The notes under the pieces are model-generated. The model had not been told where the DNA came from, did no database searches, and saw nothing but the letters and a program-made list of their open reading frames with translations. Both the position numbers and the translations under genes were made by a program. Shown here in pieces: positions 1-64,000 of a stretch of 64,000 nucleotides of DNA. The DNA lies in assembly GCF_030539665.1 (NCBI RefSeq), contig NZ_JAUNXR010000001.1, positions 350,767 through 414,766 on the forward strand, in the 5' to 3' direction. Within the stretch, counting starts at the first letter, position 1, and each line of letters starts with the position of its first letter. This stretch comes from Methanobrevibacter sp. Its GTDB lineage: Archaea; Methanobacteriota; Methanobacteria; Methanobacteriales; Methanobacteriaceae.

Positions 1-159
1 CTTGCCATTTCAAACCAGATTGCCGGAACAAAGGCAACATTCAATTTTAAAAGATATGATGAGGCAAAACCGGGAATCATTTCAGGTTTAGGGCCGATGG
101 TTGATGATATATTTGCAGGCCTTATTGCAGGGTGCATGTCAAAAATATTTGAGGAATAG
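1..159 (+). CDS. cobZ: C-terminal fragment of CobZ-like alpha-ribazole phosphatase (PgpA family)
   Basis: The frame is open from base 1 to TAG at 157-159 and gives the last 52 residues of a protein that starts outside the window. The ending [16 protein letters not shown] carries the DDxxAG motif of PgpA-type phosphatases. In Methanosarcina mazei a PgpA-like protein, CobZ, removes the phosphate from alpha-ribazole-5'-phosphate in cobamide synthesis. Here cobS follows after only two bases, which favours the CobZ role over phosphatidylglycerophosphate phosphatase. That choice is inference from context; the family assignment is seen in the sequence. Confidence 0.72.
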
Positions 160-161
160 AA

Positions 162-935
162 ATGGAAGATGATTATTTTAAGGATGAAAAATTCTCTCCA
201 TTCAAGTCCATTTTAGGGCTTGTAACATTCTCAACAATTCTGCCGATCAATGTTTTCACATCTATTGAATACATGACAAAAATGACCTGGTTTTGGCCAA
301 TTATCCATTTTTTCATTGGGGCGTTGGCTGCAGGAGTTGCTTTTATTTGTCAGGACTTTTTGCATTTCAACCCATTGCTTGTGGCTGTCATAACCTATGC
401 ATTCTTAATGTTAATAACCGGATTTAACCATATTGATGGCGTGATGGATATGGCTGACGGAGTGATGGTTCATGGGGATGCTAAAAAGAAGATATCAGTC
501 ATGAAGGACTCAATGGTTGGTGCTGGAGGAATAATGGCTGCCATTCTTATTGCATTGATAACAATTGCAGGCATTTGCAATGTTCTTGATTATAGGTTCA
601 TAAATGGAATCATAATCTGTGAAATGGTTGCAAAAACTTCCCTTCTCACAACAGCTTTAACCTCAAAACCGATTGATGGTATCGGGTCATACTTTATAAG
701 GTCAACCAATATTGTAAATTATGCGGTCTCTACAATTATTGTAGCTGTCTTATGCTTCCTATTGGGGAATATTGTGGGGATATTTGGACTTATTGGTGCA
801 ATGTTTGCCGGAGCAGTAGTAAGTTTGATAGCTAAGAAAAACTTTGGAGTAGCTAATGGGGATGTTTTAGGAACATCAAATGAAATCGGAAGGGCTGTGG
901 CACTTTTATTCATGATTATAATGTTATTTTATTAA
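162..935 (+). CDS. cobS: Adenosylcobinamide-GDP ribazoletransferase (cobalamin synthase)
   Basis: This is the integral-membrane enzyme that joins adenosylcobinamide-GDP to alpha-ribazole (or its phosphate) in the last steps of cobamide assembly. The 257-residue length is normal for CobS. The family signature FNHIDGVMDMADGVM lies near residues 88-102, with Asp92, Asp96 and Asp99 as likely Mg-binding residues. Hydrophobic segments near 47-66, 70-88, 117-140, 180-205, 213-235 and 243-257 fit a polytopic protein. It starts two bases after the cobZ-like stop, so the two are probably one operon. Methanogens need cobamides for the methyltransferase Mtr. Confidence 0.93.
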   Translation: MEDDYFKDEKFSPFKSILGLVTFSTILPINVFTSIEYMTKMTWFWPIIHFFIGALAAGVAFICQDFLHFNPLLVAVITYAFLMLITGFNHIDGVMDMADGVMVHGDAKKKISVMKDSMVGAGGIMAAILIALITIAGICNVLDYRFINGIIICEMVAKTSLLTTALTSKPIDGIGSYFIRSTNIVNYAVSTIIVAVLCFLLGNIVGIFGLIGAMFAGAVVSLIAKKNFGVANGDVLGTSNEIGRAVALLFMIIMLFY

Positions 936-944
936 GTGGTTATT

Positions 945-1487
945 ATGAATGTAAATGTTTTAAGATTGGATCATAGATTAAGAAGAGATACACGTATTAC
1001 AACTCATGTATGTTTAACAGCAAGGGCATTTGGAGCAAGCAAGATCTATTTGGCTGGCGAAAGGGACAATAAGCTCATGGATAATGTTCGTGACATCGTT
1101 AATCGTTGGGGTGGTGATTTTGAAGTTGAGTATGCTGATAGTCACAAGAAAATCATCAACGATTGGAAGGACAATGGTGGCAAGGTAGTTCATTTAACAA
1201 TGTACGGTACCCAGGCTCATGAGGCAGCTCCTGAAATCAGGGAATCTGGAGAGGATATTCTGATTGTTGTGGGGGGATCTAAAGTTCCAACCGATGTTTA
1301 TAAAAGTGCCGATTGGAACGTTTCAGTTACTACACAGCCTCATTCTGAAGTGTCCTCATTAGGTGTTTTCCAACATTTGTTGATGGATGGAAAAGAGTTT
1401 GAATTGGAATTTGAAGATCCCGTATTTGAAGTAATTCCAACAGCTCATGGAAAGAATGTAAATATCCATAATGAAAATAAGAAGTAG
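945..1487 (+). CDS. trm56: tRNA (cytidine(56)-2'-O)-methyltransferase Trm56
   Basis: Archaeal SPOUT-class enzyme that methylates the ribose of C56 in the T-loop of tRNAs using S-adenosylmethionine. The start MNVNVLRLDHRLRRDTRIT and the later stretch GGSKVPTDVY...NVSVTTQPHSEVSSL are characteristic and form the trefoil-knot cofactor site. The ORF can be extended to a GTG at 936, but that GTG directly abuts the cobS stop and belongs to the ribosome-binding region; ATG 945 gives the family N-terminus and 180 residues, the usual length. It lies immediately downstream of cobS and may be cotranscribed. It ends one base before the convergent DUF763 gene. Confidence 0.93.
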   Translation: MNVNVLRLDHRLRRDTRITTHVCLTARAFGASKIYLAGERDNKLMDNVRDIVNRWGGDFEVEYADSHKKIINDWKDNGGKVVHLTMYGTQAHEAAPEIRESGEDILIVVGGSKVPTDVYKSADWNVSVTTQPHSEVSSLGVFQHLLMDGKEFELEFEDPVFEVIPTAHGKNVNIHNENKK

Positions 1488-2582
1488 CTAGTTCAAAAAG
1501 TCTTCAAGTCTTTTAATGGCTTTTAACTTTTCATCTTTTTTTATTTTGGCTTCTTCTACAGCTTCCTTTATTGTATTTATTGAATTGTCATAGACTTCCC
1601 TGTCTACTGGATATGGAAATCCGTCTTTTCCTCCATGGGTGAAGCTATATTTTACCGGATCTTCCCAGCTTGCAGGCTCCCCATATACCAAATCTGAGAT
1701 TAGGGCCAGCGCTCTTATTTTTTTAGGTCCTATTCCTTGAAGCAATATTAGCTCTTCATAGTTTTCAGGCTGTATTTCCCATGCTGCCCTTAAGACTTCA
1801 TATTCCTTATCTGACAAATCACTATCAAGCACAGGGTGGTGTTTCGGCATTGTAAAATCGGTTAACAACATTTGATTGTCCTTTCTTTTAAAGAATTGTC
1901 TTAAATGGGCGGGATTATCGTTGATTAGGTCAACACTTATTTTTTGAGCTTCTTTACTTTCCTTATCTGCCATATTCAATGCTTTATTGTTTTTCATATC
2001 GCAAGAAATTCCTGAATGCGGGTCCTCTAAAAATTCATCAAACCCGTCGCTCATCCAATGATATCTGCGAGCATATTTATTTTCGGCGTTCAATCCCTGC
2101 TGAACCACGGCCCAATCTCCTTTTTCTGTTACGAAGAAGTTGTGTTGATATAGGGTGTAGCTATCTTGAATGCAGGAGTTGTCAATTTTGGCAGTCAATT
2201 TGCTTGCATTCACCATTTCTTCAATTTTTGAATCTTTAAATCCGAATATTTCTCCGGCACGTTTGATTCCTGCAGGTGTTTTTCTGGATTTTCCACCCTT
2301 ACCTCCACTTAAATAAATGCCGTGCTTTTCACTATCTAGTGAATGTTTTAAGGCACCTAATGTTGTTGTTGTGGTTCCTGATGAATGCCAATCAAAACCT
2401 AAAACGCAGGAAAATGCCTGGAACCAATAGGGATTTGATATTCTATGTAGGAATTCTTTCTGACCGTATTCCTCAACAATAACTTCAGTTATGGCTCCTG
2501 ACAAATCCACCATTCTTGTAAATAGCCATTTTGGCGGGTGGCCTCCGTGAAGGGGTAAATTGACAACTCCTGTTCTTGACAT
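1488..2582 (-). CDS. DUF763 family protein with helix-hairpin-helix motif
   Basis: The 364-residue protein has the full DUF763 pattern (start MSRTGVVNLPLHGGHPPKWL; then FDWHSSGTTTTTLGALKHSL near 63-82), a family found in many archaea and thermophilic bacteria and of unknown function. Residues about 278-297 (LILLQGIGPKKIRALALISD) form a clear helix-hairpin-helix motif, the non-specific DNA-binding element of repair and recombination proteins, so a nucleic-acid role is likely. It has no partner gene on its own strand nearby. Its stop directly abuts the stop of trm56. The exact activity cannot be told from the sequence. Confidence 0.85.
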   Translation of the reverse strand: MSRTGVVNLPLHGGHPPKWLFTRMVDLSGAITEVIVEEYGQKEFLHRISNPYWFQAFSCVLGFDWHSSGTTTTTLGALKHSLDSEKHGIYLSGGKGGKSRKTPAGIKRAGEIFGFKDSKIEEMVNASKLTAKIDNSCIQDSYTLYQHNFFVTEKGDWAVVQQGLNAENKYARRYHWMSDGFDEFLEDPHSGISCDMKNNKALNMADKESKEAQKISVDLINDNPAHLRQFFKRKDNQMLLTDFTMPKHHPVLDSDLSDKEYEVLRAAWEIQPENYEELILLQGIGPKKIRALALISDLVYGEPASWEDPVKYSFTHGGKDGFPYPVDREVYDNSINTIKEAVEEAKIKKDEKLKAIKRLEDFLN

Positions 2583-2702
2583 GATTATTATATTAATAAA
2601 AAATCTTTTTTATATAATTTCTGAGAGCATATGAAATCTATTTTCATAATTTAATTTTGCTATTAACAGTTATTTTTTAAATTCAAGCTAAAGTTTACCT
2701 TA

Positions 2703-2728
2703 TTTTAAATAATTGGAATTATTTAAAA
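2703..2728. promoter_or_regulatory. 26-base perfect palindrome next to a TATA box
   Basis: Arms 2703-2714 (TTTTAAATAATT) and 2717-2728 are exact inverted repeats around GG at 2715-2716. A TATA-like TTTATAAAA follows at 2734-2742, so the palindrome covers the BRE position of the promoter for the gene at 2765. This is the geometry of an operator. AT-richness raises the chance of random palindromes, but 12 matched pairs with a 2-base centre is unusual. Confidence 0.5.
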
Positions 2729-2764
2729 GAAAATTTATAAAAATAATAAAAATAATCATTTATT

Positions 2765-3082
2765 ATGAGTGTCAGAGCTTATATCTTAAGAAAAGTTAAT
2801 GTAAAATTTAAGGACGATGAGATTATATTTGAGAGAATTTTGGATAGGTATCCATTGTTTAATGTATGGCATCATCCAAAGATTTTCGAATTATTTGAAG
2901 ATTATGGCTGCGATTTTTCCAATCAGGATGCAATTGGAGAAATAATGCTGACCAAAAAAGGTTGGAAGGAATTTGTAAAGAAATTTAAAAAAGATGATTG
3001 GAGTGATGAGGAATTAAAAATTTTAGAAACCATTAATCGGGAATTGGAAATAGATGAGGATATCTGGTGTGAGTGTTTTTAA
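2765..3082 (+). CDS. Hypothetical protein, 105 residues, acidic
   Basis: I do not recognise a family. The protein is small, soluble and rich in Asp/Glu/Lys with several Trp (HHPKIFELF near 36-44; KKGWKEFVKKFKKDDWSDEE near 70-89) and ends in WCECF. Coding character is supported by its uninterrupted frame in AT-rich DNA and normal amino-acid composition. There is no Shine-Dalgarno; the TATA-like element at 2734-2742 puts the expected transcription start close to the ATG, so it may be translated from a leaderless mRNA. The upstream palindrome suggests tight regulation. It stands alone between the divergent DUF763 gene and the FKBP gene. Confidence 0.7.
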   Translation: MSVRAYILRKVNVKFKDDEIIFERILDRYPLFNVWHHPKIFELFEDYGCDFSNQDAIGEIMLTKKGWKEFVKKFKKDDWSDEELKILETINRELEIDEDIWCECF

Positions 3083-3184
3083 TACTATTAAACAAAACAT
3101 TAATAAATGTTTAAAAATAAAATTACTAATTGTTATAATATTAACATAATTTACTTTATTAACATTTATAAGGAGAGATTATTT

Positions 3185-3919
3185 ATGGCAATTAATAACG
3201 GTGATTTTGTAAGATTAAATTTTACTGGAAAAGTTAAAGAAACCGATGATGTATTTGACACTACTTATGAGGATGTAGCTAAAGATGCTGAAATTTACAT
3301 GGAAGACAGAACCTACAAACCAATTCCAATTGTTGTAGGTGGAAACCATTTATTACCTGTTATTGAAGAATCAATCGAAGGACTTGAAGCTGGAGAAACC
3401 AAAACCATCGAAGTAGAAAGTAAAGATGCATTTGGTGAAAGATCCTCAGAATTAATCCAATTAATTCCAATGAGAGAATTCAAAAAACAAGGTATGACTC
3501 CTGTTCCAGGTATGCCAATCAGCGCTGGTGACAGAACTGGAAGAATATTGACCGTAAACGGTGGAAGAGTAAAAGTTGACTTCAACCATGAATTAGCAGG
3601 AAAAGACTTAGTTTACGATATTGAAGTAATTGAAATTCTTGAAGATGATGAAGACAAAATCAAAAGCATGATTGAGCTTCACTACGGTTCTCCAAACATG
3701 GACATCGACAAAACCGAAATCGACATTGACGGAGATACTGTAAACATTACTTTAGATGAAATTACCAAATTCGATCAAAAATCCTACATGGATGTAACCT
3801 TTGCAAGATTCAGAATAGCAAAAGACATCTGGGATAACATGGACTTTGAAAAAGTTAACTTCGTTGACTCTTTCGAGAAAAAAACTACTGAAGAAGACGC
3901 AGAAGAAGATGAAGAATAA
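3185..3919 (+). CDS. FKBP-type peptidyl-prolyl cis-trans isomerase, long archaeal (SlyD-like) form
   Basis: Catalyses proline isomerisation and acts as a folding chaperone. The FKBP fold runs from the start (GDFVRLNFTGKVKETDDVFDTT) to about residue 155, with the insert-in-flap chaperone region (SKDAFGERSSELIQLIP) and the FNHELAGKDLVYDIEV strand typical of SlyD/MtFK proteins. A C-terminal alpha/beta extension of about 80 residues makes it the long archaeal type (244 residues), ending in an acidic tail. The frame is open upstream to 3107, but ATG 3185 follows a good Shine-Dalgarno (AAGGAGAG at 3168-3175) and gives the expected N-terminus. Confidence 0.92.
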   Translation: MAINNGDFVRLNFTGKVKETDDVFDTTYEDVAKDAEIYMEDRTYKPIPIVVGGNHLLPVIEESIEGLEAGETKTIEVESKDAFGERSSELIQLIPMREFKKQGMTPVPGMPISAGDRTGRILTVNGGRVKVDFNHELAGKDLVYDIEVIEILEDDEDKIKSMIELHYGSPNMDIDKTEIDIDGDTVNITLDEITKFDQKSYMDVTFARFRIAKDIWDNMDFEKVNFVDSFEKKTTEEDAEEDEE

Positions 3920-3927
3920 TTCTTCTT

Positions 3928-4437
3928 CTAAATACTTTTTTTATTAGCAACAGCCACAATTCCTGGAATATTTTCCACTTTTAACCTGAACATGGCTTCA
4001 ATGCCCTCATTTTCAAATAAAACACATTCTTTTTCTAAAACATTGCTTGTTAAAAGTGCAGCTACTGGGGGAGTTATTACAAAAATAGAACCGTTTTTAT
4101 AAAGAGCTTCCTTTGTTTCATCGCTTAAGGAACCCTTGCCGATATGTATTTTAACACCATTCTCACTGAGGAAGGGGATGGTACCTTCAATTTCCTCTTT
4201 GTTGCTTGTAGTAGGAGCGATTCCTGCATCGCTAACTGCAGTATGCATTATTGCAATTCCATTCAAATCAAATGGCACATCGTTCTCCTTTATCAGTTCA
4301 ACTAGCTGAGGCAATGCCGCATCACGTCCAGTATAGATTTCTCCGCTTATTAGAATTTTATCTCCAACATTTAAATTAGCTAGCTCCTCACTGGCTATAG
4401 GTGTTGTTACTTTTTTCATGATTATTAGTTTGGCCAT
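3928..4437 (-). CDS. Class I fumarase beta-subunit-like protein, divergent
   Basis: The 169-residue protein matches the C-terminal (beta) half of iron-sulfur fumarase/tartrate dehydratase: VTTPIASEEL...LNVGDKILISGEIYTGRD, then IMHTAV, GIAPTTS, IGKG and a final GIEAMFRLKVENIPGIVAV. In methanogens the two-subunit fumarase serves the incomplete reductive TCA branch that also uses the kor and suc genes found 3 kb away. However, the usual RDxAH motif reads RDAAL here, and the usual PGGCAALL-type segment reads TPPVAALL, so a changed activity is possible. No alpha subunit is adjacent. Start is uncertain: ATG 4437 or ATG 4419 (MKKVTTPI, closer to family starts); neither has a Shine-Dalgarno. Confidence 0.75.
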   Translation of the reverse strand: MAKLIIMKKVTTPIASEELANLNVGDKILISGEIYTGRDAALPQLVELIKENDVPFDLNGIAIMHTAVSDAGIAPTTSNKEEIEGTIPFLSENGVKIHIGKGSLSDETKEALYKNGSIFVITPPVAALLTSNVLEKECVLFENEGIEAMFRLKVENIPGIVAVANKKSI

Positions 4438-4462
4438 TTTATAAAAAGTAGTTTTTTATTAG

Positions 4463-4484
4463 GTTGTCTATTTTTTTAGACAAC
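4463..4484. promoter_or_regulatory. Inverted repeat at the expected transcription start of the fumarase-like gene
   Basis: GTTGTCTA at 4463-4470 and TAGACAAC at 4477-4484 are perfect 8-base arms around six T. On the minus strand a TATA-like ATTTAAATA at about 4485-4494 lies just upstream, so the repeat sits over the likely start site, 26-47 bases before the gene. It can be an operator or an mRNA hairpin. Confidence 0.45.
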
Positions 4485-4679
4485 TATTTAAATTGTGCAA
4501 AATAGATTGTCAGCAATTAATAAATGTATTGGAATTAGAGGATTGTATTTTCAAATAAAACTCCAATAATTTAGAAAGAGGATGACATTATTAAAATTTC
4601 CTTGCTTACATTTTGCTCATATAGCAAATATTATTAAGTTGTTATAATATAATACTTAATTAAGGTAAAATGCTTTGCG

Positions 4680-7229
4680 GTGATAATAATTAGTTTCTGG
4701 GACAATATTAAAAACAAATTAAATACCAAAAATCCTGCTTTAGAACTTCAAAAAAAGATAATCAATGATCTTGATGAAGGAAAATCTTTCCATGATGCTA
4801 TAGGGGATGATAAGGAGATTGTTGTTCAATGGTATGTTAAGGGTCGCAGAGGCAATGAACTTTATGCTAATTTTTATAATCAATTGAAGACCTTGGCTAG
4901 TGAGGATTTGATGATTGAGGATTTGACCACAATCGTAGATTCGGTCAAAGAGTCTGGACAGTTTCTAAACACCATGCAGAATTTCGTACTGTTCAACGAT
5001 CCTTTAGAAATCAATGAATGGTATCTAAAAGGCCGTGACGGCGATGCTGCATATAGTTGGTTTTATAATTCAATAAAGCAATATGCATTTCAGGATGTCA
5101 TAAGATATGATGAAAAACTATTGTTTGGATTATTGGATGATGGTGTTGACTTGGATGTTGCTTTAAACTCATCAAAAATATTTTCAAGCAAGAGGGAATT
5201 CAAGGAAAACGAATATCCATTAATAAAATCATTTGTTGAGAAACATTCGAAAGAGACCATTGTTTTTGGCCTTAAGGAAGGAAAACAGTTTTCAGATTTG
5301 ATTGAAAGTGAGGACATCTACAATACTCCTGAAGAGATTATCTCATGGTATGAGCAAGGAAGAAATGGGGAACTGGAACATGTGGAATTTTACAGGCAGG
5401 CATTGCCTTTTGTTGTAAAGCAGGACTATAATAAGGTCAGCGAAGCAATCAACGAAGGAGTTCCAATTGAAGAGCTCTTAAGTTTAACAAGCGTAATATC
5501 TTCCAATCAGGAATTCAACGACTATTTGCCGCTCCATGGGTCTGGTTTTGAAAGTTTTATAGAACAGGACATGCAGAAAGCCATTTTAAACAGCTGTCTC
5601 TCAGGAGCTTCATTTGGAGATGCAATCAAAAGTCACGTTTTAAAATACAATCCAAAAGACTTTGAAATATGGTATAGGTTGGGAAGAGGAGGGGACTCCC
5701 AATATAAGGATTTCTTCGATAACATATCTCCATTCGTATTAAAGGATGATTGTGAAACAATATTTGCAGCAGTTGAGCAGGGCAAAACATTAATTGAAGC
5801 AATTGAGGACTCCGAAATATTAAATTCAAAGGAATTCATGGAAAAATTATATTCGATGGATGAATTTGAGAGTGGGGATATAGCCGCTCTTGTAAACAGG
5901 ACAATAGAACTGCTTATTTCAAATACCAATTACTCTTTAATAGGTTTCGATTTCAATGCTGAGAATGAAAATGTCAATCAATGGATTGAGCTGGGCAAAC
6001 TTGGTATTTATCCGTTCAAGGAGTTTTATGACGAATATTTGATTTACATAACTCAATCAAAGGTAATCGAAGCACTTAACAGGGACGAATTGTTCATTAA
6101 TGCAGTAAATACGGAAGATTTGCCATATAAGGCAGAAGAAATAATCGACTGGTTCCTAAAAGGCAAAAATGGGGAAAGATATGTGGAGTTCTATGAAAAA
6201 TGCGCTCCATTCACAATTAATGAAACAAAACAGAACATTATTGATCATTTGGAAATGTATCATTCTTTTAATCAGGCCATTAAACAACATGGCAAGTTTC
6301 ACGGTGAGAATGAAATTAGGGAATGGTTTAACAAAGGCAAAAACGGGGAAGAGCATGTAGAATTTTATGAGACATGTATGGAAATAATGAATCAATTCAA
6401 AGGCTCAATCAATTCCCTGGCCGATTTGCTGACACCAAAATACGAGAAAAAACTGAAATCTGCCGTATTGACTGTAGAGGAGTATGATGAGATAATTGAA
6501 GAGATATATCGGATGGGAGAATCTCTTGTCAAGTTTGATGAAGACGATTCCACATTTGACAAGGTTTCAAAAATCGTAAATGCTTATGCTCCATGGTCTT
6601 ACAAGTCAAAGGGGGGAGAATCAGGTTTTTACATGTCTAATTTTATCAAATTGGATGATAGGCTCTTGGTTTCACAAAAAATAGCTACACTGATTCACGA
6701 ACTGACACATCATTTAGTGTCGGAAATTCTCGAAATAGCATTGTGTTATATGTTGGATGTTGAAAAAACTCAGGCAATCGAAGGTTTCGTTGCGTTTTTC
6801 CTGATGGATCCGTTAACCAAAATCATGAATGAATACTGTGCCAGCACTGTTGAAGGAAGGTTCATTCTTCACGGATTCCAAAATTACGGAGCATATGACA
6901 TTGCCATGGAAGAATGCAGTGCTGACGGTTCTATTAAGGAACTGTACACTTACATGGGCAATACTCTTGCAGATGATATTATTTCTCTGTTGGAACGCTT
7001 CATTGATGAGGATTTGAGAAACGATATCAAAAACCAGTTCATTGACGACAGATTCCCTCCAAGGTATGATGGAATATATTATGAATGTTCACATACGGTT
7101 CCAAAGGATGTTACAATAGGATTGCTTTCTGAAGCGATTGTGGATTACTATAATTTGGCCAAGAATTCCGATGCTCACAAGCATAATTTGAAAGTGGCTT
7201 ATGATAGCTTTGACAAGTCTTATCAATGA
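4680..7229 (+). CDS. Large repeat protein with C-terminal zincin (HExxHH) domain, unrecognised
   Basis: I do not recognise this 849-residue protein as a named family. Residues 1-570 contain seven copies of a unit with consensus EIxxWYxxGxxGxxxYxEFY, with the aromatic pair at 51, 114, 223, 331, 435, 491 and 549, separated by helical segments with an EGxxxxDAI-like pattern (for example DEGKSFHDAI at 32-41). The C-terminal 250 residues carry HELTHHLV (His673, Glu674, His677), the zinc site of gluzincin peptidases, preceded by a helix, and MEECSAD at 743-749 as candidate third ligand region. No signal peptide or membrane segment is seen, so it is probably cytoplasmic. Start is GTG 4680; the nearest Shine-Dalgarno-like AAGGT (4662-4666) is rather distant. 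It appears monocistronic. Confidence 0.85.
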   Translation: MIIISFWDNIKNKLNTKNPALELQKKIINDLDEGKSFHDAIGDDKEIVVQWYVKGRRGNELYANFYNQLKTLASEDLMIEDLTTIVDSVKESGQFLNTMQNFVLFNDPLEINEWYLKGRDGDAAYSWFYNSIKQYAFQDVIRYDEKLLFGLLDDGVDLDVALNSSKIFSSKREFKENEYPLIKSFVEKHSKETIVFGLKEGKQFSDLIESEDIYNTPEEIISWYEQGRNGELEHVEFYRQALPFVVKQDYNKVSEAINEGVPIEELLSLTSVISSNQEFNDYLPLHGSGFESFIEQDMQKAILNSCLSGASFGDAIKSHVLKYNPKDFEIWYRLGRGGDSQYKDFFDNISPFVLKDDCETIFAAVEQGKTLIEAIEDSEILNSKEFMEKLYSMDEFESGDIAALVNRTIELLISNTNYSLIGFDFNAENENVNQWIELGKLGIYPFKEFYDEYLIYITQSKVIEALNRDELFINAVNTEDLPYKAEEIIDWFLKGKNGERYVEFYEKCAPFTINETKQNIIDHLEMYHSFNQAIKQHGKFHGENEIREWFNKGKNGEEHVEFYETCMEIMNQFKGSINSLADLLTPKYEKKLKSAVLTVEEYDEIIEEIYRMGESLVKFDEDDSTFDKVSKIVNAYAPWSYKSKGGESGFYMSNFIKLDDRLLVSQKIATLIHELTHHLVSEILEIALCYMLDVEKTQAIEGFVAFFLMDPLTKIMNEYCASTVEGRFILHGFQNYGAYDIAMEECSADGSIKELYTYMGNTLADDIISLLERFIDEDLRNDIKNQFIDDRFPPRYDGIYYECSHTVPKDVTIGLLSEAIVDYYNLAKNSDAHKHNLKVAYDSFDKSYQ

Positions 7230-7350
7230 TTTTTTTCACTTTCTTTTTTTTCCTTGAAATTTAAACAATCTATAAAAGGCTGTTTTTAATAACCTTTTTA
7301 AATGTTGTAAAACATATATATAAATCAATAATTTATTAAGGAGATTATGG

Positions 7351-7614
7351 ATGATTTATATTGATGAAAATTTATGTAAAGGTTGTCATCTTTGCGTATA
7401 CATGTGTTATCAAAATGTTTATGCAATATCTTCAGATGCTAATAAAAAAGGTGTTTTGCTTCCATATGTGAAGTTTGAAGAAAGATGTACTGATTGCGGA
7501 GTCTGTGAAGTTGTTTGTCCAGATCAAGCTATTACTGTTAATGTTAATAAAAATTGGTGGGTTGGAGAAGATACCAAATTCAATCCAAAATTTTCAACAG
7601 GTAAAAAAGATTAG
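7351..7614 (+). CDS. korD: 2-oxoglutarate:ferredoxin oxidoreductase, delta subunit
   Basis: An 87-residue polyferredoxin with two [4Fe-4S] motifs: Cys9/12/15/19 and Cys46/49/52/56. As the delta subunit of 2-oxoglutarate synthase it carries electrons between the thiamine-dependent catalytic subunits and free ferredoxin. ATG 7351 follows AAGGAG at 7339-7344; an ATG at 7347 leads to an immediate stop. It is the first gene of korD-korA-korB-korC-sucC, the order known from Methanothermobacter. A TATA-like TATAAAAG at 7271-7278 is a candidate promoter. Confidence 0.93.
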   Translation: MIYIDENLCKGCHLCVYMCYQNVYAISSDANKKGVLLPYVKFEERCTDCGVCEVVCPDQAITVNVNKNWWVGEDTKFNPKFSTGKKD

Positions 7615-7625
7615 AGGTGTGGTTT

Positions 7626-8756
7626 ATGGCTGAAGAATTTTTTATTCAAGGAAATGAAGCATGTGCAAAAGGTGCTCTAAAAGCAGGTTGTAGATTATTT
7701 GCAGGTTATCCAATTACACCTTCTACTGAAGTGGCTGAAACTTTGGCTCGTGAACTTCCAAAAGTTGGAGGTTCCTTTATTCAAATGGAAGATGAGATTG
7801 CTTCTGCGGGAGCTATTATTGGTGGTTCCTGGGGTGGAAGCAAATCAATGACAGCTACATCAGGTCCAGGTTTATCATTGATGCAGGAAAATATTGGTTA
7901 TGCATTTATCTCAGAAACTCCAATCGTTATTGTTGATGTTCAGAGAGGTTCTCCTTCAACAGGTCAACCTACAATGGCCGCTCAAGGAGATATGATGCAA
8001 GCTCGCTGGGGTTCTCATGGGGATTATGAACCAATAGCTTTGTCTCCTTCCAGTGTTCAGGAATACTTTGATTTTACAATAAAGGCTTTTAATTTGGCTG
8101 AAGAGTATAGGACTCCTGTTTTCATAATGGCTGATGAAGTTGTAGGACACATGAGAGAAAAAATCATCGTTGAGGATGATATTGAGATTGTTCCAAGAAC
8201 AGAACCTGAAAAGTCTGACGATTATTTGCCGTACAAGCATGTTGAGGACGGTACAACACCAATGCCTGCATTTGGTCAAGGATTTGACATTCACGTAACC
8301 GGTCTTACTCATGACGAAAGAGGATATCCGGATACCAATGACCCTGAAACTCATGAAAGACTCGTAAAACGTCTTTGTAATAAGATTTTAAACAATAAGG
8401 ATAAAATCTGTGAAGTCGTATCTGAAGATTGTGGTGATGCGGATATTGTTGTGGTGTCTTATGGTGCTCCAGTAAGATCAATGATTACTGCTGTTAAAAA
8501 GGCACAGGAAGAAGGCAAAAAGGTTGGATATATTAAAATCAATACTCCATGGCCGTTCCCAGACACTCAAATTGCAGAATTAACTAAAAATGCAAGTGAC
8601 GTTATTGTTGTTGAAATGAATTTGGGTCAAATGTATTATGAAGTTGATAGAGTTGTTAAATGTCATGCTAATACTCATTTAATCGGTATAATCGGAGGAT
8701 TATTACCTACTCCTGAAGAAATATTAGCTAAAATTGAAGAAATAGGAGGAAACTAA
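7626..8756 (+). CDS. korA: 2-oxoglutarate:ferredoxin oxidoreductase, alpha subunit
   Basis: Catalytic subunit of 2-oxoglutarate synthase, which in methanogens carboxylates succinyl-CoA reductively to 2-oxoglutarate for glutamate synthesis. The 376-residue sequence begins with the KorA pattern EEFFIQGNEACAKGALKAGC and FAGYPITPSTEVAE, continues with MEDEIASAGAIIGGSWGG and TSGPGLSLMQENIGYA, and ends with the C-terminal domain (VVSYGAPVRSM, INTPWPFPD). ATG 7626 follows AGGTG; the GTG at 7617 is part of that Shine-Dalgarno. Twelve bases separate it from korD and one base from korB, so the genes are translationally coupled. Confidence 0.95.
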   Translation: MAEEFFIQGNEACAKGALKAGCRLFAGYPITPSTEVAETLARELPKVGGSFIQMEDEIASAGAIIGGSWGGSKSMTATSGPGLSLMQENIGYAFISETPIVIVDVQRGSPSTGQPTMAAQGDMMQARWGSHGDYEPIALSPSSVQEYFDFTIKAFNLAEEYRTPVFIMADEVVGHMREKIIVEDDIEIVPRTEPEKSDDYLPYKHVEDGTTPMPAFGQGFDIHVTGLTHDERGYPDTNDPETHERLVKRLCNKILNNKDKICEVVSEDCGDADIVVVSYGAPVRSMITAVKKAQEEGKKVGYIKINTPWPFPDTQIAELTKNASDVIVVEMNLGQMYYEVDRVVKCHANTHLIGIIGGLLPTPEEILAKIEEIGGN

Positions 8757-8757
8757 A

Positions 8758-9621
8758 ATGGCGGAAAATAGTCCTAATAAATTTATACCTTATTTAAGAG
8801 AAGACAGACTTCCTCATATCTTTTGTCCAGGTTGTGGGAATGGAAGTATTATGAATGCATTCCTTAAAGGTATGGAAAAGGCTGAAATGGATTTTGACAA
8901 TATAGCTATGGTTTCAGGTATTGGTTGTTCTTCAAGAATTCCTGGTTATATGGAATGCGATTCATTGCACACCACACACGGAAGAGCATTAAGCTTTGCA
9001 ACAGGTCTAAAGGTTTCCAATCCTGATTTGGACATTGTTGTATTTACCGGGGATGGGGATGCCGCTTCCATTGGTGGAAATCATTTAATTCATGCGGCTC
9101 GTAAAAACATTAATTTAACTGTAATCTGTATTAACAATAATATTTATGGAATGACTGGTGGTCAGATTAGTCCAACTTCCCCTAAAGGAAGTGTAGGAAC
9201 CACAGCACCTTATGGAACTGAAGATTATCCATTTAAATTAGCAGAGCTTGTAGCTGCTGCAGGTGCAACTTATTCTGCAAGATGGACTACAATCCAGGTT
9301 GATAATTTGGTAGGTTCCATTAAAAAAGCCCTTAAAAATCCAGGTTTTAGTTTTGTTGAAGTTGTATCACAATGTCCAACTTACTATGGCCGTAAAAATA
9401 AAGCACGTACTCCAACAGCTATGGCGGTTAATATGAAAATAAATACAATCTTCAAATCCCAGGCTGATAGGATGCGTGAAAAAGACTTAGAAGGTAAAAT
9501 TGTAGTTGGTGAATTTGCAGATAAACAGAGACCTGAATATACTGACAATATTCAAAAGTTAAGCGAAGAAAAATTCGGTGAAAAGACCCTTCGTTATTCT
9601 GCATATATGGATGATTTATAA
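8758..9621 (+). CDS. korB: 2-oxoglutarate:ferredoxin oxidoreductase, beta subunit
   Basis: Thiamine-pyrophosphate-binding subunit of 2-oxoglutarate synthase, 287 residues. The TPP/Mg motif starts at GDGD (98-101) and ends with the paired Asn in INNNIYGMTGGQ (about 125-136). Cys23 and Cys26 (FCPGCGNG) are in the position conserved in this family. Start ATG 8758 follows AGGAGG of the korA end. The subunit is followed 12 bases later by korC. Confidence 0.96.
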   Translation: MAENSPNKFIPYLREDRLPHIFCPGCGNGSIMNAFLKGMEKAEMDFDNIAMVSGIGCSSRIPGYMECDSLHTTHGRALSFATGLKVSNPDLDIVVFTGDGDAASIGGNHLIHAARKNINLTVICINNNIYGMTGGQISPTSPKGSVGTTAPYGTEDYPFKLAELVAAAGATYSARWTTIQVDNLVGSIKKALKNPGFSFVEVVSQCPTYYGRKNKARTPTAMAVNMKINTIFKSQADRMREKDLEGKIVVGEFADKQRPEYTDNIQKLSEEKFGEKTLRYSAYMDDL

Positions 9622-9633
9622 GAGGGAGATATT

Positions 9634-10179
9634 ATGAGAAAAGAAATTAGAATTGGTGGATTTGGAGGTCAAGGAGTAATCATGGCTGGTATTATCATTG
9701 GTAAGGCAGCATCACTTTTTGATGATAATGAAGCAGTTCAAACTCAATCTTACGGTCCTGAAGCTCGTGGAGGAGCTTCCAAATGTGAAGTTGTTATCAG
9801 TGACGAAAAAATCGATTATCCAAAAGTACAAAGTCCAGATATCTTGGTTGCAATGTCAAATGAGGCTTTAATCAAATATATAGTTGATTTAAAAGATAAC
9901 GGAACTTTGATTGTTGATCCTGGAACAACCGATGTTGAAGACGTACGCGAATACATTGACGCTCATAATATTAAAGTTTATGAAGCTCCTGCAACTAAAA
10001 CTGCAGTAGATGATATTGGTCTTAAAATCGTAGCCAATATTGTTATGGTAGGAGCAATTACAAAAATAACCGAAATCATATCTCCTGAAGCAGCTAAAGA
10101 AGCAATTTTAGACAGTGTTCCTCGTGGAACTGAAGATAAAAACATTGCTGCATTTGAAGCAGGATATGATTTGGTGTGA
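9634..10179 (+). CDS. korC: 2-oxoglutarate:ferredoxin oxidoreductase, gamma subunit
   Basis: Gamma subunit of 2-oxoglutarate synthase, 181 residues. The glycine-rich start RIGGFGGQGVIMAG and the segment TQSYGPEARGGASKCEVVIS are diagnostic for the gamma domain of the 2-oxoacid:ferredoxin oxidoreductase superfamily. Shine-Dalgarno GAGGGAG lies just before ATG 9634. It is the last kor subunit gene and sucC follows after 12 bases. Confidence 0.95.
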   Translation: MRKEIRIGGFGGQGVIMAGIIIGKAASLFDDNEAVQTQSYGPEARGGASKCEVVISDEKIDYPKVQSPDILVAMSNEALIKYIVDLKDNGTLIVDPGTTDVEDVREYIDAHNIKVYEAPATKTAVDDIGLKIVANIVMVGAITKITEIISPEAAKEAILDSVPRGTEDKNIAAFEAGYDLV

Positions 10180-10191
10180 TGAGGTAATATA

Positions 10192-11298
10192 ATGAAGTTT
10201 TTTGAACATGTAGGGAAGAAAATATTTAAAAAAGAAGGAATTAATATTTTGGAAGGACATGTTGCATATTCTCCAGAAGAGGCTACCTCAATCGTATCTG
10301 AAATGGATGAACCAGTAGCTATTAAAGCTCAAGTTCTTGTTGGAGGACGTGGAAAAGCAGGTGGAGTTAAATTTGCAGATGATCCGGGTGAAGCTTATAA
10401 AGCAGCTGATGAAATTCTTGGAATGACAATTAAGGGCGAAAAAGTAGCTCACCTTTTAATTGAAGAAAAAGCAGACATCTTAAATGAATTTTTCATAAGT
10501 GTTTCCATTGATAGGGCCGCAAAAAGACCTGTAATCATGGCTAGTGCTGAAGGTGGGGTCGAAATTGAAAATTTAGCTAAAACCAATCCTGAAAAAATTA
10601 TCAAATATCGTCCTAATCCTTTAATTGAATTTTTACCGTATGAGGCTCGTGAAATAGCTCGTAAAATGGGTGTAAGTTCTGAGTTAATTTCACCAATTGG
10701 TGATGTTATTTGGAAACTTTACAACATATTCGAGAAATACGATGCGGAAATCGCTGAAATCAATCCGTTGGTATTAACTCCTGACGGACTAATAGCTGCT
10801 GATGCAAAACTCGAAATCGAAAATGATGCTTTATTTAGACATCAGGACTTAGTCGAACTCTTAAAATATAAGAAAAAAGGAGTGGACTTTGTAAAGCTTG
10901 ATGGTGATATTGCAGTTATTGGAAATGGTGCAGGATTGACCCTTACCGGAATGGACATGATCAAACTCAATGGTGGAGAACCTGCTACATTTTTGGATAT
11001 TGGTGGTGGAGCATCCGATCAAACTATTTTGCAAGCTTTAAACATTGTTTTAAACTATGATCCGGTTAAAGTAGTATTTTTAAATGTTTTAGGTGGTATT
11101 ACTAAAGCCGATGATGTTGCAAGAGGAGTAATAAAAGCTTTAGAAAAATCCAAACGCAATGTAGATATTGTTATTAGATTAACAGGAACTAATGAGGAAG
11201 AAGGTCAAAAACTTTTAGAAGAAGCAGGAATTCCTTATGAAGTGTCTATGGAAGAAGCTGCTAAAAAGGCTGTTGAATTATGTAACAGCTTAAAATAA
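10192..11298 (+). CDS. sucC: Succinyl-CoA synthetase (ADP-forming) beta subunit
   Basis: ATP-grasp subunit that activates succinate to succinyl-CoA, the substrate of the upstream Kor enzyme, in the reductive branch to 2-oxoglutarate. The 368-residue protein shows the nucleotide-binding VLVGGRGKAGGVKFADD and LIEEK segments, AEINPLVLTPDG as metal-binding region, and GNGAGLTLTGMDMIKLNGG plus LDIGGGAS in the C-terminal CoA-ligase half. The alpha subunit (sucD) is not in the window. Downstream the T-rich stretch 11299-11327 may end transcription of the operon. Confidence 0.95.
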   Translation: MKFFEHVGKKIFKKEGINILEGHVAYSPEEATSIVSEMDEPVAIKAQVLVGGRGKAGGVKFADDPGEAYKAADEILGMTIKGEKVAHLLIEEKADILNEFFISVSIDRAAKRPVIMASAEGGVEIENLAKTNPEKIIKYRPNPLIEFLPYEAREIARKMGVSSELISPIGDVIWKLYNIFEKYDAEIAEINPLVLTPDGLIAADAKLEIENDALFRHQDLVELLKYKKKGVDFVKLDGDIAVIGNGAGLTLTGMDMIKLNGGEPATFLDIGGGASDQTILQALNIVLNYDPVKVVFLNVLGGITKADDVARGVIKALEKSKRNVDIVIRLTGTNEEEGQKLLEEAGIPYEVSMEEAAKKAVELCNSLK

Positions 11299-11337
11299 AT
11301 TCTTTCCTCTTTTTCTCTTATTTTTTTGGTGATTTTT

Positions 11338-12000
11338 ATGAAATTTTATGCCATTAATGGCAGTAAACGTGATGATGGAAATACTTCACAGCTACTTAAA
11401 AAGGCTCTTGAAGGTGTTAAGAAAGTAATTCCTGATGCTGAAGTTGAATATATTAATCTCTATGAAGTTCCATTTAATGGATGTAAAAGCTGTTTTGCAT
11501 GTAAAAAATTAAACGGAAAACATTATGGGAAATGCGTTTATAAGGATGATTTTAAGCCGATTTTAGAAAAAATAGTTCAAGCCGATGGCCTTATTTTTGG
11601 TTCTCCAGTATACTTTGGTGATGTTACTGGAAATATGAGATGTCTTTTAGAGAGATTATGCTTCCCATTTTTGGTTTATGATAAGGAAACCGATAGTTTG
11701 GCTCCAAAAAGAATGCCTACTGCTTTCATATATACCATGAATGTAAATGAAGAGTTGGCTGATGCAATGGGTTATAATCATTTTATTGATAATAACACAA
11801 TGGTCTTTGAAATGACCTTTACAAAGCCTTACAACTTATGCTCTTATGATACCTATCAATTTTCAGATTATTCCAAGTATAAATCTGACTTATTTGATGA
11901 GAAACACAAGGCAGAAGTTCGTGAAACCCAATTTCCAAAAGATATGGAGCAAGCATTTGAAATAGGGTCTAAAATAGCTAGGGATGCTATTAAAGAATAA
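11338..12000 (+). CDS. NAD(P)H-dependent FMN reductase / iron-sulfur flavoprotein-like protein
   Basis: A 220-residue flavodoxin-fold protein: INGSKRDDGNTSQLLKKAL binds the FMN phosphate, and FGSPVYFGDVTGNMRCLLER is the second FMN loop. Between them lies NGCKSCFACKKLNGKHYGKC, a cysteine group (Cx2Cx2Cx10C) like the compact cluster motif of methanogen iron-sulfur flavoproteins (Isf), although the last spacing is longer than usual. A role in electron transfer or oxidant detoxification is plausible. The frame extends back to TTG 11326 and GTG 11329, but GGTGAT there is the Shine-Dalgarno for ATG 11338. It follows sucC by 39 bases and may have its own promoter. Confidence 0.85.
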   Translation: MKFYAINGSKRDDGNTSQLLKKALEGVKKVIPDAEVEYINLYEVPFNGCKSCFACKKLNGKHYGKCVYKDDFKPILEKIVQADGLIFGSPVYFGDVTGNMRCLLERLCFPFLVYDKETDSLAPKRMPTAFIYTMNVNEELADAMGYNHFIDNNTMVFEMTFTKPYNLCSYDTYQFSDYSKYKSDLFDEKHKAEVRETQFPKDMEQAFEIGSKIARDAIKE

Positions 12001-12097
12001 CATCTCTAACCTAATTCTTTTTTTAAATTTTCATTTAAAGTTTTTTATTAATAATTTTAAAAGAAAAAAAGAATAAATTGCAAGTTCACCAAATGGT

Positions 12098-13012
12098 TCA
12101 TTGCAATAAAACGACTCTGCTAACTTCTGAATCGTTCACTATTTTTTTATCACAGTATTTGCCGATTTCTTCTGCAAATCTGGCCACTTCATCAAATGTT
12201 GGCATGTTGTCTAATGTTAGCCTTTCCCTTGATGAGCCAACACACATGTAGGCCTTTATTTCAACAAAGTCAGGGTCTGCCTTTTTGATAAGTTCAGCAT
12301 ATTCTTCAGGACTTTCCATGTTTCTTCCCTTAACCACAGTTGTCCTTATGCATGTTCTTGAGTTAAAACTTGATAAGGTTTCAAGAGATTCATTTAAATT
12401 CTCCCAACCGTTGTTTATCTTAGGATTGCAAACCTGATTGTATAATTTCTTTGTAGGTGCATCTAAGGAGAGGTATAGCTGGTAAGGGTCCTCTTCAAGA
12501 TTCTTTAACTTGTCCACGCACTGGCCGTTGCTAACAACAAAAGTGGTAAAATTGCGCCTATTAAATTCGGCCAACAGTTCATCAATTTCCGGATACATCA
12601 TAGGTTCTCCAGCAAGGGAAATGGCCGCATTTGTAGGGGTTTTTGATTCTAGCAACTTTTCCTTGTTGGCTTTATCATTGCCTCCAAAACCGCAAAGAAG
12701 ATTGTTCTGGGCTTTGATCGCCCCATCTATTATTGTTTTCGGATCATCATATTCCCCAATCCAATCAGTTTCAGTATAGCTCAAGTCCCTCCAGCAGAAT
12801 ACACATTCCTGCTGACAGCTGCTTACTGAAGGGGACATCTGAAGGCATCTGTGACTTTCAATGCCATAGAATTTTTCCTTATAACAAACTCCCCTGTCCA
12901 AGATGCTCTGTCTTGTCCAGTGGCAGATTTTTGCAGCTGCATGGCCATGTTCGCCTACAAAACGGTAACCGCTCTTTTCCAATTTTTGCTGTTGTTCTTT
13001 AGTTAATGACAT
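12098..13012 (-). CDS. taw1: tRNA 4-demethylwyosine synthase (Taw1/TYW1), radical SAM
   Basis: Converts N1-methylguanosine-37 of tRNA-Phe plus pyruvate into 4-demethylwyosine, the tricyclic core of wyosine bases. In the 304 residues the radical-SAM cluster cysteines are Cys66, Cys70 and Cys73 (CxxxCxxC), and Cys30, Cys43 and Cys56 have the exact 13-residue spacing of the second [4Fe-4S] cluster of Methanocaldococcus TYW1. It lacks the flavodoxin domain of the eukaryotic enzyme, as is normal in archaea. The gene is divergent from tpiA, with 120 bases between them. Confidence 0.95.
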   Translation of the reverse strand: MSLTKEQQQKLEKSGYRFVGEHGHAAAKICHWTRQSILDRGVCYKEKFYGIESHRCLQMSPSVSSCQQECVFCWRDLSYTETDWIGEYDDPKTIIDGAIKAQNNLLCGFGGNDKANKEKLLESKTPTNAAISLAGEPMMYPEIDELLAEFNRRNFTTFVVSNGQCVDKLKNLEEDPYQLYLSLDAPTKKLYNQVCNPKINNGWENLNESLETLSSFNSRTCIRTTVVKGRNMESPEEYAELIKKADPDFVEIKAYMCVGSSRERLTLDNMPTFDEVARFAEEIGKYCDKKIVNDSEVSRVVLLQ

Positions 13013-13132
13013 AATTAATATTTATTTAAGAATTTTCATTGATTTAAATATTTTGAGAAAAAACCATCCTATAAATTTAAATGATTTCGTTAATAAATAT
13101 ATAATCATATTAATTTATCTCGAGGAATTAAA

Positions 13133-13801
13133 TTGAATACTCCAATAGTGATTTTAAATTTTAAAACTTATATTGAGTCTAGCGGTTTAAACGCTTTAAA
13201 CCTAGCAAAAGACCTTGAATCAGCTGGTGAAGAAACCGGTATTAACATGGTTGCCGCACCTCAGGCTGCAGACATTTATAGAATTAAACAAGAAACTTCC
13301 ATACCTATTTTTGCACAGAACATTGATGCCATAACTCCTGGAGGCCATACAGGACATGATCTGATTGAAACTTTAATCGAGGCGGGTGCATCTGGAAGTT
13401 TAATAAACCATTCTGAAAAAAGAATGAAATTGGCGGATATCGAAAATGTTATAGAATTAACTAAGGAAAAAGGTATTCTATCCTGTCTCTGTACAAACAA
13501 TATTAATACAAGTAAGGCAGCGGCTACTTTGGCTCCTGATTATTTGGCAGTGGAACCTCCTGAACTCATAGGTTCAGGAATTCCTGTTTCACAAGCACAA
13601 CCTGAAGTAGTGGAAGATACAGTAAAAGAAGTTAAAGCGATTAATAAAGACATTAAAGTTTTATGCGGTGCTGGAATATCTACCGGAGAGGATATGGCTG
13701 CAGCTATCGAACTTGGTGCTGAAGGTGTATTGCTTGCATCTGGAATTATTAAGGCAGACAGTCCAAAAGAAGCTTTAATTGATCTTGTTAGTAAAATATA
13801 A
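13133..13801 (+). CDS. tpiA: Triosephosphate isomerase
   Basis: Interconverts glyceraldehyde-3-phosphate and dihydroxyacetone phosphate in gluconeogenesis and glycolysis. At 222 residues it is the short archaeal tetrameric type. Catalytic residues are visible: Lys in NFKTY near the start, His in INHSEKRM, and Glu in AVEPPELIG; CGAGIS is part of the phosphate-binding end. The start is TTG at 13133, with GAGGAA about 10 bases upstream; no nearby ATG would keep the N-terminal strand. Pgk follows 15 bases later, so the two glycolytic genes are probably cotranscribed. Confidence 0.94.
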   Translation: MNTPIVILNFKTYIESSGLNALNLAKDLESAGEETGINMVAAPQAADIYRIKQETSIPIFAQNIDAITPGGHTGHDLIETLIEAGASGSLINHSEKRMKLADIENVIELTKEKGILSCLCTNNINTSKAAATLAPDYLAVEPPELIGSGIPVSQAQPEVVEDTVKEVKAINKDIKVLCGAGISTGEDMAAAIELGAEGVLLASGIIKADSPKEALIDLVSKI

Positions 13802-13816
13802 ATCTCGAGTGAGAAG

Positions 13817-15046
13817 ATGTCTAAGGAATTTAATACTATTGATGATTTTAATATAGAGGATAAAACCGTACTTGTAAGAATTGATATTAACTCTCCAGTT
13901 GATCCGGACAACGGTCTTATTTTAGATGACACCAGATTAAGATTGCATTCAGAAACCATAAGGGAATTGTCTAAAAAGGGAGCGAAAGTTGTTATTTTAG
14001 CTCACCAAAGCCGTCCTGGTAAAAACGATTTCACCACCTTGGATCAGCATGCTAAAGAATTGTCTAAAATATTAAATTTGAAAGTTCAATATACTGATGC
14101 TTTATTCTCAAACTCTGCAAAGGAAGCTATTGCTAATTTATATCCTGGAGATATTCTTTTGCTTGAAAATGCACGTTTCTTTTCTGAAGAATCCCTTTCA
14201 CGTTCTCCAGAGGAGCAATCCAGAACAATCCTTGTTCGTGAATTAACTCCTTACATTGACTTGTTCGTCAACGATGCATTTGCAGCAGCTCACAGATCAC
14301 AAACATCCCTTGTTGGTTTCACAATCAATACTCCGTCTGCAGCAGGTAGGGTAATGGAGAAGGAATTGACTGTTATTCAAAATGCTTTGGACAATGTTGA
14401 ACATCCTTGTATTTTCTTGCTTGGTGGAATGAAGCCCGATGATTCCATTGATGTTATGGGCAACGTTTTAGGCAATGGAACTGCAGACAAGGTTCTTACT
14501 ACAGGTATTGTAGCCAATATTGTTTTATGGGCTGCAGGTCATGATATCAACGATGTTAATAGGGCATTTATTGAAGCAAGAGGATATGCAGACATGGTTG
14601 AAAAGGCCAAAGAGCTTTTAGACAAGTATGGTGATGACAGGGTTGTATATCCTAGCGACGTAGCTATTGAAAAGGATGGGGAGAGAGTTGATGTGGGAAT
14701 TGATGAAATTCCTAATAATTCAATTTTTGATATTGGAGTCAACACAATCAGGGAATATGCAAAAATCATAAGGGAGGCTGAAATGGTATTTGCAAACGGT
14801 CCTGCAGGAGTATTTGAAAACCCTGATTTTGCAATGGGTACTGAGGATTTAATCAATGCTATCGCTTCTTCAAAAGCATTTTCTGTTATTGGAGGAGGTC
14901 ATATTGCAGCCGCTACAAATGGTGCCGGTCTTGCTGATGAGATGGATCATGTAAGTAGCGGTGGAGGTGCTTGTATCAGTATGCTTGCAGGCAAACCTTT
15001 GGCTGCTGTAGAAGCACTTAAAAAAAGTAAAAAGATGGAAGATTAA
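13817..15046 (+). CDS. pgk: Phosphoglycerate kinase
   Basis: Transfers phosphate between 1,3-bisphosphoglycerate and ADP. The 409-residue sequence shows the N-terminal KTVLVRIDINSPVD motif, the substrate-binding ILAHQSRPG and LLLENARFFSEE, FVNDAFAAAHRSQTS, and the nucleotide-binding glycine-rich end SVIGGGHIAAATNGAG. ATG 13817 follows GTGAGAAG. It is paired with tpiA upstream and ends three bases before the convergent thiE. Confidence 0.96.
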   Translation: MSKEFNTIDDFNIEDKTVLVRIDINSPVDPDNGLILDDTRLRLHSETIRELSKKGAKVVILAHQSRPGKNDFTTLDQHAKELSKILNLKVQYTDALFSNSAKEAIANLYPGDILLLENARFFSEESLSRSPEEQSRTILVRELTPYIDLFVNDAFAAAHRSQTSLVGFTINTPSAAGRVMEKELTVIQNALDNVEHPCIFLLGGMKPDDSIDVMGNVLGNGTADKVLTTGIVANIVLWAAGHDINDVNRAFIEARGYADMVEKAKELLDKYGDDRVVYPSDVAIEKDGERVDVGIDEIPNNSIFDIGVNTIREYAKIIREAEMVFANGPAGVFENPDFAMGTEDLINAIASSKAFSVIGGGHIAAATNGAGLADEMDHVSSGGGACISMLAGKPLAAVEALKKSKKMED

Positions 15047-15048
15047 AT

Positions 15049-15684
15049 TTAATCTTCATTAATTATATTTTTTGAAATTTCTAATAATTTTTCAGACGCT
15101 TTTTTTGGATTTTCCGCATTCATGATTGCAGACACGACACATAATCCAGCTATGTCCGTACCTGCTAAGTTCATTGCATTTTCTAGGTTTATCCCACCGA
15201 TGGCCACTATTGGAATGTCTACGGAATCTGCAATGTCGTTTAGCATTTCCTTTGGCACGTGATTTGCATTCTTCTTTGTTTTTGTTGGATATACTGCACC
15301 GCACCCCAGATAGTCTGCTCCATCTTCTTGTGCTTTTTTTGCTTCGGCTATGCTATGTGCTGAAACCCCTATGATTTTTTCATTGCCAATCATTTCACGT
15401 GCAATATTGCATGGCATGTCGCTTTGCCCAATATGGATTCCTGCACAATCGATTGCTAGCATTATATCAATTCTATCATTGATTATTAGAGGCACATCGT
15501 ATTTGTCTGTAATTTCCTTAACCTTAACTGCAATATTATAGAAGTCTCCAGTATCTTTATCTTTTTCGCGCAGTTGGACTATAGTAACTCCGCCCTTAAG
15601 GGATTCTTCTATGGTATTTAAAAATTTGTCCTCATCTTCAAGAGGATTTGTAACCAGATACAATTCTAAATCTGAAGTGTTCAT
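15049..15684 (-). CDS. thiE: Thiamine-phosphate synthase
   Basis: Condenses hydroxymethylpyrimidine diphosphate with thiazole phosphate to give thiamine phosphate. The 211-residue TIM-barrel protein has VQLREKDKDTGDFY (pyrophosphate binding), LIINDRIDIMLAID, GIHIGQSDMP, IGVSAHSIAEAKKA, DYLGCGAVYPTKTK and a C-terminal AIGGI phosphate-binding loop. ATG 15684 overlaps the thiM stop by four bases (ATGA), with GTGAT as Shine-Dalgarno, so the pair is translationally coupled. TPP is needed by KorB encoded in this window. Confidence 0.95.
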   Translation of the reverse strand: MNTSDLELYLVTNPLEDEDKFLNTIEESLKGGVTIVQLREKDKDTGDFYNIAVKVKEITDKYDVPLIINDRIDIMLAIDCAGIHIGQSDMPCNIAREMIGNEKIIGVSAHSIAEAKKAQEDGADYLGCGAVYPTKTKKNANHVPKEMLNDIADSVDIPIVAIGGINLENAMNLAGTDIAGLCVVSAIMNAENPKKASEKLLEISKNIINED

Positions 15685-16544
15685 AAAATCACAAAGTTTT
15701 CATTGTCTATCAGGTCTTCTGCATTGGCCTTTGAGAGGTAATCAATTAAAAATGCCCTGAATGAACCAGTACCTAAATCAAGCTCATCAACCTTTTTCCT
15801 TGCATGTTCTCCAGCTATTGTCATGATTAGGCTAGCAATCAAAGTGCCCATAAATGGGTCGCTTCCCCCTATGCAGGTTCCAACTATGGAAGTTAACATG
15901 CATCCGCTTCCTGTAATCAATGGCATCATTTCGTCTCCATTGAAGATTGCTAAGGTAGTTTCCCCATCTGAAAGAATATCAATCTCTCCACTGGCCAATA
16001 TGACTGTATTTAACTCATTGGCAAGAGTTTTGATAATTTCTCCGTTTGCTTCAAGGTTATCTTTTGTTACAATATCATCCAAACAAACGTCAACACCTTT
16101 AACCATGTTTGAATTGTCTATAACACCGACTAAATTGGCTATTGCTTTGATTTCACTCATGTTTCCACGTATTGCAGCCACGTCATTTTCAAGCAAGTCC
16201 AATATTATTTTGCTTCTTAGTTCTCCTACTCCGACTCCTACAGGATCAATCACTACTGGTGTATTTGTTTCATTTGCATGTGCACTGGCAATATTCATTG
16301 CTTTCACTTGATTTTCTGTTGTATTTCCTATATTTATAACAACCACATCTGCTATTTCAACAAAATCTTTTACTTCTTTCGGTTCATCCGCCATTGCTGG
16401 TGAACCTCCAATTGCCAGAACAGCGTTAGCACAATCATTGATCGTTACGGTATTTGTCAAACAATGTGTTAAAGGATTTTTTTCCTGAATTTCTCTTAAA
16501 GTTTTTGGGATTTCTTCCAGAATCTTATCTTTTTTATTTATCAT
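15681..16544 (-). CDS. thiM: Hydroxyethylthiazole kinase
   Basis: Phosphorylates 4-methyl-5-hydroxyethylthiazole in thiamine salvage. The family motifs are clear: PLTHCLTNTVTINDCANAVL, GGSPAMADEPKE, VIDPVGVG and the ATP-binding GSGCMLTSIVGTC. The frame extends upstream to 16577, but ATG 16544 starts at the normal place (MINKKDKILEEIP) and gives 287 residues; the extra 11 residues would come from the promoter region. No Shine-Dalgarno is obvious. It forms an operon with thiE; no TPP riboswitch was seen upstream. Confidence 0.93.
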   Translation of the reverse strand: MINKKDKILEEIPKTLREIQEKNPLTHCLTNTVTINDCANAVLAIGGSPAMADEPKEVKDFVEIADVVVINIGNTTENQVKAMNIASAHANETNTPVVIDPVGVGVGELRSKIILDLLENDVAAIRGNMSEIKAIANLVGVIDNSNMVKGVDVCLDDIVTKDNLEANGEIIKTLANELNTVILASGEIDILSDGETTLAIFNGDEMMPLITGSGCMLTSIVGTCIGGSDPFMGTLIASLIMTIAGEHARKKVDELDLGTGSFRAFLIDYLSKANAEDLIDNENFVIL

Positions 16545-16718
16545 AATTAATAATGATATTTTATTATATTTAAACATATTCTTTGAACATTTTTTAATTT
16601 TAACTAATTTTTTTCATCATTTTTAAAAATTTAAGGAGTTTATATGGCAATTTATTTGATTTTTAGTGATTATATAATATTTTTTTTAGTTTATTAGTTT
16701 TTTTAGACCATCGTAAAG

Positions 16719-16727
16719 TATTTAAAT
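16719..16727 (+). promoter_or_regulatory. TATA box of tRNA-Thr
   Basis: TATTTAAAT preceded by a purine-rich GTAAAG BRE-like element lies about 43 bases before the mature tRNA-Thr gene, the usual distance for archaeal tRNA promoters. Confidence 0.5.
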
Positions 16728-16769
16728 GATATTACATAGATATTTATTTGTTGTAGTATTTTTATGAGT

Positions 16770-16843
<74 letters not shown>

Positions 16844-16900
16844 TTTAAGTTTTTAATAAAAAACTTGATTTCATCGTAATTTATATTGTTAATAGAAAGC

Positions 16901-16908
16901 TTTATATA
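16901..16908 (+). promoter_or_regulatory. TATA box of tRNA-Pro
   Basis: TTTATATA preceded by GAAAGC (16895-16900) is a near-consensus archaeal BRE-TATA promoter, 53 bases before the mature tRNA-Pro. Each tRNA in this cluster seems able to have its own promoter. Confidence 0.65.
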
Positions 16909-16961
16909 CTATTGAATATAGATTATTAAAAGTATGATATTATCATACAATCAATTGTAAT

Positions 16962-17036
<75 letters not shown>

Positions 17037-17042
17037 TCTTGT

Positions 17043-17116
<74 letters not shown>

Positions 17117-17167
17117 TTTTGTTATGAATTTGTAATTTTCATATTTAAATGTTGGAATATAGAAACA

Positions 17168-17175
17168 TTTATATA
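17168..17175 (+). promoter_or_regulatory. Candidate TATA box for tRNA-Asp
   Basis: TTTATATA preceded by AGAAACA (17161-17167) resembles a strong archaeal promoter. It lies 73 bases before tRNA-Asp, somewhat far, so the precursor would have a long 5' leader. Confidence 0.5.
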
Positions 17176-17246
17176 TGATTATTTACAGACTTTATAATAT
17201 CCTTTATATTTAATTTTAAATTAAATATAAGTCATAAGTTAAATAT

Positions 17247-17320
<74 letters not shown>

Positions 17321-17352
17321 CTTCAAATATTTAATTAATGCACATGTTTTTT

Positions 17353-17427
<75 letters not shown>

Positions 17428-17479
17428 CTTCTAATTTTATATTTTAATTATTTTAACTTTTCTAGCTGGAGGAAAAAAT

Positions 17480-17713
17480 TTGTCAAAAATAGATATATTA
17501 GAACATAAACTTGTTCCAAACCATGAAATAATGTCTGATTCAGAAATTGAAGAAGAACTTGGTAATGCTGATTTTGAAATTAAAAGTCTTCCTAAAATTA
17601 AAAAAGATGATCCTGTAGTTAAAACTATTGGTGCTGTTGCAGGAGACATATTGAGAATTACTCGTGGTAGTCAAACTGCTGGTACTTTCGTCACTTATAG
17701 AATGGTTGAATAG
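17480..17713 (+). CDS. rpoH: DNA-directed RNA polymerase subunit H (Rpo5)
   Basis: The 77-residue archaeal homologue of the eukaryotic Rpb5 C-terminal domain, part of the jaw of RNA polymerase. Residues HKLVPNHEIMSDSEIEEEL and DPVVKTIGAVAGDILRITR are diagnostic. The start is TTG 17480, seven bases after GGAGGA; there is no ATG alternative. It heads the rpoH-B''-B'-A'-A'' block but is separated from rpoB'' by a 261-base stretch containing its own promoter and leader. Confidence 0.96.
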   Translation: MSKIDILEHKLVPNHEIMSDSEIEEELGNADFEIKSLPKIKKDDPVVKTIGAVAGDILRITRGSQTAGTFVTYRMVE

Positions 17714-17788
17714 AGGATTATTTAATATAATTTTAGAAAGAGTATGAATTTAGTCAGTATATGAATTATTTTTTTATTTTATAAATTC

Positions 17789-17797
17789 GATATATAA
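17789..17797 (+). promoter_or_regulatory. Candidate TATA box for the rpoB''-B'-A'-A'' operon
   Basis: A TATATAATA-type element after rpoH predicts transcription start near 17816-17822. That would give a 5' leader of about 155 bases before rpoB'', containing the short ORF and hairpin annotated below. Confidence 0.45.
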
Positions 17798-17841
17798 TAA
17801 ATTTGAACTTGATTTGAGAGGAATTATCTAAGGAGATAGTT

Positions 17842-17871
17842 ATGAGTAAATTAAGAATAATAATCAAATGA
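17842..17871 (+). CDS. Nine-residue upstream ORF in the rpoB'' leader
   Basis: ATG 17842 to TGA 17869-17871 encodes MSKLRIIIK. It is preceded by a perfect AAGGAG at 17830-17835 with six-base spacing, better than the ribosome-binding sites of most genes here. It is the first start codon after the predicted TATA box and is followed seven bases later by a hairpin, then by rpoB'' 103 bases beyond its stop. A leader peptide role is inference. Confidence 0.45.
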   Translation: MSKLRIIIK

Positions 17872-17877
17872 ATTATT

Positions 17878-17911
17878 AATAAGAATTTTTTTAGGCTTTC
17901 CTAATCTTATT
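17878..17911 (+). promoter_or_regulatory. Hairpin in the rpoB'' leader
   Basis: AATAAGA (17878-17884) pairs with TCTTATT (17905-17911), and TTAGG (17891-17895) with CCTAA (17900-17904) around loop CTTT; ATTTTT is bulged on the 5' side. Twelve pairs in all. It lies just after the nine-codon ORF and 63 bases before rpoB'', a layout like an attenuator or a processing site. Confidence 0.5.
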
Positions 17912-17974
17912 ATTTATTTTTATTTAGTTAATTATTTCTTTACTATAATACTTACGTGATGCTGGAGGATATCT

Positions 17975-19516
17975 ATGACAGAGAAGAATTGGGAATTAGT
18001 TGATGCATTTTTCAATGAATATGATTTGGTAGATCATCATATTAAGTCATATAATGATTTTGTAAACAATAGGATACAAAATATTATAGATATTACCGAA
18101 CCTATTACTTTAGAAGATGGTAAATACACTTTAAAAACTGGTAAAGTCACTATTGAGAAACCATTTACTAAAGAAGCTGACGGTTCTAAAAGTATGATTT
18201 ATCCTACTGAAGCAAGACTCAGAAATTTAAACTATTCTGCTCATATGTACTTGGAAATGGCTTTAAATGCTGAAGGGGAAGACAATGAGTTGGAAAATGT
18301 TTATATTGGTGAATTGCCAGTAATGCTTAAATCTGATATTTGTCATTTGAATGGTTTGAGCGATGAGGAATTAGTTGAAAACGGTGAAGATCCACAAGAT
18401 TTAGGTGGTTACTTTATTGTTAACGGTTCTGAAAGGGCTGTAGTGACAATGGAGGAAATTGCACCAAATAAAATTATTCTTGAAAGGATTGGAGAACCAG
18501 AAGAAAGAAGAGCAAAAGCTATTGTAACTTCAATTAAAAGTGGTTTCAGAGCAAGAATTTCTTTAGAATATAAAAAACCACGTAAAAAAGGTGTATTTTT
18601 AAGAATTTCTTTCCCTTATGTTCCAGGTGAAATTCCACTTGTAATTTTACTTAGAGCTTTAGGATTGGTCACTGATCAGAAAATCATTGAAGCAATTACC
18701 GATGACTTTAACTATCAAATGATTATTGCAGACGATATTCAAGTATCCAACGATACTTTAAAATTAGATCGGGAAGCAATGAAGGAAATGTCCCAAAAAG
18801 AGAGAGAGGAATACTTGCAACTTGCAGCTATCAAGTACATTGGTAACCGTGTAGCTAAAGGTATGACTGAAGAATATCGTGTCAAACGTGCAAATGACGT
18901 AATCAACCGTTACTTATTACCTCATATGGGTATTGAAGAGGGTAGACGTATCGACAAAGCAATATATCTTGCAGAAATGACTGAAATGTTGCTCCAGGTT
19001 ATTCATGGTGAAAGAGAACCTCACGATAAGGACCACTACACCAATAAAAGACTTAGAGTATCTGGTGACTTAATGGAAGACTTGTTTAGAGTTGCATTTA
19101 CAAGTTTAACAAGAGATATGAGCTATCAACTTGAAAGAAGTATTTCTCGTGGAAAAGAACTCTCAATCAAACAAGCTGTTCGTTCCGATGTTTTAACCGA
19201 AAACATTAAGCATGCTATTGCTACTGGAAATTGGGTAGGTGGAAGAGCTGGGGTAAGCCAATTGTTAGATAGGACAAGTTATATGGGTACATTGTCTCAC
19301 TTAAGACGTGTCGTATCTCCTTTAACAAGAAGTCAACCTCACTTTGAAGCTAGGGATTTGCACCCAACACAATTTGGTAAAATTTGTCCTAACGAAACTC
19401 CAGAGGGTCCGAACTGTGGTTTGGTAAAGAACTTAGCACTTATGTGTAATATTTCTGAAGGTTCTGACGAACAAGAAATTAAAGATGTAATTGAAAAGAT
19501 GGATGTATTAAATTAG
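17975..19516 (+). CDS. rpoB2: DNA-directed RNA polymerase subunit B'' (N-terminal half of B)
   Basis: First half of the split second-largest subunit, 513 residues, corresponding to the lobe, protrusion and fork of Rpb2. Recognisable are GGYFIVNGSERAVV, the rifampicin-region equivalent TGNWVGGRAGVSQLLDRTSY, LRRVVSPLTR and HPTQFGKICPNETPEGPNCG near the end. B is split in this way in Methanobacteriales and other euryarchaea. ATG 17975 follows GGAGGATATCT. Subunit B' starts 18 bases after the stop. Confidence 0.97.
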   Translation: MTEKNWELVDAFFNEYDLVDHHIKSYNDFVNNRIQNIIDITEPITLEDGKYTLKTGKVTIEKPFTKEADGSKSMIYPTEARLRNLNYSAHMYLEMALNAEGEDNELENVYIGELPVMLKSDICHLNGLSDEELVENGEDPQDLGGYFIVNGSERAVVTMEEIAPNKIILERIGEPEERRAKAIVTSIKSGFRARISLEYKKPRKKGVFLRISFPYVPGEIPLVILLRALGLVTDQKIIEAITDDFNYQMIIADDIQVSNDTLKLDREAMKEMSQKEREEYLQLAAIKYIGNRVAKGMTEEYRVKRANDVINRYLLPHMGIEEGRRIDKAIYLAEMTEMLLQVIHGEREPHDKDHYTNKRLRVSGDLMEDLFRVAFTSLTRDMSYQLERSISRGKELSIKQAVRSDVLTENIKHAIATGNWVGGRAGVSQLLDRTSYMGTLSHLRRVVSPLTRSQPHFEARDLHPTQFGKICPNETPEGPNCGLVKNLALMCNISEGSDEQEIKDVIEKMDVLN

Positions 19517-19534
19517 GATTTTGGAGGAATTTTT

Positions 19535-21439
<1,905 letters not shown>

Positions 21440-21458
21440 GTATTAAGGAGGTATAATT

Positions 21459-24107
21459 TTGGATAACAATTTTATTAAGAGAATTGAGCAAATTAATTTC
21501 GGTCTCATGTCTCCTGAAGATATTCGTAACATGTCTGTAGTTAGAATTGAAACCCCGGATACTTACGATGAAGACGGATATCCTATTGAAGGAGGATTAA
21601 TGGATCCTCATTTAGGTGTTATTGACCCTTCATTAAAATGTAGATCTTGTGGTTACAGAGGTGGAGAATGTCAAGGACACTTCGGTAGTATTGAACTTGC
21701 AAGACCAGTTATTCATGTTGGTTTCGGAGACATTATCCACAAAATTTTACGTTCAACTTGTAACGAGTGTGGTAGGGTTCTTTTAACTGATTCAGAAATT
21801 GCAGAATACACAGAAAAGATAAAAAATGCTCAAGACCATGGAGTTAACTTGAACAATCTTTTAAAGGATATTTATAATGAGGCTCGTCGTGACACATGTC
21901 CTCACTGTGAAGCAGAACAGGAAGAAATCACTATTGATAAGCCAGTTTCAATCAATCAAGGTGACTATAAGTTAACCGCTTCTGAAGTTCGTGAAAGACT
22001 TGAAAGAATCAGTGATGAAGATGCATTTGTTTTAGGTGTTAATCCTGAAGTAGCTAGACCAGAATGGTTAGTTTTAACAGTTTTACCAGTTCCTCCAGTT
22101 ACTGTTAGACCATCCATTACTTTGGATACTGGTGAACGTTCTGAAGATGATTTGACACACAAACTTGTGGATATCTTGAGAATTAACCAAAGATTAATTG
22201 AAAATATGGAAGCAGGTGCTCCTCAACTTATTGTAGAGGACTTATGGGAATTATTGCAATATCACGTAACCACTTACTTCGATAACGAAGCTTCAGGTGT
22301 GCCTCCAGCAAGACATAGGTCAGGAAGACCATTAAAAACTTTGGCACAAAGGCTTAAAGGAAAAGAAGGAAGGTTCAGAAGCAACCTTTCAGGTAAACGT
22401 GTAAACTTCTCTGCACGTACCGTAATTTCTCCAGATCCAAACATAAGTATCAATGAGGTAGGTGTTCCTGAAATGATTGCAAAAGAGGTAACCGTACCTG
22501 CTTATGTTAATGATTGGAACATTGACGAAATGAGAACATACATTGAAAACGGTCCTAATGTCCACCCTGGAGCTAATTATGTAATAAGATTGGATGGAAG
22601 AAAAATCAGAGTTCTTGATGAAACAAAAGATTTGATTTTAGAGCAGTTAGAGCCTGGATTTATCATTGAAAGACATTTGAAAGACGGAGACATGGTTTTA
22701 TTCAACCGTCAGCCTTCACTTCACAGAATGAGTATGATGGCTCATGAAGTAAGAGTATTGCCTTACAAAACTTTCAGGTTAAACCTTTGTGTATGTCCTC
22801 CATACAATGCGGATTTCGATGGGGACGAAATGAACATGCACGTTTTCCAAACCGATGAATCTAGAGCAGAAGCTAAAAGTTTGATGCGTGTACAAGAACA
22901 CATTCTCTCTCCAAGGTTTGGTGGACCAATTATTGGAGCTATTCACGATCACATTTCTGGTGCATACATTTTAACCAGAACTGGAACTGAATTCGATGAA
23001 GAAACAGCTTTCCAGATTATTAGAAAATCACATTTACCATTACCAAAACGTAAACATGAAAATTGGACTGGTAAAGAATTGTTCAGCCTTTTATTGCCTG
23101 ATGATTTAAATCTCAACTATAGGGCTGAAATATGTGAAAAATGTGATGAATGTAAAGGAGAAGCTTGTGAAAATGATGCATATGTAGTAATCAAAGACGG
23201 CCAGCTTTTAAGCGGTGCTATTGACGAGAAAGCATATGGTTCATTCTCAGGTAAAATCCTTGATAAAATCGTTAAAGAATACGGTGCAGATAGAGCTCGT
23301 GAATTCTTGGATCGTTCTACTGACTTAGCTATTTGTGGAATCATGCAAAACGGTATTACCACAAGTACTAATGATGAAGAAATTCCTGATGAAGCACAGG
23401 AAAGAATTAACGAACACTTGAATAAGGCAGAAGCTAAAGTAGATGACCTTATTAGAAGTTATGAAGATGGATTCCTTGAAGCATTGCCAGGTAGGAGCCT
23501 TGAAGAAACTCTTGAGATGAGAATCATGCAAGTACTTGGGGAAGCAAGGGACGGTTCTGGTGCTATTGCAGAAGATTATCTTAAAATGGATGAATATATC
23601 GATGGTAAAAGAGCACGTCTTCCAAACTACTCAGTAATCATGGCACGTACTGGTGCAAGGGCATCTATGTTGAACCTTACTCAGATTACAGCTTGTGTAG
23701 GTCAACAGGCAGTTCGTGGTGGCCGTATTCATAGGGGTTACATTGACAGAACCTTACCTCATTTCAAGAAAAAAGAACTTGGGGCAAAGGCAAAAGGATT
23801 TGTACACTCCAGTTATAAACATGGTTTAGACCCAATTGAATTCTTCTTCCACGCTATGGGAGGAAGAGAAGGATTGGTAGATACAGCGATTCGTACTGCA
23901 CAATCAGGTTACATGCAAAGAAGACTTGTAAATGCACTTCAGGATTTACAAGTAAAATCCTCAGGTCTTGTAACTGACAATCAAGGAATGGTTATTCAAA
24001 CCATGTTCGGAGAAGATGGGGTAGACCCAGCAAAAAGTGACTACGGAAAAGCAGCAGATCTTGATAAGATCATAGACGAAATGAGAATTGAAAATCCAGC
24101 TAAATAG
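21459..24107 (+). CDS. rpoA1: DNA-directed RNA polymerase subunit A' (N-terminal part of A)
   Basis: Largest-subunit N-terminal part, 882 residues. The catalytic Mg motif is [11 protein letters not shown]. The clamp zinc sites are [16 protein letters not shown] and CNECG...[22 protein letters not shown] and the bridge-helix end region ([20 protein letters not shown]) are present. A further cysteine group, [12 protein letters not shown] at bases about 23132-23167, lies before the [11 protein letters not shown] segment, as in related methanogens. Start TTG 21459 follows AAGGAGG. The gene ends nine bases before A''. Confidence 0.97.
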
Positions 24108-24115
24108 GTGTCAAT

Positions 24116-25267
24116 ATGCAAGAAACCATAGAAAAAGTAGAAGTAGCATTAGAAAATGCAGGTGTTGAGTTTCCAGAAAGTTATGTTGAAGATTTAGCAG
24201 CTGCTTACATTCGTAGAGATTTGAACGATGATGAATTAGATGAATTAATCAGTAGGGTTAAAGTTGCCTATGACCGAGCTCACGTTGAAGCTGGCGAGGC
24301 TGTTGGAACAGTAGCTGCACAATCAGTAGGGGAACCTGGTACTCAGATGACCATGCGTACTTTTCACTACGCAGGGGTAGTAGAGTTAAACGTAACATTA
24401 GGTCTTCCAAGACTCATTGAAATTGTAGATGCAAGAAAGAAGATTTCAACTCCAACTATGGACATTTACTTTGATGAAGAAAAAAGATATGACGAGGACT
24501 TTGTTAAAACTTTAGCTAACAAAATTGGTAAAAGCACTATAAACGATGTCTTATCCGATTTTAATTTAAACTATGCTGAAATGAAAATTGAAGCAACTTT
24601 AGATCCAGCTAAAATTGAGGACAAAAGATTAGATTATAAGGACGTAATCGATAAAATCGAAAAAACCTTCAAAAATAAAGTCACAATCAATGATAATGAG
24701 ATAGTTGTTGAACCACCTAAACAAACAATTAGGGAACTTCGTCTTTTAGCAGATAAAGTTCGTGATTTGCAAATCAGTGGTATTAAGGGAATTGGAAGAG
24801 TTATTATACGTAAAGACGATGAATGGGTTATCCACACTGAAGGTTCTAACTTGGGAGATATTCTCAAAGAAGATGGAATCGACAAGCATAGAACAACCAC
24901 TAACGATATTCATGAAATCGAAACTGTTTTGGGTATCGAAGCGGCTAGACAAGCTATTATTGACGAAACTCAAAACACTCTTGAAAACCAAGGTCTTAGT
25001 GTAGATGTTAGACACATCATGCTTGTGGCTGATATGATGACTTCTGAAGGAGTCGTTAAATCTATTGGAAGACATGGTATCAGTGGTGAAAAATCAAGTG
25101 TTTTAGCTCGTGCAGCTTTTGAAGAAACTGGTAAACATTTACTTCGCGCAAGTATTCGTGGTGAAGTAGATAATTTAACTGGTATCATCGAAAATATTAT
25201 TATTGGACAACCAATACCTCTTGGTACCGGTTCAGTCGGTGTCAAAATGGCAGATAAAAAAGAATAG
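24116..25267 (+). CDS. rpoA2: DNA-directed RNA polymerase subunit A'' (C-terminal part of A)
   Basis: Completes the split largest subunit, 383 residues. The trigger-loop region [29 protein letters not shown] and the following [16 protein letters not shown] are diagnostic; the C-terminus contains [20 protein letters not shown] and [11 protein letters not shown] of the jaw/cleft. No intein is present at the trigger loop, a common insertion site. ATG 24116 overlaps an AGGTG Shine-Dalgarno formed at the A' stop. Confidence 0.97.
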
Positions 25268-25275
25268 GAGGCTAG

Positions 25276-25575
25276 ATGATGGACGTAGATAGAGGTATCA
25301 GAGTAGCTGTAGACACAGGAGATGTGACTTTAGGCTCTGAAAAATCAATTCAATCTTTAAAATTAGGAAAAGGTAAACTCGTTGTAGTTGCTGCAAATGC
25401 TCCTAAAGATATTCTTGAAGATGTTGAATATTATGCTAATCTTTCAGACATCCCAGCTCACACTTATGATGGAACAAGTGTGGATTTAGGTTCTGTTTGT
25501 GGTAAACCTTTTACCGTAGCTACATTAATTATTAACGATCCAGGAGATTCTACTATATTAGACGATTTGAGGTAG
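25276..25575 (+). CDS. rpl30e: 50S ribosomal protein L30e
   Basis: The 99-residue archaeal/eukaryotic L30e, an L7Ae-superfamily RNA-binding protein: GIRVAVDTGDVTLGSEKSIQ, KLVVVAANAPKDILEDVEYY and CGKPFTVATLIINDPG. Start ATG 25276 or 25279; the GGAGG of the rpoA'' stop serves as Shine-Dalgarno. Its place between rpoA'' and nusA is the classical archaeal order. Confidence 0.95.
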   Translation: MMDVDRGIRVAVDTGDVTLGSEKSIQSLKLGKGKLVVVAANAPKDILEDVEYYANLSDIPAHTYDGTSVDLGSVCGKPFTVATLIINDPGDSTILDDLR

Positions 25576-25581
25576 ATTTAT

Positions 25582-26013
25582 ATGTCTATCAAATTTAGTG
25601 CAAATGATATTAGATTAATTGCTCTGTTTGAAAACATGACAGGAGCAATGGTTAAGGATTGCATTATCGATGATGAAAATAGTAAAGTCACTTTCGTAGT
25701 TAAAAACGGTAATATGGGTTTAGCTATTGGTAAAGGTGGAAATACTGTTTCAAAAGTTAAAAGAGCACTTGGTAGAGGAGTCGAAATTGTTGAATTATCC
25801 GACGATTCTGATCAATTTATTAGAAATCTTTTATCCCCTGCAGAATTACAATCTGTAAAAATTACTAAAAATAAAAAAGGGGAAAAAATAGCTATTGTTA
25901 CAGCAGACAATACCAATAAACGTATTGCCATCGGTAAAAACGGAATTAATATTCAAAGAGCTAAGTTATTAGCTGATAGACAACATGAAATAAGTAACAT
26001 TATTTTAAAATAA
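25582..26013 (+). CDS. nusA: Transcription elongation factor NusA-like protein
   Basis: The short archaeal NusA (143 residues), made of two KH domains only: the GXXG loops are seen in AIGKGGNTVSKVKRALGRG and IAIGKNGINIQRAKLLADRQ. It lacks the bacterial NTD and S1 domains, as usual in archaea. It follows rpl30e by six bases and is the last gene before a 331-base gap; a T-rich stretch 26014-26065 probably ends the operon. Confidence 0.95.
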   Translation: MSIKFSANDIRLIALFENMTGAMVKDCIIDDENSKVTFVVKNGNMGLAIGKGGNTVSKVKRALGRGVEIVELSDDSDQFIRNLLSPAELQSVKITKNKKGEKIAIVTADNTNKRIAIGKNGINIQRAKLLADRQHEISNIILK

Positions 26014-26065
26014 TTTACTTATTTTTATTTTTATTTTTTATAATTCATTATTATTTTTTTATTTT

Positions 26066-26085
26066 GTATTTGGGAAAACAAATAC
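26066..26085. promoter_or_regulatory. Inverted repeat directly upstream of a TATA box (rpsL operon)
   Basis: GTATTTG (26066-26072) and CAAATAC (26079-26085) are perfect arms around six bases and end one base before TTTATAAA (26087-26094). It covers the BRE position, which suggests a regulator-binding site for the distal promoter of the ribosomal operon. Confidence 0.4.
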
Positions 26086-26128
26086 ATTTATAAAGGTTAA
26101 AAAATATATTCTATTGTAAGATATCCTT

Positions 26129-26275
26129 ATGTTTTTATTTTATAAAGCATTAGCTATCGTGTGCCTTTTTGTTAATGTTTTTAATAAGTATAGATATCTT
26201 TTTTTAGATAAATTATTATCTAAGTTATTATTATTGATATTATTCTTTCTAAAATTTAGATTGTATTGTTTTTAA
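26129..26275 (+). CDS. Possible 48-residue hydrophobic small ORF upstream of rpsL
   Basis: ATG 26129 to TAA 26273-26275 gives 48 residues, mostly Leu/Phe/Tyr/Lys (LDKLLSKLLLLILFFLKF near residues 26-43 could span a membrane). The ATG is about ten bases after the start predicted from TTTATAAA at 26087-26094, so it would be leaderless or nearly so; no Shine-Dalgarno is present. Its composition also fits random translation of AT-rich DNA. Weak call. Confidence 0.22.
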   Translation: MFLFYKALAIVCLFVNVFNKYRYLFLDKLLSKLLLLILFFLKFRLYCF

Positions 26276-26344
26276 AACAGTATAAATCGCAGCGGTGGAT
26301 TTTAGAAAAGATTATTCGAAATAAAATTTTTTAGAGGAAAAATT

Positions 26345-26770
26345 ATGCCAGGACTTTTTGCTGCAAAAAAACTTAAAAAAAATAGACAAAATTTTAAGTG
26401 GAAAGACGTGGATTACAAAAGGAGAGCTTTAAGATTGGATGTTAAAGCAGACCCTCTCGAAGGAGCTCCTCAAGCAAGAGGAATTGTAATCGAAAAAGTA
26501 GGAATTGAAGCTAAACAGCCTAACTCCGCAATCCGTAAATGTGTACGTGTACAATTAATCAAAAACGGTAAACAATTAACTGCTTTCGCACCAGGTGATG
26601 GAGCTATTGGTTTTATCGATGAGCACGACGAAGTAATGATTGAAGGAATTGGTGGACCATCTGGAAGGTCCATGGGTGATATTCCTGGAGTTCGTTGGAA
26701 AGTATCTAAAGTTAACAACGTAGCTTTATCAGAAATGGTAAGTGGTAAAATAGAAAAACCTGTAAGATAA
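26345..26770 (+). CDS. rpsL: 30S ribosomal protein S12
   Basis: Decoding-centre protein uS12, 141 residues, archaeal form. [20 protein letters not shown]-like N-terminal region, then [20 protein letters not shown] with the conserved PNSAIRK loop, and [17 protein letters not shown] 26345 follows AGAGGAAAAA. First gene of rpsL-rpsG-fusA. Confidence 0.96.
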
Positions 26771-26784
26771 GGATGGTAATTTTT

Positions 26785-27345
26785 ATGAGTAAATTATTTG
26801 ATAAATGGGAACTTGATGAAATTCAAATCGACGATCAAGGTTTAGTAAAATACATTTGTTTAGATGAAACTCTCGTACCTCATACTTCAGGTAGACACGT
26901 AAAAAGACAATTCGCAAAATCTAAAGTTTCTATCGTTGAAAGATTGATGAATAAAGTTATGAGAACTCATCTTAACTCAGGTAAGAAAAACAAAGCTTAC
27001 AACATTGTAAGAGATGCATTAGAAATTATCAACAAAAGAACTAAAAAGAACCCTGTTCAAGTTTTAGTTACTGCAGTTGAAAATACCTCTCCTCGTGAAG
27101 AAACTACTCGTATCAAATACGGTGGTATTGGATACCAAGTAGCTGTGGACATTTCCCCACAAAGAAGAGTAGATCTTTCTTTAGGATTTTTAACCAGAGG
27201 AACTTTACAATCAGCTTTCAAAAACAAAAAATCTGTTGCTGAATGTTTAGCTGATGAATTAATACTTGCTTCTGAAGAAGATTCTAGAAGTTTTGCTGTA
27301 CAGAAAAAAGAAGAGAAAGAAAGAGTAGCTAAAGCAGCACACTAA
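26785..27345 (+). CDS. rpsG: 30S ribosomal protein S7
   Basis: uS7, 186 residues in the archaeal long form: VPHTSGRHVKRQFAKSK, SIVERLMNKVMRTHLNSGKK, NPVQVLVTAVENTSPREET and the 16S-binding YQVAVDISPQRRVDLSLGFL. The frame also has an ATG at 26773, but that is inside the Shine-Dalgarno AAGGATGG; ATG 26785 gives the family N-terminus MSKLFDKWEL. It follows rpsL by 14 bases. Confidence 0.95.
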   Translation: MSKLFDKWELDEIQIDDQGLVKYICLDETLVPHTSGRHVKRQFAKSKVSIVERLMNKVMRTHLNSGKKNKAYNIVRDALEIINKRTKKNPVQVLVTAVENTSPREETTRIKYGGIGYQVAVDISPQRRVDLSLGFLTRGTLQSAFKNKKSVAECLADELILASEEDSRSFAVQKKEEKERVAKAAH

Positions 27346-27369
27346 TTATAATAATTATAGGTGATTTTT

Positions 27370-29565
27370 TTGAGTAGAAGAGACAAAATGATTGCAAAAA
27401 TCAAGGAATTAATGTATCAACCTGATTTGATCAGAAACATTGGTATCTGTGCACACATTGATCACGGTAAAACTACTTTGACTGATAACCTTTTAGCTGG
27501 TGCAGGTATGATTTCTGAAGAGCTTGCAGGTGATCAAAGATTCATGGATTTCGATGAACAAGAGCAAGCACGTGGTATTACTATTGATGCAGCTAACGTA
27601 TCCATGATTCACAAATACAAAGATGATGAATACTTAATCAACTTAATCGATACTCCTGGTCACGTTGACTTTGGTGGGGACGTAACCCGTGCAATGAGAG
27701 CAGTAGACGGTGCAGTAGTTGTTGTATGTGCTGTAGAAGGTATTATGCCTCAAACCGAAACTGTATTCAGACAAGCATTAAAAGAAAACGTAAAACCTGT
27801 TTTATTCATTAACAAAGTAGACAGATTAATTAATGAATTGAAATTAGAACCAGAAGAGTTACAAAAAAGATTCATTAACATTTACATGGAAGCTAACAAG
27901 TTAATCAAAAACATGGCTCCTGAAGATAAAAAAGAAGAATGGAGCTTAGATATTGCTGATGGTAGTGTAGCTTTCGGTTCAGCATACCACAATTGGGCTA
28001 TTAACGTTCCAATGATGCAACAAACTGGTGTTAACTTCAAAGACATCATTGATTTCTGTAATGATGACAGACAAAAAGAATTAGCACAAAAAGTACCTTT
28101 ATCCGATGTATTGCTTGGTATGGTAGTAGAACACTTGCCTTCACCTAAAGTAGCACAAGTCTACAGGGTACCTAACATCTGGGAAGGAGACATCGATTCT
28201 CCTGCTGGTCAATGCATGATCAACACAGAAGCTGACGGTCCTTTAGCTGTAATGGTTACCAACGTATCCATTGATAAACACGCTGGTGAAGTAGCTACCG
28301 GTAGGGTATATGGTGGTACCCTCAAACAAGGTACTGAAATCTACATGGTCGGTGCTCACAAAAAATCCAGAGTACAACAAGTAGGTGTATACTTCGGTCC
28401 TGAAAGAGTATCTACCGACTCCGTTACTGCAGGTAACATTGTTTACGTTACTGGTGCAAAAGGTGCAACCGCTGGGGAAACTATCTGTTCACCTGAAGAC
28501 AAAATCCAAGAGTTCGAAGGTTTAGAACACATATCCGAACCTGTAGTTACTGTAGCTGTAGAAGCTAAAAACACCAAAGATTTACCAAAATTAATCGACG
28601 TTTTAAGACAAGTAGGTAAAGAAGACCCTACCGTTAAAGTGGAAATTAACGAGGAAACCGGTGAACACTTAATCTCCGGTATGGGAGAGCTTCACTTAGA
28701 AGTTATTGCTTACAGAATCAATGATAAAGGTGTAGACATCCAAACTTCCGAACCTATCGTTGTATACAGGGAAACCGTTGCAGGTGAATCTCCACAAGTT
28801 GAAGGTAAATCACCAAACAAACACAACAGATTCTACATTACTGTTGAACCTTTAGAAGACTCCTTATTCCAAGCATTACAAGAAGGAGACTTAAAAGAAG
28901 GTAGAGTTAAAGGTAAAGAAGCAGCAGCTGACTTTATGGAATACGGTTTAGATAAAGAAGAAGCAAGAAGAGTTTGGGATATTCACAACAGAAGTATGTT
29001 TATTAACATGACTCGTGGTATCCAATACTTAGATGAAGTTAAAGAACTCTTACTTGAAGGATTTGAATCTGCACTTGAAGACGGTCCATTAGCAAACGAA
29101 ATCGCTATGGGATTAAAATTCAAGCTCCACGATGCAAAACTTCACGAAGACGCAGTTCACAGAGGACCTGCTCAAGTATTACCAGCTATCAGAAAAGCTA
29201 TCTACGCAGCTATCATGTCTGCTCAACCTGCATTACTTGAACCTATGCAAAAAGTATTCATCAGCACTCCACAAGACTACATGGGTGCATGTACTAGAGA
29301 AATCCAAAACAGAAGAGGTCAAATTGTAGATATGAGACAAGACACTGGTGATATGGCAACTATCGAATCCAAAGTTCCTGTAGCTGAAATGTTTGGTTTC
29401 GCTGGTGACATCAGATCCGCAGCAGAAGGTAGATGTTTATGGTCTACTGAAATGTCTGGATTTGAAAGATTACCTAACGAAATGCAAAACAACATCGTTA
29501 AAGAAATCAGACAAAGAAAAGGCTTATCCCCAGAACCATATGGTCCTGACCACTACTTAGGATAG
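27370..29565 (+). CDS. fusA: Elongation factor EF-2 (aEF2)
   Basis: Translocation GTPase, 731 residues. GTPase motifs: G1 [10 protein letters not shown]2 in GITIDAAN, G3 DTPGH, G4 NKVD. The diphthamide target is the last His of LHEDAVHRG near the C-terminus. The start is TTG 27370 ([17 protein letters not shown], as in related methanogens) preceded by AGGTGAT; the GTG at 27361 is part of that Shine-Dalgarno. It shows the restricted codon use of highly expressed genes. It follows rpsG and is separated from tuf by 170 bases. Confidence 0.97.
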
Positions 29566-29651
29566 TTATTTAAAATTTAAATTTATTTTTTTTATATTTT
29601 TTTTCTTTATTAAAAAAAATATATCATATATTAATAGAAAAACATTAGATA

Positions 29652-29659
29652 TTTATATG
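29652..29659 (+). promoter_or_regulatory. Candidate TATA box of tuf
   Basis: TTTATATG lies 76 bases before the tuf ATG and predicts a start near 29677-29682, giving a leader of about 55 bases, so tuf need not depend on the rpsL promoter. Confidence 0.45.
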
Positions 29660-29678
29660 TTGAAGTTCAAATTATTTT

Positions 29679-29707
29679 TAAGCTAACATTGAGCTTACTA
29701 TAATGTT
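29679..29707 (+). promoter_or_regulatory. Interlocked inverted repeats in the tuf leader (pseudoknot or hairpin switch)
   Basis: Four six-base segments lie in order A-B-A'-B': TAAGCT (29679-29684), AACATT (29685-29690), AGCTTA (29692-29697) and AATGTT (29702-29707). A pairs with A' and B with B'. As RNA this is the topology of an H-type pseudoknot, or of two mutually exclusive hairpins; loop 1 has zero bases, so a full knot would be strained. It sits 28 bases before the tuf ATG. Confidence 0.35.
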
Positions 29708-29735
29708 TTTTAATCTTTAAAAAAGAGGTATTATA

Positions 29736-30977
<1,242 letters not shown>

Positions 30978-30996
30978 GTTTGAAGTATAATATTTT

Positions 30997-31025
30997 AAAA
31001 TATGGTTAATTCCATATTTTTTTTA
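30997..31025 (+). terminator. Intrinsic-type terminator after tuf
   Basis: AAAATATGG (30997-31005) and CCATATTTT (31012-31020) form a nine-pair stem around six bases, followed by more T. It separates tuf from rpsJ. Confidence 0.6.
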
Positions 31026-31057
31026 TTATCGTTTTTTGTTTTACTTGGAGGGTAAAA

Positions 31058-31366
31058 ATGAATCAAGCAAGAATTAAACTTACAGGAACCGATCCAGAAA
31101 AATTAGCAGTCGTTTGCGATCAACTCAAAAAAATTGCAGAAAGAACTGGTGTTGATTTATCTGGTCCTATCCCATTACCAACTAAAAAATTAGTTGTTCC
31201 TACAAGAAAATCTCCAGATGGAGAAGGAAAAGCTTCTTGGGAAAAATGGGAATTAAGAATTCATAAACGTTTAGTTGGTATTGGAGCTGACGAACGTGCT
31301 ATGAGACAAGTTATGAAAGTCAACGTTCCTGATAATGTAAGTATTGAAATTGAACTTAAAAGTTAG
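31058..31366 (+). CDS. rpsJ: 30S ribosomal protein S10
   Basis: uS10, 102 residues: [20 protein letters not shown], then [21 protein letters not shown] with the long loop that reaches into the ribosome head, and [23 protein letters not shown] 31058 follows GGAGGG. Placed after tuf as in other euryarchaea, but between two terminator-like hairpins, so it may be a single-gene unit. Confidence 0.96.
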
Positions 31367-31375
31367 ATTTTAATC

Positions 31376-31403
31376 AAAATATTTAGATTTTTCTAAATAT
31401 TTT
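31376..31403 (+). terminator. Strong hairpin terminator after rpsJ
   Basis: AAAATATTTAGA (31376-31387) and TCTAAATATTTT (31392-31403) are perfect 12-base arms around four T, followed by a pyrimidine-rich run ending in T5. It lies ten bases after the rpsJ stop and before the first tRNA-Ser. Confidence 0.65.
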
Positions 31404-31433
31404 TTCCTTGTCTCTTTTTAATTAAACTATAAT

Positions 31434-31518
31434 GCCGAGATAGTCTAGTCTGGTAAGGCGCAGGACTTGAAATCCTGTGGAGACGTTCTCCGCCTGGGTT
31501 CAAATCCCAGTCTCGGCG
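31434..31518 (+). tRNA. tRNA-Ser (TGA), copy 1
   Basis: Class II tRNA with acceptor GCCGAGA (31434-31440) pairing with TCTCGGC (31511-31517), discriminator G, anticodon TGA at 31468-31470 in loop CTTGAAA and a long variable arm GGAGA/TCTCC. Identical to the copy 42 bases downstream. Confidence 0.96.
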
Positions 31519-31560
31519 TTTTTTATTAATTTCTATTATTTTTTTATAAGTTTTTCATTT

Positions 31561-31645
31561 GCCGAGATAGTCTAGTCTGGTAAGGCGCAGGACTTGAAAT
31601 CCTGTGGAGACGTTCTCCGCCTGGGTTCAAATCCCAGTCTCGGCG
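31561..31645 (+). tRNA. tRNA-Ser (TGA), copy 2
   Basis: Base-for-base the same 85-base gene as copy 1, anticodon TGA at 31595-31597. The identity covers one base before and four after the gene as well (31433-31522 versus 31560-31649), so it is a recent tandem duplication or is kept identical by recombination. It ends 15 bases before the convergent cbiJ stop. Confidence 0.96.
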
Positions 31646-31660
31646 TTTTAGTTTTTTTTT

Positions 31661-32461
31661 TTAAAATAAGATTGTTTTTATTTTTTCATCTAGTTGTTCT
31701 AGATTGTTCACTACTGTTTTTTTGTCTAGTGTTTCTATTTCAGGTCGTTCTATCATTATCACGGGCAACTTTCTTTCATTTGCTGCTTTTAGTTTTGCAT
31801 CGACCCCACCTATGTCACCACTTTCCTTTGTTATGATTACTCCTGCGTTTAGCTGATCGATTAGTTCAAGATTTTCGTCAACTGTTGAGGTTCCTTTCAT
31901 AGGTATTATGTTGTCTTTGGGGATGGCCAATTTTTCACATTTTTCAAATGAGCTTTCTACTTCCAATATTCTCGGATAGAATTTTTCTGGGGAAATGTAT
32001 TTCACGATGCTTTCCATCGTGTTAGCTCCTGCAAAATGTAGTACATTTACTTCATTGAATTTTTTTTCAATTAATTTGCCTGCATCTTCAAATGATTTAA
32101 CGGCATATAACTGTGATTTATCAAAATCATTTAAGTTTGATGTATATCTTTCAAACCTTATGTATGGAAGTTTGCATATTTTTGAAACTTCAATGGCTGT
32201 TTTTGTCACATGTGATGCAAAGGGATGTGTTGCATCGATAAATAAGTCAAAATCAGTTTCACCATTTAATATCTCTATTAAATCGTTTTTTGGAAGGGGT
32301 TTGGCTATTGTGGAATCGCTTCCACCTTCAATAGCTAGCCTTTCTCCATATTCTGTTGTTGTAGTAGTCAAAATATAGGTGTTGAAGTTGTCTTTAAGGT
32401 ATCTGATAACTTCAATAGATTCTTTTGTTCCACCCATTAAAAAGACATTTATCTTTTTCAT
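31661..32461 (-). CDS. cbiJ: Precorrin-6A / cobalt-precorrin-6A reductase
   Basis: Reduces the macrocycle of (cobalt-)precorrin-6A with NAD(P)H in corrin ring synthesis. The family pattern is clear: VFLMGGTKESIEVIRYL, FDLFIDATHPFASHVTKTAI, LPYIRFERY, HFAGANTM and VIITKESGDIGGVDAKLKAA. An ATG at 32467 lies inside the Shine-Dalgarno GGGGATG; ATG 32461 gives 266 residues. It follows the P-type ATPase gene by ten bases on the same strand and could be cotranscribed with it although the functions differ. Confidence 0.92.
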   Translation of the reverse strand: MKKINVFLMGGTKESIEVIRYLKDNFNTYILTTTTTEYGERLAIEGGSDSTIAKPLPKNDLIEILNGETDFDLFIDATHPFASHVTKTAIEVSKICKLPYIRFERYTSNLNDFDKSQLYAVKSFEDAGKLIEKKFNEVNVLHFAGANTMESIVKYISPEKFYPRILEVESSFEKCEKLAIPKDNIIPMKGTSTVDENLELIDQLNAGVIITKESGDIGGVDAKLKAANERKLPVIMIERPEIETLDKKTVVNNLEQLDEKIKTILF

Positions 32462-32470
32462 TTTCATCCC

Positions 32471-34999
32471 CTAATCTAATGGAATCGCTTTGTTCATTAT
32501 CTTGTTTGATATTAGGATAGTACATGCTACGATAAACATCATTATCCAATCAATTAAATCAATTGATGTAGTTCTAAATATCATTTGCAAGTATGGGATA
32601 TAGATTACAAGAACCTGGAGGACAAATGATATTAAAATTGCCAAGTAGAGATATATACTCTTTTTATCTGAGTTTGCTTTTGAATTGTATGCATTGAACA
32701 GCTGATATATTACAAACATTGTAAATGCAACAGTCATTGCCTTTGTTTGTGATGCTCCAATGTTTAGTTGATAAGCGTATAATCCCAATGTTCCCAATGC
32801 CATTACAATACCTGCTACAGCTATCTTTACAAGAACATTTTTGTTTAGTATGTCTCCTGTTTTAGGATCTCTTTGCATGATGTCCTTTTCAGCACCTTCC
32901 ATTCCCAGGGTCTGCGCTGGAGGGCCGTCCATTATGATGTTTATCCATAAAAGCTGCACAGGGTTGAATGGCAGTGGAAGGGACATGAATGAAGCTCCAA
33001 GAATGGTGAGGATAGCTCCTATGTTTGTTGATACCTGGAATTTGATAAATCTTTTGATGTTGTCATAGATTTTCCTTCCTTCCTTAATTGCTTTTATGAT
33101 TGTTGCAAAGTTGTCGTCCTGAATGACCATGTCTGCTGATTCTTTTGCAACATCAGTTCCTGAACCCATTGCAACACCTATTGAAGCTTTTTTAAGTGCA
33201 GGTGCATCGTTTACTCCATCTCCAGTCATTGAAACTACATTTCCCTTGTTTTCCAATGTTTCGACTATACGCATTTTCTGTTCAGGATATACCCTTGCAT
33301 ATACTTGGATGTCGTCAACGATTTTCAGGTACTCTTCCTGTGTTAAGTTGTCAAGTTCTTCTCCGTTGATTACAATTCCATCTGTCAGGATTCCTATTTC
33401 ACGTGCAATGGCCGCTGCTGTGTCCTGGTGGTCTCCAGTAATCATTTTTACCTGAATTCCCGCTTCTATACATTGTTTCACAGCTTCTTTTGCTTCTTCT
33501 CTTGGAGGATCCATCAGTCCGAGCAATCCTACAAATGTCAATCCTGTTTCAATCTCGTCATTTGTGTCGTCCGGATTGTAGTCATATTCCTTGTATCCGA
33601 ACCCAATCACCCTCAGTGCTGAACTTGTCATATCTGCGATTTCGTTAAGTATGTTTTCCTTAATTTCAGCATCAATTATTTTAATAGTTCCATTATCATT
33701 TATGTATTTGCATGAATCCAAAATTATTTCTGGCGCTCCTTTACTTAGGACAATGTATTTTTCACCATCTTCATGTATAGTTGTCATTCTTTTTCTTTCA
33801 CTGTCCAATGGAATCTCCTTGACTCTAGGATTTTTCCTCTCGAAATCGCTTCTGAGATAATTGTGTTTTTCACCATACTCCATTATGGCTCCATCAGTAG
33901 GGTCTCCAATAATTTTCCCATCCTGCTTTGAACTGTTAACGCACAAGCAACTGATTAGATTCAGCATTTCGCCGTCCAATACCTTTTCAGCTCTTACGGT
34001 CATCTTGTTTTCAGTAAGGGTTCCTGTTTTGTCACTGCAGACGATTGTACATGAACCTAGAGTTTCTACAGCTAAAAGTTTCCTTACAATAGCATGTGAT
34101 TTGGCCATATGCTGCATTCCCAAAGCAAGTGTGAGTGTCAAAACAGCTGGAAGGCCTTCAGGAATGGCCGCAACAGCAAGGGATACTGCAGTCATGAAAT
34201 TCTCAGCAAGTGGAATGCCTCTTAAGAATCCCACAACAAATACGAATGCACATACCACAATTGCTATTGCCGCAAGAACCTTTCCAAGCTTATCGATTTT
34301 CTTTTGAAGTGGAGTCTCTGTTTCCTCTCCCTGAATCATTTCAGCTATTTTACCTATGGAAGTTTCCATTCCAACGGCAAAGACAACTCCCACACCATTT
34401 CCTTTTATTACTGTTGAATCCATATATGTGATGTGGGGAGCTAATTTTTTCTCATTTTTCCTGATGTCTATTGGAACATCAGAATCATAATCTGCAGTTT
34501 TGGTTACAGGCAGGGATTCCCCTGTAAGGGATGATTCGTCAATTCTCAGGTCATTGGCTTTTATTAAAATAAGATCGGCAGGTACTTTATCCCCTTCTTC
34601 AATTAAAACTATGTCTCCCACTGTTAGCTGATTTCCAGGAACAATCTGGACATCCCCATCCCTTTTAACTATCGCTTCAGTGGAAACCAGTGTTTTAAGT
34701 TTTTCCATTGCCTTTTCGGCACGGTATTCTTGGGTAAATCCAATAACTGCATTCAAACAAACTACAAGTAGGATAACATAGCTGTCGATTATGTCTCCAA
34801 CAAAGTATGCCACAACGGCAGCTATAAGAAGAAGAATGATTAAAATGTCTAAAAATTGGCTTAAAAATAAAACAATGGGATGTTGTTTCTTTTCTTCTTT
34901 AAGTTCATTTAAACCATATCTTTTTTGTCTGTTTATTACTTCAGTATTGCTTAAACCCATTTTAGATGTGTCATATATTTCTAAAATTTTGTCTATCAT
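32471..34999 (-). CDS. Cation-transporting P-type ATPase, Ca2+ (P2A) type
   Basis: An 842-residue P-ATPase with N-terminal cation-ATPase domain, TGES (159-162) in the actuator, CSDKTGTLTENKM with phosphorylated Asp323, and hinge TGDGVNDAPALKKASIG. M4 carries AAIPEGLPAVL (PEGLP 280-284) and M6 NIIMDGPPAQTLGME, close to the Ca-binding residues of SERCA/PMR1 pumps. About ten membrane segments are visible: four before 300 and six after about 690. Calcium export is the likely function, with manganese possible. ATG 34999 follows GTGTGAG. Upstream is UPF0146 on the same strand. Confidence 0.92.
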   Translation of the reverse strand: MIDKILEIYDTSKMGLSNTEVINRQKRYGLNELKEEKKQHPIVLFLSQFLDILIILLLIAAVVAYFVGDIIDSYVILLVVCLNAVIGFTQEYRAEKAMEKLKTLVSTEAIVKRDGDVQIVPGNQLTVGDIVLIEEGDKVPADLILIKANDLRIDESSLTGESLPVTKTADYDSDVPIDIRKNEKKLAPHITYMDSTVIKGNGVGVVFAVGMETSIGKIAEMIQGEETETPLQKKIDKLGKVLAAIAIVVCAFVFVVGFLRGIPLAENFMTAVSLAVAAIPEGLPAVLTLTLALGMQHMAKSHAIVRKLLAVETLGSCTIVCSDKTGTLTENKMTVRAEKVLDGEMLNLISCLCVNSSKQDGKIIGDPTDGAIMEYGEKHNYLRSDFERKNPRVKEIPLDSERKRMTTIHEDGEKYIVLSKGAPEIILDSCKYINDNGTIKIIDAEIKENILNEIADMTSSALRVIGFGYKEYDYNPDDTNDEIETGLTFVGLLGLMDPPREEAKEAVKQCIEAGIQVKMITGDHQDTAAAIAREIGILTDGIVINGEELDNLTQEEYLKIVDDIQVYARVYPEQKMRIVETLENKGNVVSMTGDGVNDAPALKKASIGVAMGSGTDVAKESADMVIQDDNFATIIKAIKEGRKIYDNIKRFIKFQVSTNIGAILTILGASFMSLPLPFNPVQLLWINIIMDGPPAQTLGMEGAEKDIMQRDPKTGDILNKNVLVKIAVAGIVMALGTLGLYAYQLNIGASQTKAMTVAFTMFVIYQLFNAYNSKANSDKKSIYLYLAILISFVLQVLVIYIPYLQMIFRTTSIDLIDWIMMFIVACTILISNKIMNKAIPLD

Positions 35000-35014
35000 T
35001 TTCTCACACTTTTT

Positions 35015-35407
35015 TTATAGAATATAAAAACTTGCTTTTTTATAATTCTTGAGCTTCATTTTGATTGGCCCGGTATTCACATCCTCATTGAATAAAGGTT
35101 TAATTATGATTTTAGCATTATTTAAATCTTTCAATCTAATTAAATAGGGATGAATTTCACTTGGGGGTCTGATGGAATAAATAATGTCTAAGTTCTCATA
35201 AAGACTTTCAGTGGGATTTGTGATATCATCTTTTATAACGTCTTCGTCTGCAGGATTTATATCAATTTTAATGACGTTGATTCCATCCTGCGAATTTAAA
35301 AAATCATATACCTGTGTGAATTTTCCAATGCCTATTTCTGCAATGTTGACTGGTCTTTTTTCACACAAATTTAAAATAAATTCTCCAAAAGCATTCCATG
35401 TTTTCAT
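35015..35407 (-). CDS. UPF0146 family protein
   Basis: A 130-residue archaeal protein of the UPF0146 family. AEIGIGKFTQVYDFL and VIKIDINPADEDVIKDDITNP resemble the first two motifs of Rossmann methyltransferases, and DIIYSIRPPSEIHPYLIRL the third, so it looks like a minimal SAM-binding fold; activity is not known. The start has no Shine-Dalgarno, and a TATA-like TTTAATATAA about 30 bases upstream suggests a leaderless mRNA. It is divergent from the acetyltransferase gene (85 bases between). Confidence 0.85.
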   Translation of the reverse strand: MKTWNAFGEFILNLCEKRPVNIAEIGIGKFTQVYDFLNSQDGINVIKIDINPADEDVIKDDITNPTESLYENLDIIYSIRPPSEIHPYLIRLKDLNNAKIIIKPLFNEDVNTGPIKMKLKNYKKASFYIL

Positions 35408-35492
35408 CGATTTATATGTTTATTTTTATGATTATATTAAATTTTACAATAAAAATTTTTATATCATATAATAAATCAAATAACTTAATTGT

Positions 35493-35936
35493 ATGTTGAT
35501 AAGAGAATTTGTCCCTGCTGATGTAAAAAGAGTACTTGAGATAGAAATTAATTCTTTTGACGAAGAATCATATGGGCTGAACATGTTTTTAAAATTACAT
35601 GAGATGGGTATCGGCTTTTTGGTGGCTGAAGAAGAAGGTTATGTAATTGGATATGTTTTATTTTGGATTAAACATGAATATGAAGGACATATTATCTCAA
35701 TAGCCGTTGATGAAAAGTATAGGCATTCAAAAGTAGGAACAAAGCTGTTGTCCCATGCCATAATGGTTCTTAACCAATGCAATATTGAATATATCACATT
35801 GGAAGTGAATGAGAATAATGACGGTGCATTTAACTTCTATAAAAAGTTCAACTTTGAAGTTGACAGGTTAGTTCCAGGCTATTACAGCAATGAAGACGGT
35901 GCTATTGTCATGAAATTAGAAGTTAAAAGGGTATAG
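35493..35936 (+). CDS. GNAT N-acetyltransferase, RimI-like
   Basis: A 147-residue GNAT-fold protein. The acetyl-CoA motif is seen as AVDEKYRHSKVGTKLLSHAI (Q/R-x-x-G-x-G/A region), with LEVNENNDGAFNFYKKFNFE as motif B; this is the pattern of RimI/Ard1-type N-terminal acetyltransferases. No Shine-Dalgarno; TTTATATC at 35457-35464 implies a start near the ATG, so a leaderless mRNA is likely. The last 21 bases overlap the end of the convergent zinc-ribbon gene. Confidence 0.87.
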   Translation: MLIREFVPADVKRVLEIEINSFDEESYGLNMFLKLHEMGIGFLVAEEEGYVIGYVLFWIKHEYEGHIISIAVDEKYRHSKVGTKLLSHAIMVLNQCNIEYITLEVNENNDGAFNFYKKFNFEVDRLVPGYYSNEDGAIVMKLEVKRV

Positions 35937-36464
35937 TTTTTGCATGGTTGTCATGTTGGCTATCTGATCAACTGTAACTGAACCTGTTGCGATGTTTATT
36001 CCTATTATGATTAGGTAAAATATGAAGATTCCAAGTTGAATATGGCCATGTTTGCGTGCTCTCGGATCTTTTCTTGTGGACAGGTAGATTGCAAATATCA
36101 GTCCTATTATTCCTCCAAGGATGGAGAATATGTATCCTAGGGCAATTACAAGATTGCTTGTCTTTTTATAGTCTGTCGGTTCTTCAGGTTTTGAACCTCC
36201 GATACTACCATATTTTATAACGATTGGTTTGTTGCCAGTGTTTTCAAATTGTTTGTTGAAAATTAAAGGCATTCCACAGTTAACGCAAAAATCTGCTTCT
36301 TCCGGATTTTCAAATCCGCATGAAATACATTTGGTGGTATTTTCGCCGGATATGTTTGTATAGTCTATATTTTTTTTGTCAGGATATTCATACCCGCACT
36401 TTAAACAAAAACCGTATTTGTCATCTGTTGTTCCATGACATTGAGGACATCTTCTTAACACCAT
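35916..36464 (-). CDS. Zinc-ribbon membrane protein
   Basis: The 182-residue protein begins with two zinc ribbons: CPQC...CLKCGYEYP (about residues 5-25) and [21 protein letters not shown] (about 43-65). A linker is followed by two membrane helices (about 108-130 and 145-162). Such double-ribbon membrane proteins are common in Methanobrevibacter; function is not known. ATG 36464 follows AGGTGAAAGAA. It overlaps the end of the acetyltransferase gene by 21 bases and is divergent from aRF1. Confidence 0.8.
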
Positions 36465-36551
36465 ATTTCTTTCACCTTCACATTAATTATTTATACTTCA
36501 ATAAAGATATTTATATTATTATATTTATTTATTTCTTATCAAGTGATTAAT

Positions 36552-37793
36552 ATGGCAGAAACATCATCAAAAGAATTATATGAATTTAAAAAAACACTAA
36601 AGGAATTATCAGAAAAAAGGGGTAAGGGTACTGAACTGGTGTCCGTTTACATACCTCCTGATAAGCAACTTAGTGATGTTGGAAAGCACATGAGGGATGA
36701 ATTGGGTCAGAGTGCTAACATTAAGAGTAAATCCACAAGAAAAAATGTACAATCAGCAATTGAGGTTATTTTGCAAAGGATTAGGTTATTTAAAAAACCT
36801 CCTGCTAACGGTTTGGTTTTATTTGTTGGTATGATTCCAAAAGGAGGTCCTGGAACTGAAAAAATGGAAACCTTTGTTTTTGAACCTCCTGAACCTGTTA
36901 CTACATATTGGTATCAATGTAACAATGAGTTTTTCCTAGAGCCTCTCGAATATATGATTGAAGAGCGTGAAACCTACGGTTTAGCTGTAGTTGACAGAAA
37001 AGAAGCAACAATAGCTACTTTGAAAGGTAAAAGAATTAACATATTGGGTCATTTGACCAGTGGTGTTCCTGGTAAACACAAGGCGGGGGGACAATCTCAA
37101 AGAAGGTTCGATCGTGTAATTGACCTCGCTGCACACGAATTCAAAAAGAGAATTGGGGAACATATGAATGAGGACTTTTTACCTTTAAAGGATGATTTGA
37201 AGGGTGTTATTGTTGGCGGTCCTGGATTTACAAAAGAGGAATTTGTAGATGGGGACTATCTCCAATATGAAATTAAGGACAAGGTAATCGCTACTGTTGA
37301 CACTTCATATACTGGTGAACCTGGTATCCGTGAAGTCATTGATAAATCTGCAGACATCTTAAACAATCTGGATGTAATGCATGAGAAGAAGACAGTTCAA
37401 AGATTCCTGAAGGAATTGATTAAGGAACATGGTCTTGCATCTTATGGTGAAGAGGAAGTCAGAAATAACCTGATTATCGGTGCTGTGGATACATTGCTTT
37501 TATCTGAAGATCTTTTAGCTATTCGTAAAGTATTGAAATGTCCTAATTGTGGTAGAATACAGGAAGTTACCATTAGGAGTGAAGAGGAGTTTGAGAAACT
37601 GGGCTTGAAATGTGAAAGCTGTAATGATTCACTTAAGGAGGAAAGTTCAAAAACTCTTGTTGAAGAATTAGTTGAAAAGGCTGAAGAAATGAATACTGAT
37701 GTTGAATTCATTTCATCTGAAACAGAAGAGGGTATGCAACTTCTGAAAGCATTTGGTGGAATTGCAGCTATCTTAAGATACTGTGTAAGTTAA
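36552..37793 (+). CDS. prf1: Peptide chain release factor aRF1
   Basis: Recognises all three stop codons and triggers peptide release; 413 residues. Domain 1 carries the NIKS decoding motif ([10 protein letters not shown]), domain 2 the catalytic GGQ ([11 protein letters not shown]), and domain 3 a CPNCGRIQE...CESC minidomain. ATG 36552 is preceded by GTGAT; the GTG at 36543 is part of that Shine-Dalgarno. The last 21 bases overlap the convergent small gene at 37773. Confidence 0.96.
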
Positions 37794-38039
37794 TTCAAAA
37801 TAGCTGTCCGGATGTTTGTCGTGGTAACTGAAGGGATTGTTCATCCTTTTTACCTTTCTTGCTGTTTTTTGAGGAATGTTTTCCTCCATTTTTATTTTTT
37901 CTATTATCTGGTTAAATTGAATTTTATTGATGTTGTACTCTTTCTGGCATTTTCTGTATAATGTGCTCAAAATGCAATTTTTAGATACGTACTCCATTTT
38001 TATTTCTTGGTAAATTTTTTGGTTAATTTTTTTATTCAT
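37773..38039 (-). CDS. Hypothetical basic protein, 88 residues
   Basis: I do not recognise it. It is basic (many Lys) and helical ([31 protein letters not shown]), with a C-terminal [17 protein letters not shown]. It could be a small DNA- or RNA-binding protein. ATG 38039 follows GATGAT, in keeping with the spacing of other genes here; an ATG nine bases further upstream is part of that signal. Its end overlaps the prf1 end by 21 bases. The overlap and small size leave doubt. Confidence 0.5.
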
Positions 38040-39846
<1,807 letters not shown>

Positions 39847-39858
39847 GTTTATTTAATT

Positions 39859-39900
39859 GTGAGAATCAAATTCTCACTTTTTTTCTTGTTTTTTTTTTTG
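39859..39900 (+). terminator. Terminator of gdhA
   Basis: GTGAGAAT (39859-39866) and ATTCTCAC (39870-39877) form an eight-pair stem with loop CAA, followed by two long T runs. Typical strong intrinsic-type terminator. Confidence 0.75.
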
Positions 39901-39944
39901 ATAGCTATTGTCTATCGTTTTTATATTTGAAAAGTAGTTTTTTT

Positions 39945-40211
39945 TTAATCTAGGTACTTTACTATTTTTTCTCCTTTTTCAGTAAGCTTGTATAATCTTC
40001 CCTTTTTCATTTCTGGAGTAGCACAGTAAACTAGATCGTGTTTTCTTAAATCAGCTAGTAAATTTGATGTATGGTTTGTATTGATATTTAGGGAATTCTT
40101 TATGTCAGTAGGTGTTTTCACCTTGTTATTTAGATATTTTATAATGTTTTGCCTATGTTTTGAAGCCCTAACATATGCAACCATTTGTAATACTTTTTCT
40201 TCGTCACACAT
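39945..40211 (-). CDS. Winged-helix DNA-binding protein
   Basis: An 88-residue single-domain regulator. KHRQNIIKYLNNKVKTPTDI and the recognition region NHTSNLLADLRKHDLVYCAT, followed by a wing (KKGRLYKLTEKGEKIVKYL), match the archaeal ArsR/MarR-like winged helix. No sensor domain is present. No Shine-Dalgarno is visible at ATG 40211. It is divergent from the membrane/TPR gene pair at 40440-41755 and may control that pair or itself (inference). Confidence 0.85.
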   Translation of the reverse strand: MCDEEKVLQMVAYVRASKHRQNIIKYLNNKVKTPTDIKNSLNINTNHTSNLLADLRKHDLVYCATPEMKKGRLYKLTEKGEKIVKYLD

Positions 40212-40439
40212 GATACTATTTTTATTAATTGTTAATACTATACATATATATAATATTATACATTATTATATTCCCTTTTACAAATTTTTAATGCATTGTC
40301 CAGAAGCCGGTTCATTTTTCAATATTTTTTCATGTTAAATAAAATGGCTCGCCTCCCGCTCTTTTTACAAAATATTTATTATGATTAATCAACATATCTA
40401 TTAATGTATATAATTTTTTAATATTTTGGAGATTATAAG

Positions 40440-41207
40440 ATGGATAAAGTTAAAAAGGCCGATTGGAAAATTAGATTTGCAGTTGTCATGATTATAATTG
40501 CTTTCATCTTTTTTGCTTCAAGAATGCTTTATTTAGGAGATTCCGAAGAGGTTGTGTCTTATCTTTGGAAACAAATTGGTTTTATTCCAGTAAACATTCT
40601 TCTTGTAGCATTTTTAATTGATGGAATTATATCTAAGAAGGAACATGAGGCTATTTTGGAAAAAGTTGACATGATCATGGGTACTTTCTTTACCAAATTA
40701 GGTAATGATTTGGTGCATATGATTAGTACTGCAAGTGTGAATACAGTAAGTACTCATGCTTTAAAAAACATTAGGGATTGGGATGATAAGGATTATGAGA
40801 ACAAATTAAAAGAGTTTAAGGAACATCCTGTCGAATTTGACACTGCTCTGAAAGGGGAGGAAAGAGCTAAATTCCTAAATGAGATTCAGGATATCCTATC
40901 CGAGAATAGGGATTTCATTATTAACTTAATCAACAACCCCAACCTTCTCAAAAAAGGGGAATTCTCAGGATTGATGATTGCACTTTTGCATTTGGATGAG
41001 GAACTTGCAAGGAGAGGAGATTTAAATAATGTTTCTGACACTGATTTCGCTCACTTAAAAGGAGATATTGCAAGAGTCTACTCTCATTTGATTTATGAAT
41101 GGATCTATTATTTAAGATACTTGAATAAGTTTTATCCTTACATGATTTCATTGGCTATTAGAACAAATCCTTTTGATTGCGATGCTGATGTTCATATAAA
41201 TGAATAA
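40440..41207 (+). CDS. Hypothetical membrane-anchored protein, 255 residues
   Basis: Not recognised. Two N-terminal membrane helices (about residues 13-30 and 44-62) form a hairpin, leaving a cytoplasmic helical domain of about 190 residues (EHEAILEKVDMIMGTFFTKL, then DILSENRDFIINLINNPNLL, then a Tyr-rich RVYSHLIYEWIYYLRYL). No catalytic motif is seen. ATG 40440 follows GGAG. The TPR gene starts within or just after its stop, so the two are one operon and perhaps one complex. Confidence 0.78.
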   Translation: MDKVKKADWKIRFAVVMIIIAFIFFASRMLYLGDSEEVVSYLWKQIGFIPVNILLVAFLIDGIISKKEHEAILEKVDMIMGTFFTKLGNDLVHMISTASVNTVSTHALKNIRDWDDKDYENKLKEFKEHPVEFDTALKGEERAKFLNEIQDILSENRDFIINLINNPNLLKKGEFSGLMIALLHLDEELARRGDLNNVSDTDFAHLKGDIARVYSHLIYEWIYYLRYLNKFYPYMISLAIRTNPFDCDADVHINE

Positions 41208-41218
41208 TGGAGACAATT

Positions 41219-41755
41219 ATGGATTCCAGGCAATTAATAGTTAGAATAAATCAGGCTTTCATCAATAAAAACTTCGAGGAGGTTATTGATTTGTGTGATT
41301 TGATTCTTCATGACGACGGTTTCAACATGAATGCACTACTTAAAAAAGGAGACTCATTGGTTGAATTAAATCATCATGATAAAGCTATTGATTGTTATAA
41401 ACTTATTTTACAGAACAATAACAGAATAATTCCTGCTTTGACAAATTTGGGTTATTGTTATTTGGAATTGGGTAGAATCGATGAAGCTATCTCTTCATTT
41501 GATGAAGCACTAAAATTAAATCCAAATGCTTTGCCTGCAATAACTGGCAAATCAATGGCCTGCATAAAGGCAGAAGATTTTTATGGTGCTATTTCTTGTT
41601 TTGACAAATTGTTGGAGCTTGATGATTCAAATCCTAATTTTTATTATCAAAAAGGATTGCTTTATAAAAAGTTAAATGATTCTTCTAAGGCTGAGGAATG
41701 TTTTGACAAAGCTTCAAAACTAGATTCAAGCTTATTCAATGGAAAGTCATTATAG
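41219..41755 (+). CDS. TPR-repeat protein, 178 residues
   Basis: Composed of about four to five tetratricopeptide repeats: NHHDKAIDCYKLILQNN, ALTNLGYCYLELGRIDEAIS plus DEALKLNPN, AEDFYGAISCFDKLLELDDS and KLNDSSKAEECFDKASKLDS. TPRs bind partner proteins; the partner may be the membrane protein encoded immediately upstream. An ATG at 41207 overlaps the upstream stop, but ATG 41219 is preceded by GGAG at 41209-41212 at the right distance and is preferred. Confidence 0.88.
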   Translation: MDSRQLIVRINQAFINKNFEEVIDLCDLILHDDGFNMNALLKKGDSLVELNHHDKAIDCYKLILQNNNRIIPALTNLGYCYLELGRIDEAISSFDEALKLNPNALPAITGKSMACIKAEDFYGAISCFDKLLELDDSNPNFYYQKGLLYKKLNDSSKAEECFDKASKLDSSLFNGKSL

Positions 41756-42182
41756 TTTATTGAATATTGCATATTAATGTCTTTAAATATCGGTCTTTAA
41801 AAATTGAAAGAACTTTTTTATAATGGGTATAAATTTTCCTGCTTTTTCTTATGGATGTGCTGGCACATATTATTAAAATCTTTTAGCATTTAATCGTATT
41901 TGATAGTGGCCATGCAATATAATTAGAATATCTCACATCTGTCTATTTTAATGACTCTTTCTATTTAATAGATAAAGTATCCAATATTTATGTTTTCGAG
42001 AAAAATAGTGTTAGATTAAGATTGATTGCGGAGCACTTTGGATTTAGTATGTGATTCTTTTTAAATGTTTAAAGTACAAATTAAAGTTTAAAATGATTAA
42101 AAAAATGTGAGATACTATTTCAACTGTCTGTTTCCATGATATTCATTGCATCTTTATGATTAATGGTCTTAAAAGAGTAAAT
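41756..42182. other. 427-base intergenic region with a possible gene relic
   Basis: No intact gene. The middle part (41851-42054) reads like a decayed coding frame, annotated separately. The rest is AT-rich without clear promoter or repeat structure. The flanking genes converge on it (TPR gene from the left, 42183-42722 from the right). Confidence 0.55.
41851..42054 (+). pseudogene. Possible pseudogene fragment with two in-frame stops
   Basis: Read from ATG 41851 the frame runs 67 codons to TGA 42052-42054 with internal stops TAG 41884-41886 and TAA 41920-41922. After the second stop, 43 codons are open and have balanced, protein-like composition (SVYFNDSFYLIDKVSNIYVF, then RLRLIAEHFGFSM). 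The parent family is not recognised. In such AT-rich DNA a chance open stretch of this length is possible, so this is a weak call. Confidence 0.25.
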
Positions 42183-42722
42183 TTAATCTTTGAATTTTAT
42201 TACTTCATACTCTATAGGTAATTTGGAAACGGCTTCCATAAAGTCTACCTGTCTTTTCAAATCCTTTTTTGTATATAAAAAATAAACTGCAGGAACCCAT
42301 AATGCAACCCAACCAACAATAATGATCATTGTGTTTATAGGGTCGGTAATGCGATAATTTGGAACAATGCGGTCAAGAACGTTGTTGAACAGCATGCAGA
42401 TAAGTATTATTGAAATTCCGTAAGCAAGTTCCTTTCTCCTTACTTTATTCAAATGCTGGTAATTTTTCATAAGGTCCATGTGCTTTTTAACGAAATATTT
42501 CTTCAAATCATTTTCAAGAGTGATTTTCTCTCTGCTTTTGCAGTTTTCAATCTGCAAATGGATTCTAACCTTATCAATGTCTTCCAGGGTATATGCCTTA
42601 AGACATTCTTTTAAATATGCTTCTAAATCAGGATTTAGGGACTTGTTTTTAGCAAAATCTCCTACAAAAGGATTATAGAAGGATTCAATATTCTTGATTT
42701 TTATTGTTATTACAGTTTCCAT
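42183..42722 (-). CDS. Hypothetical membrane protein, 179 residues
   Basis: Not recognised. A soluble N-terminal half of about 95 residues, mostly charged helices (DLEAYLKECLKAYTLEDIDK), is followed by two membrane helices (about 100-118 and 131-151) and a short cytoplasmic tail ending EVIKFKD. ATG 42722 follows AAGGATTTGA. It lies 23 bases downstream of the PyrE-like gene on the same strand and may be the last gene of that operon. Confidence 0.72.
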   Translation of the reverse strand: METVITIKIKNIESFYNPFVGDFAKNKSLNPDLEAYLKECLKAYTLEDIDKVRIHLQIENCKSREKITLENDLKKYFVKKHMDLMKNYQHLNKVRRKELAYGISIILICMLFNNVLDRIVPNYRITDPINTMIIIVGWVALWVPAVYFLYTKKDLKRQVDFMEAVSKLPIEYEVIKFKD

Positions 42723-42745
42723 TCAAATCCTTCTTTTTTAAAACA

Positions 42746-43363
42746 TTATCCAATTCTGTTTACTTGTATTAAAGATTCCACTGGAATTCCATCAATTTCA
42801 GAGATTCCTGCTTTGTCGATTAATACGATAACCACTAAAGGTTCTCCGCCATTGTCACGAACTGCAGCAATGACTTCTTTTGCAGTTTTACCACTGGTGG
42901 TTACGTCGTCAACGATAACGACTTTCTTACCTTCAACTGAACTGAAATTGGTACTTATAGCACCTTCACCGTCATTGGTTTCTTCGAGTTTTCTGTGCTT
43001 GTTTGGGTGGAATACTGCAAGGGAAGTTTCCACTCCACTCATATCCTCTAAGAAGTCAGCCATCATGGTTGCAAATGGAATTCCACTAACTGCCACTCCA
43101 ACAACCACGTCTGGTTCCCCATGAGATAATGCCATGTCGCTTAAGACACCGGATATGTATCTTAAACGTGTAGAGTTTCCACCTAAACTTTTCCAGTTAA
43201 TAACTACATCTTCCACTGGAACATTTGGTTTTTCTTCAGTTGGTTTTTGCAAAATTAACCATCTAGCTGTGTCCATTGAAACATTTAATTCATCAGCTAT
43301 TTCACCAGTTGTAAATCCATGTTTTCTAAGTTCATGGGCTTTTATTATCAATTTTTTTTCCAT
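42746..43363 (-). CDS. gfcR: PyrE-like phosphoribosyltransferase-domain regulator (GfcR-type)
   Basis: A 205-residue protein with an N-terminal helix-turn-helix ([21 protein letters not shown], written here as residues about 14-34) and a C-terminal PRPP-binding fold ([13 protein letters not shown]). This fusion is the archaeal 'orotate phosphoribosyltransferase-like' family; the Haloferax member GfcR is a transcription activator of glycolytic genes, so a regulator role is more likely than pyrimidine synthesis. ATG 43363 follows GGGGAT 11 bases after the Gfo/Idh stop. Which ligand it senses is not visible. Confidence 0.88.
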
Positions 43364-43374
43364 TTTTCTATCCC

Positions 43375-44331
43375 CTATTCAAGCTCATCAAAACTTATTG
43401 GTTTATGTTCTTTAGAAGATTTGGTAGCAGCAATAACCATTTTTAAAGCATTAAGACCATCTTCACCGCTAATCACAGGTCTTTCGTTATTAACTACAGA
43501 TTCTAAGAAAGATTTTAATTCCTCTTTTAAAGGTTCTTCATGTTTAATTTGGATATCTTGAGCAAATTTACCGTATACGTCAATGCTTTGCTCAATATAA
43601 TCAACGGAAATTATTCCATCGGTTCCAGTAACTTCAATCTGTCTTCTTTTGTATGGGGTTAACCAGTTCACTTCAAGAATTCCTGTAGCTTCGTTTTCAA
43701 AGTTTACCATAATTTCCGCATGATCTTCAAAGTCACATTTGTCAAGTATGCTTCCCATAGTTCCATAGACTTGGGTAACGTCCTCATCAAATAAGTAGTA
43801 CATCACATCTAAATCATGAATTGCTAAATCGATTGTAACTCCTACATCTTGTATTCTTGGAGGGAAAGGACCTACTCTTTTTGCAGAAGCGGATACTACA
43901 TCTCCAATAACATCGTTTTCAATTAATTCTTTTGCCTTTTGAACTGCAGGATTGAATCTTTCCACATGGCCAGTTGCAAGAATAACTCCTTTTTCTTTTG
44001 CAGCAGCAATCATTTCTTCTGCTTCCTCTAATGTAAATGCAATTGGTTTTTCAACAAGCACATGTTTTCCATGCTTAATTGCTTCCATTACAATTCCATG
44101 GTGAAATGTTGTAGGCACACAAACGCTTACAACTTCGATATCTGGATTTTCAAGTAGTTCTTTGTAATCTGAGTATCCTTGGGTGTCGTATTTTTTACAT
44201 ACCTTTTTCAAAGTTTTTTCACTAACATCAGAAACGGCCAATAAGTTAGCATTTTCCAATTTATAATATACACGAGCATGGTTGTATCCCATAGCTCCAA
44301 CACCAATAACTCCTACATTTACAGTTCTCAA
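43375..44331 (-). CDS. Gfo/Idh/MocA-family oxidoreductase
   Basis: NAD(P)-dependent dehydrogenase of sugars or related compounds, 318 residues. N-terminal Rossmann motif [17 protein letters not shown], the family signature [17 protein letters not shown] with the catalytic Lys of EKP, and the C-terminal alpha/beta domain ([12 protein letters not shown] with the conserved His/Asp). Substrate cannot be told. Start TTG 44331 is right after AAGGAGGT, which itself overlaps the hemC stop. Located between hemC and gfcR in one run of minus-strand genes. A role in UDP-sugar or cell-wall sugar metabolism is possible but not supported by neighbours. Confidence 0.87.
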
Positions 44332-44343
44332 ATTCTTACCTCC

Positions 44344-45213
44344 TTAAATAAACTCTTGGAAAGTTTTACCTATCTTTTTACCAAGTTCTTGTGATTCTCT
44401 AATAGATCCGGACACATTGCACTCCTTAAGAATGTCTCCATCTTTTGTTAATAATATTGAATATATGTTTAATTGTTTGTCTTTAAGCTGAGCTAAACAT
44501 CCTATAGGCCATTGGCATCCAACGCCCATTTCCTCTAGCACGGCCTTTTCTCCAAATACTTCTTGCATTGAATTATAGTCATTTAATTTTGAAAATATTT
44601 CTTTTTTATCAGAATCTTTTCTAATCATAACAGCTATAGCTCCCTGACCTGCTGCTGGAGTAATATAATCAGTTGGAAAAACTGTTTTTATATATTTTGT
44701 CAAATTGAGTCTTTTTAAACCAGCTTCAGCCATTATTGTAGCATCCAATTCATTATTAAGAACTTTTTTAATTCTAGTTTCAACATTTCCTCTAAGAGGT
44801 TTAAGTTTAAAACCTTTTTTATAATGGTTGCAGAATGCTTCACGTCTAAGGCTACTGCTTCCTAAGGTAGAACCTTTACCTAATTCATCCCATGTTTTAT
44901 TTGAAATTAAAACGTCATTAGGGGATTCCCTTTTAGGAACCGCTATTATTTCAAGATCTTCATCTAATTCAGTAGGTAAATCTTTAAAACTATGCACTGT
45001 AAAATCAACCTCTTCTTCAAGAAGAGCTATATCAAGTTCTTTTGTGAATAATCCCTTTGAATCCATATTGTACAATTGGGATTGGGTTATTTTGTCTCCC
45101 TTTGTTTTTATGATTTCAATCTGGGGTTTTTCCTTTGTAATTTTTGATAATGCAGCACAAACTTGGTTTGTTTGAGCAAGTGCTAATTGACTTCCTCTAG
45201 TTCCAACGATCAA
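44344..45213 (-). CDS. hemC: Porphobilinogen deaminase (hydroxymethylbilane synthase)
   Basis: Polymerises four porphobilinogens to hydroxymethylbilane on the way to uroporphyrinogen III, precursor of F430 and cobamides. Motifs: VGTRGSQLALAQTNQV, VHSFKDLPTELDED, LGSSSLRREAF, LRGNVETRIKKV, and the dipyrromethane-cofactor Cys in EMGVGCQWPIGCLA (Cys-x-x-P/W-I region). 289 residues, near normal. The start is TTG 45213 after GGAGATGG. Two palindromes lie in its upstream region. Confidence 0.95.
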   Translation of the reverse strand: MIVGTRGSQLALAQTNQVCAALSKITKEKPQIEIIKTKGDKITQSQLYNMDSKGLFTKELDIALLEEEVDFTVHSFKDLPTELDEDLEIIAVPKRESPNDVLISNKTWDELGKGSTLGSSSLRREAFCNHYKKGFKLKPLRGNVETRIKKVLNNELDATIMAEAGLKRLNLTKYIKTVFPTDYITPAAGQGAIAVMIRKDSDKKEIFSKLNDYNSMQEVFGEKAVLEEMGVGCQWPIGCLAQLKDKQLNIYSILLTKDGDILKECNVSGSIRESQELGKKIGKTFQEFI

Positions 45214-45311
45214 CTAACCATCTCCAATGTTTTTTCTCAGTATCAAGAAAATATTTTTTTTGAAGTATTTCATAGACTTTTAAATTCTATTATATTACTT
45301 TTTTATTATTG

Positions 45312-45327
45312 ATAACTTATAAGTTAT
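45312..45327. promoter_or_regulatory. 16-base perfect palindrome upstream of hemC
   Basis: ATAACTTATAAGTTAT reads the same on both strands. It contains TTATAA and lies 99-114 bases before the hemC start, so it could overlap a promoter element or be an operator. Confidence 0.4.
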
Positions 45328-45347
45328 ATGGTTTATTTAAATAATGG

Positions 45348-45361
45348 TGGAAAATTTTCCA
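45348..45361. promoter_or_regulatory. 14-base perfect palindrome upstream of hemC
   Basis: TGGAAAATTTTCCA is a perfect palindrome 20 bases beyond the first one, on the side of the cfbE stop. Together the two form a likely regulator-binding region or the end of the cfbE transcript. Confidence 0.4.
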
Positions 45362-45398
45362 AAAAATAAAGTTTATTTCTTAAATGAATGGAATGCCA

Positions 45399-46838
45399 TT
45401 ATCTTTGTGACAATTTGCGATAATCTGAACGGTATATGAAAAGAACATTTAATTTTCGATTAATTGCATATTTGATTGCATCATTATAGTTTTCAATAAA
45501 TGTTGCTGATTTGTTTAGTTTTTCATTTATATTTCTTCCAACTTCACCAGTCAATATCAGATTCAAATCAACATTTTCATTCAGCAGGCCCGCCACTTTC
45601 TCCTCATCAATCTCTTCACAGGTTATTCCATAGTCTCCTCCAATTATTATGCAGTATTTTTCTGGATTTTTAAGCATATCTATTGAAAATTCTATGGCCT
45701 TTGTGTTTATTCCGGGATTGATCTCCTCAATTATCTTCAAATCACCTACATTTCTAATGTTTGTCCTGCCTTCTATTCCTTTGTAGTTGGCCAATCCATT
45801 GATTATGTCGGTTTCACTTGTTTCCAAAGTCAATGCAGTTGTTATTACTCCCAGAATATTTTCAATATGGTGGGGGCCCATTGCAAAGCTTTCAATTTCA
45901 AGACATCCGGAAAGCAGATTGTCATTTATTGTTTTAACATTTTCATAAATGACTTTTAGGGAGGTTCCATCAATGTCATAATTTATATCTTTAGCATGAA
46001 CGTTGCTCTTTTCATCGTCAATTGAAAACGTATTTATTTTATCCTTAAATCTGTCAGACTCATCATTATAATGCTTGTCAAGGGTTTCTTTTTTTATGGC
46101 TATTTTGCCGCATCTAAACACTTGTGACTTTGCAGTTTTAGCATCGCTCCTATTTTTGGCTATTGGATAGTTTTCAACAATATTTGTGAGCAATCCAACA
46201 TCGCCGATTCCTGTAACTCCAAGGGAGCTCTCCAAAATCAGACTTCCGTAATTTATGAAGTCAGTAATCTCGTTTTTCTTACAACCCCAATTGCATGCAG
46301 GATTATCGATCCTATAGGCCAAATCCACAGCTTCCTTGATGTTTGCAGGTGTTATGCTAACATTCTTTTTTAGCCTGATTTCATGGTTGTCTCTTACTTG
46401 AATAATGCCCAGGCTGCTAAGTATTAATGGATGCAAATCCTTTAGAATTTCCTTAAGCATAAAAACGGAGCTGGTTTTTCCTTTCACCCCCGTAATTTCA
46501 ATTTTTGGAATTTTCGGATATTTTTTAAAAAAGTCTTTAAGAAGCAATTTTACGGCTTCATGATGTGTTATAAAATCAAGTTCAGTGCATTCTATCTTTT
46601 CAATAATCTCATTTTTTGAAAGGGGTAGGTGTATTGGATAGACTACAATCAGTTCATCAGATTCTATTTCTTCCAATTTTCTTATTTTAACCTCTTTCAA
46701 GGTTAATTTTGTAATTTCCTCTTCATTTAAAGTGTTATAGATGTCATAAAGATAAATGTTTTCATACTTGTCAAGTTTTGAAAACTCAGCGGCTAACTTG
46801 ACTCCCCCATGTGTCGCATCTATAATAAGACAATCCAT
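45399..46838 (-). CDS. cfbE: Coenzyme F430 synthetase
   Basis: Mur-ligase-like enzyme that activates the g-propionate of 15,17(3)-seco-F430-17(3)-acid with ATP and closes the last ring of F430, the nickel cofactor of methyl-coenzyme M reductase. About 479 residues; the ATP P-loop is EITGVKGKTSSVFML near residue 115, followed by a Mur-type central region (GVTGIGDVGLLTNIVENYP) and the C-terminal domain (LANYKGIEGRTN, DYGITCEEID). The start is ATG 46838, overlapping the TAA of the upstream gene by one base (TAATG), so the pair is translationally coupled. This gene alone implies a methanogen. Confidence 0.9.
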   Translation of the reverse strand: MDCLIIDATHGGVKLAAEFSKLDKYENIYLYDIYNTLNEEEITKLTLKEVKIRKLEEIESDELIVVYPIHLPLSKNEIIEKIECTELDFITHHEAVKLLLKDFFKKYPKIPKIEITGVKGKTSSVFMLKEILKDLHPLILSSLGIIQVRDNHEIRLKKNVSITPANIKEAVDLAYRIDNPACNWGCKKNEITDFINYGSLILESSLGVTGIGDVGLLTNIVENYPIAKNRSDAKTAKSQVFRCGKIAIKKETLDKHYNDESDRFKDKINTFSIDDEKSNVHAKDINYDIDGTSLKVIYENVKTINDNLLSGCLEIESFAMGPHHIENILGVITTALTLETSETDIINGLANYKGIEGRTNIRNVGDLKIIEEINPGINTKAIEFSIDMLKNPEKYCIIIGGDYGITCEEIDEEKVAGLLNENVDLNLILTGEVGRNINEKLNKSATFIENYNDAIKYAINRKLNVLFIYRSDYRKLSQR

Positions 46839-48691
46839 TATAAGCACCTTGGTTCTGTATGGATTCCACCTTCGGTTAACTTGTCCTTAACCTTTTTATA
46901 GAAGTATTTTTTGGAGGTTCTGATGAAGTAAACGTCTTTTTCAGCTTTCTTAAACTTGATTTCTTCTTCATATTCTGCTTCTTCGTTAATTTGACCATCC
47001 ATTACAAAAATAGCTTTTTTACCTTTTTTAAGAAGCTTTACAATTATCTCACTTTTATCAGACACTACAAAAGGCCTTATTCCTAATTTGTATGGGCAGA
47101 TTGGGATTATTATAAATGCTTCAAGCTTAGGATCAACAATAGGGCCTCCTGCTGACATTGCATAGGCAGTGGAACCGCTTGGTGTTGATACAATTAATCC
47201 GTCCGCTCTAAATTCTTCAACAACCTCTCCATCAACTTCTACTTCAAAATGAAGCATTTTTGATGGTTTGTCAGTCATTATTACCACTTCATTTAAAGCG
47301 GAATATTGGTGGTCTTCATGGGATACGATAAGCTTTGACCTTTTTTCTATGAAATAATCTCCTTTCAATATCTTTTTCAAGGCTTTGAACGTATCCTTCA
47401 CTTCGATTTCAGTTAAAAATCCAACAGTACCCATATTAATACCGAATATTGGAATCGGCTGCTTCATTTTACTTTGGGTTCTAAGAAGAGTCCCATCCCC
47501 TCCAAGAATGATGATCATGTCGCTATCGAATTCGTCAATTTTCTCCGAAAGCAGCTTGTAGTTAATGTCTAATTTGAGATTCTTAATCTGGTCTGCAATT
47601 TCAGGGGCTTCTTTTTGTGTTTGTTTTATTATTTCAGGAAGGTTTGGGTCCTTTTTAAGTTCTTCCAGTTTGTTTGCCAAATCGTTTTCAATAACAACCG
47701 CCACGCCGTTCATCAAAAGATAGTTTATTATTTTTGCAGAGTATAATATTGATTTGTATTCATCCAAACGACTTACAATAGCCACTTCTCCAATGATGTC
47801 TGCCTCATTGTCAGTTAGGATGTTTACGATTTGACGATGGAGAATTTCATTGTTTGCAGCCACAACAATGGTTTTTTCATAGATTGTTAACTTGTTGTTA
47901 AGCTTTTCGCCGTATTTGTTGGTGATGATTCCTCCCGCTTCCTCCAGAATCAGTTTTGATGCGGCGATATCAATAATTCTGCTTCCTCTCAAATCCAGAA
48001 ACGCATCATATTTTCCACTGGCCACATATGAAAGTTCCAAAACAACGGATCCTAAAACACGCATTCTTCTAGCGTTATCTACAAGTTTTGAAGCTGTTAT
48101 TGTGCTGCTTTTTGTAAATCCTCCAAGTGTTGTGTTGCTGATGTTTATAACCTTTGACGGATGAACCTCTTCATTGTTTAGCCAGGTTCCTTTTCCCTTT
48201 TCAGCTTCAAAGAAGTTCCCGTTACTGAAATTACTTACAAATCCAAGTTCGACGTCATCCAGCGTCGCCACCCTTCCTTCAGGAACTTTGGCGACAGCTA
48301 CAGATATTCCATATGCAGGAATTCCTTTCACTGCATTGTTTGTCCCGTCAAGAGGGTCGATTAAAAATATGAATTTTGCTTTTTTATCTTCCGGAATGTC
48401 TGTTCTTCTTAATTCATGTGTGAGGGTTATGTTTTCTTTCAATCCTTTTCCAAGTCTTAATTCCCCTACCTCTTCACTAATCAAATAGCAGTATTCTGGA
48501 GAGTTTTTTAAGATGTTTATTATTTTTTCTTCAGCAATAATATCTATGAGGGATGATGGTGTTCCGTCAGCACCTATTTTAACGTGTTCTCCAGACTCGG
48601 TATTTCCAACATATGGCCTGATTGCTCTTCCAACATCTTTTATGATTGCATATGCAAGGTCTGAAGCTATTTTTTTATTTTTTTCATCCAT
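46838..48691 (-). CDS. Bifunctional NADP phosphatase / NAD kinase
   Basis: A 617-residue fusion. Residues 1 to about 270 are an inositol-monophosphatase-fold domain with the metal motif FLIDPLDGTNNAVKGIPAYG and DIAASKLILEEAGG; the rest is an NAD kinase with IILGGDGTLLRTQSKM, INMGTVGFLTE and STPSGSTAYAMSAGGPIV. The Methanocaldococcus protein MJ0917 has this architecture and both interconverts NAD and NADP and removes the phosphate. ATG 48691 follows GGTGATAAT. It is between pdaD and cfbE on the same strand. Confidence 0.93.
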   Translation of the reverse strand: MDEKNKKIASDLAYAIIKDVGRAIRPYVGNTESGEHVKIGADGTPSSLIDIIAEEKIINILKNSPEYCYLISEEVGELRLGKGLKENITLTHELRRTDIPEDKKAKFIFLIDPLDGTNNAVKGIPAYGISVAVAKVPEGRVATLDDVELGFVSNFSNGNFFEAEKGKGTWLNNEEVHPSKVINISNTTLGGFTKSSTITASKLVDNARRMRVLGSVVLELSYVASGKYDAFLDLRGSRIIDIAASKLILEEAGGIITNKYGEKLNNKLTIYEKTIVVAANNEILHRQIVNILTDNEADIIGEVAIVSRLDEYKSILYSAKIINYLLMNGVAVVIENDLANKLEELKKDPNLPEIIKQTQKEAPEIADQIKNLKLDINYKLLSEKIDEFDSDMIIILGGDGTLLRTQSKMKQPIPIFGINMGTVGFLTEIEVKDTFKALKKILKGDYFIEKRSKLIVSHEDHQYSALNEVVIMTDKPSKMLHFEVEVDGEVVEEFRADGLIVSTPSGSTAYAMSAGGPIVDPKLEAFIIIPICPYKLGIRPFVVSDKSEIIVKLLKKGKKAIFVMDGQINEEAEYEEEIKFKKAEKDVYFIRTSKKYFYKKVKDKLTEGGIHTEPRCL

Positions 48692-48700
48692 ATTATCACC

Positions 48701-49159
48701 TTATTCGATTATGTCATCGTTCAAATAGACGACGGATGCAACAACGCTTCCAATTTCCTCAACTTCATGAGTTATCTCTTCCACAATCAGTTCTTTAATT
48801 TCAATGTTGCGCTGTTCCATCATGTATTTTACCATATAAATAGCTTTGTCAACGAGAGTTTCCGGGTCTTTATCAATTCCTTTTGCTTCCACAACACAAC
48901 CTAGCTTTTCACCTATTGCTACTGCAACAACCGCAGTCAATATGTCTCCCGGCTTATCTGATGTTATTGTGGAGAGAACACAATTCACCATTGATCCAGG
49001 TTTTAGGGGAACTATTTCTTGCACTTCTGTATTTCCAGCAAGCATGCTTGATACTTTAATTAAATTCACGTCCCCTATTCCTGCATTTGTAAGGGCATTG
49101 TCAAAGGCATTTAATTTTGTTGGTCCTTCGTCTTTTCCAGAAACTATAGCTATTTTCAT
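48701..49159 (-). CDS. pdaD: Pyruvoyl-dependent arginine decarboxylase
   Basis: Decarboxylates arginine to agmatine, first step of archaeal polyamine synthesis. The self-cleavage site is LIKVSSMLAGN, where the second Ser becomes the pyruvoyl group; KLNAFDNALTNAGIGDVNL and the C-terminal VVASVVYLND also match. ATG 49159 follows AAGTGAT with the usual spacing and gives 152 residues; the frame also has ATG 49189. It is divergent from aIF5A and speB, which use or depend on its product. Confidence 0.93.
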   Translation of the reverse strand: MKIAIVSGKDEGPTKLNAFDNALTNAGIGDVNLIKVSSMLAGNTEVQEIVPLKPGSMVNCVLSTITSDKPGDILTAVVAVAIGEKLGCVVEAKGIDKDPETLVDKAIYMVKYMMEQRNIEIKELIVEEITHEVEEIGSVVASVVYLNDDIIE

Positions 49160-49331
49160 TTTATCACTTAGTTTAATATTGCTTTTCATAATTTTTAAAA
49201 GTTAAGTGTTTAACTTTAATCTAAATCGAATAATTTAAATAAAAGTCTAATAAAATATAATAGTAATATAATCATTTGGATTGTATCAATTTTAATTTAA
49301 ATCTTATTTTATATATTATGGAGGAAGATTA

Positions 49332-49721
49332 ATGTCAACAAAAGTTGTAGAAATTAAAACTTTAAAAGTCGGAAAATACATCGTTTTAGGTGGAGAAGCA
49401 TCTAAAATCACAAGCTTAACTACTTCATCACCTGGTAAACACGGTGCTGCAAAAGCAAGATTAGAAGCTGTAGGTATCTTTGATAACCAAAAAAGAAGTA
49501 TCGTAAAACCTGTAGATACTAAAGTAGATATTCCAATCATTGACAAAAGAGTAGGTCAAGTATTATCTATCCAAGGTGACAACGTTCAATTGATGGATAT
49601 GGAAAGTTACGACACCTTAGATTTAGAAATTCCTGATGACTTAAAAGACCAAATTACCGAAGGTATCGAAGTGGAATACATCGTTGCTTTAGGTAATATG
49701 AAAATAATGAGAACAAAATAA
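49332..49721 (+). CDS. eif5a: Translation initiation factor aIF5A
   Basis: Promotes peptide-bond formation on difficult sequences. 129 residues with the hypusination loop [13 protein letters not shown] (Lys in PGKHG receives the spermidine-derived group), then an OB-fold domain. ATG 49332 follows GGAGGAAGATT. Codon use marks it as highly expressed. It lies between pdaD and speB, whose polyamine products are needed for its hypusine. An AT-rich hairpin overlaps its stop codon. Confidence 0.96.
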
Positions 49722-49755
49722 TTATTTTAAATAATTATTTTTACTTTTTTTTATT
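49718..49755 (+). terminator. Terminator of aIF5A overlapping the stop codon
   Basis: ATAATTATT (49718-49726) and AATAATTAT (49730-49738) form a nine-pair AT stem followed by long T runs. The TAA stop (49719-49721) is in the left arm. Confidence 0.55.
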
Positions 49756-49770
49756 TAATAGTTGATTCCT

Positions 49771-50646
49771 ATGCTTTTCAATACTTACGATCCTTGGAAA
49801 TTTGCCTTTTCGAAAAGTTCCGAGAGCATTGATGATGTTGAAGAAGAAGCATGGGGGATTATTGGGGTTCCATTCGATAGCACAACATCTTATCATTCAG
49901 GTGCTCGTTTAGGCCCAATTGTTGTTAGGGAAGCTTCATATGGCTTCGAAATGTTCAATATAGATTTCAACACAAATCTAGACACTGATTTTTATGATTT
50001 TGGAGATTCCAATGTAATTCCCGGAAATTGTGTTGCAACAGTGGACCTTGTAAAATCAAATGTAGCCGAACTGATGAGTCATAAAATCAAACCGATTCTC
50101 ATTGGGGGAGAGCACAGCGTTAGCATTGGTGCTGTTGAGGCTCTTAAAAACAGATACTCTAACCTGACAGTGGTTCATTTGGATGCCCATAGGGATTTGG
50201 CAGACACATTCATGGGTGAGAGATATTCTCATGCAACAGTCATGAGGAGGATCCATGATTTGAAGGTTGAGGAACTGATTCAAATAGGTATAAGATCATC
50301 TTCCAGTGAAGAGGAGGCTTTTGCAAATGAATCCCCAAATATTAAAACCTTCAGAAGCAATGAAGTTAAAAATCATATTGACAATATCCTTTATTATTTG
50401 TCACAGATTGAAACTCCAATCTACTTGTCAATAGATATGGATGTTCTGGATCCTATTTTCGCTCCAAGTGTGGGAAATCCAACTCCTTTGGGAATTACAA
50501 TCCAGGATATTCAGGACATTATGGAATGTTTAGCTGCAAAAAACATTGTTGGCATGGATGTTGTGGAAACAGCTACCGACAGGTTGGGAGACATTACTGC
50601 TGTGGCGGCTTCCAAACTCGTTTATGATTTCTTAACACTCATGTGA
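49771..50646 (+). CDS. speB: Agmatinase
   Basis: Hydrolyses agmatine to putrescine and urea, the step after PdaD. Arginase-family metal motifs are present: GGEHSVSIG, HLDAHRDL (DAHxD) and SIDMDVLDPIFAPSVGNP. 291 residues from ATG 49771 (MLFNTYDPWKFAF); TTG 49762 is an in-frame alternative. The ribosome-binding site is weak. It follows aIF5A by 49 bases including that gene's terminator. Confidence 0.92.
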   Translation: MLFNTYDPWKFAFSKSSESIDDVEEEAWGIIGVPFDSTTSYHSGARLGPIVVREASYGFEMFNIDFNTNLDTDFYDFGDSNVIPGNCVATVDLVKSNVAELMSHKIKPILIGGEHSVSIGAVEALKNRYSNLTVVHLDAHRDLADTFMGERYSHATVMRRIHDLKVEELIQIGIRSSSSEEEAFANESPNIKTFRSNEVKNHIDNILYYLSQIETPIYLSIDMDVLDPIFAPSVGNPTPLGITIQDIQDIMECLAAKNIVGMDVVETATDRLGDITAVAASKLVYDFLTLM

Positions 50647-50802
50647 TTTTATTGAATCATTTCGATTATGTTGTATTTTTGACTGCATGTCAAACTTATT
50701 TTCATAACTGGAATTATATTTTTGTAATTCCTATTTATTAGTATAATATAAATATTCGGTTCTATAATATATTATTTATTAATTTAGAAGGAGCAAATTT
50801 TT

Positions 50803-52041
50803 ATGAATAACAGAACAGTTGAACTTTCTGGACATATTATTGATTCATTGGTTCTTCCAAAGACTATGGACCTTATTATGGACAGAGGTGGAGATTTTGA
50901 CATACTGGAATTTGATGTTGGAAAAAGAAAATCTGATATTAGTAGGGCTAAGATATTGGTTTCTGCAGATTCTCCCGATCAGTTAAACATGATTTTAGAC
51001 GAATTATCTAGATTAGGTGCTTCCATATCCGAACTTAAAGAGGTTCAGCTTGTGGCATCCACTAAAGACAAAGTTGCTCCTGAAGGATTCTATTCAACTT
51101 CCAATCATACAACTCATGTTTTATACAATGGAAATTGGATTGTTGTTAATGACATCGAAATGGACTGTACAATCTGCATTGATGAGGAAAACGAACGTGC
51201 ATATTGTAAACCGTTAGGTGATATTAAGGCAGGAGACATGATTGTTGTAGGCCGTGAAGGTATTAAAGTAACTCCTCCTCAAAGAGCAAGGGGCAAGCAG
51301 GAGCTATTTGAATTCATGAACAGTGATGTTTCTTCTGAAAAACCTTTAATGAATCTTATTCGTGGAATAGCTAAAGAGATGAAGGAAATTAAAGCTAAAG
51401 GCGGTAAAATAGGAATTGTTGGTGGGCCAGCTATTGTTCATACAGGCTCTGGAAAATATTTGGCTGCTCTTATTCGTGAAGGATACATTGACGCTTTAAT
51501 GGCTGGAAATGCATTGGCTACTCATGATATTGAAAGCAATCTATTTGGAACTTCTTTGGGAATTGAAGTAGAAACCGGAAACATTGTATCTCATGGTCAT
51601 ACTCACCATATGAGGGCAATTAACAAAATAAACAATTCCGGATCTATTAAAAATGCTGTTGAAGATGGAACTTTAACAGGGGGAATCATGTATGAATGTA
51701 TTAAGAATGATGTCCCTTACGTTTTGGCAGGCTCCATTCGTGATGACGGTCCTTTGCCTGATGTAATCACAAACACTCTCAAATCTCAGGAATTGATGCG
51801 TGAACAGGCTCAAAGTTTGGATATGGTAATTATGATTGCTACAATGCTTCATTCAATAGCTATGGGTAATTTACTCCCTTCACGTGTGAAAAGTATTTGT
51901 GTAGATATTAACCCATCTACGGTGACTAAACTTTCTGACAGGGGCAGCGCTCAAGTCGTTGGCATTGTTACGGATATTGGTACATTTTTACCTTTATTAT
52001 ACAATGCATTACATGAAGACGATGATTTAGATGAAATTTAA
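50803..52041 (+). CDS. Archaeal ornithine cyclodeaminase (LOR/SDH-type, TIGR00300 family)
   Basis: A 412-residue protein of the LOR/SDH-related family, whose studied methanogen member converts ornithine to proline and ammonia with NAD. The N-terminal LOR/SDH domain runs from [20 protein letters not shown] to about residue 100, a middle segment has [20 protein letters not shown], and the C-terminal Rossmann-like part shows [15 protein letters not shown] and [23 protein letters not shown] 50803 follows AGAAGGAG. It overlaps ade by 11 bases. The polyamine/arginine context nearby fits an ornithine-related role. Confidence 0.85.
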
Positions 52042-53740
52042 GGCTTATTATTTGGATGTATTGGATAACACCATACATCCTGCTGAAATTTCTATTAAAA
52101 ACTCTTTTTTTGATTCAATCAGAATTCTTAGCGATACCAATTTTATTCCCGATATTGATGGCTTGATTTTGCCGGGCTTCATTGATGCTCATATTCATAT
52201 TGAAAGCACCATGCTTACTCCGGCCCAATTTGCAAAGGCGGCTTTGCGTCATGGGACGACTTCTGTTATTGCAGACCCTCATGAAATTGCAAATGTTTTG
52301 GGGATTGAAGGTGTTGATTTCATGATTGAAAATGCATCAAAGGTTCCTTTTGATTTTTATTTTTCAGCTCCGTCCTGTGTTCCTGCAACTGTCTTTGAGA
52401 CATCAGGGGCTATTTTGGACAGTGATGACATTTATAAATTGATGAGTAGGGATGAAATTGTGGCTCTTGGGGAAATAATGAATTTTCCGGGGGTTATTGA
52501 TGATGACTTTGAAGTTCTTTCAAAGATAAATGTCGCAAGGGATCTTGACAAGCCTATTGATGGTCATGCTCCGTTGCTTTCAGGTAAAAATTTGGAAAAA
52601 TATCTGTCTAAGGGTATAAGTACTGACCATGAATGCAGCAGGTTTAATGAAGCTATTGAAAAAAAGGATAAAGGCATGAAAATAATGGTGAGGGATGCTT
52701 CATCAGCTAAAAATCTTGAAGCTCTTTTTGATTTTTCAGATAGGATTGAATATTGGAGAAACAAGGACAATTTCGGATACCTTCCAAACGAAGCACTTGA
52801 AAGAATTCTTGAATATCCTATCTTTGACTTTATTGTAAGTGATGACAAGCATGTTGCAGATATTATAAATGGTCATTTAAACGAATCCCTTAAAAAGGCC
52901 AAGAGATTGGAACTGGACATTATAGAGCTAATCAAGATGGTAACCTTGGCTCCCGCAATGCATTACAGATTGGATTCCGGTGCAATAATGGAAGGTATGA
53001 AAGCTAATTTTGTCGTTGTTGACAATTTGGATGATTTGAATGTCAAACAGACATACGTTGGTGGAAAATTGGTTTTCGATGGTGAAGATGTTCTATTTGA
53101 TGTTCCTGAAATAAGTGAAATTAACAACTTTGAAGTTGATTACAAGACTCCTGAAGATTTTGAAGTGATCTGCGAATCTGATAAGGCTAGTGTAAATGTA
53201 ATAAAATGTTTCAATGGGCAACTGCTCACAGAAAAGGTGGAATGTTTCCTTAAAAGTAAAAATGGAATATTGGAATCAAATGTTGACAATGATATTCTCA
53301 AGATAGCCAACGTTGAAAGATACGGTGGGAATTCATTGGCCAATGGATTTATACAAGGTTTTAATCTGAAGGAAGGAGCTCTTGCAAGTTCAATCAGCCA
53401 CGATTCTCATAACATATTGGTTGTTGGAGTAAATTCTCAGGACATGGCAAAGGCTGTAAACCTGGTCATTGAAAACAAGGGGGGCATAGCTGTTGCCAGC
53501 AAAAACTATTCGGATTTTCTATCTCTTCCAGTTGCCGGATTAATGACTAACGAGGACTATGGGAAAGTGGCCAACAAGGTTGAGGAGTTGGAAAGGGTTC
53601 TAAGATTGTGGGGCTGTAAAATGGATGCTCCGATTACAACGCTTTCCTTCATGGCATTGCTTGTAATACCGTCTTTGAAAATCTCAAACAAGGGTCTTTT
53701 TGATGGAGAATCATTTGAATTCATAGATTTAATCAATTAA
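52031..53740 (+). CDS. ade: Adenine deaminase
   Basis: Metal-dependent amidohydrolase converting adenine to hypoxanthine in purine salvage; 569 residues. Metal-binding [52 protein letters not shown] and VSDDKH, plus the C-terminal domain with [17 protein letters not shown] typical of the bacterial/archaeal Ade enzyme. It starts at ATG 52031 inside the 3' end of the preceding gene (11-base overlap), so translation is coupled. Its end overlaps the convergent DUF447 gene by eight bases. Confidence 0.93.
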
Positions 53741-54341
53741 ATCCATATCCTTTTTTCTCAAGTTCTTCCAACAAAATCTTAATGGCTTCCTTGTCTTTTC
53801 TGGAACCTACCTTTGTAATCACTCTTTTAGCTTCTTTAAATCTTCCCAAATAGTATTCTGGGTTTTCATCAATTTTTTCCATATTGTGAACTGATTCAAC
53901 AAGCAAGTCCATTGCACGATTAAGGGGTTTCTTGTTATTTTTTTTAACAATTTCAACCACCTTTGCTTTAATGATGGATTTTTGACTTTTATTTATTGGA
54001 TCATTAGTTTTAACAACATCTTTGATGCTTTCCACTTCACATTTAAAATAGCTATTTGCACATTTCAGGCTATTGTCCGAATTCAAATAGCTATTTGGTA
54101 CTGTAGAAAGAGTAGAATAAGTAAATGCAAAAGGATTGTCAACAACATTAACAATGAATTCATTGGTTTTCAAAATATTGTTTAAAGTATGGCTTGTTTT
54201 AAAAATCCGGCACATTATACTATGGTTTCCAGTACAAATAACTCCAATGGGTGCAGAATTAGATTTATTGTTATATTTTGTAGTTATTATTGTCTCGTAA
54301 TGAATTCCTTTTTCCAAACCTATACTTCTTAAATCTTGCAT
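53733..54341 (-). CDS. DUF447 family protein
   Basis: A 202-residue archaeal protein of the DUF447 family, related to FMN-binding split-barrel proteins: [20 protein letters not shown], then [13 protein letters not shown] and [17 protein letters not shown], and an AVVEIVKK-like strand before a helical tail. It probably binds flavin; in some methanogens the family sits near methanopterin or H4MPT-related genes, but here the neighbours give no hint. No Shine-Dalgarno before ATG 54341; a leaderless mRNA is likely. Confidence 0.82.
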
Positions 54342-54437
54342 ATTATTATATTATTTCATTTATAATATAATAACTTCTAATAAGGTTTATATTAACTATA
54401 AAACAAATACTATAATAATAGTTGGAGTGTGATAACT

Positions 54438-55445
54438 ATGGCTTATAAAATGTATGATGAAATGATGGAACAACCAGATGCTCTTAGAAAAACATTTGCA
54501 TCTGAGATGGAGATAATGGACATCGTTTCTCAAAAGGTATCACAAGCTAATAAAATTTATTTAGTAGGTTGTGGAAGTTCAATATCTACATGTTACAGTG
54601 TTAGGGATGCTTTAAGAATGTCTACAAACATGAATGTTGAAGTTTTTACAGGATATGAATTTTTTTATAATAAAAAATTAAACAAGAATGAAAATACTAT
54701 TGCAATTTTCACATCCCAATCTGGTGAGACTGCAGATACTTTAGCTTCTCTTGAAAAAGCTAATGACTACGGAGTACCTACAGTTTCAATTAGCAATGAA
54801 CCTGATAGTTCCATGTCTAAAAAAGCTAAATATCCGATTATAACAAGAGGTGATAAAGAAACAGCTATTCTTGGAACTAAAACATATGTGGCGCAATTAG
54901 CTTGTCTTTATCAAATATTATTCACAGCTTCTGATTATGAAAATAAGGGAGAATTACTTAATCAGTTAAAAGAAATGCCTGATTTGATTGAAAGGTTACT
55001 TAAAACCACTGAGGAAGACAATAAAAAATTAGCGGAGGAATTTAAAGACGAAGATATTTTCTATTGTCTGGGGAGTGGGCCGAATTTCGGGCTTGCATAC
55101 AAATTGGCAATGACAATGCTTATGGAAGGTGCAATAAAACATGCCTGTCCTGTGTATGCTACTGAATTCAGACATGGTTTAATTGAACGTGTTGAAAAGG
55201 ATGTTCCTGTAATATTTTTAGATTCTGACTTTGAATCAGATGAAATAACTAAAAAGGCAATTGAGTTTTCCAAAAATCTTGATTTGAAAGTAATTTTATA
55301 TAAACTTCAGGATTATGCTGATGTTGACAAGTTATTGTCTCCATTCGTATTGGTTGTACCTTTGGAATGGTTCGTTTATTATTTGGCTCATTATAATGGT
55401 GAAGATCCAGGAGCTACAAGACATATTGGAAAAGTAAGATACTAA
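54438..55445 (+). CDS. SIS-domain sugar-phosphate isomerase/deaminase-like protein
   Basis: A 335-residue protein with two SIS domains: [17 protein letters not shown] and [18 protein letters not shown] in the first, [18 protein letters not shown] and [10 protein letters not shown] in the second. It resembles the isomerase half of glucosamine-6-phosphate synthase (GlmS) but lacks the glutaminase domain, so it probably isomerises or deaminates an amino-sugar phosphate. Cell-wall amino-sugar metabolism is a possible role (inference). ATG 54438 follows GTGTGAT; the GTG at 54429 is in the Shine-Dalgarno. Confidence 0.87.
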
Positions 55446-55476
55446 ATCTTATTTTTTTTCTTTTTTTGGTGATCTT

Positions 55477-56118
55477 TTGAAAAACAGTGATGTGGCGTGG
55501 AGCGTATTTTTGGGCATTGTAGTTGTTTTAGTTTGTCTCCATATTTTTGGCATAGTGACTTTACATTTTTTTAAGGGTTGGTGGACATTATTTATTATAA
55601 TTCCTTCTGCTTTGGCTTTATTTAGACCTGAAGATAGGAAAGGAGGAGTTATAGGTCTTATTATTGGACTTTTGCTTTTGATTTCCACAAGAGGAATGGC
55701 TAGCTTTTCAGTCATTGTAAAAATAGTCCTTGCAGTGCTTGTTGTGTTTGCTGTTGTCTTCCTTGCAATGGCATTAAAAAGGATATCTGGCAACGGCATG
55801 GAGCAATCATATAACGTATTTTTCTCCGGTCAGGAGATAAACTCTTCAGGCACAGTATTCGATGGATGCAATTGTGTTGTGGCCTTTGGAGGCCTTGACT
55901 TGGATTTAACAAATGCGGTTTTAAATCAAGACTGTACAATCAATGCCTTTGTAATTTTTGGAGGTATTGATATTCGTGTTCCTGAAAATGCCAATCTAAA
56001 AATAAATTCCACAAGCATATTGGGTGGTGTGGATAATAAAACTAATAATTCAAGCAATAATCAATTTACAATTAATATCAATGCAACAGCCACATTTGGC
56101 GGTGTTGATATAAAATAA
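55477..56118 (+). CDS. LiaF-like membrane protein
   Basis: A 213-residue protein with an N-terminal membrane part of four helices (about residues 8-28, 33-48, 53-69, 77-101) and a C-terminal beta-rich domain with repeated turns of the type FGGLDLDL, FGGIDIRVP, LGGVDNK, FGGVDIK. This is the layout of LiaF, the membrane sensor of cell-envelope stress in Firmicutes. No LiaRS two-component genes are nearby. The start is TTG 55477, preceded by GGTGAT. It may share a transcript with the SIS gene 31 bases upstream. Confidence 0.82.
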   Translation: MKNSDVAWSVFLGIVVVLVCLHIFGIVTLHFFKGWWTLFIIIPSALALFRPEDRKGGVIGLIIGLLLLISTRGMASFSVIVKIVLAVLVVFAVVFLAMALKRISGNGMEQSYNVFFSGQEINSSGTVFDGCNCVVAFGGLDLDLTNAVLNQDCTINAFVIFGGIDIRVPENANLKINSTSILGGVDNKTNNSSNNQFTININATATFGGVDIK

Positions 56119-56133
56119 TTTTCTTTTTTTAAA

Positions 56134-56157
56134 AAAATAAGTAAGATGGCTTATTTT
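56134..56157. terminator. Convergent terminator between LiaF-like and flavin reductase genes
   Basis: AAAATAAG (56134-56141) and CTTATTTT (56150-56157) form an eight-pair stem. It is flanked by T and A runs and overlaps the stop of the minus-strand gene, so it can act for both strands. Confidence 0.45.
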
Positions 56158-56714
56158 AATTGTGCACCATCTTTATATGCGTTTCCCACGCGTTCTCCGA
56201 TTTTATAATATCCTAAGGTAAATGGATCAAAAGCGATTGCATTTAATTTGGAGATATCCACTTTGCCTTCAGTCAAAACGTCTTCATCAGCTGTAAGGCT
56301 TAACACATCTCCGACAACATCACAACCAAATTCTCCTTCTTTAATTTCAACCAATTCACATTCCATACATATTGGAAATTCGTTTATGATTGGAGCGTCC
56401 ACAATTTCGGATTTTACAGCGGTCATTTTGCTTTTTTCAAATTTGTCTTCAGTATCATTTCCGGAAACTATTCCAAAATAATCTGCTTCAACTACATGAT
56501 CGGCATCAGCTAAACTTACGGTAAATGCATTTCTTTGCCTTATGTTTTCCATAGTTTTATGTCTAGCTCCCAATTCTAGAATTATCTGGTCGCGACTTTT
56601 CATTGTTCCCCATGCGGCATTCATGACATTTACAGTATCATCATCGTTATATGTTGCAATCATCAATACAGGCATTGGAAAAATTCCCATTTTGGTTTCA
56701 AGTTGTTTTTTCAT
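56151..56714 (-). CDS. Flavin reductase family protein (flavoredoxin-like)
   Basis: FMN-binding split-barrel protein, 187 residues. MPVLMIATYNDDDTVNVMNAAWG, LELGARHKTMENI, FTVSLADADHVVEADYFGI and CMECELVEI follow the flavoredoxin/HpaC-like pattern; it likely passes electrons from NAD(P)H or F420H2-derived donors to an acceptor. The frame extends back to TTG 56732, but GAGGATG just before ATG 56714 is a good Shine-Dalgarno and that start (MKKQLETKMGIFP) fits the family. Confidence 0.87.
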   Translation of the reverse strand: MKKQLETKMGIFPMPVLMIATYNDDDTVNVMNAAWGTMKSRDQIILELGARHKTMENIRQRNAFTVSLADADHVVEADYFGIVSGNDTEDKFEKSKMTAVKSEIVDAPIINEFPICMECELVEIKEGEFGCDVVGDVLSLTADEDVLTEGKVDISKLNAIAFDPFTLGYYKIGERVGNAYKDGAQLK

Positions 56715-56802
56715 TATTTCATCCTCTGGCAAATAATTTATAAAAAAAGTCTTCAGGTTTGTATTTAAAAAATATAAAAAATAAGAAAGTAGAATATTGG
56801 TT

Positions 56803-57459
56803 CTATTCTACAGTAACTTTGGTTTTTGGAGTTTCAACTTTAGGAATGGTAATGATGGTCATTCCGTTATCGTATGCAGCTTTAATTTCGTGAATATTGA
56901 TTTGGTTTGCAAAGCTGATGCTTTTGACGCATTTTCCTTCTTTTAATTCATCAAGAATTAATTCAGCATCTTCTGCTGCATCAATTTCATCTTTGAATGA
57001 TGGGAAAATAGCTTCAATGGTGATTTCATAATCTCCAGCTTCAATTTCAATATTTTCTTTTGCTACACCAGGAGTTGCTACTTTAATGTAGTAGTTACCT
57101 TTATCTTCAATTAAATCAATGTCTAAGGTTTCAATAACTGTTTGTTTGTAGTCATTTACTTTGTCATTGAATTTTTTGTGTGCAGTTTTTACATTGTCAA
57201 AGAATTCATCTACACCTTTGGATAAATCATTTGCTACTTTGTCAGCTATTTGTTTTCCTTGATCGAAAGTATCATTGATTTTATCTTTTTTATCATTAAT
57301 TTTTTCATTTACTTTTTCTTGGCCTTTGTCGATTTTTTCATTTACTTTTTCTTGGCCTTTTTCAAGTTTTTCATCAACTTTTTCTTGACCTTTATCGATT
57401 TTTTCATCGATTTCGTCAGCTTTTGATGAATTTATTTCAATGGTATCTTTTTCGCTCAT
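56803..57459 (-). CDS. Hsp20 small heat-shock protein with hendecad-repeat N-terminus
   Basis: A 218-residue protein. The C-terminal part (about 112-212) is an alpha-crystallin domain: NYYIKVATPGVAKENIEIEA-type start, GKCVKSISFANQ and a final ITIPK. The N-terminus is unusual: residues 16-65 are four to five 11-residue repeats of the type IDKGQEKVDEK, with hydrophobic residues at 17, 21, 28, 32, 39, 43, 50, 54, 61 and 65, a strict 4/7 spacing that makes a long amphipathic helix. The DNA of the repeats (57265-57414) is itself nearly repetitive. ATG 57459 follows GGAGTGTGA. It has its own TATA box. Confidence 0.9.
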   Translation of the reverse strand: MSEKDTIEINSSKADEIDEKIDKGQEKVDEKLEKGQEKVNEKIDKGQEKVNEKINDKKDKINDTFDQGKQIADKVANDLSKGVDEFFDNVKTAHKKFNDKVNDYKQTVIETLDIDLIEDKGNYYIKVATPGVAKENIEIEAGDYEITIEAIFPSFKDEIDAAEDAELILDELKEGKCVKSISFANQINIHEIKAAYDNGMTIITIPKVETPKTKVTVE

Positions 57460-57511
57460 GTTATTCACACTCCTATTTTAACTAATTTTAATTATGATTG
57501 TGTCATTGTTA

Positions 57512-57519
57512 TATATAAA
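57512..57519 (-). promoter_or_regulatory. TATA box of the Hsp20 gene
   Basis: On the minus strand TTTATATA lies 53 bases before the Hsp20 ATG, in the 67-base gap after the GTPase gene. It predicts a leader of about 25-30 bases and independent, probably stress-inducible transcription. Confidence 0.55.
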
Positions 57520-57526
57520 CCTATCA

Positions 57527-58522
57527 CTATTCTCTTTGAATTTTTTCAATTTTGTCAATTGTTTCATTTATCTTTTCTATTCCATCTCCTTCCATAGCTG
57601 ATATGAATATGCTTTCATCAAATTCATCAACATATTGTTGGAGATATTCGTCCTGTTCGATTATGTCCATTTTGTTAAACAATGCAATGATCGGAATTTC
57701 GCTGAATACCTTTTCAATTTGTTTGAACAAGTTAAACTGACTTTCAAGGGTAAATCCGCAGGTTTCTGATGCATCAAAGATAAATAAAATTGCATCTGCC
57801 AGATGCTCAAGGGCTATTAAAGCGTTCAATTCAATATCATTCATTTCAAGTACAGGCCTATCCAAAAGTCCAGGTGTATCAATAATTTGTATCTCTTGCC
57901 AGTGTCTTTCAGTGTGTCCTATTTGAATACCTTTTGTTGTGAACGGATAATTTGCAACTTGAGGGTCCGCTCCTGTAATTTGTCTTAGGAGTGTTGATTT
58001 TCCAACATTAGGAAAACCGGCTATAACTATTGTAATCGCATCAAAATCGACGGTTGGCATGTTCCTGAGATTTTGTTTTGCAAAATCTAGCATGTCAAGG
58101 TCCTTCTTGATTTTATTTACGACTGATGCAATTCTTCCGTATGCTTGTTTTTGAAGCATGCTTGCACGTTCGGAAGGGTTGTTGCGTATTTTTCCACCAT
58201 ATTCTTTTTCAAGTTGGGTTAAAATACCATATGCCCAATTAAGACCTCCCAATGCTTGTTTTAAATCATCTACACCAACGGTAATGTCAATGTAATCCTG
58301 ATAGAACTCAGGCATTTCCTCAATGATAGGTACGCTGTCGATAATTGACTTGAGTTTGTCCTTGATTACTTGACAGGCAGTAACAACTCTTGTTTCCTCG
58401 ATTTTCTTACCTTTTAAATGTTTTGGGATTTTCTGTGTTCTCATTAGGTCTGCGTTTTTCTTTCCTCTTCTAAAACCTTTATCTAATAACTCATCTGGTG
58501 TTGGTATGGTTGGAATCATCAT
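57527..58522 (-). CDS. NOG1-type GTPase (Obg/HflX superfamily)
   Basis: About 331 residues. G1 AGFPNVGKST near residue 168, G3 DTPGLLDRP, G4 NKMD, and the switch region ANYPFTTKGIQIGH place it in the NOG1 family, whose eukaryotic member acts in large ribosomal subunit assembly. The helical N-terminal bundle (TPDELLDKGFRRGKKNADLM) is typical. Starts ATG 58522 or 58519; GTGAT at the overlapping AMMECR1 end is the Shine-Dalgarno. Probably the last gene of tldD-AMMECR1-nog1. Confidence 0.92.
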   Translation of the reverse strand: MMIPTIPTPDELLDKGFRRGKKNADLMRTQKIPKHLKGKKIEETRVVTACQVIKDKLKSIIDSVPIIEEMPEFYQDYIDITVGVDDLKQALGGLNWAYGILTQLEKEYGGKIRNNPSERASMLQKQAYGRIASVVNKIKKDLDMLDFAKQNLRNMPTVDFDAITIVIAGFPNVGKSTLLRQITGADPQVANYPFTTKGIQIGHTERHWQEIQIIDTPGLLDRPVLEMNDIELNALIALEHLADAILFIFDASETCGFTLESQFNLFKQIEKVFSEIPIIALFNKMDIIEQDEYLQQYVDEFDESIFISAMEGDGIEKINETIDKIEKIQRE

Positions 58523-58527
58523 TTTAA

Positions 58528-59085
58528 TCACTGAAATACTTTTCCTTGGAATGTGTAAACGTCGCTGCTTGCATCTAACCAGCTATCTGCACTTATTCCT
58601 GCTTTCATGCAGGTGTGCTCTAAAAATTCTTGCACATCCATATTATGTTCTACTGCTACTTGCGGGAGTAATAATCCTCTCCTGTATCCTTTTTGAATAA
58701 TGAGGCCATCACGACCAATTTCTATTTTTTCCAGGTATTCTAAAGGATCGGATACTTCTAACTTTTCCGGAGGGGATAGTACTGTCACTTCAAATGTTAA
58801 TTCAGGATATTCTTCCATGGTTACTTCCGGAAATCTTGGATCTTCACATGCTGCAGCGATAGCTACATCTATTGTTGCCTGAACTGCACTTTCTACAGGT
58901 TCCGGATATCCGATGCATCCTCTCAATTGTCTGTTTTCATTTAAAGTTACGAAAATTCCCATTCTTTCTTTTAGTTCTTCAGGACAATCTTCAGGCACTT
59001 CAATTTTTCTGCCTTCATCTAAATAAATCAAAACGGCCTCTTTTGCCAATCCCACTAAATATTGTCCATTTTCATATGATATCAT
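58528..59085 (-). CDS. AMMECR1 family protein
   Basis: 185 residues with the invariant RGCIGYPEP of AMMECR1 proteins, and LVGLAKEAVLIYLDEGRKIE, EDPRFPEVTMEEYPELTFEV and VYTFQGKVF. The family is universal in archaea and eukaryotes; molecular function is unknown, with a role in protein or redox metabolism suspected. The frame extends upstream into the end of tldD, but AGGAGATG directly precedes ATG 59085, giving the start MISYENGQYLV. It lies 28 bases after the tldD stop. Confidence 0.93.
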   Translation of the reverse strand: MISYENGQYLVGLAKEAVLIYLDEGRKIEVPEDCPEELKERMGIFVTLNENRQLRGCIGYPEPVESAVQATIDVAIAAACEDPRFPEVTMEEYPELTFEVTVLSPPEKLEVSDPLEYLEKIEIGRDGLIIQKGYRRGLLLPQVAVEHNMDVQEFLEHTCMKAGISADSWLDASSDVYTFQGKVFQ

Positions 59086-59113
59086 TTTTTTCATCTCCTT
59101 TTTTTTGTTTTTA

Positions 59114-60484
59114 TTATTGGCTTCCACCTACAAGTGCATTTAATATTTTAGTATGAGGTCCTCCATCACCTACCGGTGCAGTTTGGCCTCCTTTACCGCA
59201 ATATCCAACACTTAATTTGAAGTCTTTTCCAACACCATCAACGTTTTTAAGTGTTTCCAGAATATTTCCGGAAAGTGAAACATCTCTTAATGTATTGGTA
59301 AGCTCTCCATTTTCAATCTTATATGCTTCAGCAGCATTAAATTGGAAAATTCCTTTTCCAGTGTCTACTTGACCTCCTCTTGAACCTTTAAGGTAGATTC
59401 CATCTTTAATATCTTCTATTAATTCATCAAAAGTCATGTCTCCTGGCTGTAGGTAAGTATTACTCATCCTTACAATTGGCTGGTCAGATATTGATGATCT
59501 GGCATTTCCAGATGATTCCATACCTAATTTTCCCGCACTTTCTCTTGAATTAAGAAGACTTACAAGTTTTCCATCTTTTACGAGTTGATTTGGTTTTGTT
59601 TTGACACCTTCTGCATCATAGGCATAGTATCCAAACCCGTCCTTTAAACTTGCGTCATCAAAAATATTCACAATGTCTGATGCAATCCGTTCTCCAAGTT
59701 TGCCTTTAAGGATTGAATCGTTTTGTAAGATTAAATCACCTTCAACAGCATGTCCTAAGGCTTCATGTATGAATACTCCAGTTAGAAGATTGTCAGCTAT
59801 TATTGGGAATTGTCCTGATGGGGCAGCTTCCGCACTTAATAGCCTAATGGCCTTTTCAGATATTTCTCTTGCAAATTTTTCAATATCTTCATTTTCAATA
59901 ACCTCAAATCCTTTCACTCCTCCTATGCTGCCATGGCCGAATTGAATCATTTCGCCATTGCTCGCTGCTGAGTTGAGGGACATGGATGTTGTTGTGGTCT
60001 GCTGTTCAATTATGGAGCCTTCACTATTTAAAAATAATGAATTGGATTCATTATCCGAATAATTTACAGTAATGCTTGCAATCTCTCCAAAATCCGCTGC
60101 TTTATTTGCCTCAAGCAAAACCTCCTTCTTCTCTTCAATACTCACATCTGAAACCGGTATCTTAACATCAGTTTTTACTTTATCTTTAACAACAGGACTT
60201 TCTGCAAGTTCCACTTCTCCTTTAAGGGAATTGGATAATTTAATTGAAGTTTCAGCTATCTCATCTAATTTTGAGAAATCATTAGTATAGGCAAAACCCC
60301 ATGCTCCGTTATTTAATACTCTTATTCTAACTCCTAATTGATTACCAGTGTTTATCTCATCAATATTGCCATCTTTCATTATGAGTCCAGTACTATTCCC
60401 TTTTCCTGCCCTAATATCAATGTAATCTACTTTAGGAATAGTTTTTGAGATAACCTTCTGGCATAGATCTATATATTCTTCCAT
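59114..60484 (-). CDS. tldD: TldD-family metalloprotease
   Basis: A 456-residue TldD/PmbA protein. It carries the zinc motif HEALGH (His240, Glu241, His245) and the third-ligand region [10 protein letters not shown] near the C-terminus, so it is the catalytic TldD type rather than Pmb[40 protein letters not shown] and [18 protein letters not shown] are family blocks. Bacterial TldD/E cleaves unfolded peptides; archaeal targets are unknown. ATG 60484 follows AGGTGA. It heads the run with AMMECR1 and NOG1; no tldE partner is next to it. Confidence 0.93.
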
Positions 60485-60595
60485 GATTTTTCACCTGATT
60501 TAATAATGTAGTTATTTATATTATATATTTATTGAATAATATTAGTATAAACTTTTATAATTTTTCATTAATTAAATAATTAAAGGTGTGATTCG

Positions 60596-61807
60596 ATGGT
60601 TATAATTATTGGTTCAGGAGCAGGTGGTGGAATTCTTGCATATGAACTTTCAAAGGTTAACATTCCGGTTACAATAATTGATAAGGGGGATTATATAGAG
60701 ACTAATGATGGAATCAAACATTATGATGCCTATGACGAAAATATAGATCTGCTTACAACCACTTGTGTTGGAGGTTCCACTATCGTATCCATGGCCAATA
60801 TGGTTCGTGCATTGGACAATGAGCTTAATGACTATGGAATTGATTTGACAGATGAGTATGATTATGTGGAAAAGCTTATCAACGTTCATGAAATGGACGA
60901 TTCCCATATAGGGGACGGAACCAGACTATTTTTGGATGCTGCTGGTGAACTTGGTTTGAATGTATCTAAAATGCCAAAGGCAGTATATGAAGAGAAATGT
61001 GTTCAATGTGGAATGTGTGCATTGGGCTGTCCTGTAGATGGAAAATGGACTTCCAAATCATTTGTTGATGATGCAATTGAAAATGGAGCGCAATTGATAA
61101 CAGGGGCAGAAAATATTGGGATATTAACAGAAAACAACGCTGTTGCTGGTGTTAAATATTCAAAGGACGGGGAGGAATTTAAACTGCAATCAGATATTGT
61201 TGTCCTTTGTGCAGGGGCTATTAATTCTCCATTATATTTGAGAAAATTGGGCATTTCAAATGCAGGTAGAAAATTATTCTTCGATCCTTTCGTAACCATC
61301 GGTGGCGTCATCAAGGGAATTAACTTTAACAAGGAACTCCAGATGGCAGGGCTTGTAATTGGTGATAATTTTGTCCTTTCCCCTCATTTCTCCTCATTTA
61401 TCAGGGATAAAATTCATGATGAGACAGTAAGCAATGAGGATATATTGGCAATTATGGTAAAGACTCCTGACGATGGAAAGGGCTACATTAACGATGATGG
61501 CAGTGTTGTAAAGGAAAATACAATCAATGACATTCGTTATATGGCTGAAGGCTGTGCAGCGGCAGGCATGATTCTGGAAAAAGCAGGGGTTGATGTAAAC
61601 ACCATTAAATCCACAGTTTACAGGGGAGCGCATCCTGGTGGTTCAGCAGCTATTGGGGAAATAGTTGACAGCAACTTGGAAACCTCTATTGAGGGTTTGT
61701 TTGTTGACGATGCAAGCGTACTTCCAATATCTCCAGGAAAACCGCCGATTTTAACAATACTTGCACTTTCAAAAAGATTGGCGGATTATTTAAAAATAGA
61801 AAATTAA
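60596..61807 (+). CDS. GMC-like FAD oxidoreductase with ferredoxin-type cysteine motif
   Basis: A 403-residue flavoprotein. N-terminal FAD motif IIGSGAGGGILAYELS, the GMC-type CVGGSTIVSMANM loop, and the C-terminal block RGAHPGGSAAIGEIVDS with LFVDDASVLPISPGKPP. Inside it, Cys135, Cys138, Cys141 and Cys145 followed by Pro (CVQCGMCALGCP) form a complete [4Fe-4S] ferredoxin motif. It could pass electrons from an alcohol or sugar-like substrate to ferredoxin. Substrate unknown. The protein is shorter than classic GMC enzymes. ATG 60596 follows AGGTGTGAT. It is alone between the divergent tldD and convergent pyrI. Confidence 0.83.
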   Translation: MVIIIGSGAGGGILAYELSKVNIPVTIIDKGDYIETNDGIKHYDAYDENIDLLTTTCVGGSTIVSMANMVRALDNELNDYGIDLTDEYDYVEKLINVHEMDDSHIGDGTRLFLDAAGELGLNVSKMPKAVYEEKCVQCGMCALGCPVDGKWTSKSFVDDAIENGAQLITGAENIGILTENNAVAGVKYSKDGEEFKLQSDIVVLCAGAINSPLYLRKLGISNAGRKLFFDPFVTIGGVIKGINFNKELQMAGLVIGDNFVLSPHFSSFIRDKIHDETVSNEDILAIMVKTPDDGKGYINDDGSVVKENTINDIRYMAEGCAAAGMILEKAGVDVNTIKSTVYRGAHPGGSAAIGEIVDSNLETSIEGLFVDDASVLPISPGKPPILTILALSKRLADYLKIEN

Positions 61808-61812
61808 GAAGA

Positions 61813-62292
61813 TTATTCGAATTGTTTTTCGATATCTTCTGTTTTTATCAATTTTTCACAATAATGGCACCTGACTACAGGAGGATATTTTTCAACAACT
61901 GTAAATTTAGGTGTTATTGGTTCATTTATATTGTTTGTGATACATTTTGAATTGGTACATTTTATCAAACCAGTAATCTTATTTGGAAGAATGATTTTTT
62001 CTTTTTTCACTGGTTTATAATCACGAATAATATTAATGGTCGCTTTTGGAGCTATCAATGCTATCTGATTAATTTCTTCAGAGTCCAATTCTCTATTTTC
62101 TATTTTTAAAATATCTTTTCTCCCAATTTCCTTTGAAGATACATTCATAGCTATTGTAACGTTTTTTGTTTCTGAATTTGGAAGGTTCAATATTTTAAGA
62201 ATATGTAATGCACCATTTGCTGTAATATGGTCAATTACAGTACCGTTTTCAATTGCTTTGATTTTTAGTTCGGATTTTTTAAGTTTATCCAT
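61813..62292 (-). CDS. pyrI: Aspartate carbamoyltransferase regulatory subunit
   Basis: Zinc-binding regulatory chain of ATCase, 159 residues. N-terminal allosteric nucleotide domain ([20 protein letters not shown], with [10 protein letters not shown]) and C-terminal zinc domain with CTNSKC and CHYC cysteine pairs. ATG 62292 follows AAGGTTATTTT. It lies 12 bases after the flavodoxin stop on the same strand; the catalytic gene pyrB is not in the window. Confidence 0.95.
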
Positions 62293-62304
62293 AAAATAAC
62301 CTTT

Positions 62305-62796
62305 TTATTTATATATTTTTAAGTCTAAAATGTCTATAATACTTTCAGCATCTCTCATGAGTCTGTTCATGTCCTTATCTTTTGTTTTTATTGTAAATGT
62401 TTCAACAACACGTCCTCCACGAGCTTTGACTTTTTTTTCAAGTTTTTCAATGGTTGCAGCTCCGCCGGAAGAGGTCATTGTTGTAAATAGGATAACATCC
62501 TTTCTTCTCAAGTCACATGAATCGATAATTGTGCTGATTGCAGGACTTGGTTTGGATGCCCATACTGGTGTTCCTATATATATTAAGTCATAATTTTCCA
62601 GATTGAGTGTTGGTGGATAAATTTCAGTTTTATTTTCACGAAATGCGTCAAAAGATGCGGTTAGCCTGTTTTTAAATCCATCTCTTGGTTTCAAGTCTTG
62701 AATCATAACTATATCCGCATTTAGATTATATGCCAATACCTTTGAAATTATTTCTGTAGATCCACTTTCTGAATAGTATATTATTAAAGTTTTCAT
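62305..62796 (-). CDS. Flavodoxin
   Basis: A 163-residue FMN protein: YYSESGSTEIISKVL (phosphate loop SESGSTE), IGTPVWASKPSPAIS, and ILFTTMTSSGGAATIEKLEK. A small redox carrier, possibly replacing ferredoxin. ATG 62796 follows AAGGAGAG; it starts 11 bases after the argC stop and precedes pyrI, so the three form one run of minus-strand genes with no obvious common pathway. Confidence 0.9.
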   Translation of the reverse strand: MKTLIIYYSESGSTEIISKVLAYNLNADIVMIQDLKPRDGFKNRLTASFDAFRENKTEIYPPTLNLENYDLIYIGTPVWASKPSPAISTIIDSCDLRRKDVILFTTMTSSGGAATIEKLEKKVKARGGRVVETFTIKTKDKDMNRLMRDAESIIDILDLKIYK

Positions 62797-62806
62797 CTGA
62801 CTCTCC

Positions 62807-63826
62807 TTATGGGTGAAGGCCGAAATGTGTTAAACCTGTTTGTTCTGGAAGTCCAAGTAAGATGTTCATATTGTGGATTGCCTGACCTGATGCTCCTTTA
62901 ACAAGATTATCGATTACGGATAACATTACAAGTCTTCCGGTTTCATCTATTTCAAATCCGCCAATATGGGCAAAGTTGGATCCGCGAACAGAACTTAGGT
63001 GTGGGATTTCCCCTTCATCCATAATTTTAATAAAATATTCATCACCATATTCTTTTTGATATAGTTCCCTAATCTCTTCAGGTGTTATATCTTCATTTTC
63101 TTCATTTAAAAAGCTATGGCTTGTTGTTTGTATTCCACGAATTACAGGGACCAAATGAGGGGTAAATGAAACTTTAACGCCTTCAAATCCTTTCAATTCT
63201 TGTTGAATTTCAGACATGTGCCTATGGGTTGAAATTTTATAAGGATTTACATTGTCCGCAATATTGGGATAATGTGTTGTTTCGCTTGGATTAACTCCAG
63301 CACCACTGACTCCAGTTTTTGAATCAATAACTATTCTATCAACAATATTGTTTTTAATTAAAGGGTATGATGAGAGAATAGCTCCTGTTGGGAAACATCC
63401 TGGGTTAGCTACCAGATTTGCCTTTTTGATTTCATCCCTGTATATTTCAGGAAGTCCATATACGGCTTCAGCATCGCTGGTGTGCTCCATCCCATACCAT
63501 TTCTCATAGACGTCTCTTGATTTGTATCTGTAATCTCCACTTAGGTCAATTACCTTTGCACCAGTTTCTAAAATGTCTGGGACAATTTTCATTGAAGCTC
63601 CATGTGGAGTTGCTGTAAACACAATGTCTGCTTCTAGTTCGGATGGCTGCTTGTTCTTAAAAACAAGTCCTGAATCTCTAATATGTGGGTGTATTTTATG
63701 AGCTTCCACTCCATCATATTGTCTGGATGTAATTTCTGTAACTTCCACTTCGGGATGGTTTAAGAGCATCCTTAGAAGTTCTCCACCTGTATATCCGCTT
63801 GCACCTACAATAGCTACGTTTGTCAT
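62807..63826 (-). CDS. argC: N-acetyl-gamma-glutamyl-phosphate reductase
   Basis: NADPH-dependent step of arginine synthesis, 339 residues. Rossmann motif [18 protein letters not shown], catalytic Cys in [30 protein letters not shown], and [11 protein letters not shown] with the active-site His. The frame extends to 63841, but GTGATTAAA there is the Shine-Dalgarno for ATG 63826. It begins one base after the stop of the upstream gene that runs off the window. It provides arginine for PdaD. Confidence 0.95.
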
Positions 63827-63827
63827 T

Positions 63828-63998
63828 TTAATCACAATCATCTAATTTATCTTTAAAGTCAGTATTTTTAATTTTTTTAATAATTTTACAGCTGCTGTCC
63901 AGCTTTGCATCATGATAAACATTCACACGTTCAACCTTAGCTTTAAGACCTCTCTTATTAATTTCCTCTTGGATTTTTTCCTCGTTATGGCATTGGTC
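63828..63998 (-). CDS. C-terminal fragment of an unidentified protein
   Basis: On the minus strand the frame is open from the window edge to TAA at 63828-63830, giving 56 residues ending in [12 protein letters not shown]. Visible parts are [19 protein letters not shown] and [19 protein letters not shown], basic and helical. Too short to assign. Its stop is one base from the argC ATG, and its last codons include the argC Shine-Dalgarno, so it is the upstream gene of the argC operon. Confidence 0.6.
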
Positions 63999-64000
63999 AG

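Follow-up and report, generated by a model that had tools for sequence, protein, structure and literature searches.

Zinc peptidases with an HExxH motif and a downstream glutamic acid follow the gluzincin pattern, and those M78-type peptidases that have been investigated cut HTH regulators specifically, as a means of regulation, with ImmA–ImmR and PprI–DdrO both being two-protein pairs. PprI carries a GAF-like domain and an HTH in addition to its zinc peptidase; it binds ssDNA, and its cleavage target is the HTH repressor DdrO (PMC10904395). In a window of 64,000 nucleotides from Methanobrevibacter sp. (the whole stretch of DNA that was analysed) we have found a gene whose product carries a tandem array of HTH modules in front of a C-terminal domain resembling these peptidases. 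This architecture is new, its component parts are of known kinds, and among the papers listed in a literature search no title describes such a combination of HTH array and metallopeptidase. It can now be stated what the two halves of this unannotated protein are, and we consider it rather probable that the protein is an intracellular ImmA/IrrE/PprI-like zinc metallopeptidase whose action is directed or gated by about eight HTH modules forming an N-terminal solenoid.

The gene occupies positions 4680–7229 of the forward strand, on which the features described within and just before it also lie, as one uninterrupted frame of 849 residues, just as the initial annotation had it. Its start codon is GTG, and the orthologues have an in-frame ATG one codon 5' of the position aligned with this GTG. 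About 26–38 bases upstream of the start codon we found the TATA-like sequence TTATAATATAATA (4642–4654), possibly the promoter of a nearly leaderless transcript as judged from its letters, which is largely retained at the orthologous locus L037 and is shorter at L008. Full-length orthologues are present in genome G033 (L008/L059, 70% identity) and in Methanobrevibacter sp. UBA586 (L037, 76%, on a contig identical to G098:C28), the latter with a frame that is interrupted where the assembly has N. In comparison to the G033 orthologue, which is near saturation at silent sites, pN/pS amounts to 0.23 for the whole gene, 0.26 for the repeats and 0.15 for the peptidase domain, and both halves are under purifying selection.

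In the window protein no Pfam or NCBIfam family scores above its cut-off. For the C-terminal metallopeptidase domain (residues 575–849, 6402–7226) we used profile A2, an alignment of 44 relatives reaching down to 25% identity. Invariant across all 44 are H673, E674, L675 and H677 of the zinc-binding motif HELTH (6696–6710) as well as E718 and A721 (NEYCA) within the motif NEYCASTVEGRF (residues 717–728, 6828–6863), and the catalytic residues are retained in all three fusion proteins known. The initial annotation had correctly noticed HELTHH at residues 673–678 and had proposed a glutamic acid in MEECSAD (743–749) as a further ligand, but this stretch reads MKECNAE in the closest orthologue and LEEQKDE in L009. 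As MEECSAD varies and E718 of NEYCASTVEGRF is the invariant downstream acid in the 44 relatives, E718 is the better candidate and the probable third zinc ligand.

Such an arrangement resembles that of M78 (ImmA, IrrE/PprI; PF06114), where HExxH is followed by a glutamic acid in an E-x2-A motif (E718-Y-C-A721 in the window protein); the stretch before HExxH can also be aligned, and the association with HTH modules is a further likeness. Matches of individual family members are weak, with 32 of the 44 matching Peptidase_M78 (best 6.6e-5) and 35 matching DUF6782 (best 2.8e-4). In a search of genomes a single member exceeded the M78 cut-off (23.9 versus 22 bits), and for the window protein no M78 match is listed even at E 10. 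A comparison of the peptidase family with eleven bona fide M78 proteins of the same genus (profile A4) using hhalign resulted in 80.6%, E 1.3e-5 and a score of 46.5, against a highest score of 23.4 in 100 column shuffles. The weak matches to the putative metallopeptidase DUF6782 (PF20573) are located around HExxH and span only a few tens of residues, and all scores shown stay below the 27-bit gathering cut-off, which is not reached with 14.4 bits. In contrast to M78, the window protein has its E718 separated from H677 by 40 residues, about twice the spacing of the M78 relatives (19 in L132), contains a large extra helical segment, stays below the Pfam cut-off and carries its HTH modules N-terminally and in multiple copies. 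AlphaFold2 with only two sequences of the peptidase domain gave a pLDDT of 35 and no usable model. PDB searches with sequence and profile returned nothing credible, as matches to ribosomal S16 and antibodies were due to chance and zinc-ribbon matches derive from the N-termini of relatives. The domain belongs to a Methanobacteriaceae family distantly related to M78 (ImmA/IrrE/PprI) and DUF6782. The earlier idea of a cytoplasmic gluzincin peptidase with N-terminal repeats thus survives as a probably intracellular gluzincin-type enzyme (HExxH plus glutamic acid, M78 profile likeness), without its choice of glutamic acid and without the likeness of its repeats to TPR.

The repeats themselves are real and far above chance. 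Profile A3, built by iteration from the seven units reported initially as seeds, recovers eight recognisable units in the window protein, the additional one being partial, with E values of about 1e-19 for the best unit and 1e-10 to 1e-19 for most. The units are about 51–60 residues long and begin with unit 1 (residues 24–76, 4749–4907) and unit 2 (84–141, 4929–5102), followed by the top-scoring unit 3 (191–250, 5250–5429; also found with profile A5) and unit 4 (299–358, 5574–5753). Only the first half of unit 5 is present (359–385, 5754–5834), the first half of unit 6 (424–460, 5949–6059) is degenerate, and unit 7 (459–517, 6054–6230) passes directly into unit 8 (517–574, 6228–6401), the last helix of the former running on as the first helix of the latter. 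A3 also finds the same unit in the orthologues and in other proteins, and A5, made from the units of the fusion proteins alone, finds long repeat proteins in independent genomes with single-genome E values of 1e-9 to 1e-11.

It is through these relatives that the nature of the unit becomes visible. Seven of their 33 units match PHROG 4102, described as 'terminase small subunit' (best 1.6e-8), and the homologous repeat protein at L040 matches it over the whole protein with 2.4e-14. Two of the homologous repeat proteins have units above the Pfam gathering score of HTH_28 (41.1 and 35.8 bits against 25), and in one protein that of HTH_23 is exceeded as well (28.8 bits, cut-off 24.6). The units of the window protein show weak HTH matches in some cases and none above a Pfam gathering score. 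When the units of the fusions were aligned by hhalign with those of the long proteins (the ones passing the HTH cut-offs and similar ones), 98.7%, E 4e-16 and a score of 71.8 were obtained, with none of 100 column shuffles scoring above 22.8. An AlphaFold2 model of units 7 and 8 (pLDDT 94.5, pTM 0.84) shows helices at 2–9, 14–20 and 27–38 and a long helix at 44–69, which closes unit 7 and opens unit 8, and then the same order again; H1, H2 and H3 comprise 8, 7 and 12 residues, and a turn separates H2 from H3. With this pair, Foldseek retrieved nothing significant from PDB or the viral library; among its twenty weak viral matches (E about 2–10), five are called terminase small subunits. The repeats are HTH modules of the phage small-terminase/HTH_28 type, arranged in tandem and packed as a solenoid. 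Each unit is like HTH_28, HTH_23 and the small-terminase HTH (PHROG 4102) in its sequence profile and helix order, but the window protein differs from them in being a tandem of eight with shared helices, in its acidity and in a turn that is about two residues longer. As the locus has no large subunit and no phage genes, the protein was rejected as a terminase, and the search for relatives in viral contigs, plasmids and phages found none.

That the repeats bind their targets in the way of TPR or Sel1, as initially suggested, would also fit helical repeats with solenoid-like packing, and two units give weak TPR_11 matches. The best of these reaches only 0.02 and the whole window protein has no TPR or Sel1 match, whereas the HTH and terminase profile matches are many orders stronger. 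A unit of about 51–60 residues built around an HTH core with its turn and helices of 8, 7 and 12 residues is also different from the paired antiparallel helices of 34–38 residues found in TPR/Sel1, and we regard a TPR/Sel1-like repeat peptidase as extremely improbable.

For a peptidase gated by an HTH solenoid, the following course of events can be proposed. Zinc would be held by H673, H677 and E718 with E674 acting as catalytic base, and the HTH array would bind one specific partner, either a protein, for instance an HTH regulator, or a complex of protein and nucleic acid. The array would then bring or expose the bound partner to the peptidase, which might perform a limited regulatory cut and not bulk protein degradation. 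By analogy this would correspond to the division of labour in PprI/IrrE in a single-chain version, with the sensing part replaced by the HTH solenoid. In relatives both halves have been shuffled into combinations with nucleic-acid or defence parts, which agrees with this reading. No gene for a possible substrate, for example an XRE repressor, was found next to the window gene. The repeat region is strongly acidic (net charge −47, pI 4.55), which makes simple DNA binding by every unit less likely, even if the proteome of the host is likewise acidic (median pI about 5); the acidity favours a protein as ligand and the family context a nucleic acid.

We found the complete fusion in three species only, and the fused peptidases of these species form one clade with a support of 100/100, whose nearest relative by path is the zinc-ribbon member L009 in genome G011. 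All three genes are located between the gene for fumarate hydratase beta and korD of the 2-oxoglutarate oxidoreductase operon, which are divergent in the window; judged by sequence, the neighbours are FKBP-type isomerase-like, fumarate hydratase beta, korDABC and sucC-like genes. In most other genomes of the genus examined the fumarate hydratase beta gene and korD are directly adjacent with a short gap. Since the junction is empty there, the fusion gene is an accessory one that was inserted at a constant site; together with the TATA-like sequence this bears out the initial impression of a gene that stands alone with its own upstream region. An acetyltransferase-like gene is present at this junction in genome G020 and possibly another gene in G007 (junction loci L155 and L162), so that the site seems to take insertions repeatedly.

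The narrow distribution, the degeneration of several units and the interrupted copy of UBA586 might be taken as signs of a decaying or inactive remnant, a chance fusion without present function. With pN/pS values of 0.15–0.26 against an orthologue near silent-site saturation and with catalytic residues intact in all three fusions this seems very improbable, and the break in UBA586 coincides with N in a draft contig in which the neighbouring genes are broken as well.

Each half is far commoner on its own, as repeats lacking the peptidase or as a peptidase lacking repeats, than in the fusion, and the repeat copies are not always coupled to the HExxH domain, a point that the initial annotation had wanted checked. 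Already the genome of the window encodes a split pair of paralogues, one with the peptidase domain only (322 aa, C4:115488) and one with repeats only (593 aa, C4 near 70 kb). By eye, the repeat-only paralogue adjoins a valyl-tRNA-synthetase-like gene and four tandem SseB-like genes (L181:9795-18276). The peptidase domain is present in 66 of 67 genomes of the genus and in parts of three other genera of Methanobacteriaceae, and it was not found in the other members of the phylum searched. Among 138 genomes from two further archaeal phyla its profile matched nothing, in a search that had no positive control there. Weak matches of profile A1 in 12 genera were discounted, as trimming of the zinc ribbons left 4 genera. 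In gut-type methanogens of the Methanobrevibacter kind, two under-described lineage-specific families come into view, namely the tandem HTH solenoids and M78-like peptidases that fall below public family cut-offs although they occur in nearly all members of the genus.

N-terminal partners of the peptidase domain in relatives include zinc ribbons, MrcB_N (L043, E 8e-36; L045, 2e-11) and, from inspection of the sequence by eye, TPR-like segments (L015, L055). A protein of 1,167 aa (L114:2598-6101) combines HSDR_N, SWI2_SNF2 and a double zinc ribbon with a C-terminal M78-like peptidase, and a similar frame was seen in G112:C37. The zinc-ribbon member (L060:10366-11334, L061:7742-8728) adjoins RNase P, proteasome alpha and exosome genes by eye in the two genomes examined and may be a housekeeping protease. 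That this widespread member stands beside such genes in both genomes could suggest that the fusion is an active peptidase whose array is a mere assembly scaffold for other proteins, a general or housekeeping adaptor without regulatory cleavage of an HTH partner. An acidic array and a continuous-helix solenoid resembling protein-binding rods would agree with this, but the fusion is rare with its three species, which is not expected for a housekeeping function, and the M78-like peptidases so far studied cut specifically and for regulation (PMC10904395). We therefore judge the scaffold to be quite unlikely.

The genomic surroundings of the homologous repeat proteins were also examined. Repeat proteins of about 880 aa lie 3–10 kb from a peptidase-domain gene at L110, L111 and L114, and such proximity is also evident from coordinates in G003:C19, G112:C37 and G099:C22. 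These loci are not independent since they are partly syntenic, but their proximity is suggestive of a functional link, with the fusion as the natural joining of such neighbours. At two other loci (L118:1847-15196 and L119:3015-16972) repeat proteins of 1,194–1,515 aa adjoin a BrxD/SngB-like ATPase and a BrxHI/SngC-like helicase, for which scores were obtained at L118 (1.8e-77 and 5.7e-152) and which were assigned by sequence likeness only at L119. Similar-looking ATPase and helicase neighbours, also judged by sequence likeness only, are present at L115, L116 and L120, and across these five loci the HTH-repeat proteins span 1,200–1,660 aa. Loci of the L118/L119 type could possibly represent a Shango/BREX-like system of archaea in which a protein with an HTH solenoid takes the position of SngA. 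A repeat protein of 1,686 aa in which 10 units were found (L117:3492-11114) has a PbeC/DndD homologue (1.4e-183) one small gene away.

The likeness to Shango (SngABC) and to BrxD–BrxHI of BREX concerns these homologues and not the window gene, which has no SngB/SngC or BrxD/BrxH neighbours and no PADLOC match. Nevertheless, the array might bind nucleic acid as phage small terminases do, making the window protein a nucleic-acid-sensing protease and possibly an anti-virus effector or regulator. The small-terminase HTH is the closest viral family, helix 3 is followed by a basic G[RK]xG loop in most units, homologous repeat proteins stand beside BREX/Shango-like genes (L118, L119) and the PbeC/DndD homologue (L117), the peptidase domain of relatives is fused to HsdR-type and MrcB_N domains, and the M78 peptidase PprI senses ssDNA (PMC10904395). 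However, the net charge of the array is strongly negative, and the gene, for which PADLOC gave no match, resides at a constant place among housekeeping genes (fumarate hydratase, kor operon) and in no defence island, making a nucleic-acid sensor rather unlikely in our opinion. With the recurrent peptidase–restriction domain fusions and the HTH proteins beside BREX/Shango-like genes, it becomes testable whether these families act in the virus defence or stress signalling of archaea. On a broader scale, and with considerable doubt, one could imagine a Methanobacteriaceae toolkit of terminase-HTH-derived solenoids of up to 1,700 aa and 10 or more units that serve as sensors or scaffolds in anti-virus or stress systems, the window protein being a sensor that directly controls an M78-like protease. 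If true, this would be a single-chain signal-activated protease unlike the two-protein pairs ImmA–ImmR and PprI–DdrO. Among the HTH-repeat proteins, those at L040:901-3513 and L042:840-4070 carry a different repeat (DPDIYAPLP...TGIAWV...IDIPDDFVIP) in their C-terminal part, where it is present in three or four copies.
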